A DNA stretch of 34,310 bases from Acidobacteriota bacterium. GTDB taxonomy: Bacteria > Acidobacteriota > Terriglobia > Bryobacterales > Bryobacteraceae. Positions 1 to 34,310 of this stretch are shown one piece after another (the stretch's first letter is position 1; the number at the start of each line of letters is the position of its first letter). Location of the stretch: the NCBI GenBank assembly GCA_016178155.1, contig JACOTZ010000013.1, positions 1-34,310 on the forward strand. The letters are read 5' to 3'. Under the pieces are notes generated by a model. That model did not search any database and had not been told where the DNA came from. It worked only from the letters and a program-made list of their open reading frames with translations. Made by a program: the position numbers and the translations under genes.

Positions 1-99
1 AGTCCGGGCGGCGAGACTGTCTAGACCACTCCTGCCGTGCTCGACTACCCCGCTGGACTGCGCCATGTCCTCATCGCGACCCCCTGTCACGCTCCGCGA

Positions 100-3000
100 C
101 TAAAACTGGAAGCGCAGAGCAAATTGCAAGCGCCGGGCCGGGCTGTCGAGCGGCAGCTCCCCGAAGCGGGAGTAGTACGAGCGGCTCCTGCCCGCGTAGG
201 TAATTCCGAACTCGGGAGCGTCCAGGTTGGTGACCGGCACGCTCAGGTTCGCATGATTGAATACGTTGTACGCTTCGAATCGGAACTGTGCCCGCAGTCC
301 TTCCCTGAACAGTGGCACGGTGCGCATGAGCGCGAAGTCACAGTTCCAGGCGCTCGGACCGGCGATCGCATTTCGGCCCAGGTTGCCCACGCGGTCTCGG
401 ACGATGACAAAGTCCTCCTTGTTGAGCCAGCGGACACCGCCCGGCACCGCCTGTCTGACCTCCGCGAGTGGGCGGATGAGGTCCGGACGGTTGTTGCGCA
501 GACCGGCGACGTTTTCCACAGCCAATCTCGGCAGACCGACGACCGTCAGCGGAAAACCCGAGTGGTAACCCGCGATGACGCTGGTGGTCCAGCCGGAGAA
601 CGGGTACCGAAGCCGGCCACGCGCCGAGGGAAGGTTCCAGATTCCGCTGACGATCACGTTGTGGCGCTGATCGAAATTCGCGTTGCCCCTGTCAACACGC
701 GGATCGAACGCACGAGTAAACGCGGCGATCAGCGAATGCCCCAGGTCCGGTCCAATTCGCGTGCCCTCCAGAATATCGCTCTGGTTGTCAATGGCATGGC
801 TCCAGGTGTATGCGGATTGAAACTGAAATCCGGAGCCAAACCGCTTTCGCGCTGCGAGTTGGAGGCCCAGATAGGTTGAGCTGCCTTGATTGCTGAGGAA
901 AATGTCATTCGCCGTGCCTGAAGGTGGAAGACCAAGCTCGCTTCGGTTGATCACGTCCCGGCTGATCAGTTTCCGGCCCGTGGAGCCGGCGTGACCCGCT
1001 TCAAGCACCAATGTGTCCGTCACGTTCCTCTGCAGGCCGAAATACCAATTCTGCGCATAAGGAGTCCGCAGGTTTTCGTCAAGGACAATCGCGGAAAACC
1101 GCGCGCCAGGGATAGGCCGCATATTGGGGAGCGCGGCGGAAGCGGGAAGGACAAATCCCGGACAGGAAGTTTGTAGACACGTAGCGGTTCGGGTTTTGTT
1201 CTTTCGCGGGTCCCGAGCCGCGTCAAAGATGCGGTCGTACGCTATGGCGTAGCCCGCGCGTAGGACTGTGCGCCCGCTTCCGAACGGATCCCACGCGATG
1301 CCGAACGAGGGTGCGAAGTTCAGATAGTCCCGACGATAGATTCGGTTCTTCAGATCGCCGGGATTCTGATCTGTCGATCGCAGGACGCCGTTTGCGAAGC
1401 GTTCGTGCGGGGTTGCCCCCGCACCGGCATAGAGGTTGTAGTCAAGAGACGGGTTCACATCGTGCATGGGGCCGAAGTATTCCCACCGGATCCCCATGTT
1501 CAACGACAACCGCTGCGTGAGCTTGAGATCGTGCTGTACGAATATGCCCATGTCACTAGAGCGGTACCGCCGCCGCAGGTCGGCAAGGATGAGTTCTGGC
1601 GAAATTCGGTCCACCGCGACGGAGAAGGCTAAAGGCCGGCTGGCGGCCACATCCGTCAGGGATGAGAACAGGTACAGGCCGGCCGCCGGCACACTGGTTG
1701 CATTGTAGGCGACGCTCTCAAGGCCTCCATTCACGCCGTTGGCGAAGTATTTCCGGAAGGCAAGGCCGGTGGTGAACGTCGACCGCCCACGGCGAAATAT
1801 CAGACCTTCCGTGATCTGAAGAATGTTGTCGTTTCCGCGCTCCTCTATCAGCCGAGCGGTCGCGGGCAACTGAACATTCCGAGAACTCACTTGCAAGCTC
1901 GGGCGGTCGCTGAAAGGACGCGGCAAGTCGCTGCGGTCGCGTGTCCATCCGATGCGCAGATCGTTGCTTGGTCCGGCAGGCCAGGTTCTCGTCCATCCGG
2001 CCATCGTATTGTGGGCAGCGAATCTGTCGGTCGGCCAGAGATCGGGATAACCCGTGAAATCACTCGGCAGCCGTTGATCCGTGCGAGCGAGGGTGTAACG
2101 GAGAATGACGCGGTCTTTGGCGTCGCTGAACACGCGGTCGAGGCGCTGCGTCATGAAGAGAGTGTTGATCTTCCCGTATACGGTGCCCGCCAATTGCCCG
2201 AACCGCGAATCAGCGGCTGAGGGAGCAACAGGCAGGGGCGGCGTGGACGCGAACAGCGGCCGCAGTGGATGCGAGTCGGCGAGGCTGGAGATGAACGCAG
2301 TCGTCGGCAAATGCACTTCCTTGTAGACGCCGTACCGAAGGCGCGAGATCTCGATCGTGCTCGATCCGAACATTCGGTTCGAGAGCAGCGGCCCTGCCAC
2401 TGAGTATCCGGCCTGCATCTGACGGAATGGCGCATTGGGCTGCAACAGCGCCTTCGTCGCCGATGGCGTCGCATTCGGGCCGTCATCGCTCAGGTATCCG
2501 AAAACGGCGGCGTGCGGCCGCGTGCCGCCCCGGCGCACGGCCAGGTGCGCGACCAAGCCGGTCGCCCGCCCGCTATCGGCGGAAAAACTGCTGTTGACCA
2601 TGCGCAACTCGTGGATGCCCTCGAGAGAGTTCACCGCCACGGGTCCACTGACGCGCGTATTGTTGTTATCGACACCGTCCAGCAGATAGTTGCTGGAAGA
2701 AACGCGCTGGCCGTGAACCGAAAAGGTCAGGCCGCGGCGCGGGTTCGCCCCCTGTGACGTCACGCCCGGTTGCAGCAGAAACAGCGAATACACATTCCGG
2801 CTAATCAGCGGCAGGTTCACGATTTGGTTTTCGTCGATGATGACCGATACCGACGAAGCTATCGTATCCGCCTTTAGCACAGGGGTCGGTATATTCTCGA
2901 GGAGCGCCGTGGTGTCCCAGGTTGGCTGGGCTGCTGCCGCCGGCGACAGCACGAACGTCAGCTCCTGGCGCGAGCCAACGCTGACCTCGACGGCAGGCCG

Positions 3001-3276
3001 GGAGGCTGTCGTATATCCTGTTTGGCTCGCCGAAAAGGCGTACGTTCCGGCGGGCAGCGCTCCCAGAAAGGCCTCACCTGTCGGGTTCGTCGTCCGAGTG
3101 AACCGGAGCGCCTGGGCCTGCTCGATTGCGGTGACTGTAGCGTTTGCGAGCGGGCGCCCGCCGGACTCCAGGACAAGGATGTGAACAATGCCGTCGGGCG
3201 ACTGCCCATATAGAGCCGGCGCGGTGAACTGTCCGCCTGCGATCAGCAGAGCACTCAATACGTGGCGCGTTATCAT
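100..3276 (-). CDS. Oar-like TonB-dependent outer-membrane receptor
   Basis: Predicted outer-membrane beta-barrel protein of 1058 residues, probably importing a large substrate such as a glycan breakdown product with energy from TonB. The start chosen gives a clear signal peptide (MITRHVLSALLIAGG...) ending near ALYGQ; an ATG 36 bases further upstream would add a charged, non-signal leader. Residues about 25-115 form a carboxypeptidase-regulatory-like Ig domain (GRPLANATVTA, LPAGTYAFSAS). A plug-like segment follows (NLPLISRNVYSLFLLQPGV, then NYLLDGVDNNN), then a long barrel rich in alternating aromatic strands. The protein ends with an aromatic C-terminal strand (LQFALRFQF), typical of outer-membrane barrels. 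This architecture is abundant in Acidobacteriota. The substrate cannot be read from sequence, and no SusD-type partner is adjacent. The family assignment is firm; the transport role is inferred. Confidence 0.9.
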   Translation of the reverse strand: MITRHVLSALLIAGGQFTAPALYGQSPDGIVHILVLESGGRPLANATVTAIEQAQALRFTRTTNPTGEAFLGALPAGTYAFSASQTGYTTASRPAVEVSVGSRQELTFVLSPAAAAQPTWDTTALLENIPTPVLKADTIASSVSVIIDENQIVNLPLISRNVYSLFLLQPGVTSQGANPRRGLTFSVHGQRVSSSNYLLDGVDNNNTRVSGPVAVNSLEGIHELRMVNSSFSADSGRATGLVAHLAVRRGGTRPHAAVFGYLSDDGPNATPSATKALLQPNAPFRQMQAGYSVAGPLLSNRMFGSSTIEISRLRYGVYKEVHLPTTAFISSLADSHPLRPLFASTPPLPVAPSAADSRFGQLAGTVYGKINTLFMTQRLDRVFSDAKDRVILRYTLARTDQRLPSDFTGYPDLWPTDRFAAHNTMAGWTRTWPAGPSNDLRIGWTRDRSDLPRPFSDRPSLQVSSRNVQLPATARLIEERGNDNILQITEGLIFRRGRSTFTTGLAFRKYFANGVNGGLESVAYNATSVPAAGLYLFSSLTDVAASRPLAFSVAVDRISPELILADLRRRYRSSDMGIFVQHDLKLTQRLSLNMGIRWEYFGPMHDVNPSLDYNLYAGAGATPHERFANGVLRSTDQNPGDLKNRIYRRDYLNFAPSFGIAWDPFGSGRTVLRAGYAIAYDRIFDAARDPRKNKTRTATCLQTSCPGFVLPASAALPNMRPIPGARFSAIVLDENLRTPYAQNWYFGLQRNVTDTLVLEAGHAGSTGRKLISRDVINRSELGLPPSGTANDIFLSNQGSSTYLGLQLAARKRFGSGFQFQSAYTWSHAIDNQSDILEGTRIGPDLGHSLIAAFTRAFDPRVDRGNANFDQRHNVIVSGIWNLPSARGRLRYPFSGWTTSVIAGYHSGFPLTVVGLPRLAVENVAGLRNNRPDLIRPLAEVRQAVPGGVRWLNKEDFVIVRDRVGNLGRNAIAGPSAWNCDFALMRTVPLFREGLRAQFRFEAYNVFNHANLSVPVTNLDAPEFGITYAGRSRSYYSRFGELPLDSPARRLQFALRFQF

Positions 3277-3315
3277 ACGCTCCCGGCAGGTCCAAGCCTG
3301 CCTGTGCACCAAGTG

Positions 3316-3353
3316 ATTTTAGCGGACCGGGATGTTACACAATTCCAGGTAAC
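3316..3353 (-). promoter_or_regulatory. Candidate promoter and inverted repeat upstream of the TonB-receptor gene
   Basis: Reading the minus strand, a TAAAAT box (3321-3316) lies about 40 bases before the receptor start codon. Just upstream is an inverted repeat with arms GTTAC/GTAAC separated by 10 bases (3334-3353). The repeat overlaps where a -35 element would sit, so it could be an operator. No good -35 hexamer is visible at 17-base spacing. Confidence 0.3.
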
Positions 3354-3394
3354 GGGCGTCGTATCCGGATTGTTCTGAACAGGGAAACGGCGGC

Positions 3395-3685
3395 CTACCT
3401 GCGCTTCCCACGCACAAACGCGAAAGCGTCATCGCAGGGTACGCATACTACGTCACCGGTGACAGGGTCGATCGCCCAACAGCACGTGTCTCCGAACATT
3501 TCTCGTGACAGTCCAATTCGGAAGCGCTTGGCTACGTGAGCCGGATCGTAAGTAGCGACGAACTTCCCGAGCGCTTCAACAAACCTCTGATCCTCCGGTT
3601 TGAACTCTTTCAGGCATTCGGGTTTGGTTTGGGGAGTGCCATCCCCCGTTCCGGGCTGTTGTGCTGATCCATCGGGTGGTGTCAT
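3395..3685 (-). CDS. Small hypothetical protein with a Cys-rich C-terminal half
   Basis: A 96-residue soluble protein of unknown function. The start at 3685 is supported by a strong ribosome-binding site (AGGAGA) seven bases upstream on the minus strand. The first 25 residues are Pro/Gly/Thr/Gln-rich and probably disordered. The rest (LKEFKPEDQRFVEALGKF...) looks like a small folded domain. It contains a CC-W-A-I-D-P-V-T-G-D-V-V-C-V-P-C segment, so four cysteines within about 17 residues could bind a metal or form disulfides. No signal peptide is evident. It is divergent from the sigma-factor gene and shares a 121-base intergenic region with it; it may be transcribed toward the receptor gene. 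I do not recognise the family. Confidence 0.7.
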   Translation of the reverse strand: MTPPDGSAQQPGTGDGTPQTKPECLKEFKPEDQRFVEALGKFVATYDPAHVAKRFRIGLSREMFGDTCCWAIDPVTGDVVCVPCDDAFAFVRGKRR

Positions 3686-3806
3686 TGTCTTTCTCCTGTG
3701 GCTGTACAACAAGTCAAATGCCCACGGCCGCGCGGCCGCTATTGCCCCGCTATCACTCAGTGACTTCGCGGTGTATGATTATTATCACGCTTGTGGGGCG
3801 GTAGCA

Positions 3807-4313
3807 ATGCAAATCTCCGGAGATGTGCTCGAAACCCTCCGCCTCAAGCTGCGCTACAAAGCTCGCTACCACCTCGGTGGTTACTGTCCGGACGTCGAAG
3901 ATGTAGTCCAGGAAACACTCTCCCGGGTTCTCGCTGCCGCCCGAGACGGCCGCATCCGCAATGCCGAGAGCCTGGGGGCGTTCGCCAGCGCCACTTGCCA
4001 GAACGTCATCCACGAATACCGGCGGGGGCTCTGGCGCGAGATGCCGTTCGAAGCGGGCCCCACTGATCCCGTGGCGCCGGCAGACAACTCCCTCGAGCTG
4101 CAGGACCTGGTGGCCCGCACCATCGCCGAGCTGCCGGAGCGGGATCGCGCGCTACTGATCGCCTTCTACCTCGAAGAAAACGCGCCCGAGGAGATCTGCC
4201 GCGACTGGGGGCTGAACGAGGGATCGTTGAGAGTCGCGCTCTTCCGCGCCCGGGAGCGCTTCCGCAAAATTTCCGGTGCTACGCTGAAATCCAGCGCCCC
4301 CGGAACTCACTAG
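3807..4313 (+). CDS. ECF-type RNA polymerase sigma factor (sigma-70 family)
   Basis: A 168-residue sigma factor that would direct RNA polymerase to a dedicated set of promoters. Residues about 8-75 match region 2 (DVEDVVQETLSRVLAAAR, then FASATCQNVIHEYRRG, the core-binding and -10-reading part). Residues about 95-155 match region 4, a helix-turn-helix (IAELPERDRALLIAFYLEE, then CRDWGLNEGSLRVALFRAR) that reads the -35 element. The start chosen (ATG after GGGGCGG) gives the usual ECF length; an upstream in-frame ATG at 3600 would add an unrelated 69-residue leader overlapping the divergent gene. The next gene starts nine bases after the stop and encodes a zinc-finger/STAS protein, the likely regulator of this sigma factor. 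Confidence 0.9.
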   Translation: MQISGDVLETLRLKLRYKARYHLGGYCPDVEDVVQETLSRVLAAARDGRIRNAESLGAFASATCQNVIHEYRRGLWREMPFEAGPTDPVAPADNSLELQDLVARTIAELPERDRALLIAFYLEENAPEEICRDWGLNEGSLRVALFRARERFRKISGATLKSSAPGTH

Positions 4314-4322
4314 ATAAGCAGG

Positions 4323-4841
4323 ATGAGGGACACCCCCAAGCTCCATCAAGATCCGCTGCTGCGCGAGGAGCTCATCCGCGGCTACCTCAAACGCCGGCTC
4401 GACAGCGCCGCCACCGAGGCTTTCGAAGCGCACTATCTCGCCTGTGATGAATGTTTTGAGGAGCTGCGTACGACCGACCTGATCGTGACGGGTCTCAAGC
4501 GCGCCGCCGTCAACCGGCGGGAGCGCGACGATGTGGTCGTCATCGAGTTTGCCGGCCCCGCGCAGTTGACACGGAACTCCGCCACGGGCCACCAGCTCGA
4601 AGGCCTTCTGCACCAGGGTGACTCGAAAGTGCTGATCGATCTGAGCACCGTCAGCCGGATCGACAGCGCGGGGTTGGGGCTGCTGATGACCTGCTATTCG
4701 CATGTCCTGCGCAATCGTGGAATGCTGAAGGTCCTGCGGCCGAGCGAAGAGGTGCGCCGCATGCTGCGGTTGACGAAGCTCGACGCCGTGGTCGAGGCCT
4801 TCGACGATGAAGCGCAGGCGCTCGAGAGCTTCCTCAACTGA
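4323..4841 (+). CDS. Zinc-finger (anti-sigma type) and STAS domain fusion protein
   Basis: A 172-residue cytoplasmic regulator. Residues 1-60 contain a helical segment with H37-x3-C41-x2-C44 (HYLACDEC), the signature of zinc-associated anti-sigma domains that clamp ECF sigma factors. Residues about 68-172 form a STAS domain of the anti-sigma-factor-antagonist (SpoIIAA/RsbV) type. It contains VLIDLSTVSRIDSAGLGLL, with S115 at the position phosphorylated by partner-switching kinases. Anti-sigma and antagonist functions normally sit on separate proteins; having both in one chain is unusual and has no membrane segment. The gene follows the sigma factor by nine bases, so the two are almost certainly co-transcribed. 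Its final 156 bp is repeated at 5394-5549. Domain calls are firm; the switching mechanism is inference. Confidence 0.85.
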   Translation: MRDTPKLHQDPLLREELIRGYLKRRLDSAATEAFEAHYLACDECFEELRTTDLIVTGLKRAAVNRRERDDVVVIEFAGPAQLTRNSATGHQLEGLLHQGDSKVLIDLSTVSRIDSAGLGLLMTCYSHVLRNRGMLKVLRPSEEVRRMLRLTKLDAVVEAFDDEAQALESFLN

Positions 4842-4847
4842 CGCGGA
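4692..4847 (+). repeat. Direct repeat copy 1 (3' end of the STAS gene)
   Basis: A 156-base segment covering the last ~48 codons and the stop of the zinc-finger/STAS gene. It recurs at 5394-5549 with an offset of 702 bases, no gaps and six mismatches by eye (about 96% identity). After it, copy 1 continues directly into CAGCCCGTGCCGGG, whereas copy 2 reaches that same string about 50 bases later. Confidence 0.95.
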
Positions 4848-4881
4848 CAGCCCGTGCCGGGGCACAGTCGTCCAATCAGCC

Positions 4882-5328
4882 CTAAATAAAATGCGGCAGG
4901 AGCAACTGCAGCATGAGCAGGCGTAGCTCGTGCGGGATGTCGGGATCAAGCTGTTGCAGGTCGAAGTACTGCGGGTAATGGCCTTTCATCGACCGGTTTA
5001 AGTGGATGATGGTATACGTCGTTTTGGAAATAGACGAGATCGGGGCCCGCGCCCTGTCGATCAGTCCATCCACAAAGACACCGCCCTGAACGTGGATTCT
5101 CTTCAGATCCTTCTGATACTGCCAAATCCATGCTTTCGTCACCCGGTCGCAAATGCCATTGGTAGGGATATCGCCGGCAGGCGGCCTGACGGTTTTGAGG
5201 GCCTTGTAGACCTTCTTGAGAAAGTACTGCACCAGGAGCACGTCGAAGTATTTGTTCGACCCACCTGCACCAACGGAATGCGAGACGTTATAGAAGAACT
5301 TCAGCACCCGGTCATCGGGCAACTGCAT
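4882..5328 (-). CDS. Peptidoglycan-binding-domain-like hypothetical protein
   Basis: A 148-residue protein without a signal peptide. The central part resembles the peptidoglycan-binding fold (PGBD/PG_binding_1). It has VLLVQYFLKKVYKAL, then a GICDRVTKAWIWQYQKDL segment and VDGLIDRA, matching the usual order of helix, T-x-x-A-I-x-x-F-Q-K-like helix and D-G-x-x-G/D turn. The N-terminal part (DRVLKFFYNVSHSVG) and the Leu-rich C-terminus (LRLLMLQLLLPHF) are not recognised. The gene lies opposite to its neighbours, between two near-identical copies of the STAS gene's 3' end, so it may have arrived with, or been trapped by, that duplication. The fold assignment is by pattern only and moderately sure; the function is unknown. 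Confidence 0.65.
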   Translation of the reverse strand: MQLPDDRVLKFFYNVSHSVGAGGSNKYFDVLLVQYFLKKVYKALKTVRPPAGDIPTNGICDRVTKAWIWQYQKDLKRIHVQGGVFVDGLIDRARAPISSISKTTYTIIHLNRSMKGHYPQYFDLQQLDPDIPHELRLLMLQLLLPHFI

Positions 5329-5393
5329 CAGTTCTGGCGTATTGTGAGATCATCGCCGATACGCTCACGCGCCGTCAAGCCCGAATCGAGACG

Positions 5394-5549
5394 TGCTACT
5401 CGCATGTCCTGCGAAACCGTGGAATGCTGAAGGACCTGCGGCCGAGCAAAGAGGTGCGCCGCATGCCGCGGTTGACGAAGCTCGACGCCGTGGTCGAGGC
5501 CTTCGACGATGAAGCGCAGGCGCTCGAGAGCTTCCTCAACTGACGCGGA
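5394..5549 (+). pseudogene. Truncated duplicate of the STAS gene 3' end (direct repeat copy 2)
   Basis: This segment repeats 4692-4847 at about 96% identity. It keeps the STAS reading frame open to the same TGA (5541-5543), encoding YSHVLRNRGMLKDLRPSKEV and onward to ESFLN. Relative to the intact gene it carries Val-to-Asp, Glu-to-Lys and Leu-to-Pro changes. The conserved DSAGLG motif and everything before it are absent and no start codon or ribosome-binding site is placed to express it, so it is a 3' gene remnant. The changes, including a Pro in a helix, fit relaxed selection. Confidence 0.85.
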
Positions 5550-5729
5550 GCATCCCGCATTAAGGGTCCGCGGAGTTCGCCGCTCGCAGACGCGGGTCCG
5601 ACAGCCCGTGCCGGGCGCCCTCGCACCGTCCTGACAGTTGCCTGGCTCGAGGCAAGAGCAGGGCCAAGGTTCTCATTGGTGGATTATGGCGCGGAATCAG
5701 CAATGAACTGGTCCGTCTCCATGTACCTC

Positions 5730-6389
5730 CTATTCGAGCTGGACATTGCTCCACCAAAGGTGAGTTTTGAACGTGCGCAACCCGAGGTGTCCTCCGCCGA
5801 GCGGCTGGGCGTCGTAGGCACGCAGCAGTTCTTTGCCGTCGACCGAAAACCGGACGTTTCCTCCGGTTTTTTCCACCAGCAGCCTGTATGTCACGCCCGC
5901 CTTGCAGTGATACGTGAAGGTTTCGGCGAGAAGCTTGAAACCGGGATTGCGGCGAATACGGATACGGGACTTGGTGGATCCGTCCGGCGCGCGTCCACCC
6001 TGTCCCGCTTCGTCATTTAGAAACGTGATGATGTACCCGTTCAGCTTGTGGTACAGCCCGTAACTGGCGGAAGCGCGTGAACCGGCCGAATCGATCAACG
6101 GCCGTCCGCCGGGGTCCGAAGTACTGAAGAACAGGTTGATGTTGTTGACGTTGGCTGACGAGGAAACCACCTGCGCGTCGACGGAAAACCGGAAGTCACT
6201 CTCGTGGGGTCGTCGGAGAAACACGGTCGCGGTGGTCTTGCGCGGTGCGTCTGCTTTCACGTGCAGCCGCCTGTTCTCAATCCAAACGCGCTCGCCGCCT
6301 TCCACCCACCAGTCGTCCAGCGACAGCCCCGCCGCGAACGCGAAAACCTGCATGAGCCCCGAAACAAATACGCTCAGCGATGTCCTCAT
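5730..6389 (-). CDS. Secreted beta-sandwich (LamG/DUF1080/DUF1961-like) protein
   Basis: A 219-residue exported protein. The start at 6389 yields a signal peptide (MRTSLSVFVSGLMQVFAFAAG); a longer open frame upstream adds an Arg-rich leader with no support. The mature protein has the pattern of concanavalin-A-like jelly-roll domains: DDWWVEGGERVWIENRRLHV at the N-terminus, FRFSVDAQVV, and a C-terminal VRFSVDGKELLRAYDAQPLG followed by GHLGLRTFKTHLWWSNVQLE. That last block is typical of DUF1080/DUF1961-like sugar-binding or glycosidase-associated domains. Catalytic residues cannot be assigned. A role in binding or processing glycans would fit the sulfatase and rhamnonate-type enzymes further along, but that is inference. 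Confidence 0.7.
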   Translation of the reverse strand: MRTSLSVFVSGLMQVFAFAAGLSLDDWWVEGGERVWIENRRLHVKADAPRKTTATVFLRRPHESDFRFSVDAQVVSSSANVNNINLFFSTSDPGGRPLIDSAGSRASASYGLYHKLNGYIITFLNDEAGQGGRAPDGSTKSRIRIRRNPGFKLLAETFTYHCKAGVTYRLLVEKTGGNVRFSVDGKELLRAYDAQPLGGGHLGLRTFKTHLWWSNVQLE

Positions 6390-7017
6390 GGCTTGGGCGG
6401 GTCGTAACCGCGATCGTAACACGCGGAATCCGCCGATACGAAACACGCACGAATGGGAAGAACGGCGGGACGCCGAAGGCGTAACCGCGCCTCCTGAAAC
6501 GGGCAAAACTGTTCGCCGTGGTGCATGACCACCCCTAAACCGTTCCCGGAGAACCAGCGGGAGATCGGAAAGGCCCTCACGCAGGAGGCGAGACTGCACC
6601 TGTTTCGCGCCACTGCAAGAAGCCGGCGTGGATGGTGGCGTAGCACGCGGCGGTGTTGGCGGCAGGTACGCCTTGCCGCGGCGTCGAGTTGAACGACCCG
6701 CGTTGGCGCGACGTGGTGGCGGCGCTGGTGAAGCTGAGGGAGCGTGCCCAGCGCACGGCTGCGCCGAACCTGATCACTACGTCTTCGCGAGTTGCAAACA
6801 CAGCCGCCTCTCGAAGCCTCAGAAGATGTGGCGGACGGCATAGCGCAATCTGGTTAGCGAGGCGATCACGTGCGCCGAACCGCGAAGCGCGAAGCCGTCA
6901 AGACATTGCCAGGTGGTCTGAGGGCCGTCACGGAGCGGAGGATGCGAGTGGAAGTGTCGATCTCAATCGCGCGAACCAGGAATGGGCCGGTACGTCACAA
7001 TCCACGTCCGATTGTAA
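6390..7017. other. Intergenic stretch without a convincing gene
   Basis: This 628-base gap lies between the signal-peptide start of the beta-sandwich gene and the 3' end of tRNA-Arg. Several open frames cross it on both strands. Their translations are Arg- and Ala-rich, lack ribosome-binding sites and match nothing I recognise. The plus-strand frame here is only an upstream extension of the acetyltransferase frame. Being just 3' of a tRNA, it is a place where integrated elements land, but I see no integrase or repeated tRNA end. Confidence 0.5.
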
Positions 7018-7094
<77 letters not shown>

Positions 7095-7200
7095 GTTCCG
7101 GTGGGCTTTCTTCCGATCGTAGCATCCGGCGCTCAAGTCCAGCCGCGCGCCCGCGATGCTTCCCCAACAACGAAACCCGAGCGCGCCCGTCGCGTAGTTT

Positions 7201-7206
7201 TACAAT
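7201..7206 (+). promoter_or_regulatory. -10-like box TACAAT close to the acetyltransferase start
   Basis: TACAAT lies ten bases before the ATG at 7217, so transcription would begin at or next to the start codon (leaderless or nearly so). There is no recognisable -35 at 17 bases and no ribosome-binding site. The same arrangement is seen at several other genes in the window. Confidence 0.4.
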
Positions 7207-7216
7207 CGCTCCAGCG

Positions 7217-8008
7217 ATGCTGCGCCTGCTCACCCCGGCCGATCTTCCCGACCTCATGGAGTTGAAGGCCGCGGCTGGCTGGAATCAGACCGAGCGCGAT
7301 TGGCTCATGATGCTGCGGCTCCAGCCGGACGGCTGTTTCGGAATCGAGCTGGACAGCCACATTGTAGCGAGCACCGTGGCGCTGCACTATGGCGAGCTCG
7401 CCTGGATCGCGATGGTCTTGACCCTGCCCGATTATCGCGGGCGCGGTTTGGCTCGCGAGCTGATGCGGCGTGCGCTCGAATTCTCTGCCGGCCGCCCGGC
7501 GCGGCTCGACGCCAGCGACATGGGGCGGGGACTCTACCATTCGCTCGGGTTCCAGGACGAGTACGCCGTGGAACGCTGGCTGCGGCAGCCGGCTAGATGT
7601 GAGCCCGCAACGGTGCAGCCGTTCCGATTCGATGCGCGAGTCGACCACGACGTCTTCGGCGGCGACCGCGGCCCGCTGCTGCGAGAGCTGGCTCTGCTCG
7701 GCAGCGCCGCCTCGCTCGCCGACGGCAGCTACGCGATTGGGCGGCCCGGGTCGCGGTACGCGCATTTCGGTCCCTGTGTGGCGCAGTCCCCGGAGTCGGC
7801 GCGGACCCTGCTCGCCTGGTTTGCCGCGGCGCACGACGGCGAACCGGTCACGTGGGACCTTCCACCGGCGAATAAACCGGCGGCCGGCATCGCCCGCGAG
7901 TTCGCGTTTGAACCCGTGCGCCATCTCACCCGGATGGTGCTCGGAGCCTCGCCCCAACGCGCTCCGGACCCGCGCCTCTACGCCATCGCGGGATTTGAGC
8001 TCGGTTGA
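7217..8008 (+). CDS. GNAT family N-acetyltransferase, two-domain
   Basis: A 263-residue cytoplasmic acetyl-CoA-dependent acetyltransferase. Residues 1-~130 are a GNAT domain: MLRLLTPADLPDLMELKAAA (strand 1 and helix 1), GELAWIAMVLTLPDYRGRGLA (strand 4 and the R-G-x-G/A pyrophosphate-binding loop), and ASDMGRGLYHSLGFQ (the strand 6/helix 4 signature). Residues about 140-263 fit the second domain often found in this subgroup (Acetyltransf_18-like; DGSYAIGRPGSRYAHFGP, FEPVRHLTRMVLG). The start chosen begins the first GNAT strand directly and follows a TACAAT box; the open frame extends far upstream without coding character. The substrate is unknown. It stands alone between a divergent tRNA and the transporter gene. 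Confidence 0.85.
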   Translation: MLRLLTPADLPDLMELKAAAGWNQTERDWLMMLRLQPDGCFGIELDSHIVASTVALHYGELAWIAMVLTLPDYRGRGLARELMRRALEFSAGRPARLDASDMGRGLYHSLGFQDEYAVERWLRQPARCEPATVQPFRFDARVDHDVFGGDRGPLLRELALLGSAASLADGSYAIGRPGSRYAHFGPCVAQSPESARTLLAWFAAAHDGEPVTWDLPPANKPAAGIAREFAFEPVRHLTRMVLGASPQRAPDPRLYAIAGFELG

Positions 8009-8133
8009 GGAGCGAGTATAGGCTCGCCGCCGCCGGTCGCGGCAGCCGCTCATCGGCGGCCGGCTGATTCGCGGCAATCCGAATAAGCAACGTCGCGAGG
8101 GACATCCACCCGCCTCTGATACCATAACCGCTC

Positions 8134-9609
8134 ATGACCGCGCCGGCAAAAGGCGAGACATTCCGTGCCTGGGATGTGGCGGAGCTGCCGCCGGCGCCAG
8201 TGTTTCGCATGCGCCACTGGACCCTGCTGATCGGGCCGGGACTGCTGATGGTGGGCGCCAACATCGGCGGGGGCGAGTGGCTGTTGGGGCCGCTGGTGAC
8301 AGCGCAATACGGCGGGCGCGTCTTGTGGCTGGCGCTGCTCGCGATCCTGGTGCAGGTGTTCTACAACCTCGCGGTAATGCGCTATGCGCTCTATTGCGGC
8401 GAGAACATCTTCGTCGGCTTCTTTCGCACGCCGCCGGGACCGCGCTTCTGGACGGCCTTCTACATCACGCTCGACCTTTGCGGCGCCTGGCCCTATCTGG
8501 CGTCGAATGCCGCCGTGCCATTGGCGGCCGTGCTGCTCGGACGGTTACCCAACGCCGCCCAGGACGGCAGCTTCGTGCGCGGCCTGAGCTACGCCGTTTT
8601 CCTGGCGGCCTTCGTGCCGCTGATCTTCGGCGGCAAAATCTATAACGCGATCGAGCGCCTGATGGTGGCGAAGCTGGTGCTGGTGCTCGGCTACCTGAGC
8701 TTCATCGCCCTCTTCTGGGTGAGTTGGGACACTTGGCGGGAGATCTGGTCCGGCCTGTTCCGTATAGGCGCGCTGCCGGCGGGCGACTTCAACTGGGCTA
8801 CCCTGGCCGCCTTCGCCGCGGTGGCAGGCGCCGGCGGGCTCAACAATTCCACGCTGTCCAGCTACGTTCGCGACAAGGGCTGGGGCATGGGATCGCGGGT
8901 GGGGGCGCTGCCGAGTGCGATCGGCGGCCGCACCATCCGGCTCTCGCACAGCGGCAAGGTCTTCGAGCTGAGCCGCGAGAACCTCGGCCGCTGGCTCGGC
9001 TGGCTGCGGCACGTCCGCCGCGATCAGCTTGCCCTCTGGGCGCCCGGCTGCGTGCTCGGCATGGTGTTGCCCGCAATGATGTCGTATGAGTTCATCCGCG
9101 GCGTGAAACAGGTGGACGGCAACGCGGCAGCGGCCATGACCGCGCAGGCGATCGCTTCGCAGCACGGCCAGGCTTTCTGGTACATCACCCTCCTGTGCGG
9201 ATTCCTGATCATGGCGCCGACCCAGGTGAGCCAGCTTGACGGGATCGCGCGGCGCTGGACCGACGTCATCTGGACCGGCTCAAAGCGCCTGCGCGGCCTC
9301 GAGGGCAACCAGGTGAAGCGTATCTATTACACCCTGCTCGCCACCTACGGGGTCTGGGGACTGATCGCGCTCACGGCGGCGCCCAGCCCGCTCGTGCTCG
9401 CGATCGCCTACGGTGTCATGGTCAATTTCGCGCTGGCGTTTTCGGCGCTGCACACGCTTTACGTCAACATGACGTTGTTGCCGCACGAACTGCGGCCGGG
9501 CTGGGTGATGCGTCTCGGCCTGGTGGCCTGCGCCGTGTTTTACATCGGCATCTCGGCCATCGCGCTGCGCCAGCAATGGCCGAACCTCATGGCATGGCTT
9601 GGGCAGTGA
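8134..9609 (+). CDS. Nramp-like membrane transporter lacking the canonical metal-site motifs
   Basis: A 491-residue integral membrane protein with about eleven hydrophobic segments and overall Nramp/APC-like layout. The first segment reads GPGLLMVGANIGGGEWLLGP, matching the position of Nramp TM1. However, the D-P-G-N metal-binding motif is replaced by G-A-N-I-G-G-G-E-W. The TM6 region reads AAFAAVAGAGGLNNSTLSSY with no M-P-H motif. A soluble-looking loop of about 55 residues (SAIGGRTIRLSHSGK...) sits between TM6 and TM7. Canonical Nramps carry Mn(II)/Fe(II) with protons; this divergent branch, known in acidobacterial and planctomycete genomes as Nramp-related, may carry another solute. A TACCAT box lies eight bases before the start, so the mRNA may be leaderless. 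Confidence 0.8.
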   Translation: MTAPAKGETFRAWDVAELPPAPVFRMRHWTLLIGPGLLMVGANIGGGEWLLGPLVTAQYGGRVLWLALLAILVQVFYNLAVMRYALYCGENIFVGFFRTPPGPRFWTAFYITLDLCGAWPYLASNAAVPLAAVLLGRLPNAAQDGSFVRGLSYAVFLAAFVPLIFGGKIYNAIERLMVAKLVLVLGYLSFIALFWVSWDTWREIWSGLFRIGALPAGDFNWATLAAFAAVAGAGGLNNSTLSSYVRDKGWGMGSRVGALPSAIGGRTIRLSHSGKVFELSRENLGRWLGWLRHVRRDQLALWAPGCVLGMVLPAMMSYEFIRGVKQVDGNAAAAMTAQAIASQHGQAFWYITLLCGFLIMAPTQVSQLDGIARRWTDVIWTGSKRLRGLEGNQVKRIYYTLLATYGVWGLIALTAAPSPLVLAIAYGVMVNFALAFSALHTLYVNMTLLPHELRPGWVMRLGLVACAVFYIGISAIALRQQWPNLMAWLGQ

Positions 9610-9648
9610 TGCGGCCTTCGCCTGGAGGAAATGGCGGCACACCTGGCC

Positions 9649-9713
9649 TTGCGTATCCACCAAGGGTTCTACTATGATTTTTCTCACGCCGCCCGGCGGC
9701 ACATTCAAGGAGG
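9649..9713 (+). promoter_or_regulatory. Promoter and Shine-Dalgarno site of the small secreted protein gene
   Basis: TTGCGT (9649-9654) and TATGAT (9673-9678) are separated by 18 bases, a sigma-70-like arrangement. AAGGAGG (9707-9713) is the strongest Shine-Dalgarno site in the region. It sits 4 bases before an in-frame GTG (9718) and 13 bases before the ATG at 9727, so the exact start is ambiguous by three codons. Confidence 0.55.
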
Positions 9714-9726
9714 CCAGGTGACGCAT

Positions 9727-10182
9727 ATGCGAACAACCAGGTTGATCATCATCGCTGTTTTGCTCGGAGCCGGCGCTTTCGCCGCGGAGCCGTTCCTCGG
9801 GACCTGGAAACTGAATATCGCCAGATCGAAGTTCAGTCCCGGGCCGGCGCCGAAGAGCGGTGTCGTGCGCGTGGAGCGCCAGGGCAGGGGATACAAGGTC
9901 AGTATCGAGACGGTCGACGCGAAGGGTAAATCGCAACGCAGCTTCTATGCTTCAAATCTGGACGGCAAGGACGTCGCGTTCACGGGCTCGGAGTACGACA
10001 CCATCGTGCTGGAACGATCCACCGAAAATAAGATCGTGCTCGGTCTCAAGAAGGGGGGCAAGATGCTGGTGACTGGCACAAACGAAGTTTCACGGGACGG
10101 CAAGACCCGCACGATGATGCTCAAAGGAACCAGCATCGGTGGCAAGCCGCTGAACACGATCCTCGTGTACGATCGCATATAG
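9727..10182 (+). CDS. Small secreted lipocalin-like hypothetical protein
   Basis: A 151-residue exported protein. A signal peptide (MRTTRLIIIAVLLGAGAFAA) is followed by EPFLGTWKLNIARSKFSPGP, a G-T-W-x-L-N opening typical of small beta-barrel (lipocalin/calycin-like) proteins common in Acidobacteriota. The rest alternates short strands and turns (YKVSIETVDAKGKSQ, IVLERSTENKIVLGLKKGG), consistent with an eight-stranded barrel. No catalytic motif or cysteine is visible. The gene has its own promoter and Shine-Dalgarno site. The function is unknown; ligand binding in the periplasm is only a guess from fold. Confidence 0.75.
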   Translation: MRTTRLIIIAVLLGAGAFAAEPFLGTWKLNIARSKFSPGPAPKSGVVRVERQGRGYKVSIETVDAKGKSQRSFYASNLDGKDVAFTGSEYDTIVLERSTENKIVLGLKKGGKMLVTGTNEVSRDGKTRTMMLKGTSIGGKPLNTILVYDRI

Positions 10183-10251
10183 GTTGAAACGCGGCGCCAG
10201 CTGGAGCGACGCGGTACATCGGCGCATTTTGCGCGTGGTCAGGAGAGAGAT

Positions 10252-11205
10252 ATGCAGAGAGACCGTCGTGAGTTCGTGAAGAGTGCCGCGCTCCTGGGCG
10301 CGGCCGGCCGGGCCATGGCCGCCGCGGAGATTCCACGCCGGCCGCTGGGCAGGACAGGACTGCAGGTCTCGATCCTCGGCTTGGGTGGAGCGCCCGTCGG
10401 CAGATTACCTCAGGAAAAAGACGCGGTCGAGGTCGTGCGCCGCTGCTATGACCTGGGGATCAACTACTTCGACAGCGCCGCGGCCGGGGCATACGGGCTC
10501 AGCCAGGCGCGCTACGGCCTGGCGCTGAAGGGGCTGCGCGATAAAGTCGTCCTCGCGACGAAAACCCGGCACCGAACAGCCACCCAGGCGCAGCTCGACC
10601 TCGACCAGAGCCTCGCGAACCTGCGAACTGACCACCTGGACCTCTATCAGCTTCACAACATCATCAATGACGAGGACATCGAATTCATCTTCGGCCCGCG
10701 CGGCGTGCTGGAGATGGTGGAGAAAGCGAGGAAGGCGGGCAAGGTGCGATTCGTGGGCGTGACCGGCCACACCGATCCCAAGGTGCTGAACCGCATCCTC
10801 GAGCGTTACCCGTTCGATTCTGTGCTCATGCCGCTCAGTGTCGCCGATGGCGCCAACCGCCAGAAAAGCTTCGAAGCTGAGACGGTGGCGTTCGCGCGCA
10901 AAAAGGGCGTCGCGGTCATCGCCATGAAAACCCTGAGCGCGGGCGCGCTGCTGCGGAAGGGAGTTGCCTCGCTTCAGGAGTCTCTTCACTACGTATGGTC
11001 GCTGCCGGTGTCTACCGCGATTCTCGGCTGCGGAAGCGTGGATCAGGTGGAGAGCGATGTGGCCGCGGCGCGTTCTTTCCGGCCGCTGGCCGCCGCTGAC
11101 GTAGACGCGCTGCGCCGGCGCGCCGCCGGGTTCGAGCTCGCAGGTCTCGAGCCCTGGAAACGGCATCTGCCGGCCGGCGACCCGGGCGCCTACCTTGCCG
11201 ACTAA
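10252..11205 (+). CDS. Tat-exported aldo/keto reductase
   Basis: A 317-residue aldo/keto reductase superfamily enzyme that would reduce or oxidise carbonyl/alcohol groups, usually on sugars, with NAD(P)H. The N-terminus RDRREFVKSAALLGAAGRAMAA is a twin-arginine signal, predicting folded export with bound cofactor. The barrel starts at RRPLGRTGLQVSILGLGG. The catalytic tetrad is present: D74 (NYFDSA), Y81 (AYGLS), K104 (LATKT) and H135 (LYQLHN). The C-terminal cofactor region includes STAILGCGSVDQVESD. AGGAGAGA three bases before the ATG supports the start. The next two genes encode further Tat-tagged enzymes on the same strand, suggesting a shared periplasmic catabolic role; the substrate is not determinable here. 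Confidence 0.9.
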   Translation: MQRDRREFVKSAALLGAAGRAMAAAEIPRRPLGRTGLQVSILGLGGAPVGRLPQEKDAVEVVRRCYDLGINYFDSAAAGAYGLSQARYGLALKGLRDKVVLATKTRHRTATQAQLDLDQSLANLRTDHLDLYQLHNIINDEDIEFIFGPRGVLEMVEKARKAGKVRFVGVTGHTDPKVLNRILERYPFDSVLMPLSVADGANRQKSFEAETVAFARKKGVAVIAMKTLSAGALLRKGVASLQESLHYVWSLPVSTAILGCGSVDQVESDVAAARSFRPLAAADVDALRRRAAGFELAGLEPWKRHLPAGDPGAYLAD

Positions 11206-11335
11206 TGCGGTGTCCCGCCTTGGATTTGACAACCGCTCCCGCGGTCGCGGCTCGAATGAGCGCTTCCAGGCCGTGCCCTTCCCGCACGTTGCATCTGCGG
11301 CCCTGAGGTGCATCTCGCGACGGCCATGGTGAACA

Positions 11336-12535
11336 ATGCTCGGTAAGGGAGTGTCGCGGCGCCGGTTCCTGTGCGCCGCTGCCGCCGGCTGCGGCGTGGC
11401 GGCCGCCGCCCCGGGAAAGCACCGCATTCAATCGGTTCGCGCACGATCCGTTCCGCTGCTGCCCACGAGCCGGTTCGGAACATCTCGCTTTACGTCGGAT
11501 TTCGATCCCGCGCGCCGTCGCTGGTTCGGGCCGTTCTCGCAGCTCGCCGGCTCGATCGTGGTCGAGATCCGCACCGATTCCGGAATTACCGGCTACGGTC
11601 TCGGCGGCGGGGGTGGCGCCGCTGCGTACATCGTCGACCATCACCTGCGCGACCTGCTGGTTGGCGCCGACCCCCTCAATATCGAGCTCCTCTGGGACCA
11701 GATGTACGCCTCGACCTCCCTTTACGGGCGCAAGGGCCTGGCCGTCATGGCGATCAGCGGCATCGATCTCGCGCTCTGGGATATCGCCGGCAAGGCGGCC
11801 GGACTCCCCGTCTATCGCCTGCTTGGCGGCGCGACCAAGGAGCGCGTCCCGGTTTACTTCACGAGCAACCAGCCGCAGCGCGGCCTGGACATGGGCATGC
11901 GCGCCTTCAAGCTGCCCATTGATCAGGGCGTCGCGCAAGGCGATGACGGAAAGCACCGGATTGTGCAGCGCATCGCCGAGGTGCGCGGGATGATTGGGCC
12001 TGACGCCGGCCTCATGATCGACTGCCTCGCGCGCTGGGACGTGCCTTATACGCTCGAGATGGACCGGCGGCTCGCCGGGCACCGGCTGCGCTGGATCGAA
12101 GAGCCTCTCTATCCCGACGACCTCGAGGGCTACGCAAGACTCTGCCGCGAGGTCCGCGGCACGCGCATCGCGAGCGGCGAGCATGAATACACGCGCTACG
12201 GCTTCGCCGAGCTGATCCGGCATAAGGCCGCGCACATCTTGCAGCCCGACATCACCTGGTCGGGAGGCCTCACCGAACTCCGCCGCATCGCGACTCTCGC
12301 GGCTTCAGCCGGCCTTCCCTTTATTCCGCACCGGGGCGGCAGTCTCTACGGGTTGCACCTGATCCTCGCCACGCCAACCTGCCACCTCGCCGAGAGCTTC
12401 GGCATCGGTGAAACCGGCAACGAGATCATGGAGGCGATCACGCCGCCCTACGAGAAGGGCCACATCCACGCGCCCGAAAAACCCGGCTTCGGCGTCGAGC
12501 TGAATGAACAGCTTTTGCAGAAATACGCCCGCTGA
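11336..12535 (+). CDS. Enolase-superfamily dehydratase, L-rhamnonate dehydratase-like, Tat-exported
   Basis: A 399-residue mandelate-racemase/muconate-lactonizing family enzyme. The N-terminus GVSRRRFLCAAAAGCGVAAAA is a twin-arginine signal. The metal ligands fit: D229 (MIDC), E255 (WIEEP) and E282 (SGEHE). H283 and H332 (IPHRGG) match the catalytic histidines of the rhamnonate dehydratase subgroup, as do LRWIEEPLYPDDLEGY and ILQPDITWSGGLTELR. Such enzymes dehydrate sugar acids to 2-keto-3-deoxy acids using Mg(II). E. coli-type rhamnonate dehydratases are cytoplasmic, so the Tat signal is notable. It lies 130 bases after the reductase gene and 61 before the sulfatase gene. The family is sure; the exact sugar acid is not. 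Confidence 0.85.
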   Translation: MLGKGVSRRRFLCAAAAGCGVAAAAPGKHRIQSVRARSVPLLPTSRFGTSRFTSDFDPARRRWFGPFSQLAGSIVVEIRTDSGITGYGLGGGGGAAAYIVDHHLRDLLVGADPLNIELLWDQMYASTSLYGRKGLAVMAISGIDLALWDIAGKAAGLPVYRLLGGATKERVPVYFTSNQPQRGLDMGMRAFKLPIDQGVAQGDDGKHRIVQRIAEVRGMIGPDAGLMIDCLARWDVPYTLEMDRRLAGHRLRWIEEPLYPDDLEGYARLCREVRGTRIASGEHEYTRYGFAELIRHKAAHILQPDITWSGGLTELRRIATLAASAGLPFIPHRGGSLYGLHLILATPTCHLAESFGIGETGNEIMEAITPPYEKGHIHAPEKPGFGVELNEQLLQKYAR

Positions 12536-12543
12536 TACGCTCG

Positions 12544-12566
12544 GGGCGCGCCAGCGCGTCGCGCCC
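12544..12566 (+). terminator. GC-rich hairpin after the dehydratase gene (no T-tract)
   Basis: GGGCGCG (12544-12550) pairs perfectly with CGCGCCC (12560-12566) across a nine-base loop, eight bases after the dehydratase stop codon. No run of T follows, so intrinsic termination is doubtful; it could stabilise the 3' end. It ends 17 bases before the next gene's TATACT box. Confidence 0.3.
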
Positions 12567-12583
12567 TGAACGCGGAGCCGCAA

Positions 12584-12589
12584 TATACT
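12584..12589 (+). promoter_or_regulatory. -10 box TATACT of the sulfatase gene, probably leaderless
   Basis: TATACT is followed by seven bases and then the sulfatase ATG at 12597, so the expected transcription start coincides with the start codon. No Shine-Dalgarno sequence is present, which agrees with leaderless translation. Confidence 0.45.
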
Positions 12590-12596
12590 ATCCTCA

Positions 12597-14006
12597 ATGA
12601 ACCGCAGGCACTTCCTGTCCACCGTAGCCCTGGGTGCGCCGGTCCTGGCATCCCAGGCTTCCCGCAACCGTCCGAACGTTCTGTTCATCGCCGTCGACGA
12701 TCTCAACGACTGGATCGGCTGCCTCGGCGGCAACCCGGACGTTAGGACCCCGAATTTCGACCGCCTCGCCCAACGAGGCGTACTGTTCACCAACGCCCAT
12801 TGCGCCGCTCCGCTATGCAACCCCTCCCGCGCAGCCTTGATGACGGGCATCCGGCCGTCGACTTCGGGCATTTACGACAATGGTCAGCCGATGCGGCGGT
12901 CGCCTGTCCTCAGGGATGCCGTGAGTCTCACGCAGCACTTCATGGCCAACGGCTACCGCGCGATCGGCGGCGGCAAGATTTTTCACGGCGCATACCCGGA
13001 CCGGCAAAGCTGGGACGACTACTTTCCCTCGCAGACCAGGAACAAGCCGAACGATCCGGTGCCGGTAAAGCTGCCGGCGCACGGCATCCCCGATACCGGC
13101 CACTTCGACTGGGGACCCGTGAGCGTGCCCGATTCCGCCATGGGTGACACGCAAGTGGTCGAGTGGGCAGCGAAGCAGCTCGAGAAGCGCCAGGCCAAGC
13201 CCCTGTTTCTCGCCTGCGGCATCTTCCGTCCGCACCTGCCCTGGTACGTCCCGAAAAAATATTTCGACTTGTACCCGCTCGAAAAGATTACTCTGCCGAA
13301 GGTGAACGGTGACGACCTGGACGACGTGCCGCCCATCGGCCGCAAGTTCGCACGGCCGCAGGGAGATCATAAGACGGTCACCGAACACCACCAGTGGCGC
13401 CAGGCAGTGCAGGCCTATCTGGCGTCGATCAGCTTCGCCGACGCTTCGCTCGGTCATCTTCTGGACGCGTTCGACGCCAGTCCCTACGCCCGGGACACGA
13501 CGGTCGTGCTTTGGAGCGACCACGGCTGGCATCTCGGCGAGAAGCTGCATTGGCGCAAGTTCACCCTGTGGGAAGAAGCCACTCACAACGTGCTGATGAT
13601 GGTCGCCCCGGATGTGACGAAGCCCGGTGGGCGCTGCCCCCGCGCGGTCAATCTGCTGGACATCTACCCGACGCTCGCGGACCTCTGCGGGCTGCCCGGG
13701 AGGAAAGAGCTCGAGGGTCAAAGCCTCCGGGCGCTGCTCAAAGATCCGGGTGCCGCCTGGGAGCGGCCGGCACTCACCACTTTCCATCGGAACAACCACT
13801 CCGTGCGCGGCGAGCGCTGGCGCTACATCCGCTATACCGATGGGACGGAAGAGCTGTATGACCACCGCACCGATCCGCTCGAATGGAAGAACCTGGCCGG
13901 CAAGGCGGAATACAAAGAGGTTAAGGCCGGCCTGGCGCGCTGGCTGCCCACTGTCAATGCACCCGAATCGGTGCACGAGCGCGGCGTCAACGAAGGCTTA
14001 CCGTAG
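12597..14006 (+). CDS. Tat-exported type I sulfatase, iduronate-2-sulfatase-like
   Basis: A 469-residue arylsulfatase-family enzyme that removes sulfate esters. The N-terminus MNRRHFLSTVALGAPVLASQ is a twin-arginine signal. The sulfatase signature is C74-N-P-S-R78 (APLCNPSRAALMTG). Its cysteine must be oxidised to formylglycine by an anaerobic- or FGE-type maturase that is not in this window. The N-terminal calcium ligands are D34/D35 (FIAVDDLNDW), and a C-terminal metal site is seen in VVLWSDHGWHLGEK. Length and the blocks GIYDNGQPMR and FLACGIFRPHLPWYVPKKY resemble iduronate-2-sulfatase-type members. With the neighbouring sugar-acid dehydratase and reductase it fits breakdown of sulfated or methylpentose-containing glycans, an inference from context. 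Confidence 0.92.
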   Translation: MNRRHFLSTVALGAPVLASQASRNRPNVLFIAVDDLNDWIGCLGGNPDVRTPNFDRLAQRGVLFTNAHCAAPLCNPSRAALMTGIRPSTSGIYDNGQPMRRSPVLRDAVSLTQHFMANGYRAIGGGKIFHGAYPDRQSWDDYFPSQTRNKPNDPVPVKLPAHGIPDTGHFDWGPVSVPDSAMGDTQVVEWAAKQLEKRQAKPLFLACGIFRPHLPWYVPKKYFDLYPLEKITLPKVNGDDLDDVPPIGRKFARPQGDHKTVTEHHQWRQAVQAYLASISFADASLGHLLDAFDASPYARDTTVVLWSDHGWHLGEKLHWRKFTLWEEATHNVLMMVAPDVTKPGGRCPRAVNLLDIYPTLADLCGLPGRKELEGQSLRALLKDPGAAWERPALTTFHRNNHSVRGERWRYIRYTDGTEELYDHRTDPLEWKNLAGKAEYKEVKAGLARWLPTVNAPESVHERGVNEGLP

Positions 14007-14046
14007 CCCGCATTTTCGCACGCCCGCACGGCGGGGAGATGAGGCG

Positions 14047-14080
14047 TGGCCTTGCTGAAATAGATTGGCCTTACTGAAAT
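14047..14080. repeat. Two-unit tandem repeat, 19-base period, at the end of the carrier gene
   Basis: TGGCCTTGCTGAAAT (14047-14061) recurs as TGGCCTTACTGAAAT (14066-14080), with one mismatch in 15. The second unit contains the last codons and stop (TTA = TAA on minus) of the carrier gene; in the first unit the matching codon is CAA. It looks like a small duplication of the gene's 3' end between two convergent genes. Confidence 0.7.
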
Positions 14081-15447
14081 CGCGAGCGCCGTACTGGCTC
14101 GTGAACCGGTTCCGGGGCGGGCCCCGGTTCGAAGTAGGGTTGCGCCGCGGGACGCCGCAGCTCGTTCCGGATCGAGCGGAGCAGGAACAGCCACAGAATC
14201 GCGCACACGATGGACACCACCGACAACCAGCGAGTCCCCACCGTCACCACAGCCGCGTAGACAAGATTAAGGACCACGGACGCACATTTGGCGAAACGCT
14301 GGACGAACATGTCAATGAAAGCCTTACCTTTGTAAAGTGTGTCCGGAGGCAGCCGGGTGTAGAGCGCTTCTTTCGCGGATTGATGGATGGAGTACTGGAA
14401 AGTGTTATCCGCGGCGGACATGGCGCCGGCGAGCAGCAGGCCGGGAAACAGCAGAAACCCGCTCGAGCTGACCAGTATGGCCACCGGCAGAAAGGCCAAC
14501 GCGGCGGGAAGCCCGAAGCGGCGCATGACGAAGCCCGTAACCAGCAACTGCGTGAGAATCGATCCGATGCCGATCACTTGCCCAACCCGCGAAAAGAATG
14601 CGTCTTTGGCGAGCGAATCCCGAATCAGCATCTCGACGCTACGGCTCAATTGGAAGTCGATTGTGTTCGAGACTACCTCGTAGATCCCGATCAGCGCCGC
14701 GATGGCAAGCAGGTAGCGCGACCGGAAAACGGTCGTGGCCGCTTCGAGAAAGGGAATGCCTTTGCCCGGCCGAACCGGAGGGTCGTCCGCATCGCGCCGG
14801 CGCGCGGCCGTGCGTTGTACTCGCACTGCGATCAGCGCGATCAGCGCCATTGGGATGATGCACACGTACAGCAGCGGCGCCCTCCCGGACTCCTTCACAA
14901 ACGAATTCACCAAGGTGGAACCGGCAAAGCCGCCGAGGACGCCGCCCAGGCCCACAATGCCGTAGGTGCGCCTGGCTTGATCCATCGTGAGCAGGTCGCT
15001 GGTAAAGGCCCAGAAGGTCGCCACCATCAGGGTGTTGAACATGTCGCCGAACACGTAAAAGGACCATACGATCCCGTCGCTCGCGTGTGGCAGTGTAGCG
15101 CCAAAAAATACGAAGAGGACGCCGCAGGTTGCGGCGAAGATCGACACCAGGTGATGCCGCGGGAAATGGCGGGCGAGCACGGTGAAGACCAGGACCAGCA
15201 CATAGGCCGCGATCATGTTCAGCACCTTGGCCAACTGCTCGGATTCAGCCCCGCCCATCTCGGTGCCGAAGAAATGCAGCGGCCGGCCGGAGAAGTAGTG
15301 GATGATGACCGCTCGCTTCATCGGCTTCAGGATCCAGAACGTCGCGATCACCAGAAAGAAATAGAACGACAGCATGCGCGCGGCCGGCCACTCCTCGCGC
15401 CGAATGTCTGCGAACTGCCGGTAAAAAACGTCGCGCAACCAGGACAT
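14071..15447 (-). CDS. ATP/ADP-translocase-like (Npt1/Npt2 family) membrane carrier
   Basis: A 458-residue integral membrane protein with about twelve hydrophobic segments. The blocks LSFYFFLVIATFWILKPMKRA near the N-terminus, FWAFTSDLLTMDQARRTYGI in the middle and IHQSAKEALYTRLPPDTLYKGKAFID toward the C-terminus match the nucleotide-transporter-like (TLC/Npt) branch of the major facilitator superfamily. In free-living bacteria this branch is of unknown substrate; some relatives are fused to other domains or act in membrane regulation. Obligate intracellular bacteria use the canonical version to import host ATP, which is not implied here. The C-terminal 30 residues are Pro/Glu-rich. The gene is convergent with the sulfatase gene and divergent from the metallophosphoesterase gene. 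Confidence 0.85.
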   Translation of the reverse strand: MSWLRDVFYRQFADIRREEWPAARMLSFYFFLVIATFWILKPMKRAVIIHYFSGRPLHFFGTEMGGAESEQLAKVLNMIAAYVLVLVFTVLARHFPRHHLVSIFAATCGVLFVFFGATLPHASDGIVWSFYVFGDMFNTLMVATFWAFTSDLLTMDQARRTYGIVGLGGVLGGFAGSTLVNSFVKESGRAPLLYVCIIPMALIALIAVRVQRTAARRRDADDPPVRPGKGIPFLEAATTVFRSRYLLAIAALIGIYEVVSNTIDFQLSRSVEMLIRDSLAKDAFFSRVGQVIGIGSILTQLLVTGFVMRRFGLPAALAFLPVAILVSSSGFLLFPGLLLAGAMSAADNTFQYSIHQSAKEALYTRLPPDTLYKGKAFIDMFVQRFAKCASVVLNLVYAAVVTVGTRWLSVVSIVCAILWLFLLRSIRNELRRPAAQPYFEPGPAPEPVHEPVRRSRFQ

Positions 15448-15613
15448 AAGCGCTAAGGTGCGAGTACCCCGTTAGTAGGACGCCGATCCGGGCAGAAGTG
15501 ACACATCAGTCCTGCCTGCCGCGGCTCGCTAAATCGGGCGTTTCGCTCCAGGCGAACGCCGCGACCAGCCAGACCGTGGGATGTTCAACCCGGCATGCTC
15601 CTCCCTCGTCCTT

Positions 15614-15668
15614 CAGGCTCATTCTGCGTTAGAAACAAACCTCCGCTCCAGGCTCATTCTGCATTAGA
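15614..15668. repeat. Pair of 20-base direct repeats in the divergent intergenic region
   Basis: CAGGCTCATTCTGCGTTAGA (15614-15633) recurs as CAGGCTCATTCTGCATTAGA (15649-15668), one mismatch in 20 with a 35-base period. They lie 58-112 bases before the metallophosphoesterase start and about 165 bases before the divergent carrier gene. Two sites spaced by about 3.3 helical turns could bind a regulator; a chance micro-duplication is the alternative. Confidence 0.65.
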
Positions 15669-15704
15669 CAAAGACTCTCCGCAGCCCGCATCGGCCTCGC
15701 GGCT

Positions 15705-15710
15705 TAGAAT
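15705..15710 (+). promoter_or_regulatory. -10-like box TAGAAT before the metallophosphoesterase operon
   Basis: TAGAAT lies 15 bases before the ATG at 15726, predicting a leader of only about 8 bases. No clear -35 is seen at 17 bases. The pair of 20-base direct repeats ends 36 bases upstream, so they would be well placed to control this promoter. Confidence 0.35.
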
Positions 15711-15725
15711 GGAAACGGCGGGTTC

Positions 15726-16874
15726 ATGGTCCTGCGGCCGTATTATCTTCCCGAGCTCATCCTTTTCTCCGTTTCGGGCGTCATGCTTCTGGCGCTCGCG
15801 TGGCGTGCTTACCGGTCGCCCGCGGTACAGCGATCCCGATGGCGTGCCGCCCCGATTCTGCTGGGCGCAATCGCAGCGGGCGGCTGGTTGGCCGCCGGAT
15901 TGGCGCTGCAGACCGCGCGCGTGGCCAGCCGGTTCCCGCTGCCCTGGGTCTTCTGGACACGCGGCCTCGCGTTGGCCTTCGCCTGCTGGATGATCTGGTT
16001 GTTCGCCCTGACGCTCGTCCGCGGCCGCGCCGAAAAGTTCCGGCCGGACCGGCGCGACTTCCTGCGGTGGACACAGGCGGTCGCGGTGGCTGCGCCGGTT
16101 GTGCTTTGCGGATTCGGCATCGCCCGGCGCAACGAGCTGACCGCGCGCGAAATCGACGTGCCGGTCCCGGGGCTGCCAGACGATCTCCATGGGCTTCGGC
16201 TCGTGCAGCTCAGCGACATCCATCTCAGTCCGTACCTCAGCGAAGCCGACCTCGCCTGGGCCGTGGAGATGGCCAACAGCTTCCGCGCGCACCTGGCGGT
16301 GGTAACGGGTGACCTGATCACCGACAGCAAAGACGGGCTGGATGTCTGCATCGAGCACCTGGCTCGCCTGCGCGCGGAGGCGGGCGTGATCGGCTGCCAC
16401 GGCAACCACGAGATCTACGCCGGCTGCGAAGAGCAGGCGACCTCGGCCGGATTGCGTGCGGGCATCCATTTTCTCCGGCAGGAGTCGCGTGTCTTCCGCT
16501 TTGGCAATGCGGAGCTCAACGTCGCAGGCGTCGATTACCAGCGCCGCCACCGTCCCTACCTGGTGGGCGCGGAAGCATTGCGAGCGCCCGGCGCCGTCAA
16601 TCTTCTGCTTTCCCATAACCCGGACGTGTTTCCCGTGGCGGCGCGGCAGGGATACGATCTCACTCTCTCCGGGCACACCCACGGCGGCCAGGTAAATGTC
16701 GAAATCCTGTCGCGCCAGATCAACCCGGCGCGGTACTTCACACCTTACACGTACGGCCTCTACCGGCTGGGCAGAGCGGCCGTCTACGTGACGCGCGGCA
16801 TCGGGACCGTCGGTATACCGGCGCGTTTCGGCGCGCCGCCCGAAGTCGCACTCATCCGCCTGTGCGCTACCTGA
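15726..16874 (+). CDS. Membrane-bound metallophosphoesterase (YkuE/YaeI-like) with internal Tat-like motif
   Basis: A 382-residue protein. Three hydrophobic segments (about residues 9-26, 42-60 and 80-98) precede an internal twin-arginine-like motif, RRDFLR at 109-114, with its own hydrophobic stretch (TQAVAVAAPVVLCGFG). The phosphoesterase domain follows and has all the expected metal-binding motifs: D164-I-H166 (LSDIHLS), VVTGDLIT (about 193-199), GNHE (226-229), LLLSHNPDVF and LSGHTHGGQ. These bind two metal ions and hydrolyse phosphoesters; YkuE-like members are often placed outside the membrane and some relatives cleave lipid A precursors. It overlaps the next gene by 13 bases and heads a compact operon. 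The substrate is unknown. Confidence 0.88.
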   Translation: MVLRPYYLPELILFSVSGVMLLALAWRAYRSPAVQRSRWRAAPILLGAIAAGGWLAAGLALQTARVASRFPLPWVFWTRGLALAFACWMIWLFALTLVRGRAEKFRPDRRDFLRWTQAVAVAAPVVLCGFGIARRNELTAREIDVPVPGLPDDLHGLRLVQLSDIHLSPYLSEADLAWAVEMANSFRAHLAVVTGDLITDSKDGLDVCIEHLARLRAEAGVIGCHGNHEIYAGCEEQATSAGLRAGIHFLRQESRVFRFGNAELNVAGVDYQRRHRPYLVGAEALRAPGAVNLLLSHNPDVFPVAARQGYDLTLSGHTHGGQVNVEILSRQINPARYFTPYTYGLYRLGRAAVYVTRGIGTVGIPARFGAPPEVALIRLCAT

Positions 16875-17578
16875 TTCTCAGCGATATTCACGCCAACTGG
16901 GAGGCGCTCGCCGCGGTGCTGGCTGATGCCGAGGGTGACTACGACACCGTTCTCAATTGCGGCGACCTGGTGGGTTATGGCCCCGACCCCAATCGCGTCG
17001 TGGATTGGTGCCGGCAGAACAATCAGGTGATCGTGCGCGGCAACCACGACAAGGCCTGCGCGGGCCTGCTTGATCCGCAGTGGTTCAACCCGGTCGCGCG
17101 CACCTCGACGGAATGGACCCAGCGCGAGCTGACAGAAGTCAATCGGGAGTACCTGCGCGATCTCGCCAAGGGCCCGCGCGCCGTCGACGGCTTCGAGATC
17201 CTGCACGGGTCCCCGCTCGATGAGGATGAATACCTGGTCCACGTCTACGAGATCGGGTTTGCGGCGCGCAGGCTAGAAATGCCGCTGGGCTTCTTCGGAC
17301 ACACGCATCTGCAGGGCGCGTACCTGGTGCATCGCAATGGCGTGAAGGAGCTGCCGCCGGTGTTCGAAATCGAGGAAACGGCACGCTACATGATCAACTC
17401 CGGCTCGGTCGGGCAGCCGCGCGACGACGATCCCCGCGCTGCCTATGCCATCTACGATACCGGCGAGCACGTCGTGGAGCTCCGCCGCGTGAGCTACGAT
17501 ATTGAGAAAACCCAGCAGAAGATTCTCCGGGCCGGCCTGCCGGAAGTGCTCGCGGCACGGCTGGAATTCGGTACCTGA
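16862..17578 (+). CDS. Cytoplasmic metallophosphoesterase (YfcE/MJ0936-like)
   Basis: A 238-residue soluble calcineurin-like phosphoesterase. It begins with a GTG codon inside the 3' end of the previous gene; MRYLILSDIHANWEALAAVL opens the domain exactly, so the start is well fixed. Metal-binding motifs are D-I-H (SDIHAN), LNCGDLVGYG, VRGNHD, ILHGSP and FFGHTHLQ. The C-terminal part (YMINSGSVGQPRDDDPRAAYAIYD) is typical of the YfcE-type subgroup, which includes cyclic-nucleotide and phosphodiester hydrolases. Translational coupling with the membrane phosphoesterase upstream is likely, and the dehydrogenase gene follows after three bases. The physiological substrate is not known. Confidence 0.9.
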   Translation: MRYLILSDIHANWEALAAVLADAEGDYDTVLNCGDLVGYGPDPNRVVDWCRQNNQVIVRGNHDKACAGLLDPQWFNPVARTSTEWTQRELTEVNREYLRDLAKGPRAVDGFEILHGSPLDEDEYLVHVYEIGFAARRLEMPLGFFGHTHLQGAYLVHRNGVKELPPVFEIEETARYMINSGSVGQPRDDDPRAAYAIYDTGEHVVELRRVSYDIEKTQQKILRAGLPEVLAARLEFGT

Positions 17579-17581
17579 TCC

Positions 17582-18640
17582 GTGATCCACAAGAGAAAAT
17601 ATGGCATCGCCGTGCTCGCGGGCGACGGCATCGGCGAAGAAGTCATGCGTGAAGGCGTGAAGGCGCTCCGCGCCGTGGAGCGCCGGCTGGAGGGTGTCCG
17701 TTTTGACTTGGCCGGGCATCCCGCGGGAGCCGGTGAGTTCCTTCGTCATGGCGATCCCTTACCCGAACCCACGTTCCAGGCCTGCCGTGAGGCCGACGCC
17801 GTCCTGCTCGGCGCCATGGGCCTCCCCGGCGTGCGCTGGCCCGACGGCACCGAGATGGCCCCGCAGCTCGATCTGCGTGAGCGGCTCGATCTCTATCTCG
17901 GACTGCGGCCGGTCAAGCTTTTGCACCAGGAACACACGCCATTGAAGGGCTATCGGGCGGCGCAGATCGATCTCTTGATGATTCGAGAGAATACCGAAGG
18001 CCTCTTCTCCTCCCGGTTGCAGAAGGTGCCCCCGGACGCAGCCGAGGTGCGCGATGAATTGCTGGTCTCCCGTCACCACAGCGAGCGGCTGTTCCGGGAT
18101 GCCTTCGAGCAGGCCCGGAGCCGCCGCCGCAAAGTCACACTCGTGGACAAGTCGAACGTGCTGCCGTCAATGGCGTTCTTCCGGCGGATCTTCGACGAGG
18201 TCAGCCAGTCTTACCCGGACATAACAGCCGAGCGCGTCTACGTCGATGCCGCGGCGCTCTACCTCATACAGCGGCCCCACACATTCGACGTGATCGTGAC
18301 CGAGAACATGTTCGGGGACATTCTTTCCGACCTGGCGGCGGGACTGGTTGGCGGCATGGGAATGGCGCCGTCGGCCGATATTGGCGCGAAGCACGCGGTC
18401 TTCCAGCCGGCACACGGCTCGGCGCCCGATATCGCCGGCCAGGGAATCGCTAACCCGGTCGCGATGATTCTTTCCGCTGCCATGATGCTGGACTGGCTCG
18501 GCGAGGCGGATGGGGCCGCCATGCTGCGGCGGGCCGTCGAGCGCGCCCTGGCCGATCCGGCAAACCGCACGCGCGACCTGGGCGGCGATCTCAGCACCGA
18601 AACCATGGGCGACCGCATCCTCTCGCAGCTCCCAGCATGA
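17582..18640 (+). CDS. Isocitrate/isopropylmalate dehydrogenase family enzyme
   Basis: A 352-residue beta-decarboxylating dehydrogenase that oxidises a 2-hydroxy acid with NAD(P)+ and releases CO2. It starts at GTG three bases after the previous gene. Family residues are present: [10 protein letters not shown] (12-21), LGLRPVKLL (106-114), K190 (LVDKSNVLP), D222 (VYVDAAALY), D246 and D250 ([10 protein letters not shown]), and the nucleotide loop [15 protein letters not shown] (278-292). The ENTEGLF block has F142 where many members carry the catalytic Tyr, so activity may differ from LeuB. No leuA, leuC or leuD is near. Coupling to the amidohydrolase gene by a four-base overlap favours a catabolic hydroxy-acid role over leucine synthesis; that is inference. 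Confidence 0.85.
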
Positions 18641-19380
18641 GAAACGGCTTCCGGCTGTACGATACGCATACCCACATCGGCGCTGCTTTGCATAGCGGCC
18701 GCAGGACCACGGCCGAACAGTTGCTGGCCGGCATGGACGCGGTTGGGGTCGACCGCTCGCTTGCCATTCCCTTCCCCGTCGTCGACAACCACCGCGCGGC
18801 CCACGACGAAATCGCCCGCGCTGTCCGCGCCTGGCCGGACCGGCTCCGGGGGTGCATCTGCCTGCCGCCGTTCCTCCCGCGTCAGGAGTTCCGGGACGAG
18901 CTGCGGCGCTGCGTGGAACATCATGGCTTCCGCGCGCTCAAGCTTCAGCCGCAGTACCATGGCCTGAACCCGCTCTCGCCGCGGCACCAGTTCTTTTTCG
19001 AGCTGGCCGCTGAGCACAGCCTGACAATCGTGGCGCATACCGGTTCCGGCGTGCCCTTCGCCCTTCCCTCGCTGTTTATGGCGCCGGCAAAGCGGCTGCC
19101 GGAGCTGCGCATCGTGCTCGGACACGCAGGCGGTTCTGTCTACTATCAGGAGTGCATTGTGGCAGCCTTGCTCTGCCCGAACGTGTACATCGAAGTGTCG
19201 TCGCTGGCGCCGCATCACGTACTCGATATCCTCGGCCACGTCGGTGCGGAGCGCCTGATGGCGGGCTCCGACTTACCGGAGAGTACGGCGGCCGAGATGG
19301 GGAAAATCGTCGATCTGGAGATTCCGGCGGAAGCGAAGCGTCAGATCCTCTGGGAAACGGCTGAGCGGCTGTTCGGGTAG
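18637..19380 (+). CDS. Amidohydrolase-family (Amidohydro_2) TIM-barrel hydrolase
   Basis: A 247-residue cytoplasmic metal-dependent hydrolase or decarboxylase. Its ATG overlaps the previous stop (ATGA), fixing the start. Metal-site motifs follow the barrel order: DTHTH at residues 9-13, [10 protein letters not shown] (strand 3-4 region), [16 protein letters not shown] and AGSDLPES. This H-x-H/H/H/D pattern is that of the Amidohydro_2 group, which includes gamma-resorcylate and ACMS-type decarboxylases and lactone hydrolases. It is the last gene of the four-gene set beginning at 15726. Pairing with a hydroxy-acid dehydrogenase suggests consecutive steps on one substrate, which the sequence does not name. 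Confidence 0.88.
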
Positions 19381-19554
19381 CTACTTTCCATCTCCGGCGG
19401 AGGTCTTCGTCGAGATCGGCCTCGACACGCACTAGCCGGCCTCCGAACAGATACACTGGATGGCTACCAGACCTGGCGAGTCGCAAATCGGCTGGAGCTT
19501 GGCGCGGCGCCGAACATGGTCGAGACACTCGCAGGTCTTCTGGAGCGACTGAAT

Positions 19555-20805
19555 ATGCAAAGCAGCGAGTCGAACCGGCGGCAGTTCCTGACCAGGAGTT
19601 TGGCCGTGACCCTGACAGCGTCGTCGTACAACCGGGTCCGGGGTGCAAACGAGCGGGTGCGTGTGGCAAACGTGGGCTGCGGTCGCCGCGGCCTGCTGCG
19701 CGAGCTGATTCAGATAAAAGACGATGCGCAGGTCGAGGTCGCGGCGGTTTGTGACACCTGGAAGCAGAAGCTCGAAAAAGCAGTCGAGCAGGTGCGGGAG
19801 TTCACGGGCCAGGCGCCGTTTGCGACCGCGCGGATCCACGACGTGCTCGCGCGCAAGGACATCGATGCCGTCGTCATCGCCACGCCGGATCACCTGCACT
19901 GCACGCAACTGATGGAGGCGATCGCTGCGGGCAAGGACGTTTACGTCGAGAAGCCCCTCGCCAGGAACATGAAGGAGCTGATCCGCGCGTATGACGCGGT
20001 CAAGAAGTCGGATCGAATCGTGCAGATGGGCACGCAGATGCGGAGCTATCCGCAATCGGCCGGGGCGAAAACCTTCCTCGCGTCGGGACAGCTCGGTAAG
20101 ATCCTCAAGATCGAGCAGGTGCGGAACGGCTATAGCCCTTACTGGATGAGCTACGGCGGCGAGACCTTCCAGCACGAGCCGCCGGCAGAGGGCGACGTGG
20201 ACTGGAAAGCGTTTCTCGGCGACAGGAAGGCGCGCCCCTTCGATCCCGTCCGCTATCAGAACTGGTACGGATTCCGCGAATTCTCTCGCGGGCCTCATAC
20301 AAATCTGATGGTCCACTTTATCGATCTGGTGCACTACGTCACGGACCTGCGCTTCCCCAAGCGCGTCGTGGCGCTCGGTAATACGTACCGCTGGAAAGAA
20401 AGCTTCGACGTGCCGGACTCGGTCGAGGTCGCGCTGGAATACCCCGAGGGCTTCATGGTGCGATATTCCACCCGCTACGGGAACAGCGCGGGCAATTTTG
20501 CCAAATGGTTCGGAACGCTGGGGACGCTCGACGCGAAGAACCTTTCCCCGCGCGAGACCTGGATGGCGAGCGGCGAGGGATCCGGGGAGCCCGACAAGCT
20601 GGCATCGGCTTTGGAGTTGCCCAAGCCGGAAACGGTGCACCACATGAAGAACTGGATCGACTGTATTCGCAGCAGGCAGCAGCCGGTCGCGCCGATCGAA
20701 GCCGGCTACGCGCACTCGGTCGCGATCATTATGGCCGACGAAGCGCTGACCTCCGGCCGCCGGATGACGTATGACCACGCACGGCGCGAAGTGGCCGCGG
20801 GCTGA
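19555..20805 (+). CDS. Tat-exported Gfo/Idh/MocA oxidoreductase
   Basis: A 416-residue NAD(P)-dependent sugar or polyol oxidoreductase. The start at 19555 is supported by GGAG nine bases upstream and places a twin-arginine signal (ESNRRQFLTRSLAVTLTASS) at the N-terminus. The Rossmann fold starts at VRVANVGCGRRGLLRELI. The family E-K-P motif is in DVYVEKPLARNMKELI. The C-terminal domain includes HTNLMVHFIDLVHYVTDL, the usual H-x-x-D substrate-binding helix. Members with Tat signals are common in Acidobacteriota and Planctomycetota and act on sugars or glycans in the periplasm with tightly held cofactor. Whether it belongs to the preceding operon is unclear: 174 bases separate them, with a TACACT box at 19452-19457. 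Confidence 0.9.
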   Translation: MQSSESNRRQFLTRSLAVTLTASSYNRVRGANERVRVANVGCGRRGLLRELIQIKDDAQVEVAAVCDTWKQKLEKAVEQVREFTGQAPFATARIHDVLARKDIDAVVIATPDHLHCTQLMEAIAAGKDVYVEKPLARNMKELIRAYDAVKKSDRIVQMGTQMRSYPQSAGAKTFLASGQLGKILKIEQVRNGYSPYWMSYGGETFQHEPPAEGDVDWKAFLGDRKARPFDPVRYQNWYGFREFSRGPHTNLMVHFIDLVHYVTDLRFPKRVVALGNTYRWKESFDVPDSVEVALEYPEGFMVRYSTRYGNSAGNFAKWFGTLGTLDAKNLSPRETWMASGEGSGEPDKLASALELPKPETVHHMKNWIDCIRSRQQPVAPIEAGYAHSVAIIMADEALTSGRRMTYDHARREVAAG

Positions 20806-21125
20806 GATTCTCCTTCGAAGTTGTGGTTGCGCTCCGCTGGGCGCCCGGCTGCCTGAGGCTGTTGCGCATCTTTCATCCGCGGTCACCTCCACCGGCCGCT
20901 CAGGTCGCGGCTCAGAACACCACTTCCGAGCCGCGCGTCTTAGCAAGCGGCATGCGGGCCGGCCACGGGCTCGGGGTCCGCGCCCGACCCACTGTGACGC
21001 TAACGAAGTAAGCGTTCGGCGCCTGGCCATCGCAGCAGACCATTGATCGAGAAGTCGAGAAAAAACACTGACGACAGGCCTCGCGGTTTCAAGTACACTG
21101 GAATAAGATCGGTCGGAGGTTAAGC
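20806..21125. other. Intergenic region upstream of the DUF362 gene
   Basis: No convincing gene in 320 bases. The right end holds a TACACT box (21094-21099), 26 bases before the ATG, and GGAGG (21115-21119) six bases before it, so this is the promoter/leader of the DUF362 gene. A short 5-bp stem (ACGCT...AGCGT) lies near 21000. The rest shows nothing I can name. Confidence 0.5.
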
Positions 21126-22403
21126 ATGCTCACACGGCGTGATTTCGTGCGCACAGGAGCGCTGGCAACCGCGGGTGCCGCGGCCGGGGTCGATCTCGGG
21201 GCCGCGCCATCGCGTCTACCACAGGCCTATTTCGGCCTCCATCCCTTCATCGAGCAGAACCCCAAGGCGGTCTTCATCCGGCGCACGAAAGTCCCGCACA
21301 AGATGCACGAGGAATCGAAGCGGCGCGAGGGACTGTCCCTGGCGCGCGAGATCTTTGTGCCGCTCGATCAGCCGGGGATTCCGGTGTCCCACCGCATCGT
21401 CCTCAAGCCGAATGTGTGCAGCGTGCGCAGCAAGGACCGGCCGGACGTCGAAAACTGGGGCACCGGCACCGATCCCCAGTTCTACGAGGGAATGGTGATG
21501 GGCCTCAAGGAGATCGGGCTCAAGAAATTTCATTTCGTCGAGGCCAATAATTTTCATGCCTGGAACTATCGCGGGTTTGTCGATATCAATGAGCGGCATG
21601 GCATCGAGATGAACGAGCCCTCCCGGCGCGTCCGCAACTTCCGCGACGGCTACGAGATGACCTGGAGCAAGGTCCCGGACGGCGTCGTCTATACCAGCAT
21701 TCCCCACTATGCGCCGGTGAATGAGCCCGACACCTGGCTGCTGAACATCGCCAAGTGGAAGGCGCACGGGATGTGCCTCACGCAGTCGGTGAAGAACGAG
21801 CAGGGGCTCGTGATCCTGCCCTACGTCCGCTTCTGCCCCGGCTGGCAAATGGTGACGGGCGCGCCCGAATTCATGCAGCCGAACATTCATCCGCGCGTCG
21901 AACCCGTGATCAACCGGCTGTTTGAAAGTCACAGGCGTATGAACTACGCGCGCTACGACAGCACCGCGCGATTGAGCCCGATGCATCAGGAGATTTGGGC
22001 GCACAAGACCTGCGACAACATGAGCGTGCTGAAGACGGGTCTGGCCATGATTGAGGGGATCTACGGCAGGGACGGAAACGGCTTCGGGATCGGCAACGAT
22101 TACCTGTCGAACCTGGTGATGTTCAGCAAAGACAAGTTCCGGCTCGACCTCATCGGGCTGTACCTCGGCGGCCACGAGCCCGGCAACATCAACGTGTATC
22201 GGATCGCCAAGGAACGCGGGCTCAGCGATACTTTCAATCCCTGGGACGTTCCCGTCTACGAGTGGGTCGGTGGCGAAGCCGTTCCGCGAAAGCTGACCGA
22301 TTTCGCGCGCACTCCGCTGAAGACGTATTACCTCCAGAAGCCCGGAGAGCCCGAGTACCACCTGGTCAACGAGCCGTTCGACTACGACCGCTACAAGCTG
22401 TAA
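21126..22403 (+). CDS. Tat-exported DUF362 domain protein
   Basis: A 425-residue exported protein. MLTRRDFVRTGALATAGAAAG is a twin-arginine signal, and GGAGG six bases upstream supports the start. The mature protein carries DUF362 features: HRIVLKPNVCSVRSKD, then GTGTDPQFYEGMVMGLKEIGLKKFHFVEANN, then LLNIAKWKAHGMCLTQSVKN and NMSVLKTGLAMIEGIYGRDG. In this family the conserved K-P-N and Lys/His-rich blocks are thought to handle metals or redox partners; many members are fused to ferredoxin domains, but no C-x-x-C cluster is visible here. Function is not established. Its last 13 bases overlap the 3' end of the convergent membrane-protein gene. Confidence 0.85.
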   Translation: MLTRRDFVRTGALATAGAAAGVDLGAAPSRLPQAYFGLHPFIEQNPKAVFIRRTKVPHKMHEESKRREGLSLAREIFVPLDQPGIPVSHRIVLKPNVCSVRSKDRPDVENWGTGTDPQFYEGMVMGLKEIGLKKFHFVEANNFHAWNYRGFVDINERHGIEMNEPSRRVRNFRDGYEMTWSKVPDGVVYTSIPHYAPVNEPDTWLLNIAKWKAHGMCLTQSVKNEQGLVILPYVRFCPGWQMVTGAPEFMQPNIHPRVEPVINRLFESHRRMNYARYDSTARLSPMHQEIWAHKTCDNMSVLKTGLAMIEGIYGRDGNGFGIGNDYLSNLVMFSKDKFRLDLIGLYLGGHEPGNINVYRIAKERGLSDTFNPWDVPVYEWVGGEAVPRKLTDFARTPLKTYYLQKPGEPEYHLVNEPFDYDRYKL

Positions 22404-23083
22404 CCGTTCGGCCGCTCCGGCTCATTTGGCTTGGCCCCGGGTACACCTGCTTTTTCAAGCCACGCTATCGCTCCCGCCAGAATCGCGTAGGATGCAAGCG
22501 CCGTCACCGCCATGGCATCATCCGAAGGCGGCGGTGGACCAAATGCCATTGCCGCCTGCAAACCCAACGCCGCACATATGAACAGCGGCATCGCGTAGCG
22601 CGCGGATCCCTTGAGGGCCCGTGTATTGGCAATGCAGAGCCCCAGCCCACCCAGCACCAGCGCGCTCTCGATGACCAGCGTCACGAGCGGATAATCCCAT
22701 AGACCCAGGCCGACCTTGGCCGCGTTGTCGTACAGCGCCAAGTCCGGTCTGTGAACAAGCAGGTCGAGCGGCCAATGCGAGAACACAGCCGCTCCGACGA
22801 GCAGACCGCCACGCCTGGACCTGCTGGCGGCCAAATACGCGACGCCCGCAACCAGCGCCCAGCCGAGCGCTCCGGGTAGGCTGTGGGTGTATGGCATGTA
22901 GTACAAGTCGAGTGCGTTCGTCTTCGTAAAACCCGGGACGATGCGAACCCTTTCTACGCCCAGGAGCACGAAGATCCCCCAGAAGACGTCCAACAACTGG
23001 ACAGCGATGAATAGAATCCACAACGGCACAGCGGGTTCAACGCGCTTCGCTGCGAAGCTCGGACCGTAGTGTCCAATGAACAC
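22391..23083 (-). CDS. Multi-pass membrane protein, YdjM/DUF457-like
   Basis: A 230-residue protein with about six hydrophobic segments, starting at GTG. The opening FIGHYGPSFAAKRVEPAVPL, the segment YYMPYTHSLPGALGW and AAVFSHWPLDLLVHRPDL carry spaced His and Asp residues in loops. This resembles the membrane-bound metal-dependent hydrolase-like family (YdjM/DUF457), in which H and D residues sit in similar places. No experimental function is known for close relatives that I can name. The C-terminal tail is Pro/Glu-rich. The gene converges on the DUF362 gene with a 13-base overlap of coding ends. Confidence 0.75.
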   Translation of the reverse strand: MFIGHYGPSFAAKRVEPAVPLWILFIAVQLLDVFWGIFVLLGVERVRIVPGFTKTNALDLYYMPYTHSLPGALGWALVAGVAYLAASRSRRGGLLVGAAVFSHWPLDLLVHRPDLALYDNAAKVGLGLWDYPLVTLVIESALVLGGLGLCIANTRALKGSARYAMPLFICAALGLQAAMAFGPPPPSDDAMAVTALASYAILAGAIAWLEKAGVPGAKPNEPERPNGYSL

Positions 23084-23578
23084 TATTCCAGCCTACGCCC
23101 GCGGCCGACACCCTGCCACGTCGCACGCACCCTGGACCCATATCCGCCGGGACCCGAGCGCCTCCTCCTGGACGCCTGATTAGGCTGCGGAGGAACAGTC
23201 CAGCGCTGATCAACACGTGCGGTTGCGAGAGCAACCTGAGCTGAAACCAGAATGCACGGCAATCGCTGCCGGGCTCCGGCTAACCTTCTTCCCCGCACGC
23301 ATCAGGGACGCACCTGCATCTCGCCGGCGAGGCCCGCGCCCGCCTGCAACAAACGCCGACAGTCTCGTGGCTCAACTCGAAAATGTGCCGCCCCGATAAG
23401 CGAATGCAGCGGGCCCCCGGCTAATCGGTGCCTCCCCCATATTTGACAACCGCGCACCGTTGGCAAGCGGTGCGGCGCCATACCAAGTCAGCTCAGCTCG
23501 GATGGCCCTGACGGACGGCCCCTTGCGGGTGCGCGACAGCTCGCCGCAATCGCGTTACAATGGGCGTCTCGCATCGAT
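23084..23578. other. Intergenic region with promoter of the large secreted protein gene
   Basis: About 495 bases without a convincing gene. GCGACA (23533-23538) and TACAAT (23556-23561), 17 bases apart, form a plausible promoter ending 17 bases before the ATG at 23579. A 7-bp hairpin, CGCACCG/CGGTGCG with an 8-base loop, lies at 23453-23474 with no T-tract. The left part would hold the promoter of the divergent membrane-protein gene, not clearly recognisable. Confidence 0.5.
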
Positions 23579-25453
23579 ATGAAGACGTGCATCATAGCCC
23601 TGGCGGCAATGGCCGCCATCGCTCCGGCCCGTGCGGCCGAGCCGGCGATCAGGATCGACACGGCCATGGCGCCTCCCGCCTGGGCGCTCCTCGAGCGCCA
23701 GTTGCTGCGGGCGAACTCGGCCGCCTGCGAGCGCTTCGCCGCCCGCTACCTGGACGAACGCGGTTACCTGTTGCACACCCCGCGCTGGGGCACGCTCGAC
23801 GGGCCGGACGACGCCATCGAAACCTTCTACAACTGGACGCTTCTGCATGCGCTAGGCGGGTCCGACTCGGTCCTTGCGCTGTACAAGAAGGCGCTGGAAG
23901 GCCATTACAAACAGTACGGCGAGTTGCGGACGACGCTCACCAAGCTGGCCGAGAACGGCGCTTATTACAAGGAATTCATCACGCAATCCGACTGGTTCCA
24001 CACCGGCGAGGGCATGCGCGCATTTACCTTCCTCGGACTCTCTGACCCTGCGGACCCGGTCTATCGCGAGCGCCTCAAGCGGTTCGCCGCCATGTACATG
24101 GGCGAAGATCCCGAGGCTCCGAATTACGACCCCGCGAAGAAGGTAATTCGCAGCCTCTGGACGGGCAGCAAAGGTCCCATGTTGCACAAAGCGACCGTCT
24201 ACGACTGGGTCGGGGACCCGGTGCCGGGCAGTTTCCATCTGCTCCATAATCGGGCCGGGCGCGGCAAGCTTCTCGATCTCAAAGCCTGGTACCCGAAAAT
24301 GCTCGCCCACTGCAAGGAGTATCTCGACAGTGTGGGCGATCATCCACTGAACCTCGCGGCCACCAACCTCGCTCTGAATGCGTACGCCCTGACCCAGGAT
24401 CCCAAGTACAGGAACTGGGCCGTCGAGTACGTCGGCGCCTGGAAGCAGCGCGTGGAGGCTTGCGGCGGCAACATCCCCACCAATGTCGGGCTCGACGGCA
24501 AACCCGGGGGAGAATACGGCGGCCAGTGGTGGAAGGGCACCTACGGGTGGAACTTCACCATCTACGATGGCGAGATCGAGGAAATCGCCCACCGCAACAC
24601 GGTGACCGCCGGCTCCTGGCCGGGATTCAGCAATGCCCTGATGCTCACTGGCGACCAGAGCTTCATCGCGGTGCTGCGCCGTCAAATGGACAACATCTAC
24701 GCCCATAAAAAGCTGGTGAACGGCAAGACCCTTCTGCCGCAGATGTACGGCGATCCTCGCGGTTACCAGCAGAGCGGAGCGCCGAGCTGGTATCACTACA
24801 CCGGAAACCTTTTCCAGGACCGGCTGGCCGAAATTTATTTCTGGTCCATGGACCGCAAGGACCTCGAGCGCGTGCCGGTCGAGGGCTGGCTCGCCTTCCT
24901 GGAAGGCAGGAATCCGGATTACCCCGTTCAGGCGCTCGCGGCGGACCTCGACCACGTGCGCCGGCGCGTGAGCCAGATGGACGCGGACCAGACGGCGCCG
25001 GACACGCGGCTGGCCGACTATCTCATGGGCTTGAATCCGGCGGCGACGACGGCCCTCGCCAATCTCACCATCGGTTACTTCCCGGCGGGAAACATCTGGA
25101 GCCTGCACAGCCGCTTTCGTTATTTCGATCCCACCAGGCGGAGGGCGGGGCTGCCGGAAGACGTGGGCGCGCTCGTCGAGAAGCTCGAAGCCGATGCCGC
25201 GACGCTCGTGCTCGTGAACGTGAATCCCGTCGAGCCGCGTACGCTCGTGGTACAGGCCGGCGGTTACGGAGAGCACCGCTTTGACTCCGTCGAGGTCTCG
25301 GGAAAGACCCGCGCGATTGGCGGACCGCTGCTGCACGTCCGTCTCGAACCCGGCTCCGGCGCGCGCCTCCGCTTCCGCATGACGCGATACGTGAACCCGC
25401 CCGTCTTGGCCCATCCCTGGGACCGCCCCTTCCACCCCGTTGAATCGAACTGA
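23579..25453 (+). CDS. Large secreted protein, probable (alpha/alpha)-barrel, unknown function
   Basis: A 624-residue exported protein; MKTCIIALAAMAAIAPARA is a signal peptide. The body is a series of paired helices with aromatic, Trp/Tyr-rich inner segments (DDAIETFYNWTLLHALGG, WYPKMLAHCKEYLDSVG, YRNWAVEYVGAWKQRVEACGG, GTYGWNFTIYDGEIEEIAHRN). This is the look of (alpha/alpha)6 barrels found in glycoside hydrolases, polysaccharide lyases and epimerases. A beta-rich C-terminal part (ATLVLVNVNPVEPRTLVVQAGG, LLHVRLEPGSGARLRFRM) fits the beta-sandwich often attached to such barrels. I cannot name the family or catalytic residues. It has its own promoter and no close partner. Confidence 0.75.
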   Translation: MKTCIIALAAMAAIAPARAAEPAIRIDTAMAPPAWALLERQLLRANSAACERFAARYLDERGYLLHTPRWGTLDGPDDAIETFYNWTLLHALGGSDSVLALYKKALEGHYKQYGELRTTLTKLAENGAYYKEFITQSDWFHTGEGMRAFTFLGLSDPADPVYRERLKRFAAMYMGEDPEAPNYDPAKKVIRSLWTGSKGPMLHKATVYDWVGDPVPGSFHLLHNRAGRGKLLDLKAWYPKMLAHCKEYLDSVGDHPLNLAATNLALNAYALTQDPKYRNWAVEYVGAWKQRVEACGGNIPTNVGLDGKPGGEYGGQWWKGTYGWNFTIYDGEIEEIAHRNTVTAGSWPGFSNALMLTGDQSFIAVLRRQMDNIYAHKKLVNGKTLLPQMYGDPRGYQQSGAPSWYHYTGNLFQDRLAEIYFWSMDRKDLERVPVEGWLAFLEGRNPDYPVQALAADLDHVRRRVSQMDADQTAPDTRLADYLMGLNPAATTALANLTIGYFPAGNIWSLHSRFRYFDPTRRRAGLPEDVGALVEKLEADAATLVLVNVNPVEPRTLVVQAGGYGEHRFDSVEVSGKTRAIGGPLLHVRLEPGSGARLRFRMTRYVNPPVLAHPWDRPFHPVESN

Positions 25454-25835
25454 ACGCTTGTCCTGACGCGACTGGATCCGACTGCCGGACAACGTCGTCG
25501 AGGTCTTGATGCTTTTTTTGAGCCTCGTCGGGGCAATCTGGTACGTTTCGAATAGCGGCCGGAACATCAGCGCGTCCAGGCGGCGAAGACAATGCCGTAT
25601 AGCAGCGCTGCCTTTTCTCTTTCCGTAGCCAGTTTCGTTCCGAAGAAGTTTGCCTCTCCCAGACTGAAAGGCGGCCAAGGCTCAGCGTTCCGCGACCAAC
25701 TTCCCAGTGGGCGATGGCACGGGAGTTGGGCGCCGCCCGTAGAGGCTCAGCGTAGGCAGAACCTCATTGCCTCGCGACCCGGGCCGGAGGTAAACTCGAC
25801 CAGATCTGAAGAACCCGATTGGCGAGGCGAGTCGA
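25454..25835. other. Intergenic region upstream of the kinase gene
   Basis: About 380 bases with no convincing gene. A run of seven T (25513-25519) follows the secreted-protein gene by 60 bases but has no strong hairpin before it. The right end carries the kinase promoter. A minus-strand frame near 25500-25650 reads protein-like for about 35 residues, but it continues into an antisense frame of the secreted-protein gene and lacks a ribosome-binding site. Confidence 0.45.
25767..25796 (+). promoter_or_regulatory. Candidate promoter of the kinase gene
   Basis: TTGCCT (25767-25772) and TAAACT (25791-25796) are 18 bases apart, a reasonable sigma-70-type promoter 39 bases before the TTG start of the kinase gene. 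Confidence 0.5.
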
Positions 25836-28532
25836 TTGATCGGCAAGCGACTGTTGCACTACGAGATAACAGAAAAGCTCGGCGAGGGCGGCATGGGCGT
25901 GGTCTACAAAGCCCGCGATACGCACTTGGACCGCACGGTTGCCATCAAGGTCATCCGCCCCGAGGCGGTCGCCAACCCGGAGCGCAAGCGTCGTTTCGTC
26001 CAGGAGGCCAAGTCCGCCTCTGCCCTCAATCACCCCAATATCCTGCACATTTACGACATCGACCAGGCCGACGGCATTGACTTCATCGCCATGGAGTTCG
26101 TGCCGGGCAAGACGCTCGACCAGTTGATCAGGCGCAAGGGGCTGGCTCTCCGCGAAACGCTGGACTACGCGGTGCAGATCGCCGGCGCGCTGGCCAAGGC
26201 CCAGGCGGCGGGAATCGTGCACCGCGATTTGAAGCCGGCCAACGTCATGGTCAGCGCCGAGGGCCTGGTCAAGCTGCTGGACTTCGGTTTGGCCAAGCTG
26301 ACCGAACCCGTCGCGACCGACCCGCTTGCTCCGACCGAGACCCTGAGACCGGAAACCGAAGCGGGCATGATCCTCGGCACCGCCGCCTACATGTCGCCGG
26401 AGCAGGCCGAAGGAAAGAAGTTGGACGCGCGGTCCGACATCTTCTCGTTCGGATCCGTGCTTTACGAGATGGTGACGGGGAAGCGGGCATTTAAGGGCGA
26501 GAGCAAGATGGCGACCCTTTCGGCGATTCTGCACAGGGAGGCGGCGCCGTTCGGCGAGGGTGCTCCGCCGGAGCTGGAGAGGATCATCGCGCGATGTCTG
26601 CGGAAGGACCTAGATCGGCGCATCCAGCACATGGACGATGTCAAGCTTGCGTTGCAGGATCTGAAAGAGGAGTCGGAGTCCGGCAAGCTGGCCAAGATCG
26701 CCCCTGTGCGCCCACGCGTTTCGATGTCTGTAGTTCTCCTCATCGCTGGGATCGTCGTTCTCGCCGCAGCCGGCGTGGTCTGGCTTTGGCGGCTAGCGCG
26801 GTCGCCGGAGTCTGTCCCCGCGCCGGTTCTCAAGCGGCTAACTTCGGATACCGGCCTCACGTTCCAACCGGCCCTCTCGCCCGATGGCAAGCTGGTCGCT
26901 TACGCCTCTGATCGGGCGGGTGGCGACGACCTGGACATCTGGGTAAAGCAGATTGATGGAGGCGAACCGCTGCGGCTGACTTCAAGCCCCGCGTACGAGT
27001 TCGAGCCATCGTTCTCACCCGACGGCAACCGCATCGTCTTTCGCTCTGAGCGCGACGGCGGTGGTATCTACACGATCCCGGCGCTGGGCGGGGAACCGAG
27101 GCTGATCGCCAAGGAGGGACGCAACCCGCGTTTCTCACCGGACGGTGAGCGCATTGCGTTCGTGACCGGCCAAGTAGGGTTTGGAGGGGGGCACCGTTTC
27201 GGGCTGTTCGTTGTTCCATCATTGGGTGGGACGCCGCAGGAGCTAGTGACGAGAAAAACCGGAGCCGCTTCTCCAGTCTGGTCGCCGGACGGCCGTTTCA
27301 TTCTGTTCTCGACGGGCCCCTTTAGGCCGGATGACTGGGGGATTGTCTCCTCCGAGCCCGGCCCGGCGGCCGCGGTGAGCGTTCTGCCGCTGGCTGCCTT
27401 CAAAAAGAGCGGGCTGGCAGATGTGGTCCCTTACGAGTGGCCGGCGCGGAACCGCGTTTTGTTTTTGGCGACCTCGGGCGACAGTGCGCACATCTTTGAG
27501 GCGGCGCTCTCCCCTCCTGCTGGGATGACAAAAGAGTGGCGCCTGGACCCGACACCGAAACGGCTCACCTTCGGCACCGGACTGGACGATAGGCCCTCTC
27601 TGGCCTCCGCGGCATCCGGAACGGGCGCCCGCCGTCTGGCATTCGCAAGCCTGGCACGAAACGAGAACATCTGGAGCATCGATCTGGATACCAGCCGGCC
27701 GCAGACCGGAGGGAAGCTCCAGCGATTAATCCCGGAGCCCGGTTTTCAGGTCTTTCCCTCGGTTTCCCGGGACGGGACCAAGCTGGTGTTCATGTCGCAC
27801 GCCGCAGACAACGACGACATCTGGCTCCTCGATCTGAAGACCGGCAAGAGGTTGTTGCTGTCCACAAAGGTGTCCCGCAAGCTAGGAATGATCCTTCACC
27901 CGGACGGTTCGCGGGTGGCCTACTGGGATGCTGGAGATGGCGCCAGCTACGCCATTTCAACATCGGGCGGGGCGCCGGAGAAGCTGTACGATCGCGCCTG
28001 GTTCTGGGACTGGTCGGCCGACCACACCCGAATCCTACTTCTTGAGTCTGGCGGGTCTGTGGCGATCGTGCTGAATCTCCGGACTGGCAAGAGTTCGGTG
28101 TTCCTGGACAGTCGTGCGGATCTGGGGGTGTTCCGCCTCTCTCCCGACAACCGATGGATCCTCTTCCGATCTCGATATCAACTGTTCGTGACTCCCTTCA
28201 GCGGCGACCGGGCCGGGGGTGAAACCGACTGGATCCAGGTCACGGACGGTTCAGCCATGGAGGAAAGAGGCTTTTGGTCGCCTGACGGAAACTGGATTTA
28301 CTCGTCCTCGTTCCGGGACGGTTTCGAATGCATCTGGGCGTATCCCATCGATCCCCAGTCGAGGAGACCCGCCGGAAAGCCGGTGGACGTTTATCACTCC
28401 CACCGGGCCCGGCTGTCACTGCGGAATGCGAACCAGGTCTCGCAGGGCGTTACCGTCGCCCGCGACAAGGTGGTCTTCAACCAAGGTGAGATCACGGGTA
28501 ACATCTGGCTGACGAGCTGGGCGGCAAAATAG
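25836..28532 (+). CDS. Transmembrane Ser/Thr protein kinase with TolB/PD40 beta-propeller
   Basis: An 898-residue Pkn2-type receptor kinase. It starts with TTG; the frame opens right at the kinase (LLHYEITEKLGEGGMGVVYKA), so an initiation codon further in would cut the fold. Kinase motifs are complete: GEGGMG 16-21, K38 (VAIK), E57, HRDLKPANV 129-137, DFG 149-151, SPE 187-189 in place of APE, and a C-lobe to about 280. One membrane helix spans about 297-319. The outside part has repeated S-P-D-G blocks (LSPDGKLVAYAS, FSPDGNRIVFRSE, FSPDGERIAFVTG, WSPDGRFILFSTG), the PD40/WD40-like propeller. It would phosphorylate cytoplasmic targets in response to an outside signal. This architecture is expanded in Acidobacteriota; targets are unknown, and nothing ties it to the CRISPR operon. 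Confidence 0.93.
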   Translation: MIGKRLLHYEITEKLGEGGMGVVYKARDTHLDRTVAIKVIRPEAVANPERKRRFVQEAKSASALNHPNILHIYDIDQADGIDFIAMEFVPGKTLDQLIRRKGLALRETLDYAVQIAGALAKAQAAGIVHRDLKPANVMVSAEGLVKLLDFGLAKLTEPVATDPLAPTETLRPETEAGMILGTAAYMSPEQAEGKKLDARSDIFSFGSVLYEMVTGKRAFKGESKMATLSAILHREAAPFGEGAPPELERIIARCLRKDLDRRIQHMDDVKLALQDLKEESESGKLAKIAPVRPRVSMSVVLLIAGIVVLAAAGVVWLWRLARSPESVPAPVLKRLTSDTGLTFQPALSPDGKLVAYASDRAGGDDLDIWVKQIDGGEPLRLTSSPAYEFEPSFSPDGNRIVFRSERDGGGIYTIPALGGEPRLIAKEGRNPRFSPDGERIAFVTGQVGFGGGHRFGLFVVPSLGGTPQELVTRKTGAASPVWSPDGRFILFSTGPFRPDDWGIVSSEPGPAAAVSVLPLAAFKKSGLADVVPYEWPARNRVLFLATSGDSAHIFEAALSPPAGMTKEWRLDPTPKRLTFGTGLDDRPSLASAASGTGARRLAFASLARNENIWSIDLDTSRPQTGGKLQRLIPEPGFQVFPSVSRDGTKLVFMSHAADNDDIWLLDLKTGKRLLLSTKVSRKLGMILHPDGSRVAYWDAGDGASYAISTSGGAPEKLYDRAWFWDWSADHTRILLLESGGSVAIVLNLRTGKSSVFLDSRADLGVFRLSPDNRWILFRSRYQLFVTPFSGDRAGGETDWIQVTDGSAMEERGFWSPDGNWIYSSSFRDGFECIWAYPIDPQSRRPAGKPVDVYHSHRARLSLRNANQVSQGVTVARDKVVFNQGEITGNIWLTSWAAK

Positions 28533-29087
28533 CCAGCCTACCGTAGCGCGGGTGCCGACCTGCTGTAACGGGGTGGTCGAGCTTATACCCCCTTCGCAAA
28601 CCCGCCATCGACGGCGATGGACTAGAGAAGCAGGTGGGAATGGATTACGCGCAAACCGGAAGTTGAGAACCGCGGATCGTGCCGGGCGAAACGGAAGCTG
28701 GCCATGCGCGGACACAACCATGCCGAAGGATAGTCCGGCGGGCTCATCGAGACGATGAACGGCGGCGCGAGGACAGTGTTCTTGCGCCGCTCAAAACCTT
28801 CACCGGATCGGTAGACCCTGATGCCTTCCCCCCGCCCGGCGGAATATTCACTAAAAAGAGAGGCCCCTCTCTCCATTTTCAGGCTGAACCAACACACCCG
28901 GTGGCGTGCCTGAGTGTACATCGAGCATTGCGATTGAGCGTGGCGCAGGAGATGCGGCCGTTCCGCCAGCAGCAGAGCGCGGATACAAAATGCGGCCTGA
29001 TGGCGCCGCGCCGGGCGCATAGCTGTCCGGCACGCCCCGCCACCCGGCTTGCCGCGAATCGCCCTGTGCTATCGTGACGTTTGCAGA
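28533..29087. other. Long intergenic region upstream of the Csm operon
   Basis: This 555-base stretch has no convincing gene: two overlapping open frames of 132 codons on opposite strands lack ribosome-binding sites and recognisable sequence. I searched it by eye for CRISPR repeats and found none. It holds the hairpin at 28857-28872 and, at its right end, a TATCGT box (29070-29075) twelve bases before the cas10 ATG, preceded by TTGCCG at a short 15-base spacing. Confidence 0.5.
28852..28872 (-). terminator. Hairpin with T-tract on the minus strand
   Basis: On the minus strand AGAGAG-GGGC-CTCTCT forms a 6-bp stem with a 4-base loop, followed by TTTTAG, which resembles an intrinsic terminator. 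No minus-strand gene is recognised to its right, so it may end an unrecognised small RNA or antisense transcript, or be a remnant of a lost gene. On the plus strand the following bases (CCATTTTC) are a weaker T-tract. Confidence 0.4.
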
Positions 29088-30590
29088 ATGTCGCTCCAGA
29101 TCTTCTTGCGGGGAAAAATTCTGGGTGTGGAGCAGTTCCTGAGCGCGCTTCCGGAACGCGAGCCGCCTCCGCGCGCCGGTGAGGACGAGCCACCGTCCGG
29201 CCGGGCGCCGCGCGCAGTGGACGACTTCGAGGGACGCGTGGACTGGGCCTCGCTGTTGAGCGAAGTCCTGCCGCGCGCCCTGCTGGCTGAACTCGGCTTG
29301 CCGAAAGTCCTGCTCGGCATGAGCGGAGGACACGAGTTCCTCGCCGTGCTCCCCATGGAGGCCCGCCCGCGCGCGGAAGAGTTTCTCGCAGCGGCCGCGC
29401 GCAATATCGAACGGGTCAGCGGCTCGACGCTGCGGCTGGTCTGGGCGTCTACCGAGAATCTCGGTGACTGGACCATCGTGCGGCGGCGTCTCGGCGACGA
29501 GATGCAAGCGAAGATCGGCGCTCGCCTGCCGGGCGACTCCACCGGCGAGTTCGCACCCTTCTCTACCGCCGCCGCCGGCGATTTCTCCGGCTATTTCCGG
29601 TCGCTCGCGGCCGGGTTGCGCCAGGCGCGCTCAGTCGGCTGGACGGAATCGGAGACCCTGATGGAGGCTGGCGAGGGAAAGCATGCATGGCCCTTGAGCC
29701 GGGACCCGGACGGGATCCCTTTCCCCCGTCATGCGGCGCCCGCCGATGACGACGCCGGGCCCGCGAGTCCTGCTACGCTCGCCGCCAGGGCCCGCGGCCG
29801 CAAGACCTGGGGCATGCTGCGCGGTGAGGTCGACCATATCGAGATTCGATTCCGCCGCGCCCAGTCGGTTGAGGAAACCATCCAGATCTCGACGCTGTAC
29901 AAGCAGTTCTTCGCGGGCGAGCTCGAAGTGCTGTGTTCGATGCCGGAGTCTTGGCGCAAGCTCACCCTGGTATATTCCGGCGGCAATGATTTCGCGGTCT
30001 ACGGCGCTTGGGACGCTCTCATCCCGTTTGCGCGCGAACTGCAACGGCTGTTCCACCGCGTGTCCGAAGAGAGCCTGAAAGATTACCCCGGCGCCGAAGG
30101 CAAGACCATTTCGATGGCGATTGCGCTCGCGCCCGGCCCGGACACGCCCCTGGCGCACGTTTTCGCCGAAGCCGGAGAGAACCTCGAAGTCGCGAAGTCC
30201 GCCGCCAATTGCATTGCCATTTTCGGCCGCACCCTCGAGTGGAAGCATCTCGCCGATGCTGCCGACACCAGAACGACCATGACGCGCATGGTCCTCGAAT
30301 TCGGGGTCCCGCCGCAGTTTCTCTATGAGCTGGCGAACTTCTACCGCGATGCTCCGCAGATCCCCGGCCAGCGGCGGACCCGCCAGGATCGCCTGGAGCG
30401 CCCCTGGCGTTTCCATCGCCGGCTCAATCGCGTCATTCATGGCTCGGCCGCGGCGGCCAGAAGCAGAGACTTCCAGAAGTTGCGCGCCGATCTGATTGCG
30501 GACTTCACAGGCCGGCACGCGGCGCAGGTGCGCCTGCGGCCGGCAGGACGCGTTGCCCTCGAATGGGCGAGGCTCGAAACAGAGACATAA
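29088..30590 (+). CDS. cas10: Cas10/Csm1, reduced form without HD domain and with a GGND palm motif
   Basis: Large subunit of a type III-A CRISPR complex, 500 residues against roughly 750-850 for usual Csm1. It starts at MSLQIFLRGK, after which the first palm domain begins (LLGMSGGHEFLAVLP at about 76-89; LRLVWASTENLGDW). No HD nuclease domain precedes it. The linker has no C-x-x-C pairs, so the usual zinc finger is missing. The second palm (about 239-385) is clear: KTWGMLRGEVDHIEI, QISTLYKQFFAGELE, LVYSGGNDFAVYGAWDALI, ISMAIALAPG, EAGENLEVAKS, CIAIFGRTLEW. The metal-binding D-x-D reads E247-V-D249 and GGDD reads G298-G-N300-D301, so cyclic-oligoadenylate synthesis is probably lost. A helical C-terminal domain follows. 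csm2 starts two bases after the stop. The subunit call is firm; inactivity is inferred. Confidence 0.9.
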   Translation: MSLQIFLRGKILGVEQFLSALPEREPPPRAGEDEPPSGRAPRAVDDFEGRVDWASLLSEVLPRALLAELGLPKVLLGMSGGHEFLAVLPMEARPRAEEFLAAAARNIERVSGSTLRLVWASTENLGDWTIVRRRLGDEMQAKIGARLPGDSTGEFAPFSTAAAGDFSGYFRSLAAGLRQARSVGWTESETLMEAGEGKHAWPLSRDPDGIPFPRHAAPADDDAGPASPATLAARARGRKTWGMLRGEVDHIEIRFRRAQSVEETIQISTLYKQFFAGELEVLCSMPESWRKLTLVYSGGNDFAVYGAWDALIPFARELQRLFHRVSEESLKDYPGAEGKTISMAIALAPGPDTPLAHVFAEAGENLEVAKSAANCIAIFGRTLEWKHLADAADTRTTMTRMVLEFGVPPQFLYELANFYRDAPQIPGQRRTRQDRLERPWRFHRRLNRVIHGSAAAARSRDFQKLRADLIADFTGRHAAQVRLRPAGRVALEWARLETET

Positions 30591-30592
30591 GC

Positions 30593-31108
30593 ATGCAGGA
30601 AACAGAGCAGCAGGGACAGAAACCGGAACAGAAGGGGCCCCGCGGCCCGGAAGGCCGCTCCCCCGGACCCCGCGAGGGGCGCGGCGAACGCCGCCCCGAG
30701 GGCCGCGGCGATCGGGGCGACCGGGGAGAGCGTGATCGCGGCCGGGGCGGCTTCCGTCCCGAGGGCCCGCCGGAGATCGATCTCGACAAGCTCATCTCCG
30801 ATAGCCTGTACCTCGACAACCAGGCACACGGGATCGTCGCCCGCATGCGGGACATGGACTCGGGCACCAAGAGCCAGCTCCGCCGGTTCTATAACGCCGT
30901 CCGCCGCGCCTGCCGCGCCCCCGAGAGCGACCGCCAGCATGAGTTCGTCATGCTGCGCGCGCGCCTGGCCTATACGATCGCGCGCCATTCCCTGCGCAGC
31001 CTCGATACCATGGAAAAGCTGCTGCTGCAGGTGACGCGCAAGAACGACTCGCGGGGCTACGAGCGCTTCCGCGACCTCTTCGAGGCCATCGTGGCCTATA
31101 ACGAATAG
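30593..31108 (+). CDS. csm2: Csm2 small subunit with Arg/Gly-rich N-terminal extension
   Basis: Small helical subunit of the type III-A complex, 171 residues against about 120-140 for common Csm2. Residues 1-~60 form a disordered, low-complexity head rich in R-G and R-x-G steps (GRGERRPEGRGDRGDRGERD) with 13 Arg among the first 60. Residues about 61-171 form the five-helix Csm2 core: IDLDKLISDSLYLDNQAHG, KSQLRRFYNAVRRA, FVMLRARLAYTIARH, LDTMEKLLLQVTRK, YERFRDLFEAIVAYNE. The core lines the inside of the complex and contacts the guide/target RNA. The head resembles RGG-type RNA-binding tails and is not a usual Csm2 feature. The start two bases after cas10 is preferred over an in-frame ATG 30 bases upstream. 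Confidence 0.9.
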   Translation: MQETEQQGQKPEQKGPRGPEGRSPGPREGRGERRPEGRGDRGDRGERDRGRGGFRPEGPPEIDLDKLISDSLYLDNQAHGIVARMRDMDSGTKSQLRRFYNAVRRACRAPESDRQHEFVMLRARLAYTIARHSLRSLDTMEKLLLQVTRKNDSRGYERFRDLFEAIVAYNE

Positions 31109-31149
31109 GCGCCCGCCCGGGCGCCGCCTGCACGCGACAAAGGGAAATC

Positions 31150-31983
31150 ATGAGCTCGCATACCGCGCAAACTGAACTGAAGTTTCTCGGCAAGCTGATC
31201 CTCGAAGGAGATCTGCACTGCGAAACCGGCCTGCACATCGGCGCCGGCAAGGGCTCGCTCGAGATCGGCGGCGCCGATAATCCGGTCGTGAAAGACGCTT
31301 ACGGGCGCCCCTACATCCCCGGCAGCTCGCTCCGTGGGCGCCTGCGCTCGCTGCTCGAACAGGCGAGCGGCCTTGCCGTGCCCTCCGAGCTGGTGTACAT
31401 CTCCCGGCGCAAGGGCCAGGAGGTCCGCATCCACCAGAGCGACCGTCCGGATGACGAGATCTGCCTGCTCTTCGGCCGCAACCCCGGCCGCATGGAGCGC
31501 ACCAGCGGCGAGGCGCTCGAGAGCGCCCTGGCCACTCCCGCGCGCCTCACCGTGTACGATGCGCCCCTCGGCCTCGATAGCATTACGCCGCAGATGCGCG
31601 AGAACCTCGATGACGAGCTCACCGAAGTGAAGAGCGAGAATGCCGTCGACCGCATCACCTCGCAGGCCAACCCCCGAACCCTCGAGCGCGTCCCGGCCGG
31701 CGCGCGCTTCCGGCTGCGCCTGGTCATGGATGTGCTCTGCGAGGAGGACAAGGAGTTGTTCGCGCGAGTCGTCCAGGGGCTGCGCTTGCTCGAGGACGAC
31801 ACGCTCGGCGGCGGCGGCTCGCGCGGCAACGGCCGCGTCCGCACTTCCGGGTTGCGTCTCGCTTGGCGCAGCCGCGACTTCTACGCCGGAGCGGGATCCG
31901 AATCGGACCTGATCACGGGCGCCGACGTCGCCGGCCTCCAGGCGCTCGCCTCCAGCGCCGAGTTCGCCGGGAAGCTTGCCTGA
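31150..31983 (+). CDS. csm3: Csm3 backbone RAMP subunit, target-RNA nuclease
   Basis: Repeated backbone subunit of the Csm complex, 277 residues (commonly 210-250). It binds the crRNA and cuts target RNA at six-base intervals. The N-terminal RAMP strand is FLGKLILEGDLHCETGLHIGAG. The loop GGADNPVVKD carries D43 in the position of the catalytic Asp of characterised Csm3 proteins (D33 in Streptococcus), so RNA cleavage should be intact. YIPGSSLRGRLRSLLE is the conserved first-helix motif. LGGGGSRGNGRVR (219-231) is the glycine-rich RAMP loop. The last 40 residues extend beyond the core. AAAGGGA lies shortly before the ATG. It sits between csm2 and csm4 in the standard order. Confidence 0.95.
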   Translation: MSSHTAQTELKFLGKLILEGDLHCETGLHIGAGKGSLEIGGADNPVVKDAYGRPYIPGSSLRGRLRSLLEQASGLAVPSELVYISRRKGQEVRIHQSDRPDDEICLLFGRNPGRMERTSGEALESALATPARLTVYDAPLGLDSITPQMRENLDDELTEVKSENAVDRITSQANPRTLERVPAGARFRLRLVMDVLCEEDKELFARVVQGLRLLEDDTLGGGGSRGNGRVRTSGLRLAWRSRDFYAGAGSESDLITGADVAGLQALASSAEFAGKLA

Positions 31984-31986
31984 CAA

Positions 31987-33411
31987 ATGGCCGCCGGGCT
32001 CCTTTTCCGTCTCCGCGCCCAGGGACCGTTCCGGCACGGCACGGGACCTGGCAGCCGCACCGAGCTGACCTTCCGCAGCGATGCCCTCTACTCCGCCGTG
32101 ACGCTGGCCATGCGACAGCTCGGCGTGCTCGAGGAATGGGTGCGGGACACCGTGGCGAATCCCGGGGGCCCCGCGGTTGTATTGACATCGTGCTTCCCCT
32201 ATCACGGCGCCACCCTGTACGTCGCGCCGCCCCGAAGCTTGTGGCCGCCGGCGCCCTCGACGCGCGTGCGCTGGAAGTCGGCGCGCTTTGTGCCCTGGGA
32301 GGTCGTGCCGTCGCTGCTCGCCGGCCGGCCGCTCGAGGAAGATAAGTGGGTCGTCGATCCCGCCAGCGATTGCCTGCTGGCGGCCGAAAAGCGCGGCCTC
32401 GCGGAAGCGCCGTTTCGCACCGCCACCCGCGTGGGCCTGGCCGTCGATCGCCGCAATCATGGCAGCTCCCTGCCTTTCACGATGCATTGCGTCGAGTTCA
32501 AAGACGGAGCCGGCCTCTGGTGCGCTGCGCGTTTTCCGGACGGGCAGATGCGCAACCCCTGGCCAGACCGCCTGGTGGCCGCTTTTCGCCTGCTCGCCGA
32601 TACCGGTCTCGGCGCCGGCCGCTCGCGTGGCTGGGGCCGGTTCGAAATCGAAGAAACGCGGGAGTCGCTGCCCGTCGAGATCGATGGAACCGCGCCGCCG
32701 GCTGTTGCCGGCGAGTGCGCCTGGTGGCTCCTGTCGCTCTACAGCCCACGCGAGCAGGATGGCGTCAACTGGCGTCGCGGCGATTATTCGCTCGCCGTCC
32801 GCGGCGGACGCGTGGAGAGCTCCGCCAATCCCGGCGAGCAGAAGAAGCTCGTGCGCCTGGTGGAGGAAGGATCGGTGATCTTCGCCGCCGGCCGGCCCGT
32901 CGGCGCCGCCCCGGATGTCGCCCCCGAAGGCTTCCCCCATCCCGTCTACCGCAGCGGCTTGGCGTTCGCCGTCGCGCTGCCGCCACGCGGGCAGGCCGTC
33001 CCAGCGCCTCCCGAAGAGCGCCGGCCCATCGCCGAAGTGAGTCGCACCATCGAACCCGCTCCCGCGCCAACGCCCGCCCCGGAGCCCGCCGAGCCCAGCC
33101 CCGCGGAGGAGCCCGCCCCGACAACCCCCGAGCCTGAACCCGCCGTCCCTACCGGGAGCACCGCTGAAACCGGCATCGCGGTCGAGTCCGCTCCGGAAGC
33201 ACAGCCCGCCGGGCCCGAATCTGCGGTCGATGACGCGCCCACACCCGAACCCGTCAGCCCCGAGAAAACCACAGCCGAGCCCGCCGACCCTGAATCCACC
33301 CGCGACGACCAGCCCGCTGACAAGACGGGCACAGCGGAGCCCGAGCAGGGCATCCACCCGCCCCCGCCGGACACAAATGAAGGTGAGCCCGACGACGGAG
33401 GACAGTCGTGA
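31987..33411 (+). CDS. csm4: Csm4 RAMP subunit with long acidic Pro/Ala/Glu-rich tail
   Basis: The RAMP subunit that caps the crRNA 5' handle and holds Cas10. The core is residues 1-~338: LLFRLRAQGPFRHGTG and TFRSDALYSAVTLAMRQLG at the N-terminus, TATRVGLAVDRRNHGSSLPF in the middle, and the glycine-rich loop GLGAGRSRGWGRFEIEE near 203-220. From about P339 to the end at 474 the protein is a low-complexity tail dominated by Pro, Ala, Glu, Asp and Thr (EPAPAPTPAPEPAEPSPAEE), strongly acidic and certainly disordered. Typical Csm4 proteins are about 300 residues and end where the tail begins. It starts three bases after csm3 and its stop overlaps the csm5 start (GTGA). Confidence 0.92.
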   Translation: MAAGLLFRLRAQGPFRHGTGPGSRTELTFRSDALYSAVTLAMRQLGVLEEWVRDTVANPGGPAVVLTSCFPYHGATLYVAPPRSLWPPAPSTRVRWKSARFVPWEVVPSLLAGRPLEEDKWVVDPASDCLLAAEKRGLAEAPFRTATRVGLAVDRRNHGSSLPFTMHCVEFKDGAGLWCAARFPDGQMRNPWPDRLVAAFRLLADTGLGAGRSRGWGRFEIEETRESLPVEIDGTAPPAVAGECAWWLLSLYSPREQDGVNWRRGDYSLAVRGGRVESSANPGEQKKLVRLVEEGSVIFAAGRPVGAAPDVAPEGFPHPVYRSGLAFAVALPPRGQAVPAPPEERRPIAEVSRTIEPAPAPTPAPEPAEPSPAEEPAPTTPEPEPAVPTGSTAETGIAVESAPEAQPAGPESAVDDAPTPEPVSPEKTTAEPADPESTRDDQPADKTGTAEPEQGIHPPPPDTNEGEPDDGGQS

Positions 33412-34310
33412 GATACCGCGTCACAGCCCTGACGCCGCTGCTCGTGGGGGACGGCAGCAAGCTCGCGCCCATCGATTACATGATCTGGCGCGACCAGGTC
33501 AACGTCCTCGACCAGAGGCGCATTTTCCGTCTCCTCGCGAAAGGTCCCCGCCTCGAGGGCTACCTCAACCAGCTCAGAAGAGCTGAGAAACTGGACTTCG
33601 CCTCCTGGGGCGGCTTCGCCCAGAATTTCGCCGACCGTCGCATCCCGTTTGAGCACCCCAGCCTGAGCGCGCATTGGGAGAAGACGCGCGCCGAGCACCT
33701 GTTCATCCCGACCTTTTGCTCCGGCCCTTCAGGCGCGTTCCTGCCGGGCTCAGCCCTGAAGGGCGCGCTGCGCACGGGGTTCGCCTGCAGCCGTTGGAGA
33801 TCCGCCGTCGTGCGGGAGATCGGCGCGCGCATGGAAGCAGAGCGCTTCCTTCGCAAACCGGGCGCCGCGGCCGAGGCGATGACGCTCGGGTCTCCGGGCT
33901 GGGATCCGATGCGCCTGGTGTTGCCCGCTGACTCGGCCGTGGTGCCCGCCTCGGCAATGAAGGTGTATCTCGTCCGAGTGGCGGCCCTGCAGCCGAAGGC
34001 GCCCGGCTTCGAGCTGGCGTGGAAAACGGCGCCCCGCGGTTCCGCTCCGCGTGCCGAGCAGTCGACTCCCGTCTTCGCCGAAATGGCCGCGCCCGGAACG
34101 GAATTTTCAGGCAACTGGGGAGAGAAAGAATTTCTCAAGACGGCGGAAAGCTCGCGCGCGCTGCATTGGGGCGACCATGCCCGCGTCGACCGCATGTTCG
34201 CCGCCGCCAACCAACATGCCGAGGATCTTCTGCGGCTCCAGCAGCAGTACGCCGAACGCGCCGGCCTGCCACGCGTCGGCGAGACGCTCGCCAGTCTCCA
34301 GACTGAGCTG
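33408..34310 (+). CDS. csm5: Csm5 RAMP subunit, truncated by the window end
   Basis: The 301 codons visible encode the N-terminal part of Csm5, the RAMP at the crRNA 3' end that helps recruit trimming nucleases. It starts at GTG overlapping the csm4 stop, with GGAGG six bases upstream. YRVTALTPLLVGDGSKLAPIDYMIW is the Csm5 opening. Further family blocks are VNVLDQRRIFRLLAKGPRLEG and KLDFASWGGFAQNF, and the RAMP helix motif PGSALKGALR is at about 113-122. The frame stays open to the last base. The order cas10-csm2-csm3-csm4-csm5 and the sequence together define type III-A. The rest of csm5, and any cas6, csm6-like gene or CRISPR array, would lie beyond the right edge. Confidence 0.93.
   Translation, partial: MRYRVTALTPLLVGDGSKLAPIDYMIWRDQVNVLDQRRIFRLLAKGPRLEGYLNQLRRAEKLDFASWGGFAQNFADRRIPFEHPSLSAHWEKTRAEHLFIPTFCSGPSGAFLPGSALKGALRTGFACSRWRSAVVREIGARMEAERFLRKPGAAAEAMTLGSPGWDPMRLVLPADSAVVPASAMKVYLVRVAALQPKAPGFELAWKTAPRGSAPRAEQSTPVFAEMAAPGTEFSGNWGEKEFLKTAESSRALHWGDHARVDRMFAAANQHAEDLLRLQQQYAERAGLPRVGETLASLQTEL

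Follow-up and report, generated by a model that had tools for sequence, protein, structure and literature searches.

A short Cas10 lacking an HD domain in a csm operon that appears to be near-core in the Bryobacteraceae

The Cas10 encoded in the csm operon of the Bryobacteraceae is a short protein that lacks both the HD domain and C-x-x-C pairs and that is, by sequence comparison, a vertically inherited, near-core gene of the family. No CRISPR array was seen beside the operon in the loci read, the cyclase motif of Cas10 has been lost in several lineages, and the catalytic Asp of Csm3 has been retained in every copy read. We place at about even the chance that the operon encodes a vertically inherited chromosomal Csm ribonuclease, untied to a neighbouring array, of which RNA cleavage would be the constant output.

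The csm operon and its subunits

The window, that is, the whole stretch of DNA analysed here, is one entire contig of 34,310 bases from an assembly that is 87% complete and divided into 477 contigs. A cas10-csm2-csm3-csm4-csm5 operon, truncated within csm5 where the contig stops, occupies its right end. All five genes of the type III-A (Csm) effector set lie in a single operon, in agreement with the layout proposed in a first-pass annotation of this DNA. The features of the locus are as follows.

29064 to 29077, + strand: promoter-like element CTGTGCTATCGTGA, resembling TCTGTGCTAaAGTgAG found 5' of cas10 in relatives (alignment of 23 upstream regions)
29088 to 30590, + strand: short Cas10/Csm1 of 500 aa with palm 1, palm 2 and a C-terminal helical domain, without HD and without C-x-x-C
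29811 to 30206, + strand: palm 2 domain (Pfam PF22335, E 4.5e-17), residues 242-373 counted from the ATG
29826 to 29834, + strand: E-V-D (E247, V248, D249), D-V-D in most relatives (alignment)
29979 to 29990, + strand: GGND (N300, D301), GGDD in most relatives (alignment)
30593 to 31108, + strand: csm2 (Cas11); N-terminal tail rich in RG
31150 to 31983, + strand: csm3 (Cas7), target-RNA nuclease with the catalytic Asp43 present
31276 to 31278, + strand: codon of Csm3 Asp43, within IGGADNPVVKD; D in 109/109 readable copies
31987 to 33411, + strand: csm4 (Cas5), whose long C-terminal tail shows no consensus in relatives
33408 to 34310, + strand: csm5, cut by the contig end

Across 80 loci including that of the window, csm2 was found in 79, csm3 in 77, csm4 in 71 and csm5 in 59, many of the contigs being short. 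Asp43 of Csm3 corresponds to the Asp responsible for target-RNA cleavage in Csm3 proteins that have been characterised. The 109 readable copies come from 114 loci, 89 of them with an intact and 20 with a broken Cas10 palm, and this residue is the sole catalytic feature present in every copy read. The earlier suggestion that RNA cleavage by Csm3 is the likely remaining output of the complex is consistent with this invariance. The RG-rich tail of Csm2, about 80 residues long (30593-30830 in the window), is conserved in relatives and is, to our knowledge, unusual for a Csm2. The Csm4 tail (33060-33411) is rich in Pro, Glu and Thr.

The surroundings of the operon were also considered. The evidence for CTGTGCTATCGTGA as a promoter element upstream of the window cas10 is no more than suggestive; its distance to the ATG is shorter than that between TCTGTGCTAaAGTgAG and cas10 in relatives. 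A conserved effector gene beside the operon was rejected, as only two neighbours recur in the 80 loci, an ExeA-like ATPase (18/80) and a PpiC-like gene (16/80), both named by eye. A guide ncRNA 5' of cas10 was likewise rejected. The block at -500 to -240 of cas10 that is conserved in about 20 loci (e.g. L009 and L031) is divergent and gene-like, with a codon-like pattern that, on inspection by eye, points to a coding sequence on the opposite strand. Searches for RNA genes 5' of cas10 returned nothing with Rfam (9 loci) or ARAGORN (4 loci). Elsewhere in the window, a 160-nt direct repeat occurs at 4688-4847 and 5390-5549, 702 nt apart and 96% identical, the first copy lying inside a 172-aa ORF that by eye resembles a STAS/anti-sigma antagonist.

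Architecture of the short Cas10

The cas10 frame is open from a TTG at 29049, and its start was placed at the ATG at 29088 by alignment with relatives; counted from the TTG, residues 247 and 300 become 260 and 313. The codons of the four residues singled out by the first-pass annotation lie at 29826-29828 (E247), 29832-29834 (D249), 29985-29987 (N300) and 29988-29990 (D301), and the alignment places them in the E-V-D and GGND motifs as it had claimed. The identity of the protein as a Cas10 is not a matter of chance, given the E-values of its matches to the Pfam palm 2 model (4.5e-17) and to the NCBIfam Csm1 model (6.4e-38, at 131 bits and thus below that model's 170-bit cut-off).

A profile built from 22 relatives first meets an 813-aa Csm1 at residue 272 of the latter (profile position 10). 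No HD part is therefore present, and the protein begins in palm 1, as originally described; the stretch between the matched palm parts is also about 60 residues shorter than in the 813-aa protein. An HD domain missed upstream was rejected, since the two upstream + strand ORFs tested gave no Pfam match and the relatives begin at the same place. An in-frame stop stands at most 15 codons before the Cas10 match in 59/79 relatives; of the remainder, 14/79 have 21-254 further open codons, which lay outside the HD scan, and 6/79 run off the contig. Nor was a separate HD gene seen in the operon, which as far as the contig goes comprises cas10 and csm2-5 only. C-x-x-C pairs were found in none of the 80 aligned copies. 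The missing HD domain and C-x-x-C pairs are accordingly a trait of a family-wide lineage, and their loss is not peculiar to the window locus, on which the first-pass annotation had focused.

An AlphaFold2 model based on 68 sequences (pLDDT 89.8, pTM 0.89) predicts a Csm1 fold with two palms and a C-terminal domain, and supersedes a poor earlier model from 22 sequences (pLDDT 62.7). All 50 PDB matches listed for the newer model are Csm1 or Csm-complex chains, with TM-scores (query) of 0.56-0.76.

Distribution and descent

Relatives were sought in 84,980 species, each represented by one genome; 88 were confirmed and 80 kept. With one exception, the titles of those kept refer to Acidobacteria or to subgroups of them. 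The odd record (L053), titled Bordetella parapertussis, carries an acidobacterial Cas10 and is evidently a mislabelled metagenome bin; it was excluded from alignments and counts, leaving 79 relatives.

The short Cas10 was found in 213/257 genomes of the order, namely in 213/237 Bryobacteraceae and in 0/20 of the rest, and a search for relatives with the same deletion, as the first-pass annotation had advised, thus finds it throughout most of the family. Among high-quality genomes, 142/163 of the order match; as 148 of these 163 are Bryobacteraceae, the family figure is by subtraction 142/148. A phylum-wide draw of 297 genomes gave 11 matches, three of them from Bryobacteraceae (the window's own genome included). 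The other eight matches cover only palm 2 and adjoining residues, at 24-33% identity, and fall in frames of 666-855 codons in six cases and of 365 and 531 codons in two.

Distances between Cas10 sequences follow those between RpoB sequences in 23 genomes (Mantel r 0.87, a value reached by 0/9999 permutations), these genomes being mostly the best Cas10 scorers and excluding that of the window, in which no RpoB was found. Wherever a congener was among these genomes, the nearest Cas10 belonged to the same genus (11/11 cases). Cas10 is the faster-evolving of the two, with a mean distance of 0.40 against 0.15 for RpoB. CRISPR loci are usually patchy and mobile, and vertical, near-universal descent is unusual for them. 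Judged by these comparisons, the short Cas10 of the csm operon is inherited vertically, as a near-core gene of the Bryobacteraceae, a point that the first-pass annotation, made without database searches, could not reach. The single-contig genome G144 holds the short Cas10 together with a second Cas10 match (C1:2125321-2125950), which lies in an 835-codon frame of ordinary length about 7 kb from a Cas1.

Losses of the palm-2 cyclase motif

In the alignment of 68 sequences, D249 is invariant, and D247 and D300 are nearly so; of the first 80 copies, 78 have D at residue 247 and 77 have it at residue 300. Across 114 copies the cyclase motif is intact in 92 and broken in 22. These copies comprise the first 80 and 34 mostly divergent ones (29 from 30 added genomes, five from stretches taken before), and as the added genomes were picked for weak or unusual Cas10 matches, 22/114 is no measure of prevalence; L051 and L205 are moreover one genome counted twice. 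Broken palms occur in 7/7 sampled copies of genus g3, 4/4 of g8, 2/2 of g54 and 2/9 of g23, in one copy each of g24, g47 and g53, and in the window, L047, L067 and L045, the last scored as broken solely for its GVD, since it retains GGDD. A tree from which the motif columns had been left out needs at least 10 changes to account for this pattern; its deep branches are weakly supported and it includes long rows, that of the window among them. The palm has accordingly been lost separately in up to about 10 lineages, the window's being one, with the complex retained. The cyclase was not lost family-wide, and the window represents a secondary loss. Of the earlier claim that both activities of Cas10 are gone, the absence of HD and the degradation of the palm stand for the window, whereas the lineage as a whole keeps the cyclase motif. 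Because 92/114 copies retain it, signalling probably still matters in most species.

A sequencing error at the GGND codon was rejected as the explanation of the window's motif, GGND being present in four other copies and the motif broken in 22/114; some chance of error stays with the reading of GGND and E-V-D, taken as it is from one assembly. Changes at near-invariant positions in the window are concentrated in Cas10 (8/99, rank 2 of 80) and Csm4 (4/35, tied highest of 71), with 0/73 in Csm2, 1/112 in Csm3 and 1/69 in Csm5. The drift in palm 2 extends beyond the motifs to H264T, V269T and F288S (ATG numbering). Signalling has probably been lost in the window's species, to judge from these substitutions.

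Arrays, adaptation genes and signalling effectors

A k-mer scan of the cas10 flanks (up to 10 kb, shorter at contig ends) found no array in the 79 relatives, and the same kind of scan detects real arrays in L118, L180, L188 and L191. None was seen at the window locus, where the view is limited by the contig end. Repeats near cas10 in L004/L084 (one and the same contig), L014, L016, L031, L052 and L079 were considered as arrays and rejected, all being tandem or coding. Those at L004:9587-9935 are five 70-nt tandem copies, 98% alike, that end about 65 nt before cas10, and those in the flanks of L014, L031 and L052 are coding-type tandem repeats of 42-96 nt.

Cas1 was found in 129/257 genomes of the order and 120/237 of the Bryobacteraceae, and not in the 87%-complete assembly of the window's genome. 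The short Cas10 occurs in 114/120 Cas1-positive Bryobacteraceae genomes, in 99/117 Cas1-negative ones (many of them incomplete assemblies), and in 87/103 with neither Cas1 nor a match to an array pattern; this table was compiled by hand and counts Cas10 matches, not whole operons. The array pattern, three repeats ending in TGAAAC and hence covering no other repeat type, matches 59/237 Bryobacteraceae genomes, 41 at least twice and 18 once. Its reversed control matches 15/237, so that the single matches are near chance. At least two matches occur in only 38/120 Cas1-positive genomes, and G030, G143 and G144 have Cas1 and no match. The pattern is thus insensitive and its silence, which extends to the window's genome, says little.

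Signalling effectors were sought with three models (Csx1 CARF, SAVED and Csm6), Can1, Can2, Card1, NucC and CorA lying outside the scan. None of the three matched in the window's genome; as the assembly is 87% complete, an effector or an array may have been missed there. The Csx1_CARF model matched 0/28 chosen Cas1-negative genomes and 2/14 control genomes. The SAVED model matched 3/28 and the Csm6 model 3/28, in the latter case never above the cut-off, and both matched 0/14 controls, which leaves their sensitivity not shown there. One genome without a Cas10 match (G033) is included in the Csx1 and SAVED sets of 28, and is replaced by G166 in the Csm6 set.

Cas6 genes apart from the operon

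Cas6 (PF10040) is present in 199/257 genomes of the order, and a search with the Cas6 of the window's genome matches 203/237 Bryobacteraceae. That genome has one Cas6 (C92:24331-25344, PADLOC E 7e-76), which lies apart from the csm operon. Its neighbours are a 3-keto-disaccharide hydrolase and a gene of transglutaminase type, and the 13 kb read there contain no array. By a hand count, 33/40 Cas6 stretches of at least 10 kb have neither Cas1 nor an array, in a set that was partly picked as likely orphans and in which several stretches end at contig ends. Among Cas1-negative genomes, 85 have both Cas10 and Cas6, 14 Cas10 only, 12 Cas6 only and six neither (Fisher p 0.08). The association is weak, and a tie of the orphan Cas6 to the Csm operon is no more than plausible.

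The orphan Cas6 proteins were tried as a clean separate clade, which was rejected, as they are intermixed with type I Cas6. The same clade is found in type I loci, namely L183, where matches to Cas3, Cas8a, Cas7 and Cas5a make the locus I-A-like, and L180, which is I-D-like by its matches to Cas7d and Cas3d. Because the clade includes type I Cas6 genes, the orphan genes may be type I leftovers. In the Cas1-linked loci L180, L181, L183 and L198, Cas6 groups with the orphan Cas6, which hints at an exchange of Cas6 between systems.

Possible roles of the complex

The HD domain was not found in the lineage, and the cyclase motif has been lost up to about ten times, whereas no copy read lacks the Csm3 Asp. 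This pattern is most simply explained by an RNA-guided RNA cutter in which signalling is optional. In such a chromosomal ribonuclease, Cas10, cut down to two palms and a C-terminal domain, would serve mainly as the structural foot of an assembled complex, and Csm3 would cut RNA paired with the guide. Guides would probably be loaded in trans, from RNA processed by the Cas6 encoded elsewhere in the genome; they may derive from arrays in genomes that possess any, and otherwise from some endogenous RNA. Signalling would be an optional addition, the cyclase motif having degenerated, with the complex kept, in the window's species as well as in up to about nine further lineages.

A more specific version is put forward tentatively, as possible and short of probable. 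The Csm complex and the stand-alone Cas6 could form a housekeeping or regulatory ribonucleoprotein, vertically inherited and family-wide, that uses endogenous, non-CRISPR RNAs as guides and acts by RNA cleavage alone, DNA cleavage having been lost by all members and signalling repeatedly. A core-gene-like Csm complex beside which no array was found makes a strong candidate for the recruitment of a CRISPR effector to a cellular role, and allows one to test which RNA such a complex carries without an array. The separate palm losses offer a natural experiment in which cOA signalling is parted from RNA cleavage.

Ordinary antiviral III-A immunity, with guides supplied in trans from type I or unlinked arrays and cOA acting through unrecognised effectors, seems rather unlikely, though it deserves serious weight; the window's species, its Cas10 partly degenerate, would then still be immune through RNA cleavage. 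This explanation can draw on the array pattern, insensitive as it is, on the Cas1 genes of half the family (120/237) and on the 92/114 intact cyclase motifs. The use of crRNA in trans has also been proposed for III-G, in the part of the 2025 classification available to us (PMC12669027). Against it, Cas10 is nearly as common without Cas1 as with it, matches to the three effector models are few, and vertical, near-universal descent is not what such loci usually display. A binding-only complex, in which pairing represses or protects transcripts and any cleavage by Csm3 is incidental, is improbable. It would accommodate the absence of HD from the lineage and the loss of the palm motif in up to about 10 lineages with the operon kept, but the Csm3 Asp, invariant in 109/109 copies, is not needed for pure binding.

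It is very improbable that the window cyclase, with its E-V-D and GGND, retains activity. Two of its acidic residues, D249 and D301, remain, and variants such as AGDD, GGED, GGDE and more occur in loci with effectors (PMC11229360, seen in part). GGND is nevertheless absent from the variants quoted in that portion of PMC11229360, two acidic positions are changed together with the three further palm-2 residues, and the three effector models found no match in the window's genome. A decaying relic, as proposed for three cas genes of Solibacter usitatus Ellin6076 that were read as left over for want of a CRISPR (PMC3174227, seen in part), could explain the 22/114 broken palm motifs but is scarcely credible given the open frames and conserved residues family-wide, the vertical descent, and the nearly unchanged invariant positions of the window's Csm2, Csm3 and Csm5.

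Comparison with known systems

The Bryobacteraceae operon shares with type III-A Csm systems (Cas10/Csm1 equivalog TIGR02578) the gene set cas10-csm2-csm3-csm4-csm5, the folds and the catalytic Asp of Csm3. It differs from them in a Cas10 that has neither HD nor C-x-x-C and scores under the NCBIfam cut-off, in that no array, cas1 or cas6 was seen beside it, and in its descent as a near-core vertical gene. The absence of HD is not rare by itself, as the domain is present in 65% of III-A loci and 39% of type III loci, the cyclase being present in 92%, according to the sections available of PMC11229360. In the 2025 classification, as far as its text was accessible, about 97% of Cas10 proteins are predicted to be active, and Acidobacteria find no mention in that portion of the main text (PMC12669027). 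Antarctic acidobacterial contigs carry type III genes in other layouts and with arrays, in the part consulted of PMC11742911. Among the papers listed by searches of open-access PMC, which includes preprints only if deposited there, none was seen to describe a Csm complex that is conserved in Bryobacteraceae and lacks an array.

Solibacter usitatus Ellin6076 belongs to the same group of bacteria. Its three cas genes (Acid_0892, Acid_0893 and Acid_0895) lie in a genome in which no CRISPR was found and were read as left over (PMC3174227, seen in part); they were compared here by description, and count as an independent case in favour of a complex untied to an array. If they represent the same operon, the data on the window's family argue against that reading.

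A small Cas10-related protein is also known from mCpol/Panoptes, where, by the excerpt consulted, mCpol acts constitutively as a cyclase and has 2TMbeta as its partner (PMC12657230); the protein described here instead has two palms and a C-terminal domain and is encoded in a csm operon. Types III-C, III-F and III-H resemble the window in their degraded cyclase motif. They differ in their HD, which can be recognised in half of III-C and in III-F generally and which in III-H appears to be active, as stated in the parts seen of PMC11229360 and PMC12669027; no HD was found in the Bryobacteraceae Cas10. Type III-G of the Sulfolobales, as described in the accessible text of PMC12669027, has no array at the locus, no adaptation genes and an inactive palm, and the window is likewise without an array found, without adaptation genes and with a degraded palm. 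The remaining features are reversed: III-G has an apparently active HD and a Cas7 whose Asp is not conserved (PMC12669027), whereas the Bryobacteraceae complex is without HD and its Cas7 Asp is invariant.
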